Positions 1 through 64,000 of a DNA stretch of 64,000 nt are shown here, piece by piece. The first letter of the stretch is position 1. The number at the start of each line of letters is the position of its first letter. Below the pieces are notes generated by a model, which was given only the letters and a program-made list of their open reading frames with translations, did not search any database and was not told the origin of the DNA. The DNA comes from Thermincola carboxydiphila (GTDB lineage: Bacteria > Bacillota > Thermincolia > Thermincolales > UBA2595): positions 310,001 to 374,000 of the forward strand of contig JAENYP010000001.1 of NCBI GenBank assembly GCA_016841725.1, read 5' to 3'. Made by a program: the position numbers and the translations under genes.

Positions 1-539
1 AGTTCCCCCCAACCGCAGCCAATGTCAAGTAAGGTTTGTCCTTTTTGTAAATTGAGTTTACGCAGAATATGATCAACTTTATTCTTTTGAGCCCGGAGCA
101 AGCTGTCCTCGGGAGATTTGAAATATCCACAGGAATAGGTCATAGTCTCATCTAACCACAACCTATAGAAGTCGTTACCAATATCGTAGTGATACTTTAC
201 ATCAGCTTTGGCTTTACGTATACTGTTGGAAAACATTTTAGCTAATTTGGCGTAAGGCTTTTTCTGAGATAGAAAGCTATCGGTGTTTTTATAAATTGAT
301 TCAATAACCTTTTGGACACTTCCTACAATTTCGATTTTTCCCTTCATATACGCTTCGCCAAAGGCAAGGGATGGGTCACTGATTAACTGTGATTTGGCAA
401 TTGGCTCATTAAGTTCAATTCGAAACCGGGCCTCTCCCTGGCCATATTTTTTGACTTCTCCATCAAAATACTTTACTTCACAAACATCGGTGAACAAGTT
501 TTTCATAAGATTGTGGTAAAAAGCCTTATCAGTGGTCAT
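1..539 (-). CDS. cfa: cyclopropane-fatty-acyl-phospholipid synthase family protein (partial, 3' end outside window)
   Basis: This frame is missing from the ORF track because it runs off the window edge. The minus strand is open from ATG at 539 to position 1 (about 179 codons). It encodes an N-terminal region followed by KYHYDIGNDFYRLWLDETMTYS and LLDIGCGWG, the hallmark of Cfa-type SAM methyltransferases: the HYDIGNDFY loop, then the glycine-rich SAM-binding motif I. The family methylenates cis double bonds of membrane phospholipid acyl chains. A GGAGGT ribosome site lies 6-8 nt before the ATG. The C-terminal half of the methyltransferase fold is not visible. A related SAM-dependent fatty-acid methyltransferase is possible, but the CFA family assignment is strong. 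Confidence 0.88.
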   Translation of the reverse strand, partial: MTTDKAFYHNLMKNLFTDVCEVKYFDGEVKKYGQGEARFRIELNEPIAKSQLISDPSLAFGEAYMKGKIEIVGSVQKVIESIYKNTDSFLSQKKPYAKLAKMFSNSIRKAKADVKYHYDIGNDFYRLWLDETMTYSCGYFKSPEDSLLRAQKNKVDHILRKLNLQKGQTLLDIGCGWGE

Positions 540-863
540 TAGTCTACCTCCAGAAAAATTAATTGGTCTTTGTTGACCCAACTAAATAAAAGGTTGAAGC
601 CTGCCCAAAGAAATCTGCGTTTTACTACATCTGTAGGATTAGTGTTTTCTCCTATTATATCACGAAAATATAAACTTCCAAAGAGCTATTTTAGCATAAC
701 TGACTGCACTTGGCGGGTACACAGTCAGCTTTCATCCACAACTGAACCTGCTCCAAAAAAGCATCCGGGGACCGTCCCTTAGGAGACAATCCCCGCATCA
801 TAATTTTCGTATATCTATTATCTGTAAATTGGTTCAGTCTGCCCTGATTATCCTGAACATATC
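540..863. other. intergenic region, no supported gene
   Basis: About 320 bp between the cfa-like gene and the LysM gene. The 70-aa plus-strand ORF here has no family resemblance and no convincing ribosome site. Around 765-795 the words GGGGACCGTCCC and GACAATCCCC resemble degenerate ends of the small 'gggacggt' repeats often found beside REP-associated transposases, but no complete element is present. A promoter for cfa must lie here; none was assigned. Confidence 0.4.
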
Positions 864-2123
864 CTAATTTCCCGCCGCCTTTTGCACCATTGCCTGGTGT
901 TCCGGGTCAATAGTGTTGGTACTGTGTTTCCTGCTGTTCAGGAAGTGAAGGTCAAAATGTCCCGGGAAACCATTTTCAGATAGGGTCTGAATGTCATGAG
1001 GCATCCCTGCCATTGACCCGGCGATCACCTTTCCGTCTACGGAAACCAGCACTGCCCGCCGGTTCCAGCTCCATGAACCCCCAAATATCTCCTTCATAAT
1101 GCGCGTATCTGCTGCAGTCAGAGGTTCCATATCGGCATGGTTCGAGCCGCCAAGGCGCCTGGCCGTAAAGCTTTTTCCCGTCACCAGGTCTTTCAATACC
1201 GCGGTGTTTTTAGTATCCAATATCCATGACACATACTCCCAATCGTAAAGCATGCCATATCCCGCTTTTTGCGTCGCTTCCGGATATGGTACACTAACCG
1301 GACTACTGCTGTTCACAGGTATGAACAGTGGCTGGTTTACCTGGAAAAGGTCTGTATGCAGATGGTTTGTTGTTTTAATGGCAGGCTGAGTGGTATTAAA
1401 CCGCTGTGCCAGCTCCCAGAGGGTTTCACCTGACCTGACATGGTAAAGGCTCACACCTTCAGGAACAGGACTCCACCGTCCCCCTACAGGCACAGGTGCT
1501 GTACCGCCATCGCTGCCGCCCCCATTATCCGTATCCGGCTGTGTAGTCCCGGTTTCACTGCCAGGAAGCAGGAGAGCCTGTCCGGGCCATAACTCCGTGG
1601 TTTTCAAGCTGTTTACCCTCACCAGGGCATCAATGGATGTGTCATACCTTTTGGCAATCAGATATAGGGTATCTCCGGCTTTGACAATATGCTGCCTTTG
1701 CTGCTGCCCGGGTATGGCCAGGAGTTGGCCGGGATAGATTTCAGTTGATTCAAGCCCATTGGCCTGAATTATGGCAGCGGCATTTGTGCCCAACTTCAGT
1801 CCGATGAGATAAAGGCTGTCACCGGGCTGTACAGTATACCGGACGGCTTCCGGAACGTCACCGGGAGAGTCCGCAGTGCCGGTAATCCTTAGCTGCTGGC
1901 CCGGATATATCTCGGTCGAAGTCAGATTATTGATTTCCATGAGGGCTCCGGGGGTTGTCTGATACTTTAATCCAATCAGCCACAGTGAATCTCCCGGCTG
2001 AACCCGGTAATAATTACTTTCCGGGTTTACCGCTGCCGCTGCCGGAAATGCCGACAGAAACAGGGATACGGTAACCGTGGTAACAAGAAGGATAACACGG
2101 AGCACATTTTTATCAGCAGTCAT
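864..2123 (-). CDS. secreted protein with four LysM repeats and a conserved His-rich C-terminal domain
   Basis: A 419-aa protein with a signal peptide (hydrophobic stretch ending in AFPAAAAV). Four LysM modules follow at about residues 38-82, 94-138, 147-190 and 227-270, each starting like YxVQPGDSLWLIG, so it binds peptidoglycan or another N-acetylglucosamine polymer outside the cell. A Thr/Gly/Asp-rich linker separates LysM3 from LysM4. The C-terminal ~130 residues (GGSNHADMEPLT, GGSWSWNRRAVLV, GSMAGMPHD, GHFDLHFLNS, HQAMVQKAAG) recur in the protein at 15261-16484. Conserved His/Asp residues suggest a metal site, but no known catalytic signature was recognised. The start is supported by AAGGAGG 7 nt upstream. 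Confidence 0.85.
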   Translation of the reverse strand: MTADKNVLRVILLVTTVTVSLFLSAFPAAAAVNPESNYYRVQPGDSLWLIGLKYQTTPGALMEINNLTSTEIYPGQQLRITGTADSPGDVPEAVRYTVQPGDSLYLIGLKLGTNAAAIIQANGLESTEIYPGQLLAIPGQQQRQHIVKAGDTLYLIAKRYDTSIDALVRVNSLKTTELWPGQALLLPGSETGTTQPDTDNGGGSDGGTAPVPVGGRWSPVPEGVSLYHVRSGETLWELAQRFNTTQPAIKTTNHLHTDLFQVNQPLFIPVNSSSPVSVPYPEATQKAGYGMLYDWEYVSWILDTKNTAVLKDLVTGKSFTARRLGGSNHADMEPLTAADTRIMKEIFGGSWSWNRRAVLVSVDGKVIAGSMAGMPHDIQTLSENGFPGHFDLHFLNSRKHSTNTIDPEHQAMVQKAAGN

Positions 2124-2263
2124 TAATTACCTCCTTATTATCTGAGACCTTCATTTTGATTATTTTGGTTATCCTCCCAGCACCTCCTCATAATTGGCGG
2201 GGTTTGGTAATTTTTTCGACATTTTTCGTGCTTTTTCCTCTTGGTAATTTGAACCAAATAAAA

Positions 2264-2292
2264 AACAGTGAGGCGCTTTTCCTCACTGTTGG
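2264..2292 (-). terminator. rho-independent terminator of the aldolase gene
   Basis: On the minus strand AACAGTGAGG pairs with CCTCACTGTT around a 7-nt loop and is followed by TTTTATTT. It lies 12-40 nt after the stop of the class II aldolase gene. Confidence 0.8.
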
Positions 2293-2303
2293 TTATATCA
2301 TCC

Positions 2304-2945
2304 TTAACGCTGCCCGTATCCGGTCTTTAAGAAGTCCTGCATCACCTTGACATCCTGCTTAGAGATAATCCTGGGTGTACCGATAGTTCTGCTTAGGATG
2401 AGTATTTGAGCAGTCTTTTCCAGGACATCAGATATCTTAAAAGCCGTCTCCATATCAGGCCCGACACAAACAGCGCCATGGCTGGCCAGAAGTACAGCCC
2501 TTTCCTTACCCAACGCCCTGACGGCATTTTCTGCCAGTTCCTTTGTCCCGGGCATGGCATACTCAGCACACTTCACAGTATATCCTACAACCTGGGCAAA
2601 CTCCTCGGTTATCGCCGGAATACCCTGCCTGGTTACGGCAAATACCGTAGAATAAACGGGATGAGTATGTATAATGGCATTGACATCAGGACGGTGCTGA
2701 TAAATTCTTATATGCAGATCCTTTTCAATAGAAGGCCTGCGTTCACCGGCCACCACTCTGCCATCTTTATCAAACACCACCATATCATCAGGAACACAGG
2801 CTTCATAATCCATCCCGCTTGGAGTTATCACAATGTATTCACTCTCCGGGTCCCTTACGCTAATGTTGCCCCAGGTAGCCACAGTAAGGCTCCTCTTGAA
2901 CATTTCCTTACCGGCATCCACGACAATCTGCCTGAACTTTTCCAC
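2304..2945 (-). CDS. class II aldolase/adducin family protein (fuculose-phosphate-aldolase-like)
   Basis: A 213-aa protein matching the zinc-dependent class II aldolase fold over its whole length. It has TWGNISVRD near the N-terminus, TPSGMDY (phosphate-binding loop), a glutamate in PSIEKDLH, the zinc-binding HTHP, and SHGAVCVG carrying the third histidine. Family members retro-aldol cleave L-fuculose-1-phosphate, L-rhamnulose-1-phosphate or related sugar phosphates, or act in methionine salvage; the substrate cannot be read from sequence. No sugar-kinase or isomerase genes are adjacent. It has its own terminator and appears monocistronic. Confidence 0.85.
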   Translation of the reverse strand: MEKFRQIVVDAGKEMFKRSLTVATWGNISVRDPESEYIVITPSGMDYEACVPDDMVVFDKDGRVVAGERRPSIEKDLHIRIYQHRPDVNAIIHTHPVYSTVFAVTRQGIPAITEEFAQVVGYTVKCAEYAMPGTKELAENAVRALGKERAVLLASHGAVCVGPDMETAFKISDVLEKTAQILILSRTIGTPRIISKQDVKVMQDFLKTGYGQR

Positions 2946-2997
2946 AGTTTTACCTCCAATACACTATAAATAAATCGTGCTGCAGCTCACCCATATT

Positions 2998-3561
2998 CTA
3001 CTGGAATTCAACTTCCTGTCCGTCTATCAGCAGCCTGACCAGAGCTGAATTTCCCCAGCGGTCAACACTGGCTTCCACCTCCAGTGACCGGCGCTCCTGT
3101 TCTATTTCCTTGCCCTGGTGCTGGGGGACAAAAAAGCTCTCGATCCCGTAATCAAGTATCAGGAGTTCCTTGTTTTCCCGGCTGCCTTCGAGTTTCCGGG
3201 TATCCTGTGGTTCCATATACAACCGAACCTTACCCTTAATCGCCAGACTGCCGTCATCCGGTCTCCGGTGTGAAATGGACGCAGCAGTCCAGTATTTGCC
3301 CTGCTTTTTCAACTGTACATAGACCGTTTCATTTTGATGAAAATCATTTTTATCGACAGGGACCTGAGACAGGTCCAACTCGGAAATCTCATAACTCAGG
3401 ATCACATAGTCCCCACGGAACATATCCCATGGGTCAACAGGAGCAGTTTCAAGGAGAATTTTAGTCCCAAAAGCCGCGGTAGACCATTTCATCCCCATCA
3501 TTACGAGCAATATGGCAATTTGGAGAGCAACCGCAAAAACAAACTTTTTCCTATGCCTCAT
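2998..3561 (-). CDS. GDYXXLXY-domain membrane-anchored protein
   Basis: A 187-aa protein with a short basic N-terminus, one membrane segment (about residues 8-26) and an exported domain containing FRGDYVILSYEIS, the family's namesake GDYxxLxY motif. Function is unknown. These proteins are typically encoded directly after DUF2157/DUF4401 membrane proteins, as here. The start overlaps the upstream gene's end by 11 nt, which indicates translational coupling. Because the partner carries an in-frame amber codon, this protein may be poorly expressed or lack its partner. Confidence 0.8.
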   Translation of the reverse strand: MRHRKKFVFAVALQIAILLVMMGMKWSTAAFGTKILLETAPVDPWDMFRGDYVILSYEISELDLSQVPVDKNDFHQNETVYVQLKKQGKYWTAASISHRRPDDGSLAIKGKVRLYMEPQDTRKLEGSRENKELLILDYGIESFFVPQHQGKEIEQERRSLEVEASVDRWGNSALVRLLIDGQEVEFQ

Positions 3562-4918
3562 AGCTGTTCACCTTCATTCCATGAATAACTTTTCTCCTGT
3601 TGCGTTCCAGGAGAGTCCCCCCGATGAGCAACAGCGCCCCGCCGGCCATAAAAAACAGAGATTTGGGCAGCATATCCCAAAAGAAGTCAAAATACCTGGC
3701 AATCACATCAAGGACAAAAAATACTATCCCAATATTAATCCATTCCGGTTCCCGGTTGGAGTAACCAATCACAACAACAGCAATGATACAGGCAAACAGC
3801 AGGATATTTACTGCTGCCACAAAGGCGCCTTCGCCTATCATCCCTGCTAAAACCATAATCACCGGCAGCAGCACCGCGGCCATAATCAAAAAAATGTTTT
3901 CTCTGATAATCCTCTTGTTGTGGCGGCTTTTGGTATGCACATATATCCCGCCGGCAGCAATACCGGCAATAATAGTCAGCAGCGCTGCCAGGAAAAATGG
4001 CGGGTAGGAAATGCCCTCCTGAAAAATATTGTCAGAAGCGTCTGCCAGGACCCGGAAACTGAGAAGGTACAATGAAATAAAGAAAACCGGAAGACCAGTG
4101 AGCTGATAAGGAAGTTTCATGTGGACAAGTTCATCCCGGATCCCATGTACATTACCGGTTATGTAGATCAAAATTCCCAGCATAGCGGTCAGGAACAGTG
4201 TGAAAAAAAATGCTTCCGTCTCCCTCATGGACAGGATTCCTGCTATTCCAAGCCATACCGCCAGTCCCGGGAGGGTAATCCCTACAGCAAGCTGGGACTC
4301 CACTTTGTAGGCAACCGCCATGACCAGGATAAAGAGGGGCAGATATAACAGGTTGCTGTGCTGAAACCCGGTCTGTTCCAGTAATGTCCACAGTGTCAGC
4401 AGCAGTGATGCCTCCACCAGGACTGACAGGGAACGGCATACCAGGACAACAGGAATTATTCCTAACACCTAGAACAGCACCCCATTGGGATAGTGGGCAT
4501 TAATATGAAATATCTGGGCTATCAGCCATATCCCGGACCCATAGAGTACGGTTCCCAGGAAAATAAGCGCTCTGCCCACACGAGGGTAATTTCCTTTTTC
4601 AAAAGCAAGCCAATATCCCGTTCCATAAGCAATCAGGATACTTCCCAGGACTATCCCTACCTTGAGCCATTTGGGCATCACCTGCCAGTTGGCGGCGAAG
4701 AAGAGGATCACCCCCACCCCCAGCAGCAGCGCCCCCATCACTGACAGAAGAGTTACCAGCCTGCTGCCGCGAGCCGTCTCTTCACCGGTCTGTGGGTACC
4801 TGAGCATAATAGCCCGGGCCTGGCTATCTTCGATTATTCCTTCATTTTTCCAGAGAGCGACTTCATCCCGAAGCCACTTCAGCCATGGTTCGGGCATTTT
4901 CCTTCCGGCTTTTGGCAT
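3551..4918 (-). pseudogene. DUF2157/DUF4401 membrane protein interrupted by an in-frame TAG
   Basis: The ORF track shows two pieces, 4469-4918 (149 aa) and 3551-4468 (305 aa). They are in the same frame and separated only by a TAG codon at 4469-4471. Read through, they give a 455-codon polytopic membrane protein: an N-terminal soluble helix region, then repeated hydrophobic segments. The first piece ends ...AHYPNGVLF and the second starts VLGIIPVV. In the family as I remember it a tryptophan commonly follows HYPNG-x-L, so TGG to TAG is the simplest explanation. It could be a true pseudogene, a sequencing error, or low-level readthrough. The downstream half would otherwise start at GTG 4468 without a ribosome site. 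Confidence 0.72.
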
Positions 4919-4945
4919 TACTAATCCCCCCTTTTTTTATCCCAC

Positions 4946-5455
4946 TTATTTAAAAAACAGATACACACCGGATACCATCAGCATTAGGGCAGCTATCCTG
5001 ACAGGTTCTACGGGGATATGCCGCACCCCTGCCAGGCCGTAGTGGTCAGCGATCATGGCAAAGCTTAGCTGGGCCACAATGATAATGCTTGTAGTAATTG
5101 AAACACCCAGTTTGGGGATCAGGAAGGTACTGCCCATAACAATTACCAGACCCAGCACCCCGCCCAGGAAGGCGTACCATTCGGCATCTCTGAGGACTGT
5201 CAAGCTCTGCCTGCTGAAAAGGAGATAAATGACCAGGGAACTGACCATAGCTATGGTATTTACTACCAGGACAGTCAGGGAAAGGTTTGCGGTTTTATTG
5301 AGATTGCTGTTGAGAATTACCTGAATGCTGGCAGCGGTTCCCACGGCTGCAGCAATCAAAATGTAAAAGACCAGGGCCAAAGTCTTCTCCCCACCTTCCA
5401 TAAGATCATTGCCATATTTTGATCTCCCTATTTTGATCGACACATTTTGCTTCAA
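4946..5455 (-). CDS. small DMT-superfamily transporter (YdcZ/DUF606 type)
   Basis: An ORF of up to 169 aa with about five hydrophobic helices and a C-terminal GVYLFFK. The pattern AAAVGTAASIQVILNSNLNK followed by a paired set of helices fits the half-size YdcZ/DUF606 members of the drug/metabolite transporter superfamily. No substrate can be inferred. The annotated start is uncertain: internal starts near 5400 (MEGG...) or a nearby TTG preceded by GGTGGGGAG would remove a hydrophilic 18-residue extension that the family normally lacks. Confidence 0.65.
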   Translation of the reverse strand: MKQNVSIKIGRSKYGNDLMEGGEKTLALVFYILIAAAVGTAASIQVILNSNLNKTANLSLTVLVVNTIAMVSSLVIYLLFSRQSLTVLRDAEWYAFLGGVLGLVIVMGSTFLIPKLGVSITTSIIIVAQLSFAMIADHYGLAGVRHIPVEPVRIAALMLMVSGVYLFFK

Positions 5456-5486
5456 TTATATATTATGCACCTCTGGCGGCGGTTTA

Positions 5487-6311
5487 TCAGCTTCCTGTCC
5501 CCCGATATCTCCTGATTCCGGCTGCCCAGACACGGTATGCTATAACAAAGCAGACAATCCCGACAACCGGGGTCAGGAGTGCATATCCCAAGTACTCATA
5601 CCTGTGCATTAATATGGTTGCCGGGTAAAAACCGACAAAGGCAAAAGGAAGTATCCAGGTCAGCATAAACCGCACCGGTCCGCGGTAGATGGTCATCGGA
5701 TACCTGCCGTATTGTGACAGGTTGTAAACCATTGGCATCAGACCAAGGTTCCCTTCACTCCAGAACCCCAGACTGGCCAGGAAGGTATAAACCCCCGCAT
5801 AAACCAGGGCCGCCCCAATAACCAGTATCACCGCCAGGGGTATATCCCACCATACGGGAACAAGGTTCATGTTGCTCCCCGAATATATCATTATAATGAT
5901 ACCGACAATCATACTTACCAGCAGCTCAGGCTTCATAGTCTCGACAACCACCTGATACCAGGCATTTATTGGCCTTAGAAGTATCCGGTCAAACTCTCCC
6001 TGGAGGACATACTTTTCCGGCACGTCAAAGAGGTGGTTAAAAAAGCCGCTGTAAATACCAAAAGGCACCAGGAAGAAACCATAGATGAACAATACCTGGT
6101 CCCTGGTCCAGCCTTGAATGGCAGGAACCTTAGAAAATATTATCAGAATGAAAATCAGGCTTACCGATTGCTGCAGGAACTCAGTAAATATATGTACAAA
6201 GAAATCCCACCTATAGGCCATTTTTATTTTCGCATACTGGGCCAGATAATGCATAAATATTGTCAGATACCTGGCCAACGGTCCGGATGGGCGGTACTGA
6301 TGCATGTTCAC
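5487..6311 (-). CDS. ABC-2 type transporter permease (COG3694-like)
   Basis: Polytopic protein of about 274 aa with six hydrophobic segments and the conserved FDRILLRPINAWYQVV stretch typical of the paired ABC-2 permeases encoded with COG4586-type ATPases. I place the start at GTG 6311, where GGGAGG sits 8 nt upstream; the track's ATG at 6350 would overlap the preceding gene by 35 nt. It forms an exporter with the next two genes; the substrate is unknown. The tight gene order suggests one transcript ending here. Confidence 0.8.
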   Translation of the reverse strand: MNMHQYRPSGPLARYLTIFMHYLAQYAKIKMAYRWDFFVHIFTEFLQQSVSLIFILIIFSKVPAIQGWTRDQVLFIYGFFLVPFGIYSGFFNHLFDVPEKYVLQGEFDRILLRPINAWYQVVVETMKPELLVSMIVGIIIMIYSGSNMNLVPVWWDIPLAVILVIGAALVYAGVYTFLASLGFWSEGNLGLMPMVYNLSQYGRYPMTIYRGPVRFMLTWILPFAFVGFYPATILMHRYEYLGYALLTPVVGIVCFVIAYRVWAAGIRRYRGTGS

Positions 6312-6315
6312 AGTA

Positions 6316-7119
6316 TCAACCTCCCTGGATAACGACATGTTTGACAGCAAAACGCCAGAACAGGTGGGCCAAAAAGCCGAGCACAGCTATCCAGAATACC
6401 TGCAGGAGCAGAACTTCAAAGGCAGCCGCACCCCTGATTTTACCGAGATAAATCATGTTAGGCAGATAGCTCACCGCTTGGAAGGGAAGCAGCTGAATAA
6501 TTTCCCTGGCCCAGCCGGGATAAAAACTGATTGGCAGTAAAAGCCCTGATAAGAGGTCCATGATGACGCGTTTGGCCTTATACACCCCGGTGGGGCTTTT
6601 GGTAAAGAAAACTGCAAACCCTGCAATCATACTAATTTGGGCATTGATTACAAAGGCTCCCAGAACAGCCGCCACAAACATGGCCACACTGTCCCATCCG
6701 ACAGGAAGAGTAAAAGGCCTGATCAGATAAATAGCAGCGCCGGCCGGAAAAGCAAAGAAGAACATCCTGAATGCCGCTTCACCAAAGGACCGGGCATATT
6801 TGACCATCTGGTAGCTGTAAGGCCGGATAAGCTCCAGGGCGATTTTCCCATCCCTGATATCCGTACCCACCCTGCGGTCCAGATTGCTGAAGTAAAATGA
6901 ACGCACTACCCAGGCAATAATAACATATGTTATCATAGCCTCTCTGTCAAGACCTCCGATAACCCTGTTTCCCACATACACAGCATCCCATAGAAAAAAG
7001 TATGCCCCTATCTGGATAGAATAATTAAGGATTCCGGTGAAGTAAAACGATCTGTAGGCAAGGTTATTGACAAACTCCATCCGGACCAGTTCAAGGTATA
7101 GCAGCAGGCGGTTAAACAA
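6316..7119 (-). CDS. ABC-2 type transporter permease (COG4587-like)
   Basis: A 267-aa membrane protein, second permease of the exporter. It has about six transmembrane segments and the shared motif RRVGTDIRDGKIALELIRPYSYQ, equivalent to the FDRILLRPINAW region of its partner, suggesting a heterodimeric pore. It overlaps the ATPase gene by 8 nt and lies 4 nt before the second permease, so all three are almost certainly one operon. Confidence 0.8.
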   Translation of the reverse strand: MFNRLLLYLELVRMEFVNNLAYRSFYFTGILNYSIQIGAYFFLWDAVYVGNRVIGGLDREAMITYVIIAWVVRSFYFSNLDRRVGTDIRDGKIALELIRPYSYQMVKYARSFGEAAFRMFFFAFPAGAAIYLIRPFTLPVGWDSVAMFVAAVLGAFVINAQISMIAGFAVFFTKSPTGVYKAKRVIMDLLSGLLLPISFYPGWAREIIQLLPFQAVSYLPNMIYLGKIRGAAAFEVLLLQVFWIAVLGFLAHLFWRFAVKHVVIQGG

Positions 7120-7948
7120 GGCTGACGCCTCCCCCCGCTAAGCCCGGTTCCGGTTTTTGCCCCATGTAGATTCTCTTCACGATGTCCTCAAGCTTATCCT
7201 GGCCCCACTGGGAAAAAAGGTTGTCAACCAAACCGTCATAAAGCATTTTGCCCTGATCAATGATAGCCACCCTTGGACAGAGGGCCTCAATATCCCCCAA
7301 GTCATGGGTAGTAAGGATAACTGTCGTCTTAAATTCATTATTTATTTCCTTCAGGAATTCCCTGATTTTGGATTTCGCCAATACATCCAAGCCAATTGTA
7401 GGTTCATCCAGAAACAAAATAGCCGGGTTGTGCAGCAGGGCTGCTGCCAGGTCACACCTCATCCGCTGACCCAGGCTGAGCTTTCTGACAGGAAGATTGA
7501 GAAAACTGCTTAAGCCCAGGATATCGTCAAATTGCTGCAATCTGCGGTTAAAGTCCGCTCTGGGCACATCATATATCCGCCGCAGCAGTTTAAAAGACTC
7601 AATAACAGCAATATCCCACCAAAGCTGGCTGCGCTGTCCGAAAACCACCCCGATGCCCTTGGTGTATGACTCCCTTTGCTTATGGGGAACATAACCATTG
7701 ACGGTGACAGTGCCCGCAGTAGGCACAAGTATCCCGGTGAGCATCTTGATGGTAGTTGATTTTCCGGCGCCATTGGCCCCGATATATCCCACCATCTCCC
7801 CCCGGTCAACGGCAAAATCAATTTCATCTACAGCCCGGAGTACCCGGTATTTACGGTGAAACAGGTCCCGGAAGGCACCCATGACACCTTCACTTCTACT
7901 GAATATCCGAAATTCTTTGGTCAATCCCCTGGCCTCAATAAGTTTCAT
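7112..7948 (-). CDS. ABC transporter ATP-binding protein (COG4586-like)
   Basis: A 278-aa nucleotide-binding subunit. It has Walker A GANGAGKST, Q-loop region FGQRSQLWWD, signature LSLGQ, Walker B ILFLDEPTIGLD and switch histidine TTHDLGD. The RSQLWWD sequence after the Q-loop is characteristic of the COG4586 group. It energises the two ABC-2 permeases encoded downstream. An extended N-terminus (about 40 residues between the first strand and the fold) is also typical of the group. First gene of the operon. Confidence 0.9.
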   Translation of the reverse strand: MKLIEARGLTKEFRIFSRSEGVMGAFRDLFHRKYRVLRAVDEIDFAVDRGEMVGYIGANGAGKSTTIKMLTGILVPTAGTVTVNGYVPHKQRESYTKGIGVVFGQRSQLWWDIAVIESFKLLRRIYDVPRADFNRRLQQFDDILGLSSFLNLPVRKLSLGQRMRCDLAAALLHNPAILFLDEPTIGLDVLAKSKIREFLKEINNEFKTTVILTTHDLGDIEALCPRVAIIDQGKMLYDGLVDNLFSQWGQDKLEDIVKRIYMGQKPEPGLAGGGVSLV

Positions 7949-8108
7949 TTTTTACCTCCGACTGTGACTCCCTCCGGCGCATCTTTCTCCAATTTAAGTT
8001 AAACACCGAAGTATAAATTCCTTCTTTTAGTATGTACCGCATAATATAGAAAGAGATTGTGATTTATTTCTTTTAGTCTCTTTATTTCGACATTTTTCTC
8101 ATTCTGCT

Positions 8109-8119
8109 TGTGATATAAT
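8109..8119 (+). promoter_or_regulatory. extended -10 promoter for the 31-codon unit
   Basis: TGATATAAT at 8111-8119 is a consensus extended -10 element (TGnTATAAT). No good -35 is present at 17 nt spacing (TTCGACA lies too far away), which is tolerated with an extended -10. It lies about 20 nt before the GGGGGGAGA ribosome site of the small ORF. Confidence 0.6.
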
Positions 8120-8138
8120 TAACTTGGGGGGGAGACTT

Positions 8139-8234
8139 ATGAAAAGGTATTTAAGGTTATTTAAAAAAATTCTTCGTGTTGAAGGCTTTATTTTAAAAAA
8201 TATGGTGAAAACGCTGTTCACCTTACCTTGGTAA
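8139..8234 (+). CDS. 31-aa basic amphipathic small protein
   Basis: Too short for the ORF track. ATG at 8139 opens a 31-codon frame, MKRYLRLFKKILRVEGFILK..., with five Lys/Arg in the first ten residues alternating with bulky hydrophobics and ending TLFTLPW. A strong ribosome site (GGGGGGAGA) lies 4-9 nt upstream, a consensus extended -10 lies before that, and a perfect terminator follows 6 nt after the stop. All this makes an independent transcription unit of about 140 nt. It could be a small membrane-active protein or toxin, a peptide signal, or the leader of a small RNA; no family was recognised. Confidence 0.55.
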   Translation: MKRYLRLFKKILRVEGFILKNMVKTLFTLPW

Positions 8235-8240
8235 ACAGTA

Positions 8241-8266
8241 AAAACCGCGGCAGCGCGGTTTTTTTA
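8241..8266 (+). terminator. rho-independent terminator of the small unit
   Basis: AAAACCGCG pairs with CGCGGTTTT around a 4-nt loop, followed by TTTTT. Stem and U-tract are near ideal. Confidence 0.88.
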
Positions 8267-8785
8267 TGTTTGTTTTTCATTTACACTTACAGCTATATTT
8301 TATCCTAACTTGGCTGTGTCCGGCATATCGGGTATGGGTCAGTAAGCGAACGGTGCCGCCGTCATATGAGGGCAGGCGTAAACGGCACGGTTCGCAAAAC
8401 CATGGAGCAATTCTATTACCGCCCGTTTGGCAGCAAAGTTATACCATTGAGTTCGGTAATCGTCTTGCGGCGGGAATGCCCGGATATCTGAACCCCGCCG
8501 GAGACCCGGTGCCGGAGGCCGAGGCACAGGAACCCAAAGGGTCTTGTCCCTTCAAAAAGAAAAGGCTCTAAGATATCTAGAGCCTGTGGTTATCGGACCG
8601 CAGCGGCTGGCGGAATGGGTTCCAATTAACATACTAAATCTCCTGTAGATGCATTAAAATTGTCTTGCGGCAGAGAAGCCACAGTAAAGTTCTTTTTAAC
8701 TGAAAGTACTATCTGGAGGAAGATCGAACTTATGCTATTATCATATTAGGACACGGTTTTGCGGTCCAATCTTAAGGGGTTAATC
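8267..8785. other. gene-poor, hairpin-rich region (candidate structured RNA)
   Basis: This stretch has no convincing gene. It contains four successive inverted repeats: GCGAACGGTGCCG with CGGCACGGTTCGC (8346-8358 / 8383-8395, one mismatch); ATTACCG with CGGTAAT (8415-8421 / 8454-8460); CGGCGGG with CCCGCCG around 8470-8500; and GGCTCTA with TAGAGCC around 8563-8583. The 101-aa plus ORF (8266-8571) spans them without a ribosome site. It could be a noncoding RNA, a decayed mobile-element end, or chance structure in GC-rich DNA. Confidence 0.4.
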
Positions 8786-9724
8786 CTATAGCCTTTTATA
8801 AGGAGTAACATCAACAATTACCCACTTGTTATTATCCCAAATTAAGTAAAACCTTTGTTCTCCGGTGAATTTATTTTTTGTTCTTTCTTTTACCGTTTTC
8901 AAGGCTACAGTAAAGACATTTTTATTGTTTTTGTAATTTTCAAGATAACCTAAGTCCACATACCTTATTAAATCTTTATTTTCTCTAATCCACAACAATC
9001 TATCTTTTAAATCATGGGACTTGTATTCCACTGTTCCTGATTTTTGTCCTTGCTTTACCCTCTGTAATTCGTCTGAAATCACTTTGCGGACAGAAAAGCT
9101 GTCAAATTCAGAAGGTCTTTGTGAGAAGAATCCGAAAGTTTTGGTGTTGAATTTTGCAGAAAACACCTTTGTATAATGCTTTTCTCCCATATCTATATCA
9201 ATTTTAATTGAACTGACTTTAGGATTCACCTTTGAGGTCATAACAGTGAAGTAAGCCAGATTACTTCCCTCTTCCACCTGTAAACCATGAGGAGATAACT
9301 GTTCACCATCTGTATAAATTTTAACACTCTCTTTATTCCTAAACATCTCTGGATCAAGAAAATCATCTTGAAAAGATTGTTTCTTTAGATATACTCCGGA
9401 TATTTCTAATTCCCAACCGCCTTCATATTTTTGGCAGGGTGCCTTATAAAAATGCAATGTTTTAATAAGAAAATTCTTTAGCTTCTCTCCAGGAATTTTT
9501 TTAACAACGGCTACTGCGTAATAAAAGCCCCCTTTTATACCAATTCTACCAGGTCTTTTGTTTATAAGCCTTATTTCCTTTATTTGAACAGGGTTTTCCT
9601 TACTAAAGTTCCAGCCGTCAACACTCATTGTTTTAACAGTAATAACATCCTTAACATAGATGTAAGCTGTAACTATTAGCCATAAACCTAAAAGGCAAAT
9701 TATTATTTTCTTAAGTTTACTCAT
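8786..9724 (-). CDS. membrane-anchored protein of unknown function
   Basis: A 312-aa protein starting MSKLKKIIICLLGLWLIVTAYIYV, a single uncleaved signal-anchor, followed by an exported Lys-rich, beta-strand-like domain with no recognised family. A C-terminal stretch (EQRFYLIWDNNKWVIVDVTPYKRL) resembles the end of small NTF2-like exported domains, which is only an impression. A+T-rich codon use differs from most neighbours. Ribosome site AGGAGG precedes the ATG. Flanked by large noncoding gaps, it looks monocistronic. Confidence 0.7.
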   Translation of the reverse strand: MSKLKKIIICLLGLWLIVTAYIYVKDVITVKTMSVDGWNFSKENPVQIKEIRLINKRPGRIGIKGGFYYAVAVVKKIPGEKLKNFLIKTLHFYKAPCQKYEGGWELEISGVYLKKQSFQDDFLDPEMFRNKESVKIYTDGEQLSPHGLQVEEGSNLAYFTVMTSKVNPKVSSIKIDIDMGEKHYTKVFSAKFNTKTFGFFSQRPSEFDSFSVRKVISDELQRVKQGQKSGTVEYKSHDLKDRLLWIRENKDLIRYVDLGYLENYKNNKNVFTVALKTVKERTKNKFTGEQRFYLIWDNNKWVIVDVTPYKRL

Positions 9725-10699
9725 AAAATTCCTCCTTCCACTTTTTATATGTGCATCAAGTTCAATTAATGAACATGTCTTATAAATATTGTAAGGAGTT
9801 CTTCATATCATCACATTTCAAAAAACTTACTGTTCATTTTTTCATGAGTTTGCCATAGGAGAACCAAGTTATAAAACATCTTATTCACTATGTTAATGCA
9901 CGTCTCCAAAAACAGCTTCTCCATTTATTTCAATTACTGATTTTATTTTCCTGCTTTGTTTGTGGAACAATAATAACTTCCAAACTAAAAATCAAACTGC
10001 ATAGTAACTATTTGACTATACCAGAGATTCTTTTTCGTCTCTGTCTATAAAAAAACAACTGTACTTGAATATTTCGGCTCAATAGTGCCACTTTGTCAGC
10101 ACAATAGGACCAACATCACGGACAAAATAAACCAGGTTCACAAACAAGTATACCACCATTTTTCTTCAGCGATATCTTATAGACCCTAAATTACAACTTG
10201 ACATGGGGACGGATGTGTTACTCTTAAGTATAGGGGTGGGGCTTTCCCCATATACAATCTTCCTCAGAGCCTCACCTCTGGAGCACATCTAGTGGGGTCC
10301 CATGTCAAGTTTAACCCCAGAGCAAGTCAGTTTACGGTGTGACCTTGTGTTCCTATATAGTGGTCCATTTTAACCGTAAAGACGGTTCAGTTGTTCCGAT
10401 AACCTGGCATTACGTTGCCGAAATACTCAGCACTAACATGTAATCTGTTTTTAAGTGGTTTCAGGAGTAAATTGAGTATTTATTAACTGCTGTATTTAAT
10501 TACCCGCTAAAACTAATGGATGTGTTGTATTTTCTATTAATAACCTCTTTAGAGTCTTATGTATTGGCAATTTTTTCGTAACTGCAAGAAGTCATGTGAA
10601 ACTTCTTGCAAAAAAAATTATCCAAACTTACCATGAAGAACTATGTTTTAACTGAAAAAATTCACCGATAGATGATTCTTAAATTTTCTATTATATTTC
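9725..10699. other. long noncoding region (about 975 bp)
   Basis: No ORF in either strand has a ribosome site or a recognisable product. It contains the MITE-like element at 10195-10311 and a 9-bp hairpin GCAAGAAGT...ACTTCTTGC (10584-10609) without a downstream U-tract. The remainder is A+T-rich and probably decayed DNA. Confidence 0.55.
10195..10311. repeat. 117-bp MITE-like element with 13-bp perfect terminal inverted repeats
   Basis: AACTTGACATGGG at 10195-10207 is the exact reverse complement of CCCATGTCAAGTT at 10299-10311. The left end continues GGACGGATGTG, resembling the 'gacatggggacggt' words found at ends of small repeats mobilised by Y1/REP-associated transposases in Clostridia. 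No transposase is encoded inside. Target-site duplications were not resolved. Confidence 0.5.
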
Positions 10700-11476
10700 C
10701 TATATCTCCGGATAAGTCTCTGTCCTACTTTGCGTATCATTTATTTGATTTACAAATATGAAATACCACTCATCGTCTCCTGGATATATCTCAGAAATCT
10801 TAGCTTGTTGAGTAGCTCCTACGTAGTCAAAAGCATTGTCTACAACTGGGTCCCAGCTTGAAGAAGCATATTTGGTCCAAGTTGACGAAACGGAGTAAGT
10901 ACTACTATAGTATTGTTCATAAGGACCGTAAATTGTGAACCCGGCTTGCCCTAATACCACTTTAAGATCTGACATAGATGTATTGCCGTTATTTGTAAAT
11001 TGCCAACCGCCCGTAGCGGATTGAAGTTGAACGCCATTATCTTCTTCTTCCCAATAAATTGTAGAATATGCCCTAACAGAATCTTGTATGTCTTCCACGC
11101 CATCGTCAGTTCTACTTTTTATAACACTAATGGTGACTTCTGCAAAACCGGTAGTTGCATATGATTTTCGTTCTTTTCCATTATCTAATATTTCCTTTTT
11201 CAATAATTGTGTCGTTGTGTATGTCTCTACATTTTTTTCGTTTCCTGTTAATTTATTTTTTAGTTTTGCTATTGGTTTTGCTTCATATTTTCCGGTTTCT
11301 AAGTCTGTAATATTGTCTTTTGCGCGTTTAAATAATGTATCTAAATCCTTTATTTCTTTAGCTTGGTATACTATTTTCCCTCCGGGTTCACTCTTTTGGC
11401 CTTGATTGGCATAAACAGCTCCTGCCGACGTTAACACCAAAACAATAATCAGAATAAAATTAACAAATTTTTTCAT
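10700..11476 (-). CDS. secreted protein of unknown function
   Basis: A 258-aa protein with a clear signal peptide (MKKFVNFILIIVLVLTSAGAVYA, likely cleaved after VYA), a Lys-rich helical region, then a Ser/Thr/Tyr-rich beta-strand domain (SSTYSVSSTWTKYASSSW). No family was recognised. It lies 97 nt downstream of the decayed subtilase in the same orientation, so it may be co-transcribed from the ECF-type promoter at 12469-12493. That would make it the third secreted product of that regulon (inference). Confidence 0.7.
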   Translation of the reverse strand: MKKFVNFILIIVLVLTSAGAVYANQGQKSEPGGKIVYQAKEIKDLDTLFKRAKDNITDLETGKYEAKPIAKLKNKLTGNEKNVETYTTTQLLKKEILDNGKERKSYATTGFAEVTISVIKSRTDDGVEDIQDSVRAYSTIYWEEEDNGVQLQSATGGWQFTNNGNTSMSDLKVVLGQAGFTIYGPYEQYYSSTYSVSSTWTKYASSSWDPVVDNAFDYVGATQQAKISEIYPGDDEWYFIFVNQINDTQSRTETYPEI

Positions 11477-11573
11477 TCAAAAACCAGCTCCTTTTTTTTA
11501 ATAACTTGTTATTTTTTTCTCCTAATAATTGATAACTGATAAAAAACTACCCTTATTCATTCTCATTATTCTC

Positions 11574-12427
11574 TTACCATACTTTTACTTCCCCCGCCCC
11601 TTGTGCGTTAGCCTCAAATCCTAAATCCACAGCACACTGCAACATCTGCTGCTTCACCTCATCAGCTGTCCAATCAGGATTTTGCTCCAACAACAGGGCG
11701 GCTGTTCCACTCACCATTGGGGTTGCCATAGATGTCCCCGACGCGGTAAAATAATAATCAGATATAGTGGTTTGCGGAGGTTTTCCCAGGGATTCTGCTT
11801 GCGAGGCTGCCTTAGGTTTACCTGCCAGACCACTATTCTTTTTGGGTAAATATGACGTGTCTGCAGCCAGAGACGTTATACTTACCCCCGGAACAACCAA
11901 ATCAGGTTTGGTTAACCCATCAATGGTTGGCTCACGGCTGGAAAATTCGGCAATAACATCATCCTCCGCATCAATTGTTCCCCTGTCATCTGCTGCTCCC
12001 ACGGTAATTATATTGGGATTGATTCCCGGTGTGTTTATTGTCCCTGCTTCCGGCCCGTTGTTTCCTGCAGCTGCCACTACTACCAATCCTGAATTCCAGG
12101 CTGCCTCAACTGCCTGGCTTAATGGGGCAGTAGTATAAGATTCTGTTGCCGGAGCGCCAACAGACAGGTTAACAACCTTTACACTATATGCATCCTTGTT
12201 CTCTACGACCCACTGAATTCCGGCAATCACGTCACTGATCGGGCCGCTGCCGGTCTCATCCAGTACTTTGACACCCACCAGATTGGCTTCCTCCCCTATG
12301 TTGCCCGCCAGGTACGAACTTGAGATTTTTTCATGGGCAGCAAACGATGATGTTGAAACATTGATAATTGACAGGAGTAACTGCGAATAAGAAAAAATGT
12401 TATTACCTTGTGAAATTAATTATGCAT
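11574..12427 (-). pseudogene. decayed S8 (subtilisin-like) serine protease
   Basis: The frame retains the C-terminal half of a subtilase: VVAAAGNNG (oxyanion-hole Asn region) and SGTSMATPMVSG with the nucleophile Ser. Upstream the frame stays open to a TAA at 12420-12422 and reads a signal-peptide-like LLLSIINVSTSSFAAHEK joined directly to ...YLAGNIGEEANLVGVKVLDETGSG. The propeptide, the catalytic Asp (D-[TS]G) and the catalytic His (HGTHVAG) are absent. A GGAGGT ribosome site and ATG at 12425-12427 remain but hit a stop after three codons. An internal deletion plus a frameshift explains this. The track's GTG start at 12278 has no ribosome site. Confidence 0.75.
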
Positions 12428-12468
12428 TTCCCACCTCCTTTGGCCTCCTTTTCGCCTCTATAATTAAA

Positions 12469-12493
12469 GATGATTCTATAAGCAAAAGGTTCC
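12469..12493 (-). promoter_or_regulatory. ECF-sigma-type promoter for the subtilase unit
   Basis: On the minus strand GGAACC-TTTTGCTTATAGA-ATCATC. The same layout (GGAACC, 13 nt beginning TTTT, then A(T/C)CATC) occurs in the divergent promoter at 12514-12538 and upstream of the ECF sigma operon at 14554-14579. It lies about 45 nt from the subtilase ribosome site. Confidence 0.65.
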
Positions 12494-12513
12494 CATAAAA
12501 AATGATATATTTT

Positions 12514-12538
12514 GGAACCTTTTGCTGACTGAATCATC
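12514..12538 (+). promoter_or_regulatory. ECF-sigma-type promoter for the secreted protein at 12610
   Basis: GGAACC-TTTTGCTGACTGA-ATCATC on the plus strand. With 12469-12493 it forms a 27-bp imperfect inverted repeat (12467-12493 / 12514-12540) because two near-identical promoters sit back to back. The start codon lies about 70 nt downstream. Confidence 0.65.
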
Positions 12539-12609
12539 TTATTATTACGAAGACCTAAATACAAGGAGCATTAGTGAGAAAATCTTAATTTATAGAGGGA
12601 GGTGATATA

Positions 12610-13107
12610 ATGCGAAAGCTTGTTATTGTTTTATTATTAGTCAGTTTGGCAATTACCTTTTTCTGCATCCCCGCATCAGCCGACCCGGGCCGTCAAACAA
12701 AAGCGCCTACTCAAGGCATAATGTCATCAGATCCAATGTATGGAAGTTTTGATTCCTCGGAAATTGACCCTGATCAAGTATCAACCAATGGTGGATTAAT
12801 TATGAAGTGGGGTTGCAGTATATCCAACCTTGGCAACGGAACTGTTGATATTTATGGTTACACACAAACCTATTCTGTTGAAGATTCTGTTAAGGTTACA
12901 GCCTATTTGCAAAAATGGACAGGCAGCCGCTGGGAAGACGTTATTGGGGTTGCCGGTTCAGCAAGCAATACCAATTATATAAGCGCTTCTAAAAACATCG
13001 CCGTCAGCAGAGGTTATTATTACAGAACCTGGGCAGTTCATACTGCAGCGAATGCCTCTGCTTCGGAAATAACTTATAGCACTTCGTCCTATATTTACGT
13101 AAACTAA
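12610..13107 (+). CDS. secreted beta-rich protein (DUF6147-like)
   Basis: A 165-aa protein with a signal peptide (MRKLVIVLLLVSLAITFFCIPASA, cleavage after ASA). The mature domain is mostly beta: a central GNGTVDIYGYTQTYSVEDSV strand pair, KVTAYLQKWTGSRWEDV, and RGYYYRTWAVH, a pattern seen in small secreted DUF6147-type proteins of spore formers (assignment from memory). The ribosome site GAGGGAGGTGATATA is strong. It is driven by the ECF-like promoter at 12514 and followed by a strong bidirectional terminator. Confidence 0.75.
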   Translation: MRKLVIVLLLVSLAITFFCIPASADPGRQTKAPTQGIMSSDPMYGSFDSSEIDPDQVSTNGGLIMKWGCSISNLGNGTVDIYGYTQTYSVEDSVKVTAYLQKWTGSRWEDVIGVAGSASNTNYISASKNIAVSRGYYYRTWAVHTAANASASEITYSTSSYIYVN

Positions 13108-13109
13108 AC

Positions 13110-13154
13110 AATAAGAAAGAAGCAGGTCCAAAAGGCGCCTGCTTCTTTCTTATT
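13110..13154. terminator. bidirectional terminator between convergent genes
   Basis: AATAAGAAAGAAGCAGG and CCTGCTTCTTTCTTATT form a perfect 17-bp stem. It lies just after the plus-strand secreted-protein gene and includes the stop codon (TAA at 13150-13152) of the convergent DUF4367 gene. Confidence 0.85.
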
Positions 13155-13929
13155 GCATTGATTTGGCAATTTTGACAATTTCCCATTCGTCTATTTGTCC
13201 GCTTATTCTAAGGGAGAAGCCTGATAAATAATACTGCAGTTCTTTATGACCGTTTGTAAAGGAAGTGAGTGTGCCCTTTTGTCCATTGATGTCCAGTTCA
13301 TGAACTGCCGCGTCCCCTGTTTTAATGTTTTCAGAAATAGCAAAATCTCCGGGCAATTTTTTCTCAATTATAAGAATTTCGCTATTACTTAGCTTGTAAT
13401 GTAAGGTCACTTCACCGGTTTCTTCTTTACAACCCGAGTAAATTACCCTTTCGAGTTTATATCCTTCCGGCATGTACCCGGGAACCTTGAAAACAAAAGG
13501 CACCTCTTCCCGTGCTTTGGCAATACTTTCAAACACCGCCGGCTGAGGAGATTGTACGGTTTCAATAGTTACTTCGCCCTCAGGGGGAGCCTGCTCGTTG
13601 GAGGGCGGACTTACTTCTCTGGATATATGCTCAACCCTTGTTTCTCCTCCAAAAACACTTTGAAATATCCGGACCAACCGCTTGCCAACAGCGGTGGCAT
13701 CATGGTTCGGAAACAGCCATGGAGTCATACCCATTGACAAAATAAATGCAATGGAAGCTATGGCAATTTTATATCTCAGTTTTCTTTTCCTGGTCTTTTC
13801 CTTTTCACTGGCTAACTTTATCATGATTTCCGACCAGACTTCCTCTTTGGGTGGAACCTTTATTTCATCTGCTTTAGCCTGTATGCTTTTCTTGATAATA
13901 TTATCCAAATCTATATTACCCTTTTTCAA
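13150..13929 (-). CDS. DUF4367-domain membrane protein, probable anti-sigma factor partner
   Basis: A 259-aa protein: cytoplasmic N-terminal ~55 residues (IQAKADEIKVPPKEEVWSEIM), one membrane helix (about residues 52-72), a Pro/Glu-rich linker, then an exported domain from about residue 140 (FVFKVPGYMPEGYKLERVIYS... ending ISGQIDEWEIVKIAKSMQ) that fits DUF4367. Such proteins usually follow ECF sigma genes. The reading frame overlaps the sigma gene by 14 nt. Role inferred: holds the sigma factor at the membrane and releases it on an envelope signal. Confidence 0.8.
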   Translation of the reverse strand: MKKGNIDLDNIIKKSIQAKADEIKVPPKEEVWSEIMIKLASEKEKTRKRKLRYKIAIASIAFILSMGMTPWLFPNHDATAVGKRLVRIFQSVFGGETRVEHISREVSPPSNEQAPPEGEVTIETVQSPQPAVFESIAKAREEVPFVFKVPGYMPEGYKLERVIYSGCKEETGEVTLHYKLSNSEILIIEKKLPGDFAISENIKTGDAAVHELDINGQKGTLTSFTNGHKELQYYLSGFSLRISGQIDEWEIVKIAKSMQ

Positions 13930-14530
13930 CCTTTTTCACCTCAACTTCTTTGTCTTCAGAAAGATATTCCTCCAACATGGCGCGAATTTGAACTTTCGCC
14001 CTGTGCAACCTCGATTTGACCGTTCCGTTCTTTATTTTCAATGATTCAGCCATTTCTGTTTCGGAATGTCCCCAGAAATATTTCAAAATAATTACGTCTT
14101 TATATATTTCATCCATTTGATTTATGGCTTCAAAAACTTTTTCGGCAATTTCCTTTTTCTCTAAAGCCCGTTCCGGTAATAAAAAACTTTTCTGCCAAAA
14201 ACCATTTTCCAAAAGGGCCACCGTTTCAATATTTTCTACAGTTATAGTCCGTCCTTTATCTCTTATAACCTTCCTTAATCCTTCTTTCGCTTTGTTTGTT
14301 GCTATAACTGACAACCAAGCCTGAAATTTAGCCGGGTCTCTTAACTGGTAAATATTGGTCCACACTTTCAGGAAGGTTTCCTGAGTCATGTCTTTACTGA
14401 TTTCTTCATCTCCGGTAATCAATAGAATAGTTTTATAGATTTTTTCGTAATAGTCTTCAAATAATACATGGAAGAATTGCTGCTTGGAATCTTTGCCAGG
14501 ACTGGTCTTAAATAACTCACGAAGGTTCAT
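13916..14530 (-). CDS. RNA polymerase ECF-type sigma factor
   Basis: A 204-aa sigma-70 family protein. Region 2 is FEDYYEKIYKTILLITGDEEISKDMTQETFLKVW with the canonical DxxQETFLK core. Region 4 is ALEKKEIAEKVFEAINQMDEIYKDVIILKYFWGHSETEMAESLKIKNGTVKSRLHRAK, containing the helix-turn-helix. It is followed by an acidic/Lys tail. The promoter upstream (14554-14579) matches those of two secreted-product genes, so it probably autoregulates and controls those genes. Confidence 0.92.
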   Translation of the reverse strand: MNLRELFKTSPGKDSKQQFFHVLFEDYYEKIYKTILLITGDEEISKDMTQETFLKVWTNIYQLRDPAKFQAWLSVIATNKAKEGLRKVIRDKGRTITVENIETVALLENGFWQKSFLLPERALEKKEIAEKVFEAINQMDEIYKDVIILKYFWGHSETEMAESLKIKNGTVKSRLHRAKVQIRAMLEEYLSEDKEVEVKKVEKG

Positions 14531-14553
14531 AAGTTTTTCTCTCCTTCAATTAA

Positions 14554-14579
14554 GGATGGTCATAACCAAAAAAGGTTCC
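14554..14579 (-). promoter_or_regulatory. autoregulatory ECF-sigma-type promoter
   Basis: On the minus strand GGAACC-TTTTTTGGTTATG-ACCATC, with the same spacing and T-rich start of spacer as the promoters at 12469-12493 and 12514-12538. It lies 24 nt before the sigma-factor ATG. Confidence 0.65.
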
Positions 14580-14606
14580 ATGACCTTTTTAAAAATTTCA
14601 ATGAAA

Positions 14607-14634
14607 ATAAAAAAACCTATCTATTATGACAGGT
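14607..14634 (-). terminator. rho-independent terminator
   Basis: Minus strand ACCTGTC-ATAATA-GATAGGT followed by TTTTTTATTTT. It closes the small-protein unit at 14758-14898 and insulates it from the sigma operon. Confidence 0.65.
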
Positions 14635-14757
14635 CCTGTTTGTTAACTCACTATGCAGCTTTCTTTTGATTCTTCATTTTTCCCGTATTGTCCTGCCGGG
14701 ATGGCATGAAATGCCTTTTTCAGGGTCTGAAACGCGGTTTTCACGGTATAAAATGCT

Positions 14758-14898
14758 TCACTTCCTGTCCTTCCTCTTTTGAGACTTAAACTTGAATTCC
14801 ACCTGTACAGGTGCCGGGCAGTAACGCTTGCATTCAACAATAATGACTGATTTTTCCTGTTTACATTCCCTGAGGCACAACCGGCAGAGTTTATTCAT
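14758..14898 (-). CDS. 46-aa cysteine-rich small protein
   Basis: Too short for the track. ATG 14898 opens 46 codons, MNKLCRLCLRECKQEKSV..., with five cysteines (CxxC-x3-C, then C-x4-C) followed by a basic tail (KFKSQKRKDRK). A GGGGG stretch lies about 8-12 nt upstream. It resembles a small zinc- or Fe-S-binding knuckle; no family was recognised. It is 49 nt downstream of the DUF3006 gene in the same direction and probably co-transcribed. Confidence 0.5.
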   Translation of the reverse strand: MNKLCRLCLRECKQEKSVIIVECKRYCPAPVQVEFKFKSQKRKDRK

Positions 14899-14947
14899 GC
14901 ATCCAAACCCCCAAGGCCGCTTTCTGAAATATTCTGTCCGACTGATA

Positions 14948-15166
14948 TTATTCAGCCGGGTCTTCTGTGATAACCTGCCTGCCTTTGTCCAGCCTCAGAC
15001 GTGCTGAATCGGTGGGAAGGCTGACTGCAATCTTAATCTGGTCACCCTCTTTGACACCGCCGGGAACGAGAAACTTGGGAATTCTAAAGGTATCTTTGCC
15101 CCACTCAATAATAACCCAGGAGCCTTCCATTTTTTCAACCGTAAGTAACACATTATCCCACTCCAA
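14948..15166 (-). CDS. DUF3006-domain protein
   Basis: A 72-aa single-domain protein. The pattern TVEKMEGSWVIIEWGKDTFRIPKFLVPGGVKEGDQIKIAV is the DUF3006 beta-barrel. Such genes frequently neighbour secreted hydrolases (for example metallo-beta-lactamase-like ComEC relatives), but no biochemical role is known. Here the upstream neighbour is the membrane protein at 15261-16484. Confidence 0.8.
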   Translation of the reverse strand: MEWDNVLLTVEKMEGSWVIIEWGKDTFRIPKFLVPGGVKEGDQIKIAVSLPTDSARLRLDKGRQVITEDPAE

Positions 15167-15260
15167 TCCATACGGTGGCAGTTCGTGGTGTTTTGTCCTG
15201 TTTCTTACTTATTCTAGCACACCCGGACTGTTTTGTCATTACAAAAGGTCCTGGATATGG

Positions 15261-16484
15261 CTAACCATTATCCGTTTCAGCCTCCCGCAGCATCTCCGTA
15301 ACACTGGTTCCCCGTACCTGCCAAGGAAAAGGCCCGGATACTTTTACCAGCTGATATTTTATCTCCCTGTTTTTCACCTGGGTACCGTCTTTAAGCCCGT
15401 AAGAAGCTTTTACCGTAAACACCGTCCCGTTTTCCCCGGATGGTTCGGAGACCTCCCCCACAGCAAACCAGCTTATCCTGCTAAAAACAGTGTCAAGTTC
15501 CCTTTCCCGCGCCCCGGTTTCATACTTGACGAGCCTTTTGCCCAGGTTATAATCAGCCTGTTCTACTGCAGTGAGCATTACCCTGAGCACCTGTCCGGCT
15601 CCGGCCCCTGCCAGCATTTCATCAAACCTGCCTGCTGCCTTCCAGACCATCACTTGGTGTGCCAGGTTGACCTTATTATTATGAAGCTTGCTGTCCCGGA
15701 AGTGGATACAGAAATGCCCGTTAAAATCATTTCCGCCTATGGCGCCGGCGCCGTGAGGCATTCCATTCATAGATGCCGCTATCTTATACCCCCTTATTGT
15801 GACAACAACAGCCCTTCTTCTCCAACTCCACGCGCCCCCGTAAATTTTTTTCATGATACCGCTGTCCTCTGCTGTCAGTGGCTGTACATCGGCATGCTGA
15901 CTCCCGGCCCTGCGCTGCACCACAAATGATTCCCCTGTCTCCAGGTCGGTAACCCTGGCCTTGTCAAATTTACGAAAAATCCCGTTAACCTCTGTCCAAG
16001 TCAGGAATTCACCATAGGGGCTTTTCCCATCGACCTCATTAACTGCTGCCTCCAGGCATGCGCCTCTATCCCTCAGGAGGTATCTTCTGCCGGTTTCAGG
16101 TTCGTATATATCCCCTGGCTTTTCAAACAAAAAAGTCTGGGTCCCGTTTCTTCTTTTGACCACAAGCTGATAGCCCTTCCCGGTTCTGTCCCGGTTATCC
16201 TTACCTTTCACCTGCCCCGGGTCTCCGGTAATCACGGCCTTCGCAATTTGCCTGTCCAGTTCTGCAAGGGTGTTGTCATCAGATATAGTTATTTTCCCCT
16301 TAAATGAAGCGGAACTTAATTCAGCAGAAATAATTTGGCTTATCCAATTGTGCACACCACGGCCAAGAAAGAATATAAATAAACAAAAGACCACAATAAT
16401 CAGGAACATTTTTTTACCGGACCTGCCGGTACGAAAACCTATGACCCTCAACCGGTATACCTCCCCGGATAACCGCTGCAGCAA
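15261..16484 (-). CDS. membrane protein sharing the His-rich domain of the LysM protein
   Basis: A 407-aa protein with one membrane helix near residues 25-47 (MFLIIVVFCLFIFFLG) and a large outside part. Residues ~165-290 carry the same domain as the C-terminus of 864-2123: RRAGSQHADVQPLTAEDSGIMKKIYGGAWSW, RRAVVV, SMNGMPH, GHFCIHFRDSKLH, HQVMVWKAAG. A C-terminal ~110-residue domain follows. The invariant His/Asp pattern in both paralogues suggests a ligand or metal site and perhaps hydrolase activity at the wall; unproven. Confidence 0.7.
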   Translation of the reverse strand: MLQRLSGEVYRLRVIGFRTGRSGKKMFLIIVVFCLFIFFLGRGVHNWISQIISAELSSASFKGKITISDDNTLAELDRQIAKAVITGDPGQVKGKDNRDRTGKGYQLVVKRRNGTQTFLFEKPGDIYEPETGRRYLLRDRGACLEAAVNEVDGKSPYGEFLTWTEVNGIFRKFDKARVTDLETGESFVVQRRAGSQHADVQPLTAEDSGIMKKIYGGAWSWRRRAVVVTIRGYKIAASMNGMPHGAGAIGGNDFNGHFCIHFRDSKLHNNKVNLAHQVMVWKAAGRFDEMLAGAGAGQVLRVMLTAVEQADYNLGKRLVKYETGARERELDTVFSRISWFAVGEVSEPSGENGTVFTVKASYGLKDGTQVKNREIKYQLVKVSGPFPWQVRGTSVTEMLREAETDNG

Positions 16485-16578
16485 TGCATCCGGAATAACT
16501 CCGCCGGACTACACTCACATACAAATACATATGAAGAGATGTCCCGATTATGTCAAAAAAAGAGTCAAAGGTGTGTCA

Positions 16579-16609
16579 CCATATACAAGTCAGTATCATA
16601 GTATACATT
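16579..16609 (+). promoter_or_regulatory. possible mother-cell sigma-E-like promoter
   Basis: CATATAC-N15-TATACATT approximates a sigma-E -35/-10 pair (ATA ... CATACAnT) about 85 nt before the first CotE-like gene. The match is partial; sporulation control is expected for this product family. Confidence 0.3.
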
Positions 16610-16694
16610 AGTATTAAGTGGCCTGCGAAGGGAGCTGATGTCATAAGGGGGACCCATGCTTCCCAATCACATAAATAAATTCAATTTATAAATT

Positions 16695-17243
16695 TTGTAC
16701 AGGAGGGGATTGTTAATGGCCGATGTTGGCGGCAAACTGGAGCAGGAAATGGCTGCTCCTACAGACACTTCTTTCAGGGAGATTATTACCAAGGCTATCT
16801 GCGGGACAGGACAACAAGATTTCCGGTATACAGAGATCCTGGCCATCCCGGTTGGACGCATCCCGTCAAGCATCCTGGGATCTTCTGTAACCAGGCTTAA
16901 ACTCACCGAACCACTGGTCACGGAGATATCAGGAGATGGCAGCAAAAGTGTCCGTGTCAGCGGGACATTTGATATTAATGTTTGGTATGCCTACAATGAT
17001 GATCAAACAACAGATGTAGCCAAAGAAACCGTTAAATTTACCGAGGTAATTCCCATCAGTGTTATCAGTGAAAATATCATTGGTCAGGTTGATGCCAGGG
17101 CCGTGCTTGTCAAGTCACCTAAATGTCATAAAACTATTATCAGTGAGGCAAGTCAGGTCCAGGTAGAGGTTGAACTCAGCATTTATGCTGAAATCATCGG
17201 GGAAACAAAGGTCTATGTCCAGGTGTACTCCGAAACCGAATAG
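16695..17243 (+). CDS. cotE: CotE-family spore coat morphogenetic protein, copy 1
   Basis: A 182-aa protein with the CotE signature: FREIITKAICG, RIPSSILGSSVT, VSGTFDINVWYAYNDDQT, ETVKFTEVIPI. In Bacillus, CotE directs assembly of the outer coat around the spore. The track start at 16695 (TTG-like) can move to ATG 16716, just after GGAGGGGATTGTTA, giving MADVGGKLEQEM. It lacks the acidic tail seen in copy 2. It sits 30 nt before the second CotE-like gene, so they form one operon. Confidence 0.85.
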   Translation: MYRRGLLMADVGGKLEQEMAAPTDTSFREIITKAICGTGQQDFRYTEILAIPVGRIPSSILGSSVTRLKLTEPLVTEISGDGSKSVRVSGTFDINVWYAYNDDQTTDVAKETVKFTEVIPISVISENIIGQVDARAVLVKSPKCHKTIISEASQVQVEVELSIYAEIIGETKVYVQVYSETE

Positions 17244-17273
17244 CAGAACACTTCTTGAAGGGAGGATTGGTAA

Positions 17274-17906
17274 ATGACCACCGACCGCCCCGTTGTGCGG
17301 GAAATTATCACGAAAGCGGTTTGCGGAAAAGGTGCCTACAAATACCAGAGGTCCATTGACCTGGAAATACCGGTAAGGCATAAAACCATACAGGTATTAG
17401 GGAACTTCGTCTCAAATTCGGCAATAGATGAAGCAGCATTTGTAGATAAACCCTTCCAGGGCGAAGCCATCCAGGTTAAGGGCCACTATGACGTCCATGT
17501 CTGGTATGCATATGACCAGGAAACCTGTGCCGCAAAGACCACCGTTACGTTTATTGAATTTATACCTGTAAATAAATTCGGCAAAAAGATTATTTCCAAC
17601 CGGCAGGCTTCCGCAAAAATCATCGAGAAACCGCGCTGCCGCAAGGCTTATGTGAAAAATATCGGGGAAAAAACAGTTATCAGGGTTGAAATTGAACAAC
17701 TAATGACAGCAGAAGTTCTCGGACTAACAAAGGTAAAGGTAGGTGTTTTACCTCAGGCAGCAGGCAGCAGCGAAACAGTAAGGGGCCGGGAGCTGACAGC
17801 TCCCCAGACTTCGGAAAATAGCGCTGTAAGTCCAATAAAAAACTTTTATTTTGATTTAAAATACGATGAAGATCTTCCAGAGGATGATGACGATTACGAC
17901 TACTAA
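17274..17906 (+). CDS. cotE: CotE-family spore coat morphogenetic protein, copy 2, acidic tail
   Basis: A 210-aa paralogue of the preceding gene: VREIITKAVCGKG, IQVLGNFVSN, VKGHYDVHVWYAYDQET, TTVTFIEFIPV. It is rich in conserved-looking cysteines (CAAKTT, KPRCRKAY) and ends in a strongly acidic EDLPEDDDDYDY tail, as in Bacillus CotE. GGGAGGATTGGTAA provides the ribosome site. Tandem CotE copies suggest sub-functionalised coat scaffolds. A terminator follows. Confidence 0.87.
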   Translation: MTTDRPVVREIITKAVCGKGAYKYQRSIDLEIPVRHKTIQVLGNFVSNSAIDEAAFVDKPFQGEAIQVKGHYDVHVWYAYDQETCAAKTTVTFIEFIPVNKFGKKIISNRQASAKIIEKPRCRKAYVKNIGEKTVIRVEIEQLMTAEVLGLTKVKVGVLPQAAGSSETVRGRELTAPQTSENSAVSPIKNFYFDLKYDEDLPEDDDDYDY

Positions 17907-17916
17907 AATAATTAGA

Positions 17917-17957
17917 AAAGCGTCATAGTTCTAAAGTCGAACGACGCTTTTTTTTTG
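17917..17957 (+). terminator. rho-independent terminator after the cotE pair
   Basis: AAAGCGTC pairs with GACGCTTT and is followed by a run of T residues, 11 nt after the second cotE stop. Confidence 0.82.
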
Positions 17958-17962
17958 GGGAA

Positions 17963-17993
17963 ATAGCACCACTGTAACTGTTAACATACTATA
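17963..17993 (+). promoter_or_regulatory. possible sigma-K-like promoter for the ATP-grasp operon
   Basis: CATACTATA at 17985-17993 fits the sigma-K -10 (CATAnnnTA); an AC dinucleotide lies 15 nt upstream (consensus 16-17). It is placed after the terminator and 55 nt before the first ATP-grasp gene. Confidence 0.3.
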
Positions 17994-18047
17994 TATAGTA
18001 ACTCACTTTTTAACACTATCTACAACCTGAAAAGAGGCGGAAAAATT

Positions 18048-19481
18048 TTGCCGAAGATATTCACCATAAACCTTACCTGTTCGCCTTCTCTTTCTGAGGG
18101 CAGCCTAACTGTTTCTGAAGATCTCTTCCCACATATCCGGTGCAATTTGAATGAAGAAATCAGGCTCCTTACAGGTAATCATTCTTTGGTTGTCAAGTTC
18201 AGGGGTATCCACCGGGATAATTTGCCATCAGTGAAAATTGACTCCGGAACCAGCCGGGAAATGCTGCTTCCGCTCCCGTTAAAATTGGAACTCCTGCCAG
18301 ATACTTCCTCCGGCACATGGCGCCTGGGACCTGTTATCGGAATTCTGGCCCACCGGTATGGCAAAACACTAAAACCTTTTGGAGAACAGACATCTTTTTT
18401 CCGTAAATTGATTAATTGCGCTAATAGTATCAATGCTGTCTGTTTCGCCTTTTCTCCCGGTGACATTGACTGGGAGAATGAGACCATTCATGGTTCAATA
18501 CCGGAAGACAGTACTAAGGGAATGCAGCTATGGAAGCAGGTAATGTTTCCATTCCCCGATGTCATTTATGACCGGGGATTATTCCCGAAAGGAGAAAAAC
18601 GCAGCATGGCGGCAGAGGTCCGGAGATTTTTTAGAAAACACCCCCGGACAAAACTTTTTAACCCAGCCTTTTTCGGAAAATGGAAAACTCACAACTTTCT
18701 TTCAGGCCATGAAGAAATTTACCGGCACCTGCCGGAAACGATGCTGTACACAACAGCAGCAGACATCGCCAAACTAGCTGCCCGCTATGATACAGTTTAT
18801 CTGAAACCCAGCGGCGGAAGCTCAGGAAAAGGTATTATTGTACTCCAAAAAAGAGATTCCGGATATATGGCTGCTTACCGGAAATTCCGTCATCTGAAAA
18901 CAGTCGACATCCCAGATTTCTCTCAATTGAATACCACTCTGGATAATCTGATCAAAGGCCGCAGGTATGTTATCCAACAGGGAATCAGGCTGGCCAAAAT
19001 ACACGGGAACCCCTTTGATATCAGGGTCCTGATGCAAAAAAACCGGCATGGGGAATGGCTGCGCACCGGAATTGCCGCCAGAGTCGCTGCCCCGGGAAAC
19101 CTCATCAGCAACATTCACGCCGGCGGGCATGCTGAGAAAATTACTGAAGTTTTGCAGACCGTTTTCCCCAACCCCCGGCAGGCACAAAGAGTCTTTCATG
19201 ATATCAGGAAACTGAGCTTCCTTATAGCCGGCTTAATCTCAAAAGAGGGGAATCCCTTATTTGGTGAAATAGCAGTTGACCTGGGAGTTGATGAAGCAGG
19301 CAAGGTTTGGGTTATTGAATGTAATGCCATCCCGGGCAGGAGTGTTTTCAGGCGTATCGGTGCAGACGGCATCGTTACCCAGGCTATCTCCCGGCCAATG
19401 GAATATGCGTATTATCTTTCGGGATTTGCCTCTCAGGCAGAGAAATATCAAGAGGAGGAACAGAGCCAATGGCCTTCATAA
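18048..19481 (+). CDS. YheC/YheD-type ATP-grasp protein, copy 1
   Basis: A 477-aa protein starting at TTG (GAGGCGG upstream). The N-terminal ~110 residues form a small beta domain; GPVIGILAHRYG opens the ATP-grasp part. Next come DVIYDRGLFP, FNPAFFGKWKTH, the nucleotide-loop YLKPSGGSSGKGIIVLQ, FDIRVLMQKN, and the metal-binding end GEIAVDLGVDEAGKVWVIECNAIPGR. YheC/D proteins of Bacillus are associated with endospores, and the fold generally couples a carboxylate to an amine or thiol using ATP. The substrate is unknown. It overlaps the next gene by 13 nt. First of four paralogues. Confidence 0.87.
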   Translation: MPKIFTINLTCSPSLSEGSLTVSEDLFPHIRCNLNEEIRLLTGNHSLVVKFRGIHRDNLPSVKIDSGTSREMLLPLPLKLELLPDTSSGTWRLGPVIGILAHRYGKTLKPFGEQTSFFRKLINCANSINAVCFAFSPGDIDWENETIHGSIPEDSTKGMQLWKQVMFPFPDVIYDRGLFPKGEKRSMAAEVRRFFRKHPRTKLFNPAFFGKWKTHNFLSGHEEIYRHLPETMLYTTAADIAKLAARYDTVYLKPSGGSSGKGIIVLQKRDSGYMAAYRKFRHLKTVDIPDFSQLNTTLDNLIKGRRYVIQQGIRLAKIHGNPFDIRVLMQKNRHGEWLRTGIAARVAAPGNLISNIHAGGHAEKITEVLQTVFPNPRQAQRVFHDIRKLSFLIAGLISKEGNPLFGEIAVDLGVDEAGKVWVIECNAIPGRSVFRRIGADGIVTQAISRPMEYAYYLSGFASQAEKYQEEEQSQWPS

Positions 19482-20848
19482 AATTAAACATCAGAGATGA
19501 AACCTCTCAGGTAATATATCTGGACCCCGGTGACCTGGGGTCACTTGATATAGAACCCCGTGATACCATCACGATAAAAGCAGGATCGTTGACAACAGAA
19601 GCCAGGGTGAAACTTATTCCCGGCGGAAGACAAATTTCTATGGGAACTCTAAAAAGCCTGAATCTTCCTCCGGTAAATGGTTTAAGGCTCAAAAGTGAAG
19701 GCCCTTCTCAGGTCCGGATCGGTCCATTGATTGGGATTCTTACCAGTCAGGGCGGCAGATACAGTGCCCCGCCCTATTCCTCACAGGGCAAACTGCTGCA
19801 GCGCTTTCTGACATATGGTCTGGAAACAGGCAGCATGGCCTTTGTATTTAATCCCAAGGGAGTCAGCAGGGATACAGGAGAGATTAAAGGACTATACCTG
19901 CATCAGGAACAGGATGGAGCAGTCATCTGGAAGGTGCACACCTTCTCCCTGCCTGACATCGTTTATGATAGAATCCTGTTCCGCTCTTTTGAACGAAAAA
20001 AACTCACCAAACAGATTACATCATTTCTGGCACATAATAAGGAAACAGTTTGTTTCAACCCCAAATTCCTTAACAAGTGGGAAACCCACCTGGTGTTGTC
20101 CCAAAACAGTTTTCTGCGGGAACACCTGCCTCAAACGGGAAAATTTGAAAGTCCGGAATCACTGAGGAATTTCATTAATATATATAAAACAGTGTATCTC
20201 AAACCTGTGCACGGTAGTCTGGGAAAAGGAATCATGAAAATATCACTCCTGCCGGAGGGATACGGTTATCAATACCGAAACAGGAAAAAGAATATCAAAG
20301 GCATCTGGGCGGATATTCACCCTATGGACATTGAAATTACTGATTTCATCAACAAAAAACCCTATGTAATGCAGCAGGGCCTGGACTTAGTCAGCTATAA
20401 TGACCGGGTATTTGACATCAGAGTCCTGATGCAAAAAAACGGTACAGGAAGCTGGGTTAATACGGCTATGGTGGCCCGGGTAGCATCAGAGGGCAATATT
20501 TTTCCAAATGTCGCCGCCGGAGGCGAAGCCACCAATGTAGAGAAACTATGGCGTGATATAACCACACAGGAGTGGATCGGTAGTGAAGCATATTTATCCA
20601 CACTTTCAATAAGCCTGACTGCAGCAGAAACCCTGGAAAAAACCCTGGGTATCTTTGCCGAAATAGGTCTCGACATAGGCATTGATTCCAGTGGTAAAGT
20701 CTGGATTATAGAAATTAACTCCAAGCCTTCATATAAAGTGTTTCCCAAAGATCAGCTATACCTGAAACAAAACGCTATCAAGCTTCCCATGGACTTTGCA
20801 GCATATATGGCAGGGTTTACACACAGGGAGGAGAGGGACTCCAATTGA
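19469..20848 (+). CDS. YheC/YheD-type ATP-grasp protein, copy 2
   Basis: A 459-aa paralogue with the same layout: N-terminal DETSQVIYLDPGDLGSLDIEPRDTI domain, IGPLIGILTSQGG, DIVYDRILFRSFERK, FNPKFLNKWETH, YLKPVHGSLGKGIMKIS, FDIRVLMQKNGTG, and IGLDIGIDSSGKVWIIEINSKP. ATP and Mg ligands (Asp/Glu/Asn in the last motif) are intact. It overlaps its neighbours (13 nt upstream, 4 nt downstream), showing translational coupling in the operon. Confidence 0.87.
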   Translation: MAFIKLNIRDETSQVIYLDPGDLGSLDIEPRDTITIKAGSLTTEARVKLIPGGRQISMGTLKSLNLPPVNGLRLKSEGPSQVRIGPLIGILTSQGGRYSAPPYSSQGKLLQRFLTYGLETGSMAFVFNPKGVSRDTGEIKGLYLHQEQDGAVIWKVHTFSLPDIVYDRILFRSFERKKLTKQITSFLAHNKETVCFNPKFLNKWETHLVLSQNSFLREHLPQTGKFESPESLRNFINIYKTVYLKPVHGSLGKGIMKISLLPEGYGYQYRNRKKNIKGIWADIHPMDIEITDFINKKPYVMQQGLDLVSYNDRVFDIRVLMQKNGTGSWVNTAMVARVASEGNIFPNVAAGGEATNVEKLWRDITTQEWIGSEAYLSTLSISLTAAETLEKTLGIFAEIGLDIGIDSSGKVWIIEINSKPSYKVFPKDQLYLKQNAIKLPMDFAAYMAGFTHREERDSN

Positions 20849-20904
20849 GAGCCCCGGCCGCCAAAACAGGTTTCAGGCTAATGAAAGCCAGATGGGGAGG
20901 GCTT

Positions 20905-22317
20905 ATGGGAGAACAGGATAATTATGTCTATCTTTCCCCCGAGACCTCAAAATTTTTGGGAATTCAATCAGATGCTAAGATTAGTTTTAAGACAGGTGCC
21001 TTGCGGAACACGGCAGTAGTGAGCACAGTCCGCTGCTCAACCGAGTGCAGCGAACCTATTATCTTTATTTCTCCGGCCCTCGGCCGCTGCTGCCAAATTC
21101 CCCCGGGCTCTGCCATTACCCTTAAATTTTACCCCGCTGAAGCATTATTGTGTGCCGGTCCGATAATTGGACTATTCACAGTTCGCAGCCACCTTCCTGA
21201 TACAGAAACAGAATTCGGAAGTTACGAGCAGGTTTTGGCCGCACTGGCAGAATCGGCAGAAAATATATCAGGCCTTATTTTCGTCTTCTGTCCTGAAGAC
21301 ATAGACTGGAAAAAACGCTTGGTAACGGGATATATTCCTGATTTGAAGCCAATTTCCGGAAATAAGGCCTGGAAGCCCCTTACCCTGCCCCTGCCTGACA
21401 CTGTTTATGACCGTATTCCAACCAGGTCGATCGAATCCAGGCCTGAGATTCAGGAGGCCAAATCCTGGCTGATGCTGCAGTCACAGTTACCTTATTTTAA
21501 CCCAAAATTTCTTGACAAATGGGAAACCCATGCACTCCTGCAGAATATTCCGGAAGTGGCGCCCTATCTGCCGCCGACCAAACCCGTTTATAGTCCTGAA
21601 GACATACGCGAATACCTGGAAAAATATCATTCCGTGTTTTTAAAACCATCCTCAGGCAGCCTGGGGCGAAGAATAATAAATATCCGGCAGCACGGTCAGG
21701 ATCAATACCAATTCATGTACCGTACCAGGGATAAGCAGACCGTTTCCGGTTCGGCAGCCGGTTTCGCAGAACTTTTGGCTGCCCTTGCCCCGGTTATGGG
21801 CAGCAAAGACTATATAGTGCAAAAAGACCTTCACCTGGCCAAATATGAAGGCTGCCCTTTTGATATACGCGTACTGGCTCAAAAAGACAGGTGGGGAAAC
21901 TGGCGGCGGACAAAAATTTACGTCCGTAAGGCCGCCCCGGAAAGTTTTCTCTCTAACCTCAGTGACGGCGGAAACCCGGAATCCATAACAACTGTCCTCA
22001 AGGAGGTTTTTCAGGCCGACTTCCTGGCAGGTGAAGGAATTGGTGAAGATATCCGCCAGGCAGTAAAAAAACTTCCCGCTGCTCTGGAAACAGCCTCAGG
22101 GATGACTTGGGGAGAGTTGGGACTTGACCTGGGTATAGACCGCAATGGTAGAGTATGGCTTATAGAAATAAATGCCAAACCTTTCCGCACCCTGGTATCA
22201 AAAAGCGGGTCATATAAAGTCATCGAGCGGTCCCTGATGCGCCCGCTGGAATTCGCAAAATTACTGGCCGGGTTTTATGGTCATTCACTAAACCCGTCTC
22301 AGACCAAAGGAGGGTAA
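20905..22317 (+). CDS. YheC/YheD-type ATP-grasp protein, copy 3
   Basis: A paralogue of about 470 aa. I prefer ATG 20905 (GGGGAGGG 4-5 nt upstream, MGEQDNYVYLSPET aligning with the other copies) over the track start at 20845. Motifs: GPIIGLFTVRS, DTVYDRIPTRSIESR, FNPKFLDKWETH, FLKPSSGSLGRRIINIR, FDIRVLAQKDRWGNW, LGLDLGIDRNGRVWLIEINAKP. The loop is GSLGRRI where copies 1 and 2 have G(S/L)GKGI, so the usual lysine is an arginine. This may change nucleotide handling or specificity. Confidence 0.85.
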   Translation: MGEQDNYVYLSPETSKFLGIQSDAKISFKTGALRNTAVVSTVRCSTECSEPIIFISPALGRCCQIPPGSAITLKFYPAEALLCAGPIIGLFTVRSHLPDTETEFGSYEQVLAALAESAENISGLIFVFCPEDIDWKKRLVTGYIPDLKPISGNKAWKPLTLPLPDTVYDRIPTRSIESRPEIQEAKSWLMLQSQLPYFNPKFLDKWETHALLQNIPEVAPYLPPTKPVYSPEDIREYLEKYHSVFLKPSSGSLGRRIINIRQHGQDQYQFMYRTRDKQTVSGSAAGFAELLAALAPVMGSKDYIVQKDLHLAKYEGCPFDIRVLAQKDRWGNWRRTKIYVRKAAPESFLSNLSDGGNPESITTVLKEVFQADFLAGEGIGEDIRQAVKKLPAALETASGMTWGELGLDLGIDRNGRVWLIEINAKPFRTLVSKSGSYKVIERSLMRPLEFAKLLAGFYGHSLNPSQTKGG

Positions 22318-23426
22318 TGCCATTGGAAATTGGTCCGCTTCTTGGCATTCTTACTATTTCGCGGCCCGGCACAACCCCTTTCGTCGGAGGCCAAAACGAG
22401 TCCTTTACGGAAATCCTTGAAGTTGCCAATGAAATGAGATGTGCCGCCTTTGTATTTAATCCTTTTGAAATTGACTGGTCTAAAAAAGCCGTATGGGGTT
22501 ACCGGTTTAACTCTAAAGCAAACCCGGGAGAATGGGAACGTCAGATATGCCCTCTTCCCAGCGTAATTTATAACCGGATACCCAACAGGACTCTTGAGAA
22601 CAGAGAAGATATCATACCAATTCTTGATACCTTAAAGCGGAAATACGGTTCCAGATTTTTCAACCCATTTTTTCTGGATAAATGGCAGACACACAGAATA
22701 CTATTTAATAATGATAAAACCAGGGCCTTTCTCCCGGAAACTCATCAGCTAAAGGATCCGGCCATACTGTCTGACATGATGTCACGCTATCTTTCGGTAT
22801 ACCTTAAGCCTAAAGCCAGCAGCCTTGGCAACGATATTTTTAAAATTAACATGACTGGAACAAAAATGTTCCGCTTTGTCCACCAGACCCTTGCCCAAGC
22901 GCCTCGGGAAGGTATTATGCGTGATTGCCGGGACATTTTGCGCGAATTGCCGGAAACCGGGGAGGAGTCCGGATATCTGGTGCAGCAGGCAATACCCCTG
23001 GCATGCTTCAGAAACCGGCCTTTTGACCTGCGCCTCCTGGTACAGAAAGACCGCAACGGAAAATGGCGAAAAACGGGGACAGCTGCGCGCATTGCCGGGG
23101 AAGGAAGTATCACCACCCATATTTTATACGGGGGAAGCAGATTTCATGCAGATTCAGTTATCAGGGAAGCAGCTCAAAATCATGGCTTTTCCTATAAAAA
23201 AGTTCAAAAAGAACTGAAAAAAATTGTGTTCTTGTTTCCCAGGATTATCGAATATGCCTATAGGCAATCTTTTGGTGAACTGGAAATGGACATTGGGATT
23301 GATGTAAAAGGCAAAGTCTGGTTTTTCGAGGCCAATTCCAAGCCGTTCCGGTTTGATGAAAAACTGCTGCGGGCAAAATCACTGGTTCGCCTGATCCAAT
23401 ATGTCCGTTTTCTTGATCATATGTAA
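22317..23426 (+). CDS. YheC/YheD-type ATP-grasp protein, copy 4 (lacks N-terminal beta domain)
   Basis: A 369-aa paralogue starting directly at the ATP-grasp region (MPLEIGPLLGILTISRPG) without the ~100-residue N-terminal domain of the other copies. Motifs kept: SVIYNRIPNRTLENRED, FNPFFLDKWQTH, YLKPKASSLGNDIFKIN, FDLRLLVQKDRNGKW, GELEMDIGIDVKGKVWFFEANSKP. The glycine-rich loop is SSLGNDI, lacking the GKG of copies 1-2. The start ATG overlaps the stop of copy 3 (TAATG), with AAAGGAGGG as ribosome site. Confidence 0.85.
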   Translation: MPLEIGPLLGILTISRPGTTPFVGGQNESFTEILEVANEMRCAAFVFNPFEIDWSKKAVWGYRFNSKANPGEWERQICPLPSVIYNRIPNRTLENREDIIPILDTLKRKYGSRFFNPFFLDKWQTHRILFNNDKTRAFLPETHQLKDPAILSDMMSRYLSVYLKPKASSLGNDIFKINMTGTKMFRFVHQTLAQAPREGIMRDCRDILRELPETGEESGYLVQQAIPLACFRNRPFDLRLLVQKDRNGKWRKTGTAARIAGEGSITTHILYGGSRFHADSVIREAAQNHGFSYKKVQKELKKIVFLFPRIIEYAYRQSFGELEMDIGIDVKGKVWFFEANSKPFRFDEKLLRAKSLVRLIQYVRFLDHM

Positions 23427-23477
23427 AACCGCGTCTGACAGCAAATACTGCCGGCACTCCCAAAGGAAGGTGATACG

Positions 23478-25016
23478 ATGAGGCTGGCCTTTCTTTACGA
23501 TAAGCGCCTGACTCAGCCAGAACTGCTGCAAGCATTTAGCAGCTGTATCCTAACGACCGGCCCGGTAACGGGCTGTAGTGTCCTCCTTCGCTGGGGAAAT
23601 CCCGAAGGACCTGATAATGTTTCCCGGGCTGTCCTCAACAGAAAACAGCCTTTGAAAAATTCTCTGGATAAGGAAAAGGTATTCGGGATACTCAAATTGA
23701 ACAGAATCAGGCGTCCCCGCTTTATTGCGCCCGGACCGGACTCACCTTATCCTCTGGTGGGTAAGTGGAATAACCAGACCTCAGGGGGCGTTACTGAAGC
23801 GGTAATTCAGACTTTTGACAAGGCCCTGACATCAGGGGCCGATTTCTTTGTGGAGCATGTTAATACCATTAAAAAATACAATATCTATTTCTTTGACCTT
23901 AACAGCTTTTGGGTCACCAAAAAAGTGGCTGTAAAAACCAGCGCCCCGCACAGCCGCATAACACCCTCATGGGTATATGAACAAATCCCTCCCGACCTGG
24001 ACCGGGATACTGTAAAAGCCTGCCTGTTGGCCCAGCGGGCCATCTATATTTTGGGACTGGATTTCGGCATGGTACATGCAGCCATTGACATAAGAGGCCG
24101 CCCGGTCATCCTGGATATTACCCCGGTCCCTGTTCTTCCGTTAAAAGCAATAAATCTTTTTTCTGAGCATGCCAAAAGGTTTACTGCTGATATTGAAAGA
24201 CCTGAAACAGGGTCTGACAGCCTTAAGGAAAATGGTATCCTTCTGGGCGCTGACCCTGAGTTTATGTTAAGGGGCCAGGAAACCGGCAGAATTGTTTATC
24301 CTTCAGACTTTCTTAAAATGGAGGGACCTCTGGGATTTGATGAAAGAAGTGAAAACAGAGAAGGCAGACTTTTTCCCCTGGCTGAGGTCAGACCTACTCC
24401 GGATCAGTGCCCTCTCAGGCTAACCAAAAAAATAAGGGACATCCTGGGAATGGCAGTATCCCTGATTCCCCCGGATATTGAATGGCTCGCCGGCAGTCTC
24501 CCCTTTGACAACTACCAGATAGGAGGTCATATACACTTCAGCAATATTAGTATTAACTGCCGCCTGCTGCGGGCTCTCGATAATTACCTGGCAATACCCC
24601 TGATGCTTATGGAAGACCCCGGCAGGTCGTCGAGACGCCGCCGGCAGTATGGCTGGCTGGGAAGTATCCGCCCTAAACCCCATGGCGGCTTTGAATACCG
24701 GACCCCCGGCAGTTGGCTGGTCTCACCGGAGATAGCCAGGGGCTGCCTGTGCCTGGCAAAAATTGTGGCCACAGAGTACCGGTCACTGACCAGGGATTAC
24801 TTCACTGACATCGAGCTGCAAAAGGCATTTTACCAGAGCAAAAAATACTACTTTTATGACATTTTTTATGAAATCCTGGAAGACCTCAGAAAAACGCAGC
24901 TCTTCAGCAAATACTCTGTTTACCTGACCCCTATTGTGGACCTCATCAAATCAGGCGGCCACTGGGACGAAACATCTGATATGCGTAAATCCTGGGGATT
25001 GCTTCCGGCGCCTTGA
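23478..25016 (+). CDS. two-domain amidoligase: ATP-grasp-like N-terminus plus PhiEco32-type COOH-NH2 ligase (type 2) C-terminus
   Basis: A 512-aa protein. Residues ~1-240 resemble a degenerate ATP-grasp protein (GILKLNRIRRPRFIAPG, LGLDFGMVHAAIDIRGRPVILDITPVPVLP). From ~255, LLGADPEFMLRG, EVRPTPDQCP, NYQIGGHIHFSN and GGFEYRTPGSWL match the glutamine-synthetase/GCS-like 'PhiEco32 amidoligase type 2' domain, an ATP-dependent carboxylate-amine ligase described by comparative genomics. The EFM glutamate and GGHIHF histidines are plausible metal ligands. It ends the ATP-grasp operon, 51 nt after copy 4. Predicted job: amide or isopeptide formation on a peptide or protein in the developing spore (inference). 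Confidence 0.82.
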   Translation: MRLAFLYDKRLTQPELLQAFSSCILTTGPVTGCSVLLRWGNPEGPDNVSRAVLNRKQPLKNSLDKEKVFGILKLNRIRRPRFIAPGPDSPYPLVGKWNNQTSGGVTEAVIQTFDKALTSGADFFVEHVNTIKKYNIYFFDLNSFWVTKKVAVKTSAPHSRITPSWVYEQIPPDLDRDTVKACLLAQRAIYILGLDFGMVHAAIDIRGRPVILDITPVPVLPLKAINLFSEHAKRFTADIERPETGSDSLKENGILLGADPEFMLRGQETGRIVYPSDFLKMEGPLGFDERSENREGRLFPLAEVRPTPDQCPLRLTKKIRDILGMAVSLIPPDIEWLAGSLPFDNYQIGGHIHFSNISINCRLLRALDNYLAIPLMLMEDPGRSSRRRRQYGWLGSIRPKPHGGFEYRTPGSWLVSPEIARGCLCLAKIVATEYRSLTRDYFTDIELQKAFYQSKKYYFYDIFYEILEDLRKTQLFSKYSVYLTPIVDLIKSGGHWDETSDMRKSWGLLPAP

Positions 25017-25036
25017 CGTAAATAATCCATAATGTA

Positions 25037-25064
25037 ACCTCCTGCCTGGCTTTCTCATATAATG
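25037..25064 (+). promoter_or_regulatory. possible sigma-K-like promoter for the YPEM-repeat gene
   Basis: AC-N17-CATATAATG agrees with the sigma-K pattern AC-N16/17-CATAnnnTA except for the last base. It lies 44 nt before the ATG. Confidence 0.38.
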
Positions 25065-25107
25065 TATTGATACAGGGCTTTACAGAAACAGAAAGGAGGT
25101 TGAGTTG

Positions 25108-25509
25108 ATGGGCAGACATCGTTGTAACCCACAGGTCAATTATAACTACAATTTTATGATGCCGGCGGCCGGCTATATGGCTGACCCTGGCGTTTACGGG
25201 GCTTGCCCCGGGACTCATGTGCCCGGTGCAGTTGCAGGAGCTTATGCTGATTTCCCCGGTGGTTATCCCGAAATGTATGCCGGTGGTTATCCGGAAATGT
25301 ATCCCGGTGGTTATCCGGAAATGTATCCCGGTGGTTATCCCGGAATGTATCCGGACTACTATCCTGAATTGTATCCGGGAATGTATGCAGGTTATTATGC
25401 CGGATATAATGGCTGCAATCCTGATTATCGCCGCCGGCACCGCAGAAATTTCCCATGGTGGCTGCTGCTGCTGCCGTTCGTTTTCCCGTTTTTTGGTCCC
25501 TTCTTTTAG
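25108..25509 (+). CDS. Tyr/Gly/Pro-rich repeat protein, probable spore coat component
   Basis: About 133 aa. The middle consists of near-perfect repeats GGYPEMYA / GGYPEMYP / GGYPEMYP / GGYPGMYP and shorter YPELYPGMYAGYY units. The N-terminus is Asn/Tyr-rich (RHRCNPQVNYNYNF); the C-terminus is RRRHRRNFPWW, a Leu run, and PFFGPFF. Composition resembles Bacillus Tyr/Gly-rich coat proteins that become cross-linked. AGGAGGT lies 7 nt before ATG 25108 (the track's TTG is 3 nt earlier). Placed immediately after the amidoligase operon, its repeated Glu carboxylates and N-terminal amines make it the candidate substrate (inference). Confidence 0.75.
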   Translation: MGRHRCNPQVNYNYNFMMPAAGYMADPGVYGACPGTHVPGAVAGAYADFPGGYPEMYAGGYPEMYPGGYPEMYPGGYPGMYPDYYPELYPGMYAGYYAGYNGCNPDYRRRHRRNFPWWLLLLPFVFPFFGPFF

Positions 25510-25573
25510 AAAGAAAAAAGAGGAGTGTCTCATAATTGATGGGGCACCCTTTCTTTTTAGCCCATGAAATTAA

Positions 25574-25602
25574 AGAAAGTGGCAGATAAATTTCTGCCAC
25601 TC
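25574..25602 (-). terminator. rho-independent terminator of the MurF-like gene
   Basis: Minus strand AGTGGCAGAAATTTATCTGCCACT followed by TTCTTT, 41 nt after the stop of the MurF-like gene. Confidence 0.65.
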
Positions 25603-25642
25603 AGACTGTTGACAAAGTTAACAATTTTGAACTATAAACATG

Positions 25643-27079
25643 TTATAAGACAGGAGTAGATGTGTTCCGGAGGGTGGAAATACAGCTCTCATTTTTTAAT
25701 CCTCTAACGACTGTTTCCATATAAGCCCCCCGGGAGCCCTTTACCAGAACCACACTGCTGTCAGGAATAGTTTCCCTGAGAAATTCGACTGCCTGTTTTT
25801 TAAGCAGGAATGACCATATCTTCATCCGGTCAGAGTTTAAAGCTGCCCCTGCAGCAATCTGTTTCGCCAGCCTGCCTACCGTAACAAGCCAGTCTATCTT
25901 TAATTCCGCTGCCTTTTTCCCGACTTTGCGGTGGTTTTCCACAGCATATTTTCCCTGTTCCAGCATATTGCCAAGTACAGCAATACCTGTTTCTCCGTGA
26001 GACAGCGCTGACAGGACCTCCAAACCTGCCATCATTGAACCGGGATTGGCGTTATAAGTATCGTTTATCAGAGTACTGTTTCTGATCCCTCTTAGCAACT
26101 GAAGTCTCATGGCCGGTTTCCTGTACTTGGCAAGGCCTTTTCTAATCATATTAACATCGAAATCAAGAAGACTGGCGGCTGCTATTGCCGCCAATGCATT
26201 GCTCACATTATGCTCCCCAAAAGTCGGAATAAAAAACCCGTGTTCCTGTCCATGTATTCTTGCTGTAAAAGATGTTCCCCTCTTATCAAAGGTTATGTTA
26301 CCCGCATTAAAATTGGCCTTGTTTTTCTGCCCATAAAAAAGAACCTTGCCTTTAAATCCCGAATAGTCTATTTTCTCTGTATTGGGGTCATCGGCATTTA
26401 ACAACAGGAATCCGTCATCCGGTATCCCTTCGATAATCCCCGCTTTCTCCTTGATGACGTTCTCAAAACTGCCTAAGTGCTCAACGTGCCCTTCACCTAT
26501 ATGAGTAATAATGCCAACCCGAGGCTGAATAACCCGTGACTGTTTGCTGATATGCCCAGGCCTGTTCATCCCGATTTCAAAAACAGCAGCCTCATAACCA
26601 TAATTAAGGCGCATAATATGAGGCGGGACATAATGGGGCAGGTTCAGATTACCTGTCGTTTTCAGGGTCTTCCACCTAAGCCGGAATATTGATGCTAACA
26701 TTTCCTTGGTGGTCGTCTTTCCCGATGTTCCGGTCACCCCGACAATGGGAATATCATGCAGATCACGATAGTACTTTACGGCCTTCCAAAAGGCCTCCCC
26801 AACTTTTGGCACAGCTATGACCGGAATATCCGGGTCTTCAAAAGGCAAAGTCTTTTTATGCCTGGAAACCACGATACCTGATGCTCCCCTGCTAATAGCT
26901 TCAAGTATATTCTCATTGCCTGGCTTACCACCTACAATATCAAAATAGATTAAGCCCGGCTTTACTGACAAGCACCTGGACATAATCCCCTTCAGGGGCA
27001 GGTTGGCATCCCCCCTGACCAGGCTGCCCTCCATTATTTCACATAATTTGAGAGCGGGTATTGTTCGCAAAATCATCAC
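25643..27079 (-). CDS. murF: MurF-like Mur ligase (UDP-MurNAc-tripeptide--D-Ala-D-Ala ligase family)
   Basis: A 478-aa three-domain Mur ligase. The N-terminal UDP-binding domain is at ~1-105, then P-loop VGVTGTSGKTTTKEM, FEIGMNRPGHIS, EKAGIIEGIP, NALAAIAAA, LINDTYNANPGSM and AVLGNMLEQG. The family adds D-Ala-D-Ala to UDP-MurNAc-tripeptide in the cytoplasm. After TTGNLN the loop reads LPHYVPPHIMRL, whereas housekeeping MurF generally has a NEIGVPLTLL-like loop. The gene is not in a dcw cluster but tail-to-tail with the spore block. It may be the only MurF or a specialised paralogue. The second Met (27076) fits the GGGTG ribosome site. Confidence 0.8.
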   Translation of the reverse strand: MMILRTIPALKLCEIMEGSLVRGDANLPLKGIMSRCLSVKPGLIYFDIVGGKPGNENILEAISRGASGIVVSRHKKTLPFEDPDIPVIAVPKVGEAFWKAVKYYRDLHDIPIVGVTGTSGKTTTKEMLASIFRLRWKTLKTTGNLNLPHYVPPHIMRLNYGYEAAVFEIGMNRPGHISKQSRVIQPRVGIITHIGEGHVEHLGSFENVIKEKAGIIEGIPDDGFLLLNADDPNTEKIDYSGFKGKVLFYGQKNKANFNAGNITFDKRGTSFTARIHGQEHGFFIPTFGEHNVSNALAAIAAASLLDFDVNMIRKGLAKYRKPAMRLQLLRGIRNSTLINDTYNANPGSMMAGLEVLSALSHGETGIAVLGNMLEQGKYAVENHRKVGKKAAELKIDWLVTVGRLAKQIAAGAALNSDRMKIWSFLLKKQAVEFLRETIPDSSVVLVKGSRGAYMETVVRGLKNESCISTLRNTSTPVL

Positions 27080-27148
27080 CCTTTCTGATGCAAAAACTGG
27101 ATACCCAGGGTAAAGTGACGAGCATTTTTACTTTCATGCCGGACAATC

Positions 27149-27529
27149 TTATACCAGAGTACCTTCCGAATCCCCCGAATCAGCAGCATATTCCTCAGGG
27201 CTTTCAGCATTGTCATCAACATCGTGGCTCAAGGCCAGAAGGTTCCCCGAAAGGATGAGAAGGATTAAAATAAGGAACAGTACAAAAACCAGGTTAAGTG
27301 ACAGGGTGAGGTTGCCTGTGGCGGTTTTCAAAGTAATTGTTTTTCCTTCACCTCCAAAGGATGCGAAAGCCCTGCTCATGGTTTTTACCGCTTCCTGTCC
27401 GGAATTGCTGGTAACAACGTCGAACAGGCTCACCAGACCGTCGGTGACAACCTGGCCTTTTTCCCCAAGGTAAGGTCTAAATCCCTGCAGCAGCGGGACA
27501 ATATTGGGGTCAATGGGAACGTAACTCAT
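27149..27529 (-). CDS. unknown protein with C-terminal membrane helix
   Basis: 126 aa: amphipathic N-terminal region (PNIVPLLQGFRPYLGEKGQVVTDGLVSLFDVV), then KTMSRAF, a membrane helix at about 77-98 (LVFVLFLILILLILSGNLLAL) and an acidic tail. The N-terminal half is loosely like the helical repeats in 35240-35860 (PNVLLGILGLFNVL). No family was recognised. It has a GAGG-type ribosome site, and the hydrogenase-operon terminator isolates it upstream. Confidence 0.6.
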   Translation of the reverse strand: MSYVPIDPNIVPLLQGFRPYLGEKGQVVTDGLVSLFDVVTSNSGQEAVKTMSRAFASFGGEGKTITLKTATGNLTLSLNLVFVLFLILILLILSGNLLALSHDVDDNAESPEEYAADSGDSEGTLV

Positions 27530-27611
27530 ATCCTCTGCCTCCTGCTAATTTATTTTTAAAATATCTATTACATATTATGAGCAAAGAGATAATACGTTCC
27601 GCATCAAACTA

Positions 27612-27642
27612 AAAAAGCCATTTGGATGTCCAAATGGCTTAA
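27612..27642 (-). terminator. rho-independent terminator of the hydrogenase operon
   Basis: AAGCCATTTGGA and TCCAAATGGCTT form a perfect 12-bp stem with a 2-nt centre. On the minus strand it is followed by TTTTTTAG. It lies 8 nt past the stop of the NrfD-like gene. Confidence 0.85.
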
Positions 27643-27649
27643 GTGTTTC

Positions 27650-28567
27650 TCACACTGCAAGCAGGATGACATATCTGAGAAAAAAACCGCCACACAATAC
27701 CAGGATAGCTGACATTACAGCCAGTCCATTTGTATTGGCGCTGTACGTGCGCAGGCTGTACCGCTGAATACTGAGGGGCAGCAATAGTCCCACTACGATA
27801 ACGCCCAGCCAGAAGAAAACTGCATAACTGCCAAACATTACATTTCTTACCAGTCCCGAGGTGTCCGGAAGAAACAGTAATATGAAAAATGTCAGAACTA
27901 CAACTAATAACTCAATCTTTATAATAAAACTGTCCCCTTTTTCAAGGCGTGCCAGAATACCATGGTCATGACTGCCTGTCAGTCCCAGCAGAATAATGAT
28001 GGCTGCAATTCCGGTAGAAGTGGCTGACAGCACAAAAAGCGCCGGCAGCAGAGGGGTGTCTGCCCAAACCGGTACCGATGTGGCTGCCAGCAGCACCCCG
28101 GTATATGCAGCTACCAAAACAGCAAAGGGCATACCCAGCAGACCGATATTCCGTCTCAGCTTTTCCTTTCCGGCAAGACCGGATACCAGCGGCAGGTTCC
28201 GGCAGGTTTTCTCTTCTGCCAGCCACATCAACGGGTACAAGACCCCGCAGATTATAACAAAAGCGCCTAATAACCACACACCAAGAGACATCGCCGACCC
28301 TGCTTTGAAAACCAGTCCATTATGGAGAGGCCCTATCTGAAAAATCAGGTGCCAGAAACTTAATGGCTTGCCAAGATCCAGAAGCAGCATAATAAGGCCG
28401 ATACAGATAGGTATAAATACAGAATATGAGCCCAGCCGGGCGATATCCCTGTACCTGCCCTTTCCGGCAATATCGGCAATAACGCCGATATAATAGGCAG
28501 CCGCAGCCATTCCCCCAATAAATAGATAAATGGCTACCGGAAGTCCCCAGTTAATTCCTTCAGGCAT
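27650..28567 (-). CDS. NrfD/HybB-type integral membrane subunit of the [NiFe] hydrogenase
   Basis: About 305 aa with eight to nine hydrophobic segments (WGLPVAIYLFIGGMAAAAYYIG, LLLDLGKPLSFWHLIF, VLVAAYTGVLLAATSVPVW), the NrfD/PsrC fold that passes electrons to menaquinone. I place the start at ATG 28567 (MPEGINWGLPVAIY, GGGGGATAA upstream); the track's 35-residue longer start overlaps the preceding gene by 113 nt. It is paralogous to the formate dehydrogenase subunit at 39742. Last gene of the hydrogenase operon. Confidence 0.87.
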   Translation of the reverse strand: MPEGINWGLPVAIYLFIGGMAAAAYYIGVIADIAGKGRYRDIARLGSYSVFIPICIGLIMLLLDLGKPLSFWHLIFQIGPLHNGLVFKAGSAMSLGVWLLGAFVIICGVLYPLMWLAEEKTCRNLPLVSGLAGKEKLRRNIGLLGMPFAVLVAAYTGVLLAATSVPVWADTPLLPALFVLSATSTGIAAIIILLGLTGSHDHGILARLEKGDSFIIKIELLVVVLTFFILLFLPDTSGLVRNVMFGSYAVFFWLGVIVVGLLLPLSIQRYSLRTYSANTNGLAVMSAILVLCGGFFLRYVILLAV

Positions 28568-29453
28568 TCCCGTTATCCCCCTCTCTTGATCCAGACCCCT
28601 CCCCTTCACCCACAGGGCTGTCACTGAACATTTTCCTGATGGGAGAAGCCACCAGAAATCCTCCCATAGCAAGTCCCGTAAGCCATTTCAGGATTGAATC
28701 CCCATTAGCCTGCCGGGGGTTGTCCGGCAGCCCGCAGGCACCCGGTGTATCAGGCAGCAGGTAAAGTACCCTGAGTCCGCCCAGTTCAGCATTGCCATAC
28801 AGGGCTGCATTGGGAAAACCGTTGGATCTGAGGTCAGCCACTCTCCCTTCAGCCTTTTCCAGCAGTTCATCAAGCCTGCCAAACTGGATTGCACCCGCCG
28901 GGCAGGCTTCAGCACAAGCCGTTATCCGGCCCTCTTTCACCCTGCCCTCACAGAAGGTACATTTACGCACCGTCCCTGTTTCCTCAGATAGTCCGGGAAT
29001 CTTAAAGGGGCAGCTCATGACACAATACTTACACCCGATACAGGTCTCCCGGTCAATTACCACCAGACCGTCATCACGTTTATAAGCCGCCCCGGTCGGA
29101 CACACCGAAACACAGCTGGGATTGCCGCAGTGCATACACTGAACCTTAACATTCACAGGGGCCTCGGCTTCACCGGCCCCCCTTTTCGAAAATTTAACTG
29201 TAGTCCAGTTGTCTCCGTCAGTAACAGGGGAATACTCCAGCGCATCAGGCAGTTCATTTTCCTTTTTACAGGCAATAGCACAGCTCAGACAGCCGATGCA
29301 TTTGGTGATATCATTAAGCATACCCTGCCCTTCCAGGCCGGTCAGTTCACTGCCGGCGGCGCGGCCTGTACCCACCGGAATAAGACCACCGGCCACAGAC
29401 CCGGCCGCAATCAAACCGGATATCTTTAAAAAGGTCCTCCGGTTAATACCCAT
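28560..29453 (-). CDS. Tat-exported four-cluster ferredoxin subunit (HybA-like) of the hydrogenase
   Basis: About 297 aa. The ATG at 29453 gives MGINRRTFLKISGLIAAGSVAGG, a twin-arginine signal; GGGAG lies 8 nt upstream. Four [4Fe-4S] motifs follow: CIGCLSCAIACKKEN, CMHCGNPSCVSVCPTGA, CIGCKYCVMSCPF and CTFCEGRVKEGRITACAEACP. A C-terminal membrane helix (LTGLAMGGFLVASP) anchors it. It carries electrons from the small subunit to the NrfD-like subunit. It overlaps the next gene by 8 nt. Confidence 0.88.
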   Translation of the reverse strand: MGINRRTFLKISGLIAAGSVAGGLIPVGTGRAAGSELTGLEGQGMLNDITKCIGCLSCAIACKKENELPDALEYSPVTDGDNWTTVKFSKRGAGEAEAPVNVKVQCMHCGNPSCVSVCPTGAAYKRDDGLVVIDRETCIGCKYCVMSCPFKIPGLSEETGTVRKCTFCEGRVKEGRITACAEACPAGAIQFGRLDELLEKAEGRVADLRSNGFPNAALYGNAELGGLRVLYLLPDTPGACGLPDNPRQANGDSILKWLTGLAMGGFLVASPIRKMFSDSPVGEGEGSGSREGDNGNA

Positions 29454-29480
29454 ACATTTCACTCCCTTCACAGTCAGTCC

Positions 29481-29942
29481 TTAACTTCTGAAGGTCCGGA
29501 TTTCGTCTATTACCACATCAACTATCTGAGGTATCATAGCGGCAAGCAGCGGGCTGGGTTCAGTGCCCCAGACAATATCCCGGGGCTGAATTCCGATAAT
29601 AACCGTTTCCGGATAACTACCCAGGAATTTGGCCAGCTTAAGGGTCTCAAAAAGATCGACCTGATGCAGGGAGGTTTTATGTTGATCAATCAACACCTCA
29701 ACCTCCTCTGCTCTGAAACGGTATACAGTGCCAGGCCGGTCACCGGCATCAATGGCATCAATAATTATCAGCCGCTCGGTATTCCGAATTTCCTGAAGCA
29801 GGTCAATACCAGCCACCCACCCGTTAACAATAATGACACCATCCGGAAGCTGCTGTCCCTCCATAGCCTTGATAACATGGACCCCGATGCCTTCATCACT
29901 AAGCAGGTCATTACCGACCCCCATTACCGTAACCCTGTTCAT
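29481..29942 (-). CDS. hydrogenase maturation endopeptidase (HyaD/HybD family)
   Basis: A 153-aa protein. VMGVGNDLLSDEGIGVHVI contains the nickel-sensing acidic residue, IDAIDAG the second ligand region, and SLHQVDL the histidine. It removes the C-terminal peptide of the [NiFe] large subunit after nickel insertion. Its start overlaps the large-subunit stop by 4 nt, so enzyme and protease are translationally coupled. Other hyp genes are not in the window. Confidence 0.88.
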   Translation of the reverse strand: MNRVTVMGVGNDLLSDEGIGVHVIKAMEGQQLPDGVIIVNGWVAGIDLLQEIRNTERLIIIDAIDAGDRPGTVYRFRAEEVEVLIDQHKTSLHQVDLFETLKLAKFLGSYPETVIIGIQPRDIVWGTEPSPLLAAMIPQIVDVVIDEIRTFRS

Positions 29943-31486
29943 ATAACCCTGAATTCACGGATTTCGTTTGTATCAGGCCTAATCAGGTGTACGGCACATG
30001 CGAGGCAGGGGTCAAATGACCTGACTATCCGGACAACATTAATCGGATTGTTAGGGTCAGGAACAGGCGCTCCTATCAAAGCCTCCTCGACAGGTCCCCT
30101 GATTCCCTTATCATCCCTTGGGGAACAGTTCCAGGTAGTGGGAACTACACATTGGTAACGTTTGGATTTGCCGTTTTCTATTTCCACAAAATGCCCCAAA
30201 GCTCCCCTGGCGGCTTCTACCAGACCCATCCCGCGACCGCTCTGGGGAACAGGTTTTTCATCACATACCGGCTGGCCAGGCTTCAATTCCTCAAGCCACC
30301 TGAGCATACTCTCGGCAACCATCTTACATTCCCAGGCACGCGCCGCATGGCGGGCCACAGCCGAAGGCCAGGCTCCGATTTTGGTAACCAGGTCCATAAA
30401 GCCCTTGTCCTGAGTAACCAGCATCCGGGCCAATGGGCCGACTTCCATGGGATTGCCGTCATATCTCGGGGCTTTAAGCCACGAATAGGCCCCTGTTTTA
30501 TCCGGTTCAGGGCTGGTTTCACCCTCTGCCGGGTGTTTACCGGTTGTATTATCGGAGTACCAGGAATACCTGACATATTCGGCAATCTTATCAGGGTCCA
30601 GGGGATTTACGTTGGCAATATCACCCCCGAAAATTGCGCCTGATTTTAAGAAGCGGTTAGTATAGTCACCTGACTTGCCCAGGTCGAAGTTGCCATAGGC
30701 AAGGAAATTGCCGCACCCAAATCCAATCTTGGCGTCATGGATGGGTTTCAGGGGGCCTGTACCAAATAAAAGCACATCCTTCAGATAAACATTATTAACA
30801 AAATCGATAAGTTCCAAGAGCCGGCTCCTGAATGAAGCAATCCGGTCAGGAGTGGGTTCTATGGTAACTCCTCCGGCAACAAATGTGGCGTGGTGAGGCA
30901 TTTTGCCACCGAAAATTGCCAGCATCTCCTGTGCCTTTTTCCTCATCTCCAGGGCCTGAATATAATGGTGCACTGCTGTTGTTACTATTTCCGGATCACT
31001 AACACAAAACTGGTCAGGCTCATACCGTGGAGTGAGTGGCGAAGTATCCCCCGATTTTACCAAACCTACAATTTTTTCCTTGACCCTGAGAAGATTGGCA
31101 TCCATTCCGTTATACCCGGCAACTGCCATAATATCCAGGTAATCGAGAGCTGCCAGATGATAAAAGTGCAGGATATGTGAGGCCACAAAATTGCTTCCGG
31201 AAACCAGGTTGCGGATTATCCGGCCATTATCAGGTACCTCAGCCCCAAAAGCCAAATCCAGGTTTTGCACCGAAGCAAGGGCATGCTCCGCGGGACATAC
31301 TCCACAGATGCGCTGGGTAAGTACTCCGGCATCTCTGGGGTCCCTCCCCTGCAGAATTACTTCAAACCCGCGCCACAAGGTTCCCGCAGCCCTGGCATCG
31401 ATTACTTTGCCACCCTCTATCTCAACCTCAATGCGAAGGTGACCTTCTATCCTGGTTATGGGGTCTATGACTACAGTCTGTGCCAA
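29939..31486 (-). CDS. [NiFe] hydrogenase large (catalytic) subunit, group 1 type
   Basis: A 515-aa protein with both nickel-binding motifs: RICGVCPAEH (N-terminal CxxC) and DPCLACAVH near the C-terminus, followed by a 15-residue tail LIRPDTNEIREFRVI that is cleaved in maturation. It oxidises H2 outside the membrane after hitch-hiking on the Tat-exported small subunit. Both distal ligands are cysteine, so this is not a selenium-containing [NiFeSe] enzyme. It starts 4 nt after the small subunit. Confidence 0.93.
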   Translation of the reverse strand: MAQTVVIDPITRIEGHLRIEVEIEGGKVIDARAAGTLWRGFEVILQGRDPRDAGVLTQRICGVCPAEHALASVQNLDLAFGAEVPDNGRIIRNLVSGSNFVASHILHFYHLAALDYLDIMAVAGYNGMDANLLRVKEKIVGLVKSGDTSPLTPRYEPDQFCVSDPEIVTTAVHHYIQALEMRKKAQEMLAIFGGKMPHHATFVAGGVTIEPTPDRIASFRSRLLELIDFVNNVYLKDVLLFGTGPLKPIHDAKIGFGCGNFLAYGNFDLGKSGDYTNRFLKSGAIFGGDIANVNPLDPDKIAEYVRYSWYSDNTTGKHPAEGETSPEPDKTGAYSWLKAPRYDGNPMEVGPLARMLVTQDKGFMDLVTKIGAWPSAVARHAARAWECKMVAESMLRWLEELKPGQPVCDEKPVPQSGRGMGLVEAARGALGHFVEIENGKSKRYQCVVPTTWNCSPRDDKGIRGPVEEALIGAPVPDPNNPINVVRIVRSFDPCLACAVHLIRPDTNEIREFRVI

Positions 31487-31489
31487 TTG

Positions 31490-32587
31490 TTACACCTCCT
31501 CTGCCTTAGCAGCCTGCTGCCTGGATTTTTCCTTGGCTAGATACATTCCCCCGGCTGCAGCTGCAGCTCCCACAACAGCTCCTCCGAGGCTGGCCCCGAA
31601 GGTACCGATTGCTGCCTGCTTGTCATCATTTTCCGCAGCCTCAATAGTCCGGGCAACCTCTGGCACCGCTTCATATAACGGTGTTTGCGGGAATTCCGGT
31701 TCCACACACCCGGCACACGGCGCCCCGGCAGCAATACAGAAATTAGTGCCCGAATTCCACAGCCTGTGGGGACAGTCTGCTGACGTGACCGGGCCGCGGC
31801 AGCCTTTTGCTCCCAGGCAACCTTCAATGTCCGGGAGTTCACTCCCGAAATTTTTGATAAACCGGCCCTGCTCGTAGCCGCCGCGCCGCGGGCAGTTCTC
31901 ATGAATGACTTTACCGTAAAACATTGTTGGCCTGCCTTTACTGTCAAGGTCAGGAACCTTGCCAAACAGCAGGATGTTCACTATTGTGCCCACCAGCCAG
32001 TCAGGGTGGGCAGGACAGCCGGGAATATTCACAACCGTGCCCCCGATAACATCCTTTAAGCCTTTAGCGCCGGTAGGATTCGGTCCCGAACCCGGTATCC
32101 CCCCATAGGAAGCACAAGTGCCCAAAGCAACATTATATGCAGCTCCCTTGGCCACCTTCTGCACAATATCTACAAAAGGTTTGCCTCCAATTTTGCAGTA
32201 AATCCCACCGTCCTTTGTAGGAATTGCACCCTCGACAATCATTACATATTTGCCGCTAAAGTCCCTGACGGCATCGTCCAGAGCCTTTTCAGCCACATGT
32301 CCGCTGGCTGCCATCAGGGTCTCGTGGTATTTAACCGACAATGTGTCCAGCACAAGTTCCGCAACAGAAGGATAATGTGAATTGGCAAAAGATACTGTAC
32401 AGCCGGTACATTCAGCTCCATGCAGCCATATCACGGGTGTCTTCCGGGACACCACTGATTCCAGGGCATTTGCTATCTGGGGTACATATAATTCGGATAG
32501 CCCCATAAAAACTGCCAGACTTGAACTGTACTTGAGGAAATCTCTCCTGGTAAACTCCTTACGGAAAACCTTACCCAGTTCAAACAT
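31490..32587 (-). CDS. [NiFe] hydrogenase small subunit with Tat signal
   Basis: A 365-aa protein. N-terminal RRDFLKYSSSLAVFMGLSEL is a twin-arginine signal. WLHGAECTGCTVSFANS, GTCASYGGIPGSG and GCPAHPDWLVGTIV bind the proximal cluster; CPRRGGYEQGRF, GCRGPVTSADCPHRLW and CAGCVEPEFP bind the medial and distal clusters. A Gly/Ala-rich C-terminal helix (GASLGGAVVGAAAAAGGMYLA) anchors it. First gene of the operon, behind a sigma-54 promoter. Confidence 0.93.
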   Translation of the reverse strand: MFELGKVFRKEFTRRDFLKYSSSLAVFMGLSELYVPQIANALESVVSRKTPVIWLHGAECTGCTVSFANSHYPSVAELVLDTLSVKYHETLMAASGHVAEKALDDAVRDFSGKYVMIVEGAIPTKDGGIYCKIGGKPFVDIVQKVAKGAAYNVALGTCASYGGIPGSGPNPTGAKGLKDVIGGTVVNIPGCPAHPDWLVGTIVNILLFGKVPDLDSKGRPTMFYGKVIHENCPRRGGYEQGRFIKNFGSELPDIEGCLGAKGCRGPVTSADCPHRLWNSGTNFCIAAGAPCAGCVEPEFPQTPLYEAVPEVARTIEAAENDDKQAAIGTFGASLGGAVVGAAAAAGGMYLAKEKSRQQAAKAEEV

Positions 32588-32645
32588 AACTTTCTAATAC
32601 ACCCCCCTGCATTTTAAAACAATATTTACTATTACTACAGTTGTA

Positions 32646-32662
32646 ATGCAAGATTTATGCCA
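32646..32662 (-). promoter_or_regulatory. sigma-54 (-24/-12) promoter of the hydrogenase operon
   Basis: Minus strand TGGCATAAATCTTGCAT matches TGGCAC-N5-TTGCW with exact GG-GC spacing. It lies 59 nt before the small-subunit ATG and directly downstream of the gene for a sigma-54 activator. This makes the activator-target link very likely. Confidence 0.82.
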
Positions 32663-32666
32663 AAGA

Positions 32667-32696
32667 AAAATGGGGTTAATCAACCCCATTTTGTTT
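32667..32696 (-). terminator. terminator between regulator gene and hydrogenase promoter
   Basis: AATGGGGTT-GATT-AACCCCATT hairpin, followed on the minus strand by TTTCTTTG. It separates the activator transcript from the sigma-54 promoter 5 nt downstream. Confidence 0.7.
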
Positions 32697-32842
32697 AATT
32701 ACTGTACATGCGTTTTCATCCCACACCAGTATGCAGGCATCTTCTACTGTCATTGTATAATTTCTTTACATGTTAACCAGAACTTACACTCGTAGTTTTT
32801 TGGGTCAAAAAAACTATGTTAAACATCACTCCCCTGGTGACC

Positions 32843-35047
32843 TTATTCAGCCATCCTAATATCATATTCCTTCATTTTCTGATACAGGGTCACCCTGGTA
32901 ATGCCCAACAGCCTTGCTGCCATGACCTTATTATTATTTGTCCTGTGCAGGGCCTCTAATACTAAACGACGTTCCACTTCTTTTACAGCGTCTTTCATTG
33001 GTCTGAATTCATTGGTTGTCCCGTCCTTGCCCAGCACTTGTATTTGTGGCGGGAGGGATTCGGGACGAACCACGGTTCCCTCTGTAAGAAAGAGGGCACG
33101 TTCCGTAATGTTTTCCAGTTCCCTGACATTACCCGGCCAACCGTATTTCAGCAGCAGTTCCATAGCCTCTTCGGAAATTATCTTAGGAGAGATGTTTTTC
33201 TCTCTGGATATCTTCTCAATAAAATGACCTATCAGAAGAGGGATGTCATGTTTTCTTTCCCGCAGAGACGAAACATAAAGTGGCAGCACATTTAGCCTGT
33301 AAAACAGGTCAATTCGGAATTTGCCTTCTGCAGTAAGTTTCCGCAGGTCTTTATTGGTTGCTGCAATAACCCTTACATCAAATTTAATTACCCGGGTCCC
33401 CCCCACCCTTTCAAACTCTCTTTCCTGGACCACCCTCAGCAGCTTTGCCTGCATATTGAGGGGAAGGTCCCCTATCTCGTCAAGAAGTATGGTCCCGCCA
33501 TCAGCAAGCTCAAACTTTCCGGGCTTGCCACCCTTCCTGGCTCCGGTAAAGGCCCCCTCTTCATAGCCGAATAACTCGGATTCCAGGAGCATCTCCGGTA
33601 CGGCTGCACAGTTTATGGGAACAAAGGGGCTTTTGCTGCGGGAACTGATATTATGGATAGCCTGTGCCACTATCTCCTTACCGACACCGCTTTCACCCTG
33701 TATCAGCACAGTTGAGTCACTTGCCGCCGCTTTTTCGATCAATCGCTTCAGGCTGCTGATAACCGGGCTTTCTCCGATAATAGCATCAAGTATATATCTG
33801 GTTGCTTTGGGAAAGTTAAGCCGGTCCCTGTAATACTCGATTTCACCGCGTGACTTATTGAGCAGGTATGGAAGACACATGTCGATTTCCGCCAGCCCCT
33901 GGTACACGGCAACAGCCTTATCACGACAGGTATTGTAGCCACATGACCCGCAGTTCAATTCATCCTCGGGAGCAGTCTTGTATGTATGTTTAAGGATCTC
34001 CCGGATTTCGTTTTCCGAGGGATACTGCAGAGGAACTGAGCGGTCCGAAAACTTTCGGCTTAATTCTATTTCAGGCATACCTTTTTTGAAATATGAACAG
34101 GCAGCCTTGGCATGCCGCAGCACCAGTTCCTTGCGGGTAAAAAAGTCCACATCTGTATCTATCTCAGGGCCATCGACACATCCCTTGCAATAAAGGATAT
34201 CCAGAAACCTGGGCGCTATTTTACCCTGACTCAGGTTTTGAATAACCTCCACACAGTCGTCTTTTCCTTCCACCACAGACAGTTCAGGAACAATCTCGCC
34301 ATTCAGGCCAAGGTTTTTCAGGAGTCCTCCGGAAACAGGAAACAGGCTGGGCAGAAACTCCCCGAACTCTGTAAGGCAGACCTTTTTTTCTTCCAATTCA
34401 ATGCCCTTCTCACGGAAAAGGCATTTCAACTCACGGAATGTCAGTACCGCATTAACCAGGTTCCTTTCATCACTCCGGGATTCCTCCTTTTTGGCAACAC
34501 ACGGTCCGATGAAGACTACTTCCACCTTTTTCTGTTTCATTCTTACCAGTTTGGCTGTTGCCATTACAGCCGAATCTATGGGTGCCAGCATGGGTATCAG
34601 GTTTGGGTAATGCCTCTCGATAAGCCCTACCACAGCGGGACAATATGAAGCAATAACAGTCCCCCAGTTTTCGCTAAGGTACTGCCGATACTTGGGGACT
34701 GTGAGCTCTATCCCCTGGGTCACTTCCTCAATTGAGCTGAACCCCAGTTTGTATAATGCTGAAAACAATTCCTCAATCTCAATACCAGGAAAAGCTGCCG
34801 GAAAAGAGGGAGCCAGCATGGCCACGGTATTCCGGGTTTTCAGAAACATCCTGACCATATCAATATCTTTGGTGTCGATTTTTTTTGCTTTCTGAGCACA
34901 TACCCGCACACAGTTGCCGCAGCTGACACACCGTTCCTCAACAATTTTGGCCTGCCCGTCCTCTACCTTTATTGCCTTAGCCGGGCAGTTCCGCACACAT
35001 GAATAGCAGGTTTGGCACTTTTCAGAAATTGTAACAATAACACTCAT
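32843..35047 (-). CDS. sigma-54-dependent activator fused to ferredoxin and [FeFe]-hydrogenase-like sensor domains
   Basis: A 734-aa protein; start ATG 35047 (MSVIVTISEKCQTC, GGGGTG upstream) rather than the track's 31-codon extension. Order: two [4Fe-4S] motifs (CQTCYSCVRNCP, CVSCGNCVRVC); a hydrogenase H-cluster-like domain with ASYCPAVV, IGPCVAKKEE and YCKGCVDGPE; a further cluster motif CGSCGYNTC; the AAA+ domain (GESGVGKE, ELFGYEEGAFTGA, LLDEIGDLP); and a Fis-type HTH (NNNKVMAARLLGITRVTLYQ). The L1 motif has one cysteine fewer than catalytic TSCCP, consistent with sensing rather than turnover. Likely an H2/redox-responsive activator of the adjacent hydrogenase promoter. Confidence 0.87.
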   Translation of the reverse strand: MSVIVTISEKCQTCYSCVRNCPAKAIKVEDGQAKIVEERCVSCGNCVRVCAQKAKKIDTKDIDMVRMFLKTRNTVAMLAPSFPAAFPGIEIEELFSALYKLGFSSIEEVTQGIELTVPKYRQYLSENWGTVIASYCPAVVGLIERHYPNLIPMLAPIDSAVMATAKLVRMKQKKVEVVFIGPCVAKKEESRSDERNLVNAVLTFRELKCLFREKGIELEEKKVCLTEFGEFLPSLFPVSGGLLKNLGLNGEIVPELSVVEGKDDCVEVIQNLSQGKIAPRFLDILYCKGCVDGPEIDTDVDFFTRKELVLRHAKAACSYFKKGMPEIELSRKFSDRSVPLQYPSENEIREILKHTYKTAPEDELNCGSCGYNTCRDKAVAVYQGLAEIDMCLPYLLNKSRGEIEYYRDRLNFPKATRYILDAIIGESPVISSLKRLIEKAAASDSTVLIQGESGVGKEIVAQAIHNISSRSKSPFVPINCAAVPEMLLESELFGYEEGAFTGARKGGKPGKFELADGGTILLDEIGDLPLNMQAKLLRVVQEREFERVGGTRVIKFDVRVIAATNKDLRKLTAEGKFRIDLFYRLNVLPLYVSSLRERKHDIPLLIGHFIEKISREKNISPKIISEEAMELLLKYGWPGNVRELENITERALFLTEGTVVRPESLPPQIQVLGKDGTTNEFRPMKDAVKEVERRLVLEALHRTNNNKVMAARLLGITRVTLYQKMKEYDIRMAE

Positions 35048-35169
35048 TATTACACCCCATTGTGCTCTCTTAATAATATTATAAAAGGCAGGTGCCCCTG
35101 CCTTAAAGAATATTTTAATTTTTTGACAATATTTCGACAAAAATTTCCTGATTCCTTTTTTACGTTGTT

Positions 35170-35200
35170 AAAAAAAGAGAATGCCCGCCGGGCATCCTAC
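35170..35200 (-). terminator. rho-independent terminator of the 35240 gene
   Basis: Minus strand GGATGCCCG-GCGGGCATTC followed by TCTTTTTTT, 40 nt after the stop codon. Confidence 0.7.
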
Positions 35201-35239
35201 TTTATAATTATATTTAATAGTAATATTAACAAGAATAAT

Positions 35240-35860
35240 TCAAGGCCGATAGCCAATCCCTCTTTTCCGTTCAAATCCCGGTCCGCTGTTTTGCTCATTA
35301 TCAGGAGTTTTTTTTTCAGTCTTGGGGTCACTCTCCACACTTTCGCTATCCCCGGTTTTGGAATTTTCCTTTGACAGCACCGGTGCAGCGGATGTACCGG
35401 CTGCAGCTGCAGATTGTGATGCCGGCGCCGGGCCGGGGTTAGCTTCTGGAGGCAGATTTTGATTTGCTTCGGCGCTTCCCTGATTTAACATGCTGAAAAG
35501 TGAAAGCAGCAGGCCGGGATTTATTTTCTTCTTTGCAGCCAGATTTCCTAATAAACCCATTAAATCCGGCTGCCCGCCTCCCTGGCTGTTCATTAAACTT
35601 CCCAATGTATCATTCAGAGTCTGAGCCTGAGCCTGAGAGTTCCCGTTATTTTTCTCCGGACCCGTTACCTGCCTAACACTGCTGCCTGGGGCTTCCCGGA
35701 CTACACTCATAATAGTGAGAACATTAAACAGTCCCAGAATACCCAGCAGGACATTTGGGCTTATTTTGTGGTCTGTCTGCCTGTCAAGCAAACTAATAAG
35801 CTTGTCGATAAGGTCTTTTTCGTTCTCCCTGGACCCCAACAATGCAGTTATGTCTTCCAA
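35240..35860 (-). CDS. unknown protein with two related helical motifs and disordered tail
   Basis: 206 aa, not recognised. Residues ~33-50 (KISPNVLLGILGLFNVLTIM) and ~112-128 (KINPGLLLSLFSMLNQ) look like two copies of one amphipathic helix. The linker is Gln/Asn-rich and the C-terminal third is a low-complexity Pro/Ala/Ser/Glu tail. No signal peptide. It is encoded 76 nt after the YbaB-like gene and ends at a terminator. Possibly the same family as spore-former small proteins with LLG/LLS helices, but no function can be assigned. Confidence 0.6.
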   Translation of the reverse strand: MEDITALLGSRENEKDLIDKLISLLDRQTDHKISPNVLLGILGLFNVLTIMSVVREAPGSSVRQVTGPEKNNGNSQAQAQTLNDTLGSLMNSQGGGQPDLMGLLGNLAAKKKINPGLLLSLFSMLNQGSAEANQNLPPEANPGPAPASQSAAAAGTSAAPVLSKENSKTGDSESVESDPKTEKKTPDNEQNSGPGFERKRGIGYRP

Positions 35861-35936
35861 ACCATGACCTCCTTCTCAGTAATTTCCCGGTTTTTAGCGG
35901 AACTTTTTACCGGTAATCTTAGAACAATCCTATCTG

Positions 35937-36263
35937 CTAAAAAAATCCGGGGATATTAGGGATATTTATCCCGCCAGTTACCCTGTTCATTTCCTGCCCG
36001 GCAAGTTTGCGGGACTTTTCCATAGCCAGGTTTACGGCACTGACCAGGAGTTCCTGTAGAACCTGCGCATTGGCAGGGTGTATGATTGCAGAATCAACCA
36101 CAATGTCAACAATTTCCTGCCGGCCATTGGCAATTACCTTTATTGTACCTGCATCAACTACGGCTTCCACCCTCATATTTTTTAATTCTTCCTGAACCTT
36201 GGCCATATCGGACTGTAATTTCTGCGCCTGCTGCAGGAGTTTACCCAATTGGTCATCAAGCAA
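35937..36263 (-). CDS. YbaB/EbfC-family nucleoid-associated protein
   Basis: A 108-aa protein. KLLQQAQKLQSDMAKVQEELKNMRVEA forms the N-terminal helix, followed by a beta core (AGTIKVIANGRQEIVDIVVDSAI) and a C-terminal helix EKSRKLAGQEM. The family forms homodimers that bind DNA without strict sequence specificity. It normally sits between dnaX and recR; neither is here, so this may be a second copy or a relocated gene. The C-terminus GINIPNIPGFF is typical. Confidence 0.85.
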   Translation of the reverse strand: MLDDQLGKLLQQAQKLQSDMAKVQEELKNMRVEAVVDAGTIKVIANGRQEIVDIVVDSAIIHPANAQVLQELLVSAVNLAMEKSRKLAGQEMNRVTGGINIPNIPGFF

Positions 36264-36376
36264 ATTAAGGCCCCCCTAATCTTCAGATATCTACACATTA
36301 AACTATATTCAGACCAGCCCGATTTGTTTCACGTTTTTCCATATTTTTTAGCAAAAAGAGAGGGACAGATATATTC

Positions 36377-37663
36377 CTACCTGTCCCGGCGCCAATGTCT
36401 TTCACCATCTTCATTTACTTTAGGGAAGGTCAACCCTCCCCATGGCATAATGACAGCCCGGGTCTGTGCTCCCATTTCTGTGGCTGCTGCATCAACCGCA
36501 GCCTGCAGCGAATTGAAAGGCGTAAAAAAAAGCCTGGCCACATCATCCGGTTCCATTTCTGAAACCCAAAAGACCCGGCACTGCTTTACCGCTTTTAAAA
36601 TCAATGCAGCCTTATGACCCCCGAGTACAAACTCTTTATGGGTTCTCTCTTCCAATTCCGCCAAACCCGCCGCTTCTTTTAGCCACTGTTCAAAAACAGG
36701 GTCGCCAAAGCCTTCAGGGCACCTTGCCGTTACAATAATAATGCCTCCTTTGGCGGCCACTTTCAAGGCATTACCGACAGCCTTTTGAGCCTGGTATACC
36801 GCATTATCCCTGGGACTGCCGCCCGGTGAAACAATGACTATGTCGGCAGGGTGATCAACCTCAGCCGCATACATGCGCTTCGCAAAAGAACACCCGGCAC
36901 GGTGAGCCGCAACAGGGTCACCGGCAACAACTGAGGTAACCTCTTTACCTTCATTGAGAACAACATTTATAATGAACCTGAGCTTTGTATAGCGGGCGAA
37001 CTCCTCCATATCATCTCTTACCAGGTTCCCGTCAAGGACACCAACTGCATTCTCCTGCAGGCAGGTGAGCCTGTGATTGTGTTCGATGGCACGTTTACTG
37101 GCAGTTCCAATGGCTATACTTTTTACCCCGCCGGAATAACCGGCCAGCTGGTGCAGCTCGATATTACCCAGGCTTATCACCATATCTGCAGCTGCCACGG
37201 GAACGCTGACTTCCACGGGAGTTCCTCTTGTAGTGACCCCCAGCACCCTGTAGCCGGCTTCAGTGCTGTGGATACATTTCAGCTTTCCATACAGGGGCCC
37301 CATCAAGTGTTTCTTTTCAGCTTCTGTGGCAGGTCTGTGGTTTCCTCCTCCAATGACAACTGTAATTTTGTCACTTTTTATCCCTGCCCGTTCCAGTTCA
37401 TTACACAGGATTGGAAGCAGATCTCCTGAAGGCAGGGGCCTCGTATGGTCACTAATAATAATAGCGATTTGCTCCATTCCTTCCACCATCAACTTAAGTG
37501 GGCTGCAGCCCTTCGGGGACCGAATACAGTTAATAACCTCCTGCTCCAGGTCCGCCACTTCCGGAAGCTGGTTTGGCTTGACCTCTGTCAAACTCCAGAC
37601 ATCGGGAATTAAAGCTTTTATCCATTCTTCCCCATACTTTAAACTAACCTCAACACCCAACAC
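36377..37663 (-). CDS. larA: LarA-family (nickel-pincer) lactate racemase-like protein
   Basis: A 428-aa protein with the LarA/DUF2088 layout: IIISDHTRPLPSGDLLPILCNEL, IGGGNHRPATEAEKKHLMG, LGNIELHQLAGYSGGVKSI and IVSPGGSPRDNAVYQAQKAVGNAL. LarA racemises lactate or other 2-hydroxyacids using a nickel-pincer cofactor made by LarB/C/E, which are not in this window. The DHTRP and HxxAGxSGG motifs with histidine ligands are intact. The substrate is uncertain. It starts ATG 37663 after a GGAGGG ribosome site. Confidence 0.85.
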   Translation of the reverse strand: MLGVEVSLKYGEEWIKALIPDVWSLTEVKPNQLPEVADLEQEVINCIRSPKGCSPLKLMVEGMEQIAIIISDHTRPLPSGDLLPILCNELERAGIKSDKITVVIGGGNHRPATEAEKKHLMGPLYGKLKCIHSTEAGYRVLGVTTRGTPVEVSVPVAAADMVISLGNIELHQLAGYSGGVKSIAIGTASKRAIEHNHRLTCLQENAVGVLDGNLVRDDMEEFARYTKLRFIINVVLNEGKEVTSVVAGDPVAAHRAGCSFAKRMYAAEVDHPADIVIVSPGGSPRDNAVYQAQKAVGNALKVAAKGGIIIVTARCPEGFGDPVFEQWLKEAAGLAELEERTHKEFVLGGHKAALILKAVKQCRVFWVSEMEPDDVARLFFTPFNSLQAAVDAAATEMGAQTRAVIMPWGGLTFPKVNEDGERHWRRDR

Positions 37664-37756
37664 TTTCCCTCCTTGAGCTATTTAAGGCCACTCAACGGCA
37701 TAGTCTTCCACAGTTATTTTTGCCACTAAGTCTGTCTCTATGCAAACCCCGCTCAC

Positions 37757-37806
37757 AAAAAAATAAAGGAAGCGCCCATAAGAATCTTCCTTTGGGACAC
37801 TTCCTT
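37757..37806 (-). terminator. rho-independent terminator of the GGDEF regulator gene
   Basis: Minus strand AAGGAAGTGTCCC pairs with GGGCGCTTCCTT, followed by TATTTTTTT, about 30 nt after the stop at 37836. Confidence 0.68.
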
Positions 37807-37835
37807 CGCTACTTGGTCAACTCCAGATTACCCTT

Positions 37836-38846
37836 TTACTTATAGGCAACCCCTTCATTCACTCTTTCAGCTATTCTGGTGGCATTTCTTCCCGACTTTT
37901 TAGCATCATACAAAGCCCTGTCAGCCAGAGTGAAGAGAATTTCTGCTGACTCCCCATGTTCGGGACAGCAGGCAATTCCTGCACTTATGGTAACCTGATT
38001 TTCGGCTGCAATACCGTCTTTGTTATGGTGAAACCGGATCTCCTCCAAAGCCTGTCTTAAACGTTCTACCAAAAAATAGGCTCTTCCGGAGGTGGTGTCA
38101 GGCAGCAGGACCAAAAACTCGTCTCCTCCCAGCCTGGCTACCAGGTCTGATTTCCTGAGCCTTGTCTGCAAAAACCTGACAAACTCCACCAGAACCGAAT
38201 CCCCAGCATAATGCCCGTAAATATCATTGATATTCTTGAAAAGGTCAATATCCAAAACCACTATGGAAAACGGTCTGCCGGTCCTCTTGACCCGGTAAAA
38301 CTCTTCGTCCATACGCTCCTTAAGGTATCTCCTGTTATAAGCGCCGGTTAGTTCGTCTCTCATGGAAATACTATAGTAACTATTTACCCGGTTTAAAATT
38401 GCCTGTATCCTGGCCAGCAGTTCTTCTTCGGCAAAGGGCTTGGTAATGTAATCATCACCGCCGGTCTGAAAACCCTCCAGCTTATCTTCAAGGCTTGTCT
38501 TTGCAGTTAGAAAAACTATCGGGATCATTTTAAGGCGGGAATGGGACTTGAGCCATTTACATAATTCATAACCATCTACATCAGGCATAATTATATCGAG
38601 AATTATCAGGTCGGGGGTTACTTCTTCCAGCAATGTCATGGCATCATCGCAGCGCTTGCACGGTATGACACAGTATCCCTGTTCACCCAGGTAATCCCGG
38701 AGCTGGCAAAGTGTGATACAATTGTCTTCGATAACCATTATTTTTTGGGCATTATCTCTTATTGTATCCGGTTTTAACAATGCCGGCACCCCCTGAATTG
38801 TCTTAATTATGAAATAATTTCGCCAATAATTCCCGTTTTCCTGCAA
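37836..38846 (-). CDS. response regulator diguanylate cyclase (REC-GGDEF)
   Basis: A 336-aa protein. The receiver domain is at ~35-150 (IMVIEDN, phospho-acceptor Asp in LIILDIIMPDVDG, FLTAKTS, DDYITKPF). The GGDEF domain is at ~165-330 with DELTGAYNRRYL, VLDIDLFKNIND and intact LGGDEF. An inhibitory-site RKSD lies exactly five residues before GGDEF, so product feedback is expected. It makes cyclic-di-GMP when phosphorylated; no histidine kinase is adjacent. The HD-GYP protein at 54223 and the riboswitch at 61780 are the window's other cyclic-di-GMP parts. Confidence 0.92.
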   Translation of the reverse strand: MQENGNYWRNYFIIKTIQGVPALLKPDTIRDNAQKIMVIEDNCITLCQLRDYLGEQGYCVIPCKRCDDAMTLLEEVTPDLIILDIIMPDVDGYELCKWLKSHSRLKMIPIVFLTAKTSLEDKLEGFQTGGDDYITKPFAEEELLARIQAILNRVNSYYSISMRDELTGAYNRRYLKERMDEEFYRVKRTGRPFSIVVLDIDLFKNINDIYGHYAGDSVLVEFVRFLQTRLRKSDLVARLGGDEFLVLLPDTTSGRAYFLVERLRQALEEIRFHHNKDGIAAENQVTISAGIACCPEHGESAEILFTLADRALYDAKKSGRNATRIAERVNEGVAYK

Positions 38847-38860
38847 ATACCAAAAAATTT

Positions 38861-39736
38861 TTATGGCTCCAGTGCGTACGACCTGCCGCCATTAGCTTTA
38901 TATCCTCTCCGGGTTGCCACAACATCCAGGAAAACAGTCTCAATATCAGCCATTTCCGATAATTCAGGCATCCCTCCCGTTTCATCCAATATCACCTTGA
39001 GGTAACTCCCGCAAGCTTCACAGACATCAATCCGGCAGCCGGGAATATCATCAACAATAATTACTGACAGTAAATTATGGTCTTCATTGAGGCAATAAGG
39101 GCACTTCAACCTCTTGCAGAGCCATTCATGTCCACATAAGGAACAGTGTAAATACCTCTGCCCATCATGTTTTGCAGCCCTTCCCAAATCAGGGCTGCCG
39201 CCACAAACGGGACAGACCGGATGGTTTTCCGCTGCCGTAACCTGCCCCGCTTCAAAACTGCAGACAAAAGCCTTCAGGAAGGGTTTAATTGAGTTGGTGA
39301 AGATGAATTTCAACAGACCGGGATTAATATCCGGGGTAGCAGACAGCCTTTTTCCATAAATACTTTCACTGAGGGTTTCATCAAAGCTTCTATTATCACT
39401 GCGGTTAACAGCCTCAGCAAAAAACTGACTCAGCAAAGGGCCAGGTATCCTCTCAATTGCTGCCAGCCCCTCCAGCCCGGGTCGGTGTCGGGCAATCATA
39501 CCGGTAATATCATGAAACACTCTGATAAACAGTCCGGTATCAAAAACAGGCTGAATTTGCTGAAGCAGCGAAACTTTAGAAACTGCTGCCCCGGAGCTGC
39601 CCGCAGTTCCGGATGCTTTCAGGCTAAGACTGCATTTTTCAACATAACTTTCCTGAATCGCTCTTAATTCCCCGTAAAAGTCCAGCAGCTCATGAGGGAT
39701 TCCTGCCTTCTCAATATAACCCTGCAAAAACACCAC
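38861..39736 (-). CDS. fdhE: formate dehydrogenase accessory protein FdhE
   Basis: A 291-aa protein. The C-terminal half has four CxxC pairs (CPVCGG, CSLCGHEW, CPYCLN, CEACGS) forming the rubredoxin-like metal sites of FdhE; the N-terminal half is helical. FdhE is needed for activity of Tat-exported formate dehydrogenases, probably by quality control or sulfuration of the catalytic subunit. It lies 5 nt after the membrane subunit gene, completing the fdh operon. Confidence 0.88.
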   Translation of the reverse strand: MVFLQGYIEKAGIPHELLDFYGELRAIQESYVEKCSLSLKASGTAGSSGAAVSKVSLLQQIQPVFDTGLFIRVFHDITGMIARHRPGLEGLAAIERIPGPLLSQFFAEAVNRSDNRSFDETLSESIYGKRLSATPDINPGLLKFIFTNSIKPFLKAFVCSFEAGQVTAAENHPVCPVCGGSPDLGRAAKHDGQRYLHCSLCGHEWLCKRLKCPYCLNEDHNLLSVIIVDDIPGCRIDVCEACGSYLKVILDETGGMPELSEMADIETVFLDVVATRRGYKANGGRSYALEP

Positions 39737-39741
39737 CCCTA

Positions 39742-40659
39742 TCAGAAGTTTGCCTGACCGGCATACAGAATTACCACCCTGGTAAGAAAACTGCCTACCA
39801 GGATAAGGACTGCCGATAACACAGGCACAACAGTATTGATTACATTTTTCTTACTTGAAGCCAGTTCATATATTTCCATGACAAGGGGCACTACCAGTCC
39901 GAAAGCCACTATGCCCAGCCAGAAAAGTGTGCTGAATTCGCCATTGAGCAACAGGGCGGCTGATTCGGGCGCAGATGAACTCAACCTTATCATTAGCATT
40001 ACAAAAACTATCAGCTCAAGAATATCAACAAGGGCGTCAGCCTTGGAAAAGGTATAAATAAGGCTTCGGTCTGATTTTGTGGCTGCCAGTATCAAAATAA
40101 TGCTGGAAAGACCGGCAGAGGTCGCCGACAATAGAAAAAGGAGGCCCAAATAAGGGGTACCGTTCCACATAGGCGCCGCAGTACTTGCCAGCAAGACCCC
40201 GGTGTAGCAGGCAATTAAAACAGCAAAGGGCAGAGCTAAATAGCCCAGTGTTTTCCGCAGTCCCGGCCGGGACGTAAAATATTTCAAAACTGGCCATCCC
40301 CTGGTAAAATCCTCTTCAGCCAGCCAGGTAAGGACATACCCACCGCCAAATATGGTAAATGCCGTCAGCAGCCAGGTTCCGAGAGACATGGTGGAACTCA
40401 GTCGGAACAGGGGCAGGAAATTTTCTCCCAATACAAAGTGCCAGAAACTGAGCGGCCTTCCCAGGTCAATAATCAGCAGCAGAAGACCCATAATTATCAG
40501 TGGCACTCCGATGTATGCCCCTATCTTGGCGATTCTCTCATATTTCCCCTTACTAAAGGTGTTTGCCAGAATACCCGTATAAAATGCCGCTACTCCATCA
40601 CCGGCCACAAACAAATATATAGCTATAATTACCGGCCATGCGATTTCATGCATTACCAT
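39742..40659 (-). CDS. NrfD-type membrane subunit of formate dehydrogenase
   Basis: A 305-aa membrane protein, WPVIIAIYLFVAGDGVAAFYTG, LLLIIDLGRPLSFWHFVLG and LIACYTGVLLASTAAPMW, with about nine helices. It is clearly paralogous to the hydrogenase subunit at 27650, so both dehydrogenases deliver electrons to the menaquinone pool through the same kind of anchor rather than a cytochrome b gamma subunit. It overlaps the iron-sulfur subunit by 14 nt. Confidence 0.88.
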   Translation of the reverse strand: MVMHEIAWPVIIAIYLFVAGDGVAAFYTGILANTFSKGKYERIAKIGAYIGVPLIIMGLLLLIIDLGRPLSFWHFVLGENFLPLFRLSSTMSLGTWLLTAFTIFGGGYVLTWLAEEDFTRGWPVLKYFTSRPGLRKTLGYLALPFAVLIACYTGVLLASTAAPMWNGTPYLGLLFLLSATSAGLSSIILILAATKSDRSLIYTFSKADALVDILELIVFVMLMIRLSSSAPESAALLLNGEFSTLFWLGIVAFGLVVPLVMEIYELASSKKNVINTVVPVLSAVLILVGSFLTRVVILYAGQANF

Positions 40660-41434
40660 CCACCTCCGTTCCAGCTGACTTATCAGGCGCTTTCCCGCGC
40701 TCCCGGAAGATTAACCAGAATGGGGCAAAGGCAACCACCCCTACTCCGGCCAGTGCATGCAGCCAGTTGTCAAACAGTCCTGCAGTGGCAGCCCGGGGAT
40801 TTGCCGGCAGCCCGTAAATTTCCGGTTCATCATCCAGGACGTAAATCACATGCAGACCGCCCAGCTCATTCTCACCATAGACCCGGGCATTAACTCCTAA
40901 GCCGCGCAGATCAGATACCCTCTGCTTTGCCTGGGTAAGCATCTTGCCCCGGTCGCCGAAACTGATGGCTCCAGTGGGGCATGCCTTGGCACATGCCGGT
41001 TCCATTCCGTTCTCAATCCTCTCATAACAGAACCGGCACTTCCTGCTGCTGCCCGTTTCTTCAGATAAGCCTATGGCACGGAAAGGACAGGCAACGACAC
41101 AGTTTTTACAGCCAACACAGCGGTCATCATTAAAAACTACCATTCCCCTGTCAGTCTTCTGGATGGCCCCGGCAGCACATACTGCCTGACAGCTGGCCTC
41201 AGTGCAGTGCATACACTGTTCTTTTCTGAAGAGGAATCTCATTTTGCCACTGTCTTCCTTTTCAATAAACCGTACCCTTGTCCAGGTATCTCCGCCAATC
41301 CGGGGCGGGTTCTCATAACTGCCGGAAAAGCCTGTCTTAACTGCAGGCAGCCCGTTCCACTGCTTGCAGGCTACCTGACAGCCGCGGCAGCCCGTACATT
41401 TGGAAACATCTACACACATCGCAAGTTCTGCCAT
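40646..41434 (-). CDS. four-cluster iron-sulfur (beta) subunit of formate dehydrogenase
   Basis: A 262-aa protein with [4Fe-4S] motifs CTGCRGCQVACKQWN, CMHCTEASCQAVCAAGA, CVGCKNCVVACPF and CRFCYERIENGMEPACAKACP, and a C-terminal membrane helix (LHALAGVGVVAFAPFWLIF). Its ATG directly follows the TAA of the catalytic subunit (TAAATG). It has no signal of its own, so it is exported with the Tat-tagged alpha subunit. It links the molybdopterin subunit to the NrfD-like anchor. Confidence 0.9.
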   Translation of the reverse strand: MAELAMCVDVSKCTGCRGCQVACKQWNGLPAVKTGFSGSYENPPRIGGDTWTRVRFIEKEDSGKMRFLFRKEQCMHCTEASCQAVCAAGAIQKTDRGMVVFNDDRCVGCKNCVVACPFRAIGLSEETGSSRKCRFCYERIENGMEPACAKACPTGAISFGDRGKMLTQAKQRVSDLRGLGVNARVYGENELGGLHVIYVLDDEPEIYGLPANPRAATAGLFDNWLHALAGVGVVAFAPFWLIFRERGKAPDKSAGTEVDGNA

Positions 41435-44400
41435 TTATACCGCCCTCCTTACATCAACCAGAAACGCCTTATATTCAGGAATCATCGTGTTGCCGTCACC
41501 GATATGCGGAGTCAGCTTATTGGCGATTTCTCCTGTTGCAATTCCCTGGTAGCCAAAGTGCCACGGCAGTCCTACCTCCTCAACCTGTTTCCCGTTAATT
41601 AGGAGAGGTTTAAAACGCTTGGTGACCAGGGCATATGTAGTAATTTCCCCCCTGGCACAGGATATCACAACCTTATCCCCGTTTTTGATCCCCCTGGCTT
41701 TGGCAAGGGATTCACTCATCTCCACAAACATATCAGGGAACAGTTCTGCCAGCCAGGGGAGGTTCCTGGTCATCTGTCCGGCCTGCCAGTGCTCTGAAAC
41801 ACGATAAGTTGTGCCGATAATCGGGAACCTGTCAGGTGACCCCTGTTCATTCATGGCTGTCTTCGGCACCTTAACCACCGGGTTAAGCTGGACGCCGGAC
41901 AGCGAGTTATTTACTGGGCTCTCCCATGGTTCATAGTGTTCAGGAAAAGGCCCTTCCTTCATTTTAGTGGTAAACAGCCCCCCCACTGTCTCCGGAAGCA
42001 TAATAAAGGGATTGGTCCCTCCGGGTTCTGCAGGCGCGAGGACGGCATTGAAGTCAGGGACATCCAGTCCCACCCACTTTCCTTTTTCACCTTTGAGGAT
42101 ATCACCTTTGGCGGGGTCCCACCAAATTAACTTGGAGTCATCAGACCAGGGCCTTCCTTCATAGTCTGCTGAACAGCGGTTGTACAAAATTCTGCGATTG
42201 GCCGGCCAGCTATAAGACCAGTTCAGGCAGTTCCCCAAACCGCCTTCATCTGTGTTGTCACGTCTCTGCGAAAGGTTCTTCCCTGCTTCGGGGTACATCC
42301 CGCAGAAAACCCAGTTTCCGCTGCAGGTAGAGCCATCATCTGACAGTTTAGCAAAACCGGGCACCTGTTTCCCGGTGAAGACATTGTATCCGTTGATTTC
42401 CCTGGCTACCTTATCGATATCAGGTTCATCACTGTCACCATAATCCCATAAAAGGTGTTTGATGGGGGCGGCAGCAGGGCTGCTCTCATTTTCATAAAGT
42501 TTTTTAACTCTCTTGAAAAGGCTGTTTATAATCCAGCCGTCAGATTTGGCATCATTAACCGGCTCAATTGCCTTCCAACGCCACTGAATCCACCTTCCGC
42601 TGTTGGAAACTGTCCCCTCTTTTTCAACGGAAGAGGCGGCAGGGAGCAAAAATACCTCTGTCTTAATATCAGCAGGGCGGGCGCCTGCTTTCTCGGTCCA
42701 GAAGGTCGAGGTCTCTGTCTCCCAAAGGTCAACACAGACCAACCATTCCAGATTTCCCAAAGCCTTTGCTTCTTTGTTGGCATTGGGACCGCCAACCACA
42801 GGATTCTGCCCAAAACAGAACATTCCCTTGATTTTCTCTTCATAAAGGGCCTCAAAAACTGAAATATGCGAATAATTAACCTGGGGGTCAATCTTGGGCA
42901 GGTATTGATAAGCAAATTCATTATCTTTAGTAGCATTGGGGCCCCAAAAAGCCTTCAACAGGCTGACCATAAATTTTGGTTTATTGGACCAGTAGCCTGT
43001 TTTCGGGGTCTCTGTCTCAAGATATGAGGCAAGAGTAGCATACTGAGGCGCAGCTGACGGAAGGTTAAGATAGCCCGGGATAAGGTGAAACAGGAGCGCC
43101 ATGTCTGTGGATCCCTGGACGTTTGCTTCTCCCCTGAGTGCATTAATGCCTCCACCGGGAACACCGATATTACCCAACAGCAGCTGCAGCATGGCATAAG
43201 ACCTTATATTCTGCGAACCCACGGTATGCTGGGTGGCCCCCATGGCATACAAAATAGTGCCGGCTTTGCCGCGGGCGCCGGTGGCAGCATAGGTATCGGC
43301 GATTTCCATATAAACACCTTTGGGAGTTCCCGTTATCCTGCACACAGTATCAATATCATAGCGCGAATAGTGTTTTTTCAGCAGCTGGAAAACAGTCCTG
43401 GGATGCTGCAGGGTCTCATCTTTGAGGGGTTGTCCTGCAGAATCCGTCTTGTATTTCCATGTGTCTGAGCTGTATTTGCGGCTTTTACTGTCATAACCGC
43501 TGAAGATTCCGTCTTTAAAATCATACCGGTCGTCAATGATAAAGGCGGCATTGGTATATTTCCTTACATAAGCTTCATTAAACATCCTGTTTCTCAGAAT
43601 ATAGTTAATCATTCCGCCAATAAAAGCTATATCTGTACCTGACCTGATCGGGGCATAAATATCAGCTTTGGCTGAAGTACGGGTAAACCTGGGATCGACA
43701 CTGATAATCCTGGCTCCGCGCTCTTCTCTGGCCTTGGTCAGCCACTTAAAGGACATGGGATGATTCTCAGCTGCATTGCTCCCAATAATCAGGGCACAGT
43801 CAGTATTTTTCAGGTCGATATAGTGATTAGTCATCGCTCCTCTGCCAAATGAAGGTGCCAGACCGGCAACCGTAGAGGAGTGTCAGATACGTGCCTGGTG
43901 TTCAAGATAGACCAGGCCCATGGAACGCATGGTTTTTGTCAGCAAATAGCACTCTTCATTGTCTAGGGCGGCGCCTCCCAGACAGGCAATACCCTCTGTG
44001 CGGTTAACGGTGACCTCAAGGTCGCCTCCTGTCTGGGGATCTTTGACTTTTTGACTGCTGATAAAAGTATTGTCCCGGGTCTGTTTAACTTTTTCAGCTA
44101 TCCGGTCCATAACCCAGTCCCATTCCCTGGTCTCCCACTTACTGCTTCCGGGAGCCCTGTAAAGAGGCTTGCCCAGCCTTCGTTCATTATTGGCTATCTG
44201 GTATAGTGATGACCCTTTGCTGCAAAGAGAACCCCGGTTAATGGGGTGGTCCGGGTCACCTTCGGTATTAATCACCTTACCATTTTCAACATAACATAAG
44301 ATCCCACACCCACAACTGCAGTAAGGACAAATAGTAGGTACTATCCGGGCAGACTTTATCTTAAAATCCATAACCTTTGCAGCCACAGGTTCCAGGTCAA

Positions 44401-44476
44401 ACCCCAATTCTCCAAAGACCAGGCCCAGGCCCGTCGCTCCGGACAGTTTCAGAAAACCTCTTCGTGAACACTTCAT
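41435..44476 (-). CDS. fdnG: selenocysteine-containing formate dehydrogenase catalytic (alpha) subunit, Tat-exported
   Basis: The track splits this into 43883-44476 and 41435-43834, but both are one frame joined through TGA (43883-43885), giving 1013 codons. N-terminus: SRRGFLKLSG twin-arginine signal, then CPYCSCGCGILCYVENG...GSLCSKG for one [4Fe-4S] cluster. The join reads LEHQARI-U-HSSTVAGLAPSFGRG, the FdnG/FdhF active-site context where Sec or Cys binds Mo or W. GAMTNHYIDLKNTDCALIIGSNAAENHP and the C-terminal cofactor-binding domain follow. A SECIS hairpin and a nearby selB gene support decoding. Formate is oxidised to CO2 outside the membrane, with electrons to menaquinone. Confidence 0.93.
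43837..43885 (-). promoter_or_regulatory. bacterial SECIS element for UGA-Sec decoding
   Basis: Starting 3 nt after the UGA, CUCCUCU pairs perfectly with AGAGGAG. The apical part is GGUUGCC-GGUCU-GGCACC, a short stem with one bulged U and a GGUCU loop, essentially the SelB-binding tip known from E. coli fdhF/fdnG mRNAs. Confidence 0.88.
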
Positions 44477-44804
44477 AGTAATTCCTCCCTTCGATAACTT
44501 TGCCTTGGAGTAATCAAGGCCAATATTGCCGCTTCACCTCCCTTGCAGTATTCATGTTAATTTCCCGGAATGCGGGAATCTTAATATGCAGCCAAATTAG
44601 TTCACCTAGTTCAGTATGTTTTTGACTAATACTAATCTTCAACAAAATAATAATCCAAACAACAAAAGACAGGAATACACCCCCTGTCCGCGTTATTAGA
44701 CTCTATTGGCACTTTTATGTATATATTTCGACACATTTTGCCATTTTCCTTCTCAAATATTACATCTTATGGCAACAAATTTATTATTTTTATTATTAAA
44801 ATTC
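44477..44804. other. intergenic region upstream of the fdh operon
   Basis: About 330 bp containing the fdh promoter region. A GCCTTG-N7-CAAGGC inverted repeat lies at 44505-44523. I searched by eye for TGGCA-N7-TTGC on the minus strand and found none, so sigma-54 control of fdh is not supported. The rest is A+T-rich with no ORF. Confidence 0.4.
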
Positions 44805-44840
44805 CATAAAAAAAGGGGCCGCCGTTACAGCGGGCCCTTA
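44805..44840 (-). terminator. terminator of the menaquinone/Tat/selB operon
   Basis: Minus strand AAGGGCCCGC-TGTAACG-GCGGCCCCTT followed by TTTTTATGG, 30 nt after the selB stop. Confidence 0.75.
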
Positions 44841-44869
44841 AAATTACACTATTTCAATATTTACCTTGA

Positions 44870-46777
44870 TTAATAGAGGACTCTTTTATCATCAATGCGC
44901 CTGGTGATTTTCTCCTTATCAAAATAACCCATCACCGGCAGTGCAAACTTCCGGGACGTATTCAACAGGTCCCGGGCTTCTCCAAGAGTTATTTCCCCTT
45001 TCTCCTCAAGAAAACCTACCAGAAGTTCCCTGGCCTTGTCAAGATTCGTCCTATGTATTAATACATTATCTTCAAGCTTAACCAGAACCTTTTTGTTGAG
45101 GAAGTAACTCAGTATTTCTTCACTTTCTGCCGGGACCAGCCTGTGCCTGGATTTAATATCTTCCCACCCCGGTGTCTGGAAACCTGCAGAAAGATAGTCT
45201 GCCTCAATTTTGCGGAACAACTGAACCTGTTCACCCTGGGGTTCAGGCTGAAAACCCTTTTTAGCTATGTTTTCACCTGTAATGCCGATTACCTCATCTG
45301 CCTGATAAATGTCCATCAGGGCACTGAAAAGCTTGTTACTCATTCCCGGAAAGTACCTGCTCCTGATTTCTTCCTTTGAGATCCCCGGCCTCAGGGGATA
45401 AACAGCGTGATATTTTCCCAGTGCTGCTGCAATCTCGTCAGCTTTTTGGCTGTAAGAAGAATCCAACATATAATAAATCTTGTTTTCTGAGGTAAATTGC
45501 CTTAAAAGACCCTGGGATATCAGCTTGTTTATGGCCTCTGCCGTTGTGGCCTCATCAAATCCTCCGCCGCGCTCCAGGTCATCTCGTAAATATGCAGCCT
45601 GCCCGGAGGACAGCATAAACTGGTGCAGAAGTTCTTCCGGAGTCCCTTTTGCCTTGGTGCGCAGAATCTCAATAGTTTCCGCGTGAAACCGCTTCCGTTT
45701 GGGGGGAGCCGAATCAATAACCTTCCCCCCTCCAATGGTGGTCATTGGAGAATATGACCTGATTACCAGCAAATCATCCCGAGCAGCCACAATGGCGTCC
45801 TCACATTCCAGTTGGATAAATCCTGATTCGCCAGGCTCCAGTTCATCCTTTTCCAGGAGGATAACCCTGGCCAGAATTTCTGAAGTCCCTATATGTACCC
45901 TGACTCTGGCTCTGTTAGCCAGGGGTTTTTTGATGCCTGAAATGAGTTTAAGCTGCACATCAAGGCGGTGTGAGGAGTTAAGCATCCCCGGAGCGGCGAT
46001 TACACTCCCCCGGGTTATGTTTTCACGTTCTGTACCGGCCAGGTTTACGGCAACCCGCTGACCCGCCAGCGCTTCTTCGACCTTACTGCCATGGACCTGA
46101 AGTGTCCTCACCCTGGCTTCTTCCATATCAGGCAGAATTTCCACCACATCGCCAAGCCGCAATCTTCCCGAAAGCAAAGTCCCGGTAACCACTGTGCCAA
46201 AACCGGTCTTGGAAAATACCCTGTCAACAGGCATCCTGAAATATCCGGCAGCAGGACGTTCCCGGAGATTTTCCGCTGTCCTGTCGATTAACGCAATGAG
46301 TTCCCTGATACCTTCTCCGGTAACCGAGGATACCGGCACAACAGGAGCATCTTCCATCACTGTCTCCTTCACCAGTTCCCTTACTTCCTCCTGGACAAGG
46401 TCCAGCCATTCCTCATCAACCAGGTCTTTTTTAGTAATTACGATGATACCTTTCTGAACCTGAAGCAGATCAATAATATCAAGGTGTTCCCTGGTCTGGG
46501 GCATTATCCCTTCATCAGCAGCCACTACCAGGATTACCAGATCCATCCCGCCGACTCCGGCCAGCATATTTTTAATAAACCTTTCATGTCCGGGTACATC
46601 GACCACACCGGCCAAAACTCCGCTGGGGAGTTGAAAGGGCGCGAAACCCAACTCAATAGAAATTCCGCGTTCTTTTTCCTCCTTCAGACGGTCTGTTTCC
46701 TGACCCGTGAGGGCCTTTATAAGCCTGGTCTTACCATGGTCAACATGTCCGGCAGTACCAATTATGAAGTGCTTCAT
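44870..46777 (-). CDS. selB: selenocysteine-specific elongation factor SelB
   Basis: A 635-aa GTPase. G1 is [12 protein letters not shown]3 [13 protein letters not shown] and G4 ITKKDL; EF-Tu-like domains 2-3 follow, and then C-terminal winged-helix repeats (from ~residue 375) that bind the SECIS hairpin. It delivers Sec-tRNA to in-frame UGA codons. selA and selC are not in the window. Its start overlaps tatC by 4 nt. The nearest client is the Sec formate dehydrogenase whose start lies about 400 bp downstream. Confidence 0.95.
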
Positions 46778-47643
46778 TTACGGTCCTCCGAATCCCTGCT
46801 GTCACCGCGGTCCACTATATCACGGTATATTTTTTCCACATTGCCGTCATCATTGCCGTCATCATTGCCGTCATCATTGCCGTCATCTACATCTGGGGCG
46901 GCTTCAGCCTCAGGCAGGGCTGCTTTCTGTTTCCTGCCGGGCCGCACCAGGTAAGCAAGCCATATGCTTATCTCATATAACAGATACATAGCTCCACCCA
47001 TTATGCCCTGGGTTATCATATCAGTAGTTGGGGTAACCACAGCCGCGATGGCGAACACAGCCAGTACGGCAAACTTCCGCTTTGATGCCAGAAACCCGGG
47101 AGTGACTACTCCCATTCTGGCCATGGCAACGATAACCAGGGGCATTTCAAATATGACCCCAAAGGGCAGCAAAAACCAAATGGTAAATGAAAGGTATTTG
47201 CTTAAAGAAAGCATGGGAGCCAGGCCTTCTCCGCCAAAGCTGAGGAGAAATTTTACGGCATAGGAAAAAACGGAATAATAGGCAAATGCAATCCCACCCA
47301 CAAACAGCAGCACCGAAACCGGTATAAATAAAATCAGGTAGCGTTTCTCGTGGGTATGCAGGGCAGGAAGCACAAATTTCCAAAACTGGTAGGCAATCAC
47401 CGGTGAAGCAAAAATAATGCCTGCCACAACTGAAATCTTCAGGTAAGCTGTTAAAGCCTCTGTAGCAGTTATAAATACAAGGTCATAATTCAGCCTTTTA
47501 ACCGGCGCCACCAGCAGGGCCAGTATTTGCTCCCGTATCATCCACCCTAATACCGCGCCTGGGATGACGGAAACAAAACTTACAATGAAAACCCTCCTTA
47601 GCGCCTCAAGGTGGTCCAAAATAGACATCGGTTTATCACTCAA
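46774..47643 (-). CDS. tatC: Sec-independent protein translocase TatC
   Basis: A 289-aa protein with six transmembrane helices and family motifs: MSILDHLEALRRVF at the N-terminus, FWKFVLPALHTHEKRY, and FGVIFEMPLVIV with the functional Glu. It is the receptor for twin-arginine signals, three of which (hydrogenase small subunit, HybA-like, FDH alpha) are encoded in this window. The cytoplasmic tail is unusually long and contains (DDGN)4 from a 12-bp tandem repeat. Confidence 0.93.
   Translation of the reverse strand: MSDKPMSILDHLEALRRVFIVSFVSVIPGAVLGWMIREQILALLVAPVKRLNYDLVFITATEALTAYLKISVVAGIIFASPVIAYQFWKFVLPALHTHEKRYLILFIPVSVLLFVGGIAFAYYSVFSYAVKFLLSFGGEGLAPMLSLSKYLSFTIWFLLPFGVIFEMPLVIVAMARMGVVTPGFLASKRKFAVLAVFAIAAVVTPTTDMITQGIMGGAMYLLYEISIWLAYLVRPGRKQKAALPEAEAAPDVDDGNDDGNDDGNDDGNVEKIYRDIVDRGDSRDSEDRK
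46841..46887. repeat. 12-bp tandem repeat (about 4 units) inside tatC
   Basis: TTGCCGTCATCA repeats four times (one unit incomplete) and encodes DDGN units in the cytoplasmic tail of TatC. Copy-number changes would stay in frame. Confidence 0.85.
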
Positions 47644-47664
47644 GCAAAATCACCTCTAGCCCGT

Positions 47665-47868
47665 TTACTTTTCCGTTTTATCTGTATTTGAATCATCCGG
47701 GTTTTTTGCTTCATCTGTTTCCTCCTTGGAGCCCTTTCTGAAATTAGAAAGCATTTCCCCAAAGGAGCGCCCAATATCAGGCAGTTTTTTAGGGCCAAAA
47801 ATTACCAATACAATGACCAAAATCAGAATTAATTCTTTTGCACCAAGCATCCCAAAACCGAAGACCAT
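47665..47868 (-). CDS. tatA: twin-arginine translocase subunit TatA
   Basis: A 67-aa protein when started at ATG 47868, which follows GGAGGGATAATT; the track's ATG at 47889 lacks spacing. MVFGFGMLGAKELILILVIVLVIFGPKKLPDIGRSFGEML shows the short membrane helix, the FGPKKLP hinge and the amphipathic helix, then a charged tail. With TatC it makes a minimal TatAC system of the Gram-positive type; no tatB is present. Confidence 0.93.
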   Translation of the reverse strand: MVFGFGMLGAKELILILVIVLVIFGPKKLPDIGRSFGEMLSNFRKGSKEETDEAKNPDDSNTDKTEK

Positions 47869-47896
47869 AATTATCCCTCCATTTCCCAAGATGTCT

Positions 47897-48976
47897 TTAA
47901 TAATATTTTAAAATATCATACCCCGTATTTCGTTGTGCGGGGGTATAGCCTGCATCCCTGATGCTGTGTATAATCTCATCCATAGGAACCCGGTTGCTGA
48001 CCCCGGCCGCCCTGACAACGTTTTCTTCCAGCATGGTGCCGCCAAAGTCGTTGGCCCCAAAGTTTAAGGAAACCTGGGCCATCTTGGCCCCCTGGGTTAC
48101 CCATGAAGCCTGGATATTGGGCACATTATCAAGCATCAGCCTGGATACGGCCAGAGTTTTCAGGTAATCCACACCGGTTGCTGTTTTACCGCCAAGCCTG
48201 GTGTTCAGAGGCTGAAAACTCCATGGGATAAATGCCCTAAACCCACCTGTACGGTCCTGGGCATCCCTGACCCGGACCAGGTGCATGACACGCTCCTCAA
48301 GTGTCTCCACACTGCCGAACATCATTGTGGCGGTGGACTTCATGCCCAGTTCATGAGCAGTTATCATTACATTCATCCATTCTTCCCAGGAAATTTTATC
48401 TGGACTAATATATTTTCTGACCCTATTGTCCAGAATTTCAGCTCCACCGCCAGGGATTGAAGCCAACCCTGCCTCACGCAGCCTGACCAGAACTTCACGC
48501 ACCGGAAGCCCGGTAATTTTGGAGAAATGGGCTATCTCCGGTGGTGAAAAAGAGTGAATGTCAATATCAAACCTTTCTTTAATGCCATGCAGCATGTCCA
48601 GGTAGTACGTAAACGGCAGTTCCGGATGAAGCCCGCCCTGCATGAGTATCTGGGTTCCGCCGCAGGCAACAGTTTCCCTGATTTTATCATAAATTTCATC
48701 ATAACTCAAAACATATGCATCGGGGTCCCCTGCAGAACGGTAAAATGCACAAAACCTGCACCCGGTAGTGCATATATTTGTATAGTTAATATTTCTGTCA
48801 ATAACAAAGGTGACCACCGGCTCCGGATGAAGCCTTTTGGTGACAGATGAAGCAGCCAGCCCCAGCAGGATTATTTCATCTGATTTGAGAAGGGCAACAC
48901 CCTCTTCAAGTTCCAGCCTCTTACCGGCAACAGCATTTTGAAGAATTCCTGCTATAGATTTACCCAATTTCTTCAC
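47897..48976 (-). CDS. mqnC: cyclic dehypoxanthinyl futalosine synthase (radical SAM)
   Basis: A 359-aa radical SAM enzyme: CTTGCRFCAF (CxxxCxxC cluster motif), TQILMQGGLHPEL (the MqnC discriminator next to MqnE's HIVGGLNP), PGGGAEILDNRVR, and FIPWSFQPLNT. It cyclises dehypoxanthine futalosine in the futalosine route to menaquinone. It overlaps mqnA by 17 nt. Confidence 0.92.
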   Translation of the reverse strand: MKKLGKSIAGILQNAVAGKRLELEEGVALLKSDEIILLGLAASSVTKRLHPEPVVTFVIDRNINYTNICTTGCRFCAFYRSAGDPDAYVLSYDEIYDKIRETVACGGTQILMQGGLHPELPFTYYLDMLHGIKERFDIDIHSFSPPEIAHFSKITGLPVREVLVRLREAGLASIPGGGAEILDNRVRKYISPDKISWEEWMNVMITAHELGMKSTATMMFGSVETLEERVMHLVRVRDAQDRTGGFRAFIPWSFQPLNTRLGGKTATGVDYLKTLAVSRLMLDNVPNIQASWVTQGAKMAQVSLNFGANDFGGTMLEENVVRAAGVSNRVPMDEIIHSIRDAGYTPAQRNTGYDILKYY

Positions 48977-49829
48977 CCCAGATATTTAACTTAACCCGTT
49001 CTTCGATCAGCCCGCTTTTATATGCATAATCATAAAACGTCAGGAGCGCCTTTTGCTCTTCCTCACCAAAACTGTACTTGATAGTTTCAAAGTACCTTTT
49101 TAAGACCTTCAGGGGCAGGCCGGTCTTTTGGTGTGCCTTATCAACCAAAGCAGGAATATTGGCAAAACCATACTCCTTAGCTTTGATAAATGCATTACTG
49201 ATGTTTGCTACCTCTTCCGGATGTGCCTCAACGAAATTCCGGTTAATCACCCATAAGGCAAAAGTCATTTGGTGTCCGGTAAATTCCTTCCATGCTGAAC
49301 CCAGGTCCGTAATATGTAAGGACTCACCGCCCTGCTTTCTGACAGCCTCTCCGGCTAAAAGGGCATCATCCCCTATCAGGAGAGCAGCATCCGATTCCTT
49401 CAGCATCTGCTTCAGGTCCGGATCCTCCAGAGAATACTGAACCTCCTCATGGTAATAATGTTCAAACAGTATTTTTAGCAGCGCCACTGAAGTTGCTGAC
49501 GATGTCGGCAGACTGACTTTCAGTCCGTCCAATTCCGTTACCGGGACCTTACTGAAAAGGAGAATGCTCTCAACCGCTCCGTCAGCGCTGATGGAGACTT
49601 CCGGAAGAATCACGGCCTTTTCGCTGTGTCTGGCAAACTCAATAGATGAGATTGGGGTAATATCCAGTTTGCCGTCAATAAACATTTTATTCATTTTGGT
49701 CGGCGGTCCCTTGACCATTTTAGCAGCAATAGGGACCTGTCCCTGTTCAATAGCATAGTATACAGGCAGACAATTTATATAATCAATATAACCCAGCCGG
49801 ATTTCGCTCAATTTAAAAGCCCTCCTCAA
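48960..49829 (-). CDS. mqnA: chorismate dehydratase MqnA
   Basis: A 289-aa protein with the periplasmic-binding-protein-like fold of MqnA: GYIDYINCLPVYYAI, GPPTKMNKMFIDGKLDITPISSIEFA, SATSVALLKIL, and ALLIGDDALLAG. It converts chorismate to 3-[(1-carboxyvinyl)oxy]benzoate, the first futalosine-pathway step. It overlaps mqnE and mqnC by 17 nt each, giving tightly coupled translation. Confidence 0.9.
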   Translation of the reverse strand: MRRAFKLSEIRLGYIDYINCLPVYYAIEQGQVPIAAKMVKGPPTKMNKMFIDGKLDITPISSIEFARHSEKAVILPEVSISADGAVESILLFSKVPVTELDGLKVSLPTSSATSVALLKILFEHYYHEEVQYSLEDPDLKQMLKESDAALLIGDDALLAGEAVRKQGGESLHITDLGSAWKEFTGHQMTFALWVINRNFVEAHPEEVANISNAFIKAKEYGFANIPALVDKAHQKTGLPLKVLKRYFETIKYSFGEEEQKALLTFYDYAYKSGLIEERVKLNIWGEEIG

Positions 49830-50931
49830 TTATTTTATAGAGGGTATCCCGTTCAGCGGGAATCCTTCCCGCTGCCTTAATCATCCCCACCAGTTCCTTT
49901 TTGGTAAGGGACTGTCCGCTGTCAGCTCCTGCGGCATGAGTAATCTGTTCCTCAACTACTGTACCATCTATATCATCAACTCCAAATGCCAGTGAGACCT
50001 GGGCCAGTTTAGGCCCTATCATAATCCAATAGGCCTTGATATGGTCAAAGTTGTCCAGCATCAGTCTGGATACTGCCAGCACTTTAAGGTCATCATACCC
50101 TGTCGTCCGGCTAAGCTTCGTCCCCTCCAGGGCGGTATTTTTCGGATGAAATGCCAGAGGGATAAAAGCCAGAAAGCCACCGCTCCGATCCTGAAGTTCA
50201 CGCAGTTTAATCAAATGGTCTATGCGTTCTTCCACAGTTTCTATATGTCCATACAACATTGTGGCATTTGTCAGCATACCCGCCTTATGGGCAGCTTCGT
50301 GCACCTCCAGCCATCTGGCGCCACTGATTTTTTTGTCACATATTTTGTCCCTGACCCTTTGAGCAAATACCTCCGCCCCACCCCCGGGAAGTGAATCCAG
50401 CCCTGCATCCATAAGACGGCGGATGACTTCCTCTATCGATAGGTTTTCGGTTTTGGCAAAATAGTCCAGCTCGACAGCAGTAAAGCCCTGGATGATTATG
50501 CCGGGTAATACCCGCCTGATCCGGCGCAGCATCTCCTCAAAGTACTGCAGTCTAAGCTTAGGGTTAAGCCCGCCGACAATGTGCAGCTCAGAGATGCCCT
50601 TGTCCCTCACTTCGACAGCTTTTCTCTCTATCTCATCAAGGCTCATGGTATAGGCCTCCGGGTCATCAGGCTTCTTCCCAAAGGCACACAACTTGCACAG
50701 GTTGTCACAGACATTGGTGTGATTGATATGGCGGTTTACAATAAAATAAGCATAGTCCCCGTTTTTCCTTTTTCTCACCATATCTGCCATATACCCTATA
50801 ACAAGCAGTTCATTGGAGCTCATCAACCTAACTCCGTCTTCAAAACTAAGCCTGGCACCATTATTTACTTTTTCAATTATGTCCAACAGTTTACTTTCGC
50901 TCAGCAGTTTACTTTCACTCAGCAGTTTCAT
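49813..50931 (-). CDS. mqnE: aminofutalosine synthase MqnE (radical SAM)
   Basis: A 372-aa radical SAM protein: CDNLCKLCAFGK cluster motif, ELHIVGGLNPKLRLQ typical of MqnE, LPGGGAEVFAQRVRDKIC, and FIPLAFHPKNT. It joins the MqnA product to SAM-derived adenosine. The N-terminus contains a duplicated SESKLLSESKLL from an 18-bp tandem repeat just after the start, so the true start could be either Met/Leu context. Confidence 0.92.
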   Translation of the reverse strand: MKLLSESKLLSESKLLDIIEKVNNGARLSFEDGVRLMSSNELLVIGYMADMVRKRKNGDYAYFIVNRHINHTNVCDNLCKLCAFGKKPDDPEAYTMSLDEIERKAVEVRDKGISELHIVGGLNPKLRLQYFEEMLRRIRRVLPGIIIQGFTAVELDYFAKTENLSIEEVIRRLMDAGLDSLPGGGAEVFAQRVRDKICDKKISGARWLEVHEAAHKAGMLTNATMLYGHIETVEERIDHLIKLRELQDRSGGFLAFIPLAFHPKNTALEGTKLSRTTGYDDLKVLAVSRLMLDNFDHIKAYWIMIGPKLAQVSLAFGVDDIDGTVVEEQITHAAGADSGQSLTKKELVGMIKAAGRIPAERDTLYKIIEEGF

Positions 50932-50949
50932 TACTATCCCCCTTAGCGG

Positions 50950-51558
50950 CTAACTACCCTGCCATCTTTTGAAAAGGTGATGTTCTATCTTAAGTAAATC
51001 CAGGACCCTGCCAACAACGAAGTTAACCAGGTCTTCGATTGTCTCAGGCTTATGGTAAAATGCCGGAGCTGCCGGCACGATATGGACACCCATGCAGGCA
51101 AGTTCCAGCATGTTTTTAAGGTGTATCTGGTTGAACGGGGTTTCCCTGGGAACCACCACCAACTGCCGTTTCTCCTTCAGCATAATATCGGCAGCCCTTT
51201 CCACCAGGTTTTCCGAAGCCCCGCAAGCTATCCCGGAGAGGGTAGAAACAGTACATGGAATGATTATCATACCATCATTTCGGGCTGACCCGCTGGCAAT
51301 CTCGGCCCCAATATCCCTATAATCAAAATACCTCAGCGGGGCATCCCCGTTCAAGCCTAGATAACCCCCGATTTCCCTGGCCATGCCAGGGTCTCCGGGC
51401 TCAGGAAGGTCCCACGAAAGTTCTTCACGGAGGACCCTGAAACCCGGTCCGGTTATTGTCAGGCTGACCTCCTGGTTCAGCTTAAGTAAGGCCTGGAGCA
51501 TATTTCGCGCATAGATGGCGCCACTGGCTCCGGTAACAGCTATTATATATGAACCCAA
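50950..51558 (-). CDS. ubiX: UbiX-type flavin prenyltransferase
   Basis: A 202-aa flavoprotein: AVTGASGAIYARNML (FMN loop), IIPCTVSTLSGIACG, and VVPRETPFNQIHLKNML. It makes the prenyl-FMN cofactor used by UbiD-type decarboxylases; in futalosine-pathway clusters it usually accompanies the prenyltransferase. The UbiD-like partner is not in the window. It lies between mqnE and the prenyltransferase. Confidence 0.9.
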   Translation of the reverse strand: MGSYIIAVTGASGAIYARNMLQALLKLNQEVSLTITGPGFRVLREELSWDLPEPGDPGMAREIGGYLGLNGDAPLRYFDYRDIGAEIASGSARNDGMIIIPCTVSTLSGIACGASENLVERAADIMLKEKRQLVVVPRETPFNQIHLKNMLELACMGVHIVPAAPAFYHKPETIEDLVNFVVGRVLDLLKIEHHLFKRWQGS

Positions 51559-51586
51559 TCACATTCCCTCCAGTTTTGCTAACAGG

Positions 51587-52483
51587 CTACAGCAATATTT
51601 TGAGCCCAAATATAATATCGGCAAAAGTAAAAACGAACAGCATTACACTAAGTATGCCATTCATATTAAAAAAAGCGGCATCAAGCTTAGATAAGTCAGT
51701 TGGACTAACCAGTGAATGTTCATAGATCAGAATACCTGCCGCCAAAATTATTCCAAGCCAGTAGAAATAACCCATACCCAGAAGCAGTCCATCCCATACC
51801 AGAAGTACTATTGTCAATACATGCAGCAGGCCGGAAAACACCAGAGCCCATCTAAGGCCAAAAACTGCCGGAATCGAATGAATTCCTTCCTTCCGGTCAA
51901 ATTCGTAGTCCTGACATGAATAAATAATGTCAAAACCAGCTACCCAGGCAACTACCACGAATCCCAGGATTACTGCAGGAAGCTCCACTCTGCCCGTAAC
52001 TCCAACCCAGCTTCCTACAGGAGCAAGACCCAGAGACAGTCCCAAAACAAGGTGACACGCCCAGGTAAATCGTTTGGTATAAGAATAGAGACTTAATACC
52101 ATGACAGCTATGGGCATCAGCTTGACCGTAAGGGGAACCGGCAGGTTAAGCGGGTTAAGCTGCCACGCTGCAACCAGAAGCAGGCCCCATGACAGGGCCA
52201 CATAAACCCAGACCTCGGCAACCGAAAGAATGCCTTTGGGAAGATGCCTTCCGGCAGTTCGGGGATTTCTGGCATCTATATGACGGTCAATCAACCGGTT
52301 TAAAGCCATGGCGGCCGTCCTGGCACCTACCATGGCCAGAGTTATCCAAAGCAATTCGTACCCTGTGGGAAAATTCCTTTTGGCCAGGAAGGCTCCCATA
52401 AAAGCAAATGGCAGGGCAAACACAGTATGTTCAAATTTTATCATTTCAGCAAAATGGCGCACCCGGGCAAATGCCATATTCAA
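51587..52483 (-). CDS. mqnP: UbiA-family prenyltransferase (MqnP type)
   Basis: A 298-aa membrane protein with eight to nine helices and both Asp-rich motifs: NRLIDRHIDARNPRT (first, NxxxDxxxD) and CQDYEFDRKEG (second). It prenylates the naphthoate precursor of menaquinone. The Tat, mqn and ubi gene order indicates a common operon. Confidence 0.9.
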   Translation of the reverse strand: MNMAFARVRHFAEMIKFEHTVFALPFAFMGAFLAKRNFPTGYELLWITLAMVGARTAAMALNRLIDRHIDARNPRTAGRHLPKGILSVAEVWVYVALSWGLLLVAAWQLNPLNLPVPLTVKLMPIAVMVLSLYSYTKRFTWACHLVLGLSLGLAPVGSWVGVTGRVELPAVILGFVVVAWVAGFDIIYSCQDYEFDRKEGIHSIPAVFGLRWALVFSGLLHVLTIVLLVWDGLLLGMGYFYWLGIILAAGILIYEHSLVSPTDLSKLDAAFFNMNGILSVMLFVFTFADIIFGLKILL

Positions 52484-52502
52484 TCAGACCACCTCTCTCC
52501 AG

Positions 52503-54077
52503 CTACTCCTTAGCTGCTGCTACATTAGAGATAACAGATACAGGTTTAACCCCCACATGTACCGATACAACTCCCCCGGTCAGCTCATAGTAGTTTACGT
52601 TCTCCAGCCCCTGACGGGTAAATTCATCCTTCAGTTCCTTCTGGTGGGGAAAAACCTGCCACGAATTGTGGAGATATCTGTAAGGGCCTTCAATACCCGC
52701 TCCCAGTCTGCCAAGGAACGGTACACACCTGTTAAAATAAAAATTATATAACTGCTTAAAAAAAGGAACGGTAGGTTTGCTGAATTCAAGGCAGACAACG
52801 CGCCCTCCGGGCTTAATGACACGAATTATTTCCCTCAGGGTTTTTTTTAGGTCCGGAACATTCCGGAGCCCGAAACCAATTGTGGCACAATCGAAGGTAT
52901 TGTCAGGAAAAGGCATTTCCATGGCATTTCCCTGGATGTATTCGATATTATTTATCCCCTGCATGCCTTTCAGGTTGGTTTTTGCAATATCAAGCATTTC
53001 ACCACAGAAGTCAAGGCCGGTCACTCTTCCGGAAGGCCCTGCTTTTTTGGCCAATTCAACTGATATCATTCCTGTACCGCAGCAGACATCCAGAACGTGG
53101 TCACCCAGCCTTATTCCGGCTTTCTCAACAGTGAATTTTCTCCAAAATTTATCCCGGTTAAAACTCAGGAACGTGTTCATGGTATCATATTTATGAGCAA
53201 TAGACGAAAACACCGAGTGGACATATTGCTCCCTATCCCGGTAACCCTCGGGGATTTCCAGCCCACCTGGCGGTGTGTTTTTAAATTCTCCACACTGCCC
53301 TGTCTTCCTTAGCGGTACAGCAAGCTGACCATTCTTTAACTCATTGACCAGGCCTGCAAGGCCATCTCTTGCTTCTCCCGCCGGAAATCGCTGCAGTAAT
53401 TTGCCGGCAGCTTCAAAGTATGGCACAGCCAATTCCGTACCCAGGTTCCTTTCCATGATACCATAGCCCATTCCCAGGTTAAATCCTATTCCTGAAATGC
53501 TGGCCATTGCTTCACCCGAAACTGCAGCAAGCGCGCCTGCCATCCTAGCCGCTCCTTCAGTCAGGGCCGCACTTTCTTTTTCAATCACAAATAGGGCCAT
53601 CTTCATATCTGTCGCTTGAAGGCCCTGATGCTTTCTTCTCTGTAAGGCGCCATAATTCATATCGGCTATAACGGAAGCCAGGGGATTAAGGAATTGCAGA
53701 ATCTCCCCGGCACAAAGTTCCACAAAGAACCGGCCATAAAGATAATCTCCGGCCAACACCGGCAGCTGCGCCCCATCTTTGAGGTCTTCCTCAACCGGAT
53801 TCCTCACGCAGTTGTCAGGAACCCGAAACTGGACAGCTGAGGCCAGGTATATTAACTGAATCACTGCAGCAAGGCTGACCAGCCTGGACCCAGTATAACC
53901 CAAAAGCCTGCCGGAAAACAAAACCAGGGCCGGATGCAAATATTTTTGCACCGACTCTGTTTCAACATGGGCAAATTTGCTCAAATTCCCGGGTTTTATC
54001 TTAAAGGCTTTTGCCACTTTCTCGTCTACCGATTTTAAATCATCCAGAATCGATTCCAGGAATTCGGCTGCCATCAA
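52503..54077 (-). CDS. menG: fusion of a degenerate polyprenyl-diphosphate-synthase-like domain with demethylmenaquinone methyltransferase (MenG/UbiE)
   Basis: 524 aa. Residues ~275-510 are a complete MenG/UbiE: VFSSIAHKYDTMNTFLSF, VLDVCCGTGMISVELA (SAM motif I), NAMEMPFPDNTFD, GFGLRNVPD, and LEFSKP. Residues ~1-260 follow the all-helical prenyl-synthase pattern (HPALVLFSGRLLG, LAAVIQLIYLASA, LAGDYLYGRFFVEL), but both DDxxD motifs are gone: QFRVPDN at the first and GFNLGMGYGIM at the second. The N-part is probably a non-catalytic partner like HepS of two-subunit heptaprenyl synthases, whose gene adjoins menG in Bacillus. First gene of the long operon. Confidence 0.85.
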   Translation of the reverse strand: MMAAEFLESILDDLKSVDEKVAKAFKIKPGNLSKFAHVETESVQKYLHPALVLFSGRLLGYTGSRLVSLAAVIQLIYLASAVQFRVPDNCVRNPVEEDLKDGAQLPVLAGDYLYGRFFVELCAGEILQFLNPLASVIADMNYGALQRRKHQGLQATDMKMALFVIEKESAALTEGAARMAGALAAVSGEAMASISGIGFNLGMGYGIMERNLGTELAVPYFEAAGKLLQRFPAGEARDGLAGLVNELKNGQLAVPLRKTGQCGEFKNTPPGGLEIPEGYRDREQYVHSVFSSIAHKYDTMNTFLSFNRDKFWRKFTVEKAGIRLGDHVLDVCCGTGMISVELAKKAGPSGRVTGLDFCGEMLDIAKTNLKGMQGINNIEYIQGNAMEMPFPDNTFDCATIGFGLRNVPDLKKTLREIIRVIKPGGRVVCLEFSKPTVPFFKQLYNFYFNRCVPFLGRLGAGIEGPYRYLHNSWQVFPHQKELKDEFTRQGLENVNYYELTGGVVSVHVGVKPVSVISNVAAAKE

Positions 54078-54222
54078 TGTACCCCCTTATGCTAAACAAA
54101 TTGCATAAAGTATTAATAGATAAATAAAGTTTAACCCTCTATATATTCGTTACCCTGAAAACAAATCCTCCCCCTAAACTAAGATTTCACAAAAAAAGGT
54201 CAGAATATTCGAGAAAGTATAT

Positions 54223-55299
54223 TTAATCATGCTCATAAGCAACTACTTCAGCCACAAAAACCGTGGGGGCCTCAGCAAGGTCAATCATCTCCCCGTCAAC
54301 CGATACTATCGGCCGGGTCGGAAAATCACTATTCTGGTAAACAACTTTGCCGACAAGGCCATTATTTAGTTTCACCATGCTTCGCAGCGGGAAGGCGACC
54401 ACATTCCTCAGGAAGTTTGATGTCAGGCTGCGGTCAAGCCCACCGTCTGCCTGTGACCACAGAATCTCTCCGGCCTCATAAACAGGAAGTCTGGGGCGGT
54501 ATACCTTTTCCCTGATCAGCGCTGTATATATATCAGCAATGGCCACAATTCTACTGTATAGATGTATCTGGTTACCCTTTATCCCATTAGGATAGCCGCT
54601 GCCGTCAAGACGCTCATGGTGCTGCAGGGCTACTACCGGGGCATGCTTGTTGATACCATCAATACCGCTCAATACATCAAAACCTATCAGGGGGTGTTTT
54701 TTGACCACACGCATCTCGGTATCATTAAGCTTATCCGGTTTCCCCAAAATCTCACCCGGTATCATAAGCTTGCCTACATCATGGACCAGTGCGGCAAAAC
54801 AGAGAAACCGCATGTCAAGCTTGTCCATACCCATAGACTTGGCGGTAATAACGGATAGCAGGCTGACATCTGCCATATGTTCAAAAACGCTTGTTTCGGT
54901 GGACTTCATCCGAACCATTTCCGCAAAAGGCAATTCATTAATAATAATTTGCTCTACCAGTTCATGAGACACTTCGTTAATGACCTGTATATCAAAGGCC
55001 TTTCCCTCGACAATTTGGGATTTTGCTTTTTCCAGTTCTTTAACTGTTTCTCCGACAATTTTCTGGGGTCCGAATTCCTGGAGAAAAGAAAAACTGTCAT
55101 CAGTTACCCAAAGACGTTTGGCTCCCGCATTCCTGAGCCTAAGAATCATCTTTTCAGTCAGGACGGAATCCTCACCCAGCAGCTTAGTGCCATTCATGTT
55201 AAATACCGGTTCAGCCAGGGTCATCCCAGTTTTTACATCATCAATGCGTAATGAGAACAAGGCCTCATTCCCCTTTCTATGATTAGGGTTATTGTTCAA
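54223..55299 (-). CDS. HD-GYP domain protein (putative cyclic-di-GMP phosphodiesterase)
   Basis: A 358-aa protein. The N-terminal ~110 residues are an uncharacterised sensory region (TLAEPVFNMNGTKLLGED). The HD-GYP core follows: LVHDVGKLMIPGEILGKP, VVKKHPLIGFDVL, LQHHERLDGSGYPNGIKGNQIHLYSRIVAIADIYTAL, with all metal-binding His/Asp residues and the GYP triad intact. A C-terminal ~70-residue domain follows. It probably degrades cyclic-di-GMP, opposing the GGDEF protein at 37836. Confidence 0.9.
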   Translation of the reverse strand: MNNNPNHRKGNEALFSLRIDDVKTGMTLAEPVFNMNGTKLLGEDSVLTEKMILRLRNAGAKRLWVTDDSFSFLQEFGPQKIVGETVKELEKAKSQIVEGKAFDIQVINEVSHELVEQIIINELPFAEMVRMKSTETSVFEHMADVSLLSVITAKSMGMDKLDMRFLCFAALVHDVGKLMIPGEILGKPDKLNDTEMRVVKKHPLIGFDVLSGIDGINKHAPVVALQHHERLDGSGYPNGIKGNQIHLYSRIVAIADIYTALIREKVYRPRLPVYEAGEILWSQADGGLDRSLTSNFLRNVVAFPLRSMVKLNNGLVGKVVYQNSDFPTRPIVSVDGEMIDLAEAPTVFVAEVVAYEHD

Positions 55300-55388
55300 T
55301 GTTTTGACAGATAGCCTCTTTTTTCCTGCATTTTTGCAGGAAGAATCTTAATGTCCTTTAAAATAATACCAACCACTTCCTATAGGTT

Positions 55389-55649
55389 CTAAAAGTTCAA
55401 CCATCCCCCAATCAGGCGCTTTTCCATCTTTTGTATATGCAACTCCTTGTTATTGCCGCTATTGCCACCCGAATCACTGCCGCCACCGTTTTCTTTGTCG
55501 TTTTCTTTGCCCTCGCCATTACCACCCTTGGCAAGAAGCATATACATGAGTTCAGGCTCCTGCTTTTTGGCTTTGTTCTGTCCCTGAGACAAATCCGGGG
55601 TTGTTGCCTTTGCCACAGTCATTTTTATAAGTGGACATAGTATGGGCAA
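55389..55649 (-). pseudogene. remnant of an RHS-repeat protein linker
   Basis: An 86-aa ORF containing GQNKAKKQEPELMYMLLAKGGNGEGK and a Gly/Asn/Asp-rich stretch, the same low-complexity linker found in the two RHS reading frames at 57600 and 60050. Its two ends do not continue into RHS repeats. It is an isolated scrap of a third RHS copy. Confidence 0.65.
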
Positions 55650-55671
55650 CGAGTTTTGATGCAGTTGCCCG

Positions 55672-55803
55672 TTACTTCACCCTCAGCGGAATATTTACAA
55701 TGATATTGTCCACAATTGCAGCAAAGAACCTGTCACCAAATTTTGGACGTTCTGGTAAACTATATTCATCTGTACTCTTTTCCTCTAATTTATTTTCATC
55801 CAT
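55672..55803 (-). pseudogene. 43-aa fragment of an RDD-family membrane protein
   Basis: ATG 55803 reads MDENKLEEKSTDEYSLPERPKFGDRFFAAIVDNIIVNIPLRVK and stops. FGDRFFAAIVDNIIV is the start of the first RDD-family helix (Arg-Asp-Asp proteins); the rest has been replaced by RHS-derived sequence. A GAGAGGG ribosome site is kept. Confidence 0.5.
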
Positions 55804-55816
55804 AACATCCCTCTCC

Positions 55817-56465
55817 TTACACCTCTTTTCCCAGGACTTTACCGCTCTTTACATCAATTTTTACGCGGTACTTAATTGGGTATTGCTTTTCCATTGAAGG
55901 ACTGACGTTAAAAACCGCGTAATCTGAATTAATTTGCATTCTGGCAAAAGGCTGTTGATACTGAAAAATATTGTCCTTGCCAATTTCATTGATGGCAGTA
56001 TCATATAATTGTTTTATATCAGCAAACGCTAAGTTCTTTAACTTTAACTCTTTAATTTTTTTGGTCTTATAATAATCGTCATCATGGTAAGCTTCAACAA
56101 GTTCAATAATATTGCTATTTAAATTAACCGAAATTATAATTATGCCCCCTGGATTAGATTCATTGACACATGAGTTGAAACCAGTAATTTGCCTTTCCTT
56201 TATTTCCTTCTATTTCGTTCTTTCCAACAGAAATTATCTCTATGTCGGTTAAGACTGCATCTTTCCGCCATTCATGTGCGCGATTAATTGCATATGGCAA
56301 CCCATCTTCAACTGAATTAAGCGGTTTGTTAACTGGCCTCTCTGTGATATCCTGGAAGTCCAAAGGATGTTCCGGTGGTTTTTCCTGAAGTGCCCCAATG
56401 AACACATATGCTCCAATACAAACCATTAAGGTTATAATCGTGGCTCGCAAAGCGATTCTAAGCAC
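55817..56465 (-). pseudogene. frameshifted membrane-anchored PepSY-like protein (putative RHS immunity remnant)
   Basis: GTG 56465 opens MLRIALRATIITLMVCIGAYVFIG (signal-anchor) and reads 101 aa before a stop at 56160. The adjacent frame then continues with GGIIIISVNLNSNIIELVEAYHDDDYYK and ends YRVKIDVKSGKVLGKEV at 55817. The end closely resembles YYVKIDVYTGEVYRKEVK of the intact protein at 57940-58536, a PepSY-like terminus. A one-base shift near 56160-56190 separates the halves. It follows a truncated RHS tip exactly as the intact gene follows the main RHS gene. Confidence 0.6.
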
Positions 56466-56484
56466 ATTAACACCCCGCTCTCCT

Positions 56485-57874
56485 TTAATCGTTAAATTGC
56501 CTAAACAAAAGCAAATATTCTATCGTTTCTCTGCCATATTCGGTTGCACCGTTATATTTAGTAAGAACTTGCTCTAATTGATTGTCTGTAGCTTTTTCTA
56601 AATTAATTTTTAAGTTTTCAGCTTTTAATTCTAATACTAACCCGGCATAAAAAATATTTTCTTCATCATCATCTCTAAGCTTATACCGAATAAAATCCTA
56701 TGTTTTTGTTATATTCAACAAAATTCAGGTGTTTAGAAACCAATTTTTCTAAATTATCTCTAAGTTCATATTCACTGATTCCCTGATTGGATTCCTTCTT
56801 ACTAAATCCCAACGGATCCACCCAATTCACCGGGTTATTCTCCACATAAGCATACTTATGCATACTCAACGGATTAGCCATATATCCAGGGAATACATCC
56901 CTGGTCATAAACCGCCCCAGCTTTGGCGCATAGTACCTGCTCCTCAGGTACAACAGGTCACCTTCTTCATCCCACAACTCCCCGGTATAGCCGAACGCAT
57001 TATGGTTTACGTTTCGGCCATCCTCGGACAGCTTCGCTCCTGGGGCAGGCACACCATATTCATCATAGTTATAGTGGTCCCGTATCGCGCCATTGGGACG
57101 AATCATCTGGCGCACACTGCCCAGGCCATCGTAAAGATAGTACAGCGGGTCCTGGGTTTCCGGCCTTGTATCATCTAATGCTTCTACCTTGATGCGCTCT
57201 AAGCCGTATGCATAGGCAGCCTGATAATTATCCTCATCATCAAATGTCATCAGAACTTGTGGAGCTAAATTTACAGCATCATTGAGATAATATGTACTTT
57301 CAAGCAGCTGAGGGTTCAGGCCAAGTTCCAGCAGTTCGGCAAATTTACCGTTTTTGTACCAGCCTAAATGTTTACCCTTGTTTTCAAATTTGCCCTTGCC
57401 GGTGTAGCCTTTTCCGTTGTTGGTTTTGTCTTTATCCTGGCCTTTGCCGGTATTATCTTTGTCCTGGTCTGGCCCTTTGCCGTTATTGGATTTATCTTTA
57501 TCATTACCCTTGCCGTTATCGCTTTTACCGCCATTGCCGTTATTGCTGCTGCCACCCGAATTACCGCCAGAATTGCCGCCGCTGTTTCCTTTGCCCTCGC
57601 CATTACCACCCTTGGCAAGAAGCATATACGTGAGTTCAGACTCCTGCTTCTTGGCTTTGTTCTGTCCGGGCGGGATATTTTCTTTTTTTTGTTCTTTCTC
57701 TTTTTCTTCTTGGTTATTCTTTAGCTTTTCTTCCTGGTTATTTTTCAGCCCTTCATTAATAATTTCCTTTACAGGGCTCTTGGTTGTCATCTTCAGGGTC
57801 TTGTTCCCGGCACCATCATAGTCATATATAACGAGCTTGTCCTGGGGCAAATCCACTTCAATAAGGCGGTTAGC
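56485..57874 (-). pseudogene. orphan RHS C-terminal module (displaced tip) with frameshift
   Basis: This frame starts abruptly in RHS sequence (DLPQDKLVIYDYDGAGN) without a start region. It shares ~1.06 kb with the main RHS gene, including the RHS core end (YLRSRYYAPKLGRFMTRDVFPG, NPVNWVDPLGFSKKE). After that the tip differs (NQGISEYELRDNLEKLV) and stops at 56681. The adjacent frame continues with YKLRDDDEENIFYAGLVLELKAENL and LTKYNGATEYGRETIEYLLLF to 56487. That last part resembles the C-terminus of lytic-transglycosylase-like domains. It is a displaced toxin cassette inactivated by a frameshift around 56690-56700. Confidence 0.7.
56793..57874. repeat. 1.08-kb direct repeat, copy A (RHS core end)
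   Basis: Nearly identical to 59223-60280 (offset 2430 bp over most of its length). The main difference is 24 extra bp here in the KLKNNQEEK linker, plus scattered substitutions near the 56.8-kb end. Recombination between copies would delete the intervening immunity-like gene and toxin tip. Confidence 0.9.
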
Positions 57875-57875
57875 A

Positions 57876-57927
57876 CCTAAATAAAAAGCCTTGTATAGAA
57901 CATGAATAACTTCTATTCAAGGCTTTA
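57876..57927 (-). terminator. terminator after the PepSY-like gene
   Basis: Minus strand AAAGCCTTGAATAGAA and TTCTATACAAGGCTTT (one mismatch) followed by TTTATTT, 13 nt after the gene at 57940. The truncated RHS repeat begins directly beside it. Confidence 0.75.
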
Positions 57928-57939
57928 AAGTCAAACTAT

Positions 57940-58536
57940 CTATTTAACCTCTTTTCTATAAACTTCTCCCGTATACACATCGATTTTTACGTAATATGAT
58001 TTTTTAGTTCTTTCATTAAATAATGTCACATCCCATGTTTCCATTCCATCGCGGAAAAGGTCATTCCCAGATACATAAACAACAATAAAGTCAGGTTCGT
58101 TATCAAAAGCCTTTTTTGCAAGTCTAATAGCATCTCCACTATCAATACTCCAAGCTGATATATTTAAATTACCAGGAACAATCTTGGAATCCCTTTCTTG
58201 GTCTATTATCTTCAAAATCTTGTTTTCCTTAGTATCAATATCAACAGTAATAATGTTAGGAACTCCATTCCTGTCTTTTTTATTATCTTTGAACCATATC
58301 TCTATTCTACCTTCGAGGTTTTTATCTAATGTCATACTTATTTTCCCTACCTGATAACTTCTATCATTCCAATATTTATCAACGTAAGGCTTTACTATCT
58401 CTACCATTTCTTTTGCACCTAATTTATTAGCGGGAATATCTTCGTTTATTATTTCTCCTCCACTTTTAAAGTAGTATATAATACTAACAATCAATGCTAT
58501 CAAAACTAAAGCAGTTATTAAAGCTTTATTTTTCAA
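57940..58536 (-). CDS. membrane-anchored PepSY-like protein, putative immunity protein of the RHS toxin
   Basis: 198 aa: N-terminal signal-anchor (KALITALVLIALIVSIIYYF), then an exported domain. The C-terminal part (DAIRLAKKAFDNEPDFIVVYVSGNDLFRDGMETWDVTLFNERTKKSYYVKIDVYTGEVY) has the PepSY pattern: helix, then WxVxL...VxIDxxTGEV. It lies 13 nt after the main RHS gene, the usual place for the cognate immunity gene, and its location outside the membrane fits a toxin that attacks peptidoglycan. Immunity is inferred from position only. Confidence 0.65.
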   Translation of the reverse strand: MKNKALITALVLIALIVSIIYYFKSGGEIINEDIPANKLGAKEMVEIVKPYVDKYWNDRSYQVGKISMTLDKNLEGRIEIWFKDNKKDRNGVPNIITVDIDTKENKILKIIDQERDSKIVPGNLNISAWSIDSGDAIRLAKKAFDNEPDFIVVYVSGNDLFRDGMETWDVTLFNERTKKSYYVKIDVYTGEVYRKEVK

Positions 58537-58549
58537 AACACATCTCCCC

Positions 58550-61500
58550 TTATTTTAGCATAGTTTTTAGTGGATCAAGATAGTCATAAACATAATCCGA
58601 GTATTCCTTTTGAGCCTCTGGATTGTCATCACTTGCATTGTATCTTCCTACTACTTGTTTCCACTGGTTCATTGTAAGATCAGATACATCTTCCGGATCA
58701 AATTTTTGCTTTGTATAATAATTTAGAACAACTGCTATTGTATTAATGCTTGCTTCATTATCTACAGCCAAACGCAATTCAATTTCCGCATCGGTTCCAT
58801 ATATTTTATAGATGTATGCACCTGCAATATCAACATCATACCATGCTTCTTTAGCCGTTGAAGGGAAAACAGCACCAAGTCCTGTCGAGTGTTGTTTACC
58901 TCTAATAATTGTATCAATCAAACCAATTTCATCGGGGACAGACTGTGTAATTTGTTCTTTTACAATTATTCCTGCAATTATTTCTGGCTTTACTCCATAT
59001 TTGCCTCCAGCTTCATTTATTTCATCTTTATATTCTTTTATGACATCTTCAATCATATCTTTCTTTGAAAACCTTATTCTTGCTAATGGATATTGCTCAT
59101 ATACCGCATCCCAAAGTGCATCTTTTGCTTTTTCATATTCCTCTTGACTGACATCATCATTATCTATTCCCTGTATAAGATCTTTCGGATTCGGCGGCCC
59201 ATATACAACTCCATTACCCGCTTCCTTCTTACTAAATCCCAACGGATCCACATAATTCACCGGATTATTCTCCACATAAGCATACTTATGCATACTTAAC
59301 GGATTAGCCATATATCCGGGGAATACATCCCTGGTCATAAACCGCCCCAGCTTTGGCGCATAGTACCTGCTCCTCAGGTACAACAGGTCACCTTCTTCAT
59401 CCCACAACTCCCCGGTATAGCCGAACGCATTATGGTTTACGTTTCGGCCATCCTCGGACAGCTTCGCTCCTGGGGCAGGCACACCATATTCATCATAGTT
59501 ATAGTGGTCCCGTATCGCGCCATTGGGACGAATCATCTGGCGCACACTGCCCAGGCCATCGTAAAGATAGTACAGCGGGTCCTGGGTTTCCGGCCTTGTA
59601 TCATCTAATGCTTCTACCTTGATGCGCTCTAAGCCGTATGCATAGGCAGCCTGATAATTATCCTCATCATCAAATGTCATCAGAACTTGTGGAGCTAAAT
59701 TTACAGCATCATTGAGATAATATGTACTTTCAAGCAGCTGAGGGTTCAGGCCAAGTTCCAGCAGTTCGGCAAATTTACCGTTTTTGTACCAGCCTAAATG
59801 TTTACCCTTGTTTTCAAATTTGCCCTTGCCGGTGTAGCCTTTTCCGTTGTTGGTTTTGTCTTTATCCTGGCCTTTGCCGGTATTATCTTTGTCCTGGTCT
59901 GGCCCTTTGCCGTTATTGGATTTATCTTTATCATTACCCTTGCCGTTATCGCTTTTACCGCCATTGCCGTTATTGCTGCTGCCACCCGAATTACCGCCAG
60001 AATTGCCGCCGCTGTTTCCTTTGCCCTCGCCATTACCACCCTTGGCAAGAAGCATATACATGAGTTCAGACTCCTGCTTCTTGGCTTTGCTCTGTCCGGG
60101 CGGGATCTTTTCTTTCTTTTTTTCTTTCTCTTTTTCTTTTTGGTTATTTTTAAGCCCTTCATTAAAAATTTCCTTTACAGGGCTCTTGGTTGTCATCTTC
60201 AGGGTCCTGTTCCCGGCACCATCATAGTCATATATAACGAGCTTGTCCTGGGGCAAATCCACTTCAATAAGGCGGTTAGCCGGGTCATAGAAGTAATCGG
60301 TGGAGCGTTCGCCGGGCTGCAGCATATTGATTAAGCTGCCATTACCGTCATATTTAAAAGTAGTCAGCCCTTCATCATCACTGTCTTCATCAGATTCCTT
60401 AACCAGGCTTAGCAACTCGTTGGCGCTGTTATAACTGTATTTCGTCCTGGTAAAAGCTTCTCCTTCTTTGCGCACCATTTCGGTCCTGTTGCCGACCGGA
60501 TCATAGGTATATTCAATCTCATGGCCGCTGGAGTTAATTACTTTTTCCAGCTGGTAAACCGGGTCATATTCGTAATATGTTGTGCCGCCCTCGTCCCCAT
60601 AAGTCTCAGTCAGACTTGTCCGATTGCCGGCCCTGTCATAGGTATATTCAAACTGTGACAAGAGCTTGCCAGAGGCGGCGCTATTGGTTAGAGCAAGCAG
60701 GTTGCTGGCCTCATCATAGCCGTAATTTATTGTAGCTCCATTGGGCAGCTGGGTCAGGACCCGGCGGCCAACCGCGTCATAAGCGTATTTTGTGCTGCCA
60801 CCGTCCCAGTCGATAACCTCCTGCAGCCGGTTCAGTTTATCATACAGGTATTTCACTTCCCTGCCGTCAGGATAAGTGATCTTAGACCTCTGACCGGTGT
60901 TATTGTATTCATACTCCACCGTTTTGCCGTCGGGGTTTGTTACGGCAAGCAGGTAACCCAGCAGGTTATAATCATAAGTTGTGGTGCCATAAGTTTCTTC
61001 CATGACGGTAAGGTTGCCCTGCTCATCATATTGGTATTTAATGACTTCTCCCGGATACCGGGTGCTTACCAGGCGGTTTTCTTATCACCGGAGTATGTGG
61101 GATGTTCCTCACCCTTACATCGGCAATTAACGGATATTCCGACCACTCATCAAGTGGGGTCATCTTAATGGAATACATTCCATCATCCATTGGCTCCCCA
61201 TTATTATCTTTACCGTCCCAGGTGTAATGGTTAGTTATATCTCTTGACTCCTGCCCGGCCATTTTACTTTCCGGGCTCGTATAGTCCCCCCGGTAGAAGG
61301 CTTCATCATCCAGGGTTTTGATAACCTGTCCGCCCTTCAGCAGGTCGATACGGACATTGTGGTCATAGTCAAACCTGAAGGTCAGAGTGCTGGTCTCATC
61401 GTGATTAGGATCAAATACAGTCGGGCTGAAAGAACCATCTCCCGGATCAGCATATGCCGGCTGGGTGCTGTTAACCCGGGCTGTTGCATTAAGCCCCGCC

Positions 61501-61604
61501 AGTATGCCGTTGACAATACCGTCCAGAGCCCCCATATTCAGGGCAATCGCCAGCGCCACGGCCAAGACCTTAATCCACCATTGCTTTCCAATGATTTTCC
61601 GCAT
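58550..61604 (-). pseudogene. RHS-repeat polymorphic toxin with lysozyme-like tip, frameshifted near the N-terminus
   Basis: ATG 61604 (AGGAGG upstream) starts a signal peptide, then a FlgD-like Ig segment (HYTWDGKDNNGEPMDDGMYSIKM), and stops at 61038. The adjacent frame begins ENRLVSTRYPGEVIKYQYDEQGN and runs through about a dozen YD repeats, the Gly/Asn/Lys linker, the RHS core end (DPLGFSKKE) and a ~200-aa tip to 58550. The tip has KYGVKPEIIAGIIVKEQ and STGLGAVFPSTAKEAW, matching the transglycosylase/lysozyme fold with Glu in IIVKE as candidate catalyst. An out-of-frame deletion at ~61.07 kb fuses N-terminus to mid-repeat. Whether the 58550-61003 part is still expressed is unknown. Confidence 0.75.
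59223..60280. repeat. 1.06-kb direct repeat, copy B (RHS core end)
   Basis: Partner of 56793-57874. The repeat ends exactly where RHS core gives way to the variable tip (after GFSKKE) on one side and in the YD repeats on the other, as expected for homologous exchange of toxin tips. Confidence 0.9.
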
Positions 61605-61628
61605 TTACCATTCCTCCTTTGTAGACAT

Positions 61629-61673
61629 TAAAAAGGCGCGCATCTTTCAGTTCCCGATACGCGCGCCTTTTTA
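61629..61673 (-). terminator. intrinsic terminator in the riboswitch expression platform
   Basis: Minus strand AAAAGGCGCGC-GTATCGGGAACTGAAAGAT-GCGCGCCTTTTT, an 11-bp stem ending in a U-tract, placed about 110 nt after the GEMM aptamer and 25 nt before the RHS ATG. Upstream GTACTTCA and TGAAGTA can pair with each other, offering an alternative fold that reaches the terminator's 5' side. Confidence 0.8.
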
Positions 61674-61779
61674 TACTTCATTCCTTAGCCTTTTCCACAA
61701 ATGTGGAAAAGATATACTTTTCTGAAGTACAAAAAACACCTACCCGATAAGATAGATGTCCTTTAGTGTAAGGTAATAT

Positions 61780-61892
61780 TTCAAATTCTGCTTCGGCAGC
61801 CCGGCTGTCGTGGCAGGGGTAACCCCCACCCTTAGACCCGTGGCTTTGCGCCCCCGCCTTTCAACGGGTTTGCCTTTTTCGGGAAATTTGAA
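61780..61892 (-). ncRNA. cyclic-di-GMP-I (GEMM-I) riboswitch aptamer
   Basis: Minus strand reads TTCAAATT...GGCAAACCCGTTGAAAGGCGGGGGCGCAAAGCCACGGGTCTAAGGG...ACAGCCGGGCTGCCG...AATTTGAA. It has all GEMM-I hallmarks: GGCAAACC, a GAAA tetraloop context, GCGCAAAGCC, CUAA, and the second-stem receptor GCCGGGCTGCC; P1 (TTCAAATT/AATTTGAA) is perfect. The base before CAAACC is G, which fits c-di-GMP rather than the cGAMP-preferring A variant (by my recall of the numbering). It lies upstream of a terminator and the RHS toxin gene, so it should control that transcript. Confidence 0.87.
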
Positions 61893-62149
61893 TCTATTCT
61901 GTTTTCATAGAGTGGTTTGGGTTTTTTGACATTGTTTCCAATTCTTCTCCATATTGCCCATATTTTCCTGTCCATTTGGAATGAAATGCGGTCTTTGGGG
62001 GTTAAAATGCGGTTTTGAGGGTTTGAAATGCGGTTTGCTCATTATCAAATTGAAATCCTTCATAATTAGGTGAACCAAAAAAGATATGGAACGCAAAAAG
62101 GAGTACCCGCTTTTTGGCAGCGAATACTCCCTAGGAAACTGATTATATA

Positions 62150-63016
62150 TTATAGCAGGTTAAGTGAATTGAGCAATGGTTTGGGATCAACATATACTTT
62201 GTCAAGGGCTAGCTTGTCAGCAGAAATTCCCATCGCCAGACCAATCAGCTGGGTAAAGAACAGTGTCGGGATATTGAAGTTTGTCTTATATTTCTTGTTA
62301 ATCTGTGATTGGCGCATATCCAGGTTCATCTGGCACATCGTACATGCGGCAACTACGGCCTGGGCTCCGGAATCCTTGGCCATCTGAAGGATATCCCTGC
62401 TGGCTTTCCAGGTGGCATCCTGATTGGTAAAACAGAGTGATGCCCCGCAGCATTCAGTCTTATAAGGCCAGTCAATTACTTCAGCGCCAAGAGTTCTCAT
62501 TATTTCATCAAGAGATTGGGGATTTTCGGGGTCATCAAAGAAGCCAAAGGTTTTCGGGGGTTTTACCAGGGCACACCCATAATAATTCACCACTCTTAAA
62601 CCCTTAAGAGGTTTTTTGACCACTGAGGAATCAATCTTATCCATGAAAATTTCGATGACGTTTTTAATTTTCATATCACTCTTATCAATTTTCTTTTCCA
62701 GGGCATTCTCCAGGTGCTGTTTCATTTCCGGGTTTTCGTTCATATCCCGTTGAGCCAAAAAATGCCTTACATAACAGGCCGGACATGGGGCCGTAAATTC
62801 TTCACACCCTGTAGTCTCCGCATTAACTACATTTCTGGCCGGGAGTGCAAATGAGAGAAAATGGCTGGTACTATGGGCTGATGATCCGCCACAGCAGTTC
62901 CAGTCAGGTACTTCAACAACGTCAATTCCCAGGGGACCGCTAATTGCTCTAAAAGATATATCTAATTCCTTTGATGAACCGTTCAGGCCGCAACCCGGAT
63001 AATAAGCTACTTTCAC
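62150..63016 (-). CDS. hdrB: heterodisulfide reductase subunit B-like (HdrB)
   Basis: A 288-aa protein with two CCG (cysteine-rich) domains: YYPGCGLNGSSKELD, DWNCCGGSS, CPACYVRH in the first; NYYGCALVKPP, ECCGASLCF, CTMCQMNLDMRQ in the second. These bind the noncubane [4Fe-4S] clusters where HdrB reduces disulfides. In bacteria HdrBC partners with an HdrA flavoprotein for electron bifurcation or thiol-linked redox; no hdrA is in the window. It lies 6 nt after hdrC. Confidence 0.9.
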   Translation of the reverse strand: MKVAYYPGCGLNGSSKELDISFRAISGPLGIDVVEVPDWNCCGGSSAHSTSHFLSFALPARNVVNAETTGCEEFTAPCPACYVRHFLAQRDMNENPEMKQHLENALEKKIDKSDMKIKNVIEIFMDKIDSSVVKKPLKGLRVVNYYGCALVKPPKTFGFFDDPENPQSLDEIMRTLGAEVIDWPYKTECCGASLCFTNQDATWKASRDILQMAKDSGAQAVVAACTMCQMNLDMRQSQINKKYKTNFNIPTLFFTQLIGLAMGISADKLALDKVYVDPKPLLNSLNLL

Positions 63017-63022
63017 CTAAAA

Positions 63023-63589
63023 TCACTCTCCGATCTTTTTCGCATAATCATAAAGTTTCTTCATTTCGTCTCTGCCTTTTATATTATGGGGCAGAAGGGA
63101 AAGCTTGCCCCTCAGGAACATCGGCAATCCAAGGTCGGTATCCTGAAAAAGATTACCCGTTCCCAAGTTAAGCCCAAGAGCCAGACCCACTTCGTATAAC
63201 CTTCCGTGGCTCTTAATAGAGTTCATAAATGTTGTATGGAATACATGCATGTTCTTGCCTTTACCGACAATTCCTCTATGATATGCAATGACCCTCAATG
63301 TATCCATCAATTTTGCGATATCAATATCTCTAGGACAGCGGGTGGTACATGTGGCACACGTAGCACATGTCTGTACCGTAAAGCTTTTCAGCACTTCATC
63401 AACCATGCCGTCCTGAAGCATCCTCATAATCTGGCTGGGCGGGTAATCCATAGTAAACTGGAAGGGGCAGCCCCCTGTACACTTCATGCATTGAAAGCAC
63501 TGACCCGGGTCCTGTCCGCTCTCTTCCTTAAGTTCCCGAAGGAATTCTTTGTTTCTATCCAGTGTCTGTGTAACGTTCATCTTACTCAT
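63023..63589 (-). CDS. hdrC: heterodisulfide reductase subunit C-like (HdrC)
   Basis: A 188-aa iron-sulfur protein: CFQCMKCTGGCPF and CATCATCTTRCPRDIDIAKLMDTLR bind two [4Fe-4S] clusters; a helical C-terminus follows (GLNLGTGNLFQDTDLGLPMFLRGKLSLLPHNIKG). It passes electrons to HdrB. A GAGGGATAGG ribosome site precedes the ATG. A perfect 10-bp inverted repeat lies 35 nt upstream and may be its operator. Confidence 0.9.
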   Translation of the reverse strand: MSKMNVTQTLDRNKEFLRELKEESGQDPGQCFQCMKCTGGCPFQFTMDYPPSQIMRMLQDGMVDEVLKSFTVQTCATCATCTTRCPRDIDIAKLMDTLRVIAYHRGIVGKGKNMHVFHTTFMNSIKSHGRLYEVGLALGLNLGTGNLFQDTDLGLPMFLRGKLSLLPHNIKGRDEMKKLYDYAKKIGE

Positions 63590-63623
63590 CCCTATCCCTC
63601 GCTTATCCTAAATTCATACTTTA

Positions 63624-63651
63624 GAATTATTCTACATTGTCAGAATAATTC
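63624..63651. promoter_or_regulatory. perfect inverted repeat upstream of hdrCB (candidate operator)
   Basis: GAATTATTCT-N8-AGAATAATTC, 35-62 nt before the hdrC start. Symmetric, A+T-rich half-sites with two-turn spacing suit a dimeric repressor. It has no U-tract, so it is not a terminator for hdrCB. Confidence 0.4.
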
Positions 63652-64000
63652 CTCTTTTAAAAGACAAAAAACTGTAATTACCCGTATATATTCCAAATTG
63701 CTGCACATTCCGCCCCGCTTTGTCGACTGCCCACAACTCCGGCCAGCCGCGCAGTGAAGGCGCGCAACGACGCCAGCGCCCATTTTCCCCTACATGCATA
63801 TAAAAAAATGTGTTTTTTCTTTTTAGCATTCATCCGACCCCGGAGGTGGGAAAATGCCCTCTGACAAGGCGCACGGATGACCGTAACCACAAGCGTACTG
63901 GACGTACGCAGAGGATTACGGTCATCCGCGTAACGAAGTCAGGGGGCATTTTCCCCTACATGCACATATATATAAACATAAAAGCGAAAACCCTACTCTT
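63652..64000. other. noncoding right end of the window
   Basis: No ORF here has a ribosome site or family resemblance. It is dominated by the 108-bp palindrome at 63848-63955. An 18-bp direct repeat CATTTTCCCCTACATGCA occurs at 63781-63798 and 63947-63964, the second copy including the palindrome's right edge. Probably repeat or mobile-element DNA. Confidence 0.5.
63848..63955. repeat. 108-bp nested imperfect palindrome
   Basis: All arms share one centre at about 63901: outer GGGAAAATGCCCTCTGAC / GTCAGGGGGCATTTTCCC, middle GGATGACCGTAA / TTACGGTCATCC, inner GCGTAC / GTACGC. It can form a very long hairpin or cruciform. No terminator-like U-tract follows on either strand. Confidence 0.8.

Follow-up and report, generated by a model that had tools for sequence, protein, structure and literature searches.

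A class I cyclic-di-GMP (c-di-GMP) riboswitch aptamer sits directly upstream of genes of the Rhs (YD-repeat) family in the genome studied here and in its relatives, a link that is real, conserved and limited to one lineage, because it holds at all five Rhs loci of the source genome and at eight loci of related genomes, and adjacency was seen in none of nine more distant genomes. Sensors nearly identical to these also stand before related Rhs genes of several further genera. We consider it reasonably probable, taking the three points jointly, that this riboswitch is the standard leader of a secreted Rhs family in the lineage, that it acts as an OFF switch through a downstream terminator, and that the copy in the window (the whole 64,000-nucleotide stretch of DNA analysed) is a decaying one.

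A canonical c-di-GMP aptamer in the window

The leader of the window's Rhs gene contains the following features:

61884..61892, minus strand: 5’ strand of the outer P1 helix, TTCAAATTT, assigned by complementarity and fold
61872..61883, minus strand: aptamer 5’ strand CCCGAAAAAGGC (CCCGATAAAGGC in most relatives), the predicted antiterminator partner, complementary to the terminator 5’ arm and loop
61791..61884, minus strand: class I c-di-GMP riboswitch aptamer core (RF03167, 77.0 bits; RF01051, 80.1 bits), with the G20, A47 and C92 equivalents
61780..61788, minus strand: 3’ strand of the outer P1 helix, GAATTTGAA, paired with 61884-61892 in the predicted fold
Stem 61735-61760, U-tract to 61731, minus strand: proximal intrinsic terminator, the conserved expression platform, found in all RHS leaders compared
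61627..61730, minus strand: 104-nt repeat element between the terminator and the Shine-Dalgarno (SD) sequence, with copies elsewhere in the genome

The initial annotation had proposed a GEMM-I aptamer with P1 and tetraloop features on the minus strand, to be checked with the RF01051 covariance model, and on these points it was borne out. The aptamer at 61791-61884 is full-length and exceeds the gathering thresholds of both models (RF01051, 80.1 bits versus 35; RF03167, 77.0 bits versus 59, E 1.5e-16), and the P1 flanks (61884-61892 with 61780-61788), the core helices and the GAAA loop are all found. Using Vc2 numbering, which we take to place the G20, A47 and C92 equivalents correctly, the pocket bases are G, A and C (within GGC, CGCAAAG and GCCGA), and c-di-GMP is therefore the likely ligand.

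Rfam clan competition labels the aptamer c-di-GMP-I-GGC (RF03167), an assignment that would favour the sensing of another dinucleotide, either cGAMP or, if different, the ligand of the GGC variant. We regard this as very unlikely, because the bit score is higher with RF01051 than with RF03167, because the base at the 20-equivalent is G in every RHS leader, the window's included, whereas cGAMP-type riboswitches carry a G20A change (the A of the cGAMP, or GEMM-Ib, type was not encountered in these leaders), and because the 47-equivalent is A (CGCAAA) rather than the G of the RF03167 family consensus (CGCGAA). From the family's name and consensus we read the base at the 47-equivalent as the one that defines the GGC variant; since that consensus has G, the ‘GGC’ label should not be read as a change of ligand, and a GGC ligand variant was rejected on the A found here.

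With c-di-GMP as the likely ligand, we turn to the leader as a unit. Its 297 nt fold more stably than shuffled sequences (z = -5.9). The gene upstream stops at 62150, and a terminator-like hairpin of its own lies at 62132-62098, which makes it probable that the leader is transcribed as a separate unit.

Riboswitch-led Rhs genes in the source genome and its relatives

The source genome (G000; 3.88 Mb in 40 contigs, with the window in contig C25) contains 20 c-di-GMP-I aptamers and 16 GGDEF matches. When it was searched with PF05593, RHS repeats occurred at only five loci, located in contigs C33, C34, C19, C23 and C25 (the window), and each of the five starts directly behind a c-di-GMP-I aptamer (5/5). 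The five leaders are near-identical duplicates, and such copies inside one genome are treated here as duplicates and not as independent evidence. Elsewhere in the genome, c-di-GMP-I aptamers lead a flagellar operon (L057), Tad/Flp pilus-like genes (L046), a gene for an HD-GYP-like protein (L043), feoAB-like genes (L042) and genes for secreted proteins, these names coming from reading the sequences, without family searches.

Several of these other riboswitches have unusual arrangements. Two aptamers about 740 nt apart precede the Tad/Flp-like genes at L046 (G000:C11:87003-87088 and 87825-87909), the first with A at the G20-equivalent (the cGAMP-type change) and the second retaining G, possibly a two-signal arrangement. 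The aptamer preceding the flagellar operon at L057 (G000:C25:56545-56638) is weak (41.6 bits) and carries U at the C92-equivalent. Three aptamers lie within 1.7 kb at L052 (G000:C25:546906-548532), around the gene for a 287-aa secreted protein and the gene that follows it. At L047, L131 and L132 the riboswitch precedes genes for a small membrane protein and a signal peptidase, and the 5’ arm of the terminator is the 3’ end of the aptamer, an ON-type platform conserved in G000, G001 and G002.

Searching for other RHS genes preceded by GEMM, as the initial annotation had suggested, yielded hits beyond the source genome as well: among nine related genomes examined, eight RHS loci lie behind an aptamer, in five relatives from two families (G002:C2, G003:C39, G004:C55, G004:C96, G004:C29, G007:C22, G007:C60 and G009:C4). 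The last of these belongs to another family of the same order, and two, G004:C55 and G004:C29, have low aptamer scores (45 and 50 bits) and fragmented RHS genes. Most intact aptamer-led RHS proteins share a distinctive start (MKKIFGRKLW-like, then ALNLGALDG). RHS loci that have no aptamer and different N-termini were found at G002:C3, G002:C10, G003:C24, G009:C12 and G001:C31 (the last judged on 350 nt of upstream sequence), and five further RHS loci of the relatives lie at contig ends and are uninformative. The RHS protein at G007:C22 has a different N-terminus, yet an aptamer is present, which suggests a second, independent association between riboswitch and Rhs gene.

Outside the order, nine more distant genomes of the same phylum contain aptamers as well as RHS loci, and in none of them was an RHS locus near an aptamer. 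A scan of genome contigs with the RHS N-terminus gave close relatives only in HGW-Firmicutes-14 and Bacillota SKS1.bin35, along with one weak match in Coriobacteriia.

The conserved terminator and the inserts behind it

The proximal terminator is found in the five own RHS leaders and in those of G002, G003, G004, G007 and G009, and its stem shows compensatory changes among them. In compact leaders such as L122, which carries no insert, the aptamer, terminator, SD sequence and ATG follow one another within about 85 nt. In the window, the 104-nt element lies between terminator and SD sequence; it has a 97% copy at G000:C10:25440-25542, further partial copies in C37, C10, C18, C13 and C33, and no counterpart in the leaders of the relatives. 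Its predicted fold (-44 kcal/mol) includes a GC-rich hairpin, at about 61628-61670, followed by five T, and the proximal terminator is the weaker hairpin of the two. The ‘strong terminator’ that the initial annotation placed after the aptamer does not stand as such: it is the hairpin of the dispersed repeat, and was rejected as a regulatory terminator on that ground, whereas the conserved terminator is the one at 61735-61760.

In the other four own leaders (L044, L051, L053 and L054) the stretch from terminator to SD sequence is occupied by another insert, one with the look of an inverted repeat (GGCTC...GAAATGACC / GGTCATTTxCGGAGCC). The window's insert (61627-61730) and that of the other own leaders are two unrelated repeat-like elements.

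A predicted OFF switch with a 5’-strand antiterminator

Terminator and aptamer occupy separate stretches of the RHS leaders and can therefore exist at the same time; the terminator begins 23-31 nt beyond the aptamer, with a single exception. The complement of its 5’ arm and loop is the 5’ strand of the aptamer itself, a match that beats shuffles at p < 0.05 in 8 of 12 distinct pairs (mean z = -3.0). In other c-di-GMP-I leaders, from these and more distant genomes, the terminator is complementary to the aptamer 3’ strand (permutation p < 0.001); a 3’-strand antiterminator like that of the Cd1 riboswitch therefore fits the non-RHS leaders but not most RHS leaders, and was rejected for the latter. 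Three RHS leaders, L117, L125 and L127, are poor fits to the 5’-strand pairing, and the 3’ strand may take its place there. Both pairings destroy the aptamer, and therefore both predict an OFF switch.

In folds of partial transcripts ending before the 3’ arm of the terminator, the mean probability that the 5’ arm and loop pair upstream was 0.47-0.73 in most RHS leaders, 0.13 in L127 and 0.27 in the window copy, whose antiterminator pairing energy is -8.9 kcal/mol; the better leaders reach about -14 to -16.5 kcal/mol. Equilibrium folding of full-length leaders favours the terminator in most cases, so switching would have to be kinetic. No covariation was detected for the 5’-strand pairing within the RHS group (permutation p = 0.83), because the 5’ strand hardly varies.

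We propose that binding of c-di-GMP would hold the aptamer 5’ strand in the binding core, leaving the terminator, about 23-31 nt downstream, to fold and stop transcription (OFF). Without c-di-GMP, the 5’ strand CCCGAUAAAGG would pair with the 5’ arm and loop of the terminator, CCUAUCUUAUCGGG, the proposed pairing in the L122 leader being that of CCCGAUAAAGG with UUAUCGGG; this would break the terminator and allow transcription of the Rhs gene, such that the Rhs protein would be made at low c-di-GMP.

The opposite sign, in which binding of c-di-GMP prevents the terminator and sessile cells make the Rhs protein much as they would an adhesin, has a precedent in the same genome, namely the ON-type platform of the signal-peptidase locus L047, where the terminator 5’ arm is the aptamer 3’ end. 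We consider it improbable for the Rhs genes, whose terminators begin 23-31 nt past the aptamer (with one exception) and are compatible with a folded aptamer, and for which the competing pairings found destroy the aptamer. The architecture of these leaders thus makes OFF the likely sign of regulation, a call we make with good confidence. A more specific picture, in which the whole Rhs family is a dedicated c-di-GMP regulon whose switch was duplicated along with the genes, allows Rhs expression only when c-di-GMP is low and draws its antiterminator from the aptamer 5’ strand, is one we put forward tentatively, with rather more doubt than belief.

Damage to the window's Rhs gene and its probable decay

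Downstream of the leader, the window contains the following:

61038..61604, minus strand: RHS N-terminal fragment, a 188-aa ORF with a signal-peptide-like start and a FlgD_ig match, ending in a frame break
58550..61081, minus strand: RHS repeats and core, out of frame with the N-terminal fragment and open from 61081, with an ATG ORF at 58550-61003 (817 aa; RHS_repeat, Rhs_assc_core)
57940..58536, minus strand: small ORF right after the RHS ORF, with an N-terminal hydrophobic stretch and a PepSY match
56681..57856, minus strand: displaced second RHS core/C-terminal cassette (Rhs_assc_core, 6.2e-20)

The initial annotation had the riboswitch precede an RHS start codon, which is correct in part: an RHS-family frame with a good SD sequence does start at 61604, but the ORF is only 188 aa long and the gene is truncated and frame-broken. 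G004:C96 encodes a 2004-aa RHS protein, to whose residues 10-188 this ORF is 69% identical. The window retains residues 1-173, and the match resumes, in a changed frame, at about residue 1166 of that protein, so that about 980 residues are missing. The resumed part has YD/RHS repeats (PF05593, 4.2e-29) and the Rhs core (TIGR03696, 1e-19). An intact full-length frame was not found in the window and is present in the paralogs L044 and L054, the intact own copies being 2437 and 2486 aa long; of the others, L051 has no signal-peptide start and L053 is interrupted after residue 1461.

The C-terminal domain in the window has a weak muramidase-like resemblance, with sub-threshold matches (SLT_2/Tse3) only, and its structure model was uninformative (mean pLDDT 38.8); the L054 protein ends in a VanY/M15 D-Ala-D-Ala carboxypeptidase domain. 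C-termini that differ between copies in this manner are as expected for polymorphic toxins. A toxin function is putative, the contact-dependent killing suggested by the initial annotation is a candidate role, and the PepSY-containing small ORF is a putative immunity partner. The region 55389-57856 holds displaced RHS core/C-terminal cassettes whose shared part is nearly identical, an arrangement typical of Rhs tip exchange.

Given the deletion and the frame break, as compared with two intact paralogs, the window copy is most likely a decaying family member. Its decay would have involved insertion of a repeat with its own terminator-like hairpin behind the switch, weakening of the antiterminator pairing, and deletion and frame breakage of the Rhs gene. 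Judging from sequence and predicted folds, the leader may even be dead, with an aptamer that may still bind and an inserted hairpin that terminates nearly all transcripts, so that no Rhs protein is made. The stability of the predicted insert fold (-44 kcal/mol, with the GC-rich hairpin and five T), the repeat nature of the insert, the Rhs deletion and frame break and the weak antiterminator all point this way, whereas the 188-aa product and the downstream C-terminal cassettes could still be expressed; we see the matter as nearly balanced, with doubt slightly ahead. This possibility is compatible with, and partly included in, the decaying-paralog explanation. A genome of 40 contigs with five similar RHS loci might also invite misassembly of near-identical paralogs, which would account for the deletion and frame break. 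We find this quite unlikely, because the FlgD-like N-terminus differs from the other own copies and has its nearest match in G004, and because the junction is internal to a long contig.

Comparison with known systems

The established targets of class I c-di-GMP riboswitches are motility, pili and adhesins. In the lineage described here, a family of cell-surface, toxin-like proteins is probably coupled to c-di-GMP, the signal for motile or sessile life. A conserved link of this direct kind would put a likely interbacterial weapon under that signal without a protein regulator, and the riboswitch spreads together with its gene family through duplication.

In Vibrio cholerae, tfoY is controlled by the class I riboswitch Vc2. 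Type VI secretion in this bacterium is induced at low c-di-GMP via TfoY (PMC6618264), an indirect precedent for a weapon induced at low c-di-GMP; in that case a regulator stands between signal and weapon and the control is post-transcriptional, whereas the Rhs switch lies directly on the transcript and looks transcriptional.

The Cd1 (Cdi-1-3) riboswitch of Clostridioides difficile flgB belongs to the same aptamer family as the Rhs leaders (RF01051, GEMM-I) and resembles them in having a non-overlapping downstream terminator and, as predicted for the Rhs leaders, an antiterminator built from aptamer bases (PMC9262584; PMC6200980). In the Cd1 OFF switch the aptamer and its separate downstream terminator coexist and the antiterminator uses aptamer bases (PMC9262584), and C. 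difficile class I switches with demonstrated function turned expression off (PMC6200980). The Cd1 antiterminator is the aptamer 3’ strand, whereas the Rhs leaders appear to use the 5’ strand, and the gene downstream is flgB in one case and that of an Rhs protein in the other.

Our literature search found no paper linking any riboswitch to Rhs, YD, WapA or polymorphic toxin proteins. The loci described here resemble Rhs/WapA polymorphic toxins in several respects: they open with a secretion-signal-like start, continue through many YD repeats to an Rhs core and a variable C-terminus, and are followed by small ORFs and by orphan core/tip cassettes. The riboswitch-controlled leader sets them apart. 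Both the class I c-di-GMP riboswitches and the Rhs proteins are thus already known, whereas their conserved pairing and the 5’-strand antiterminator appear to be new.
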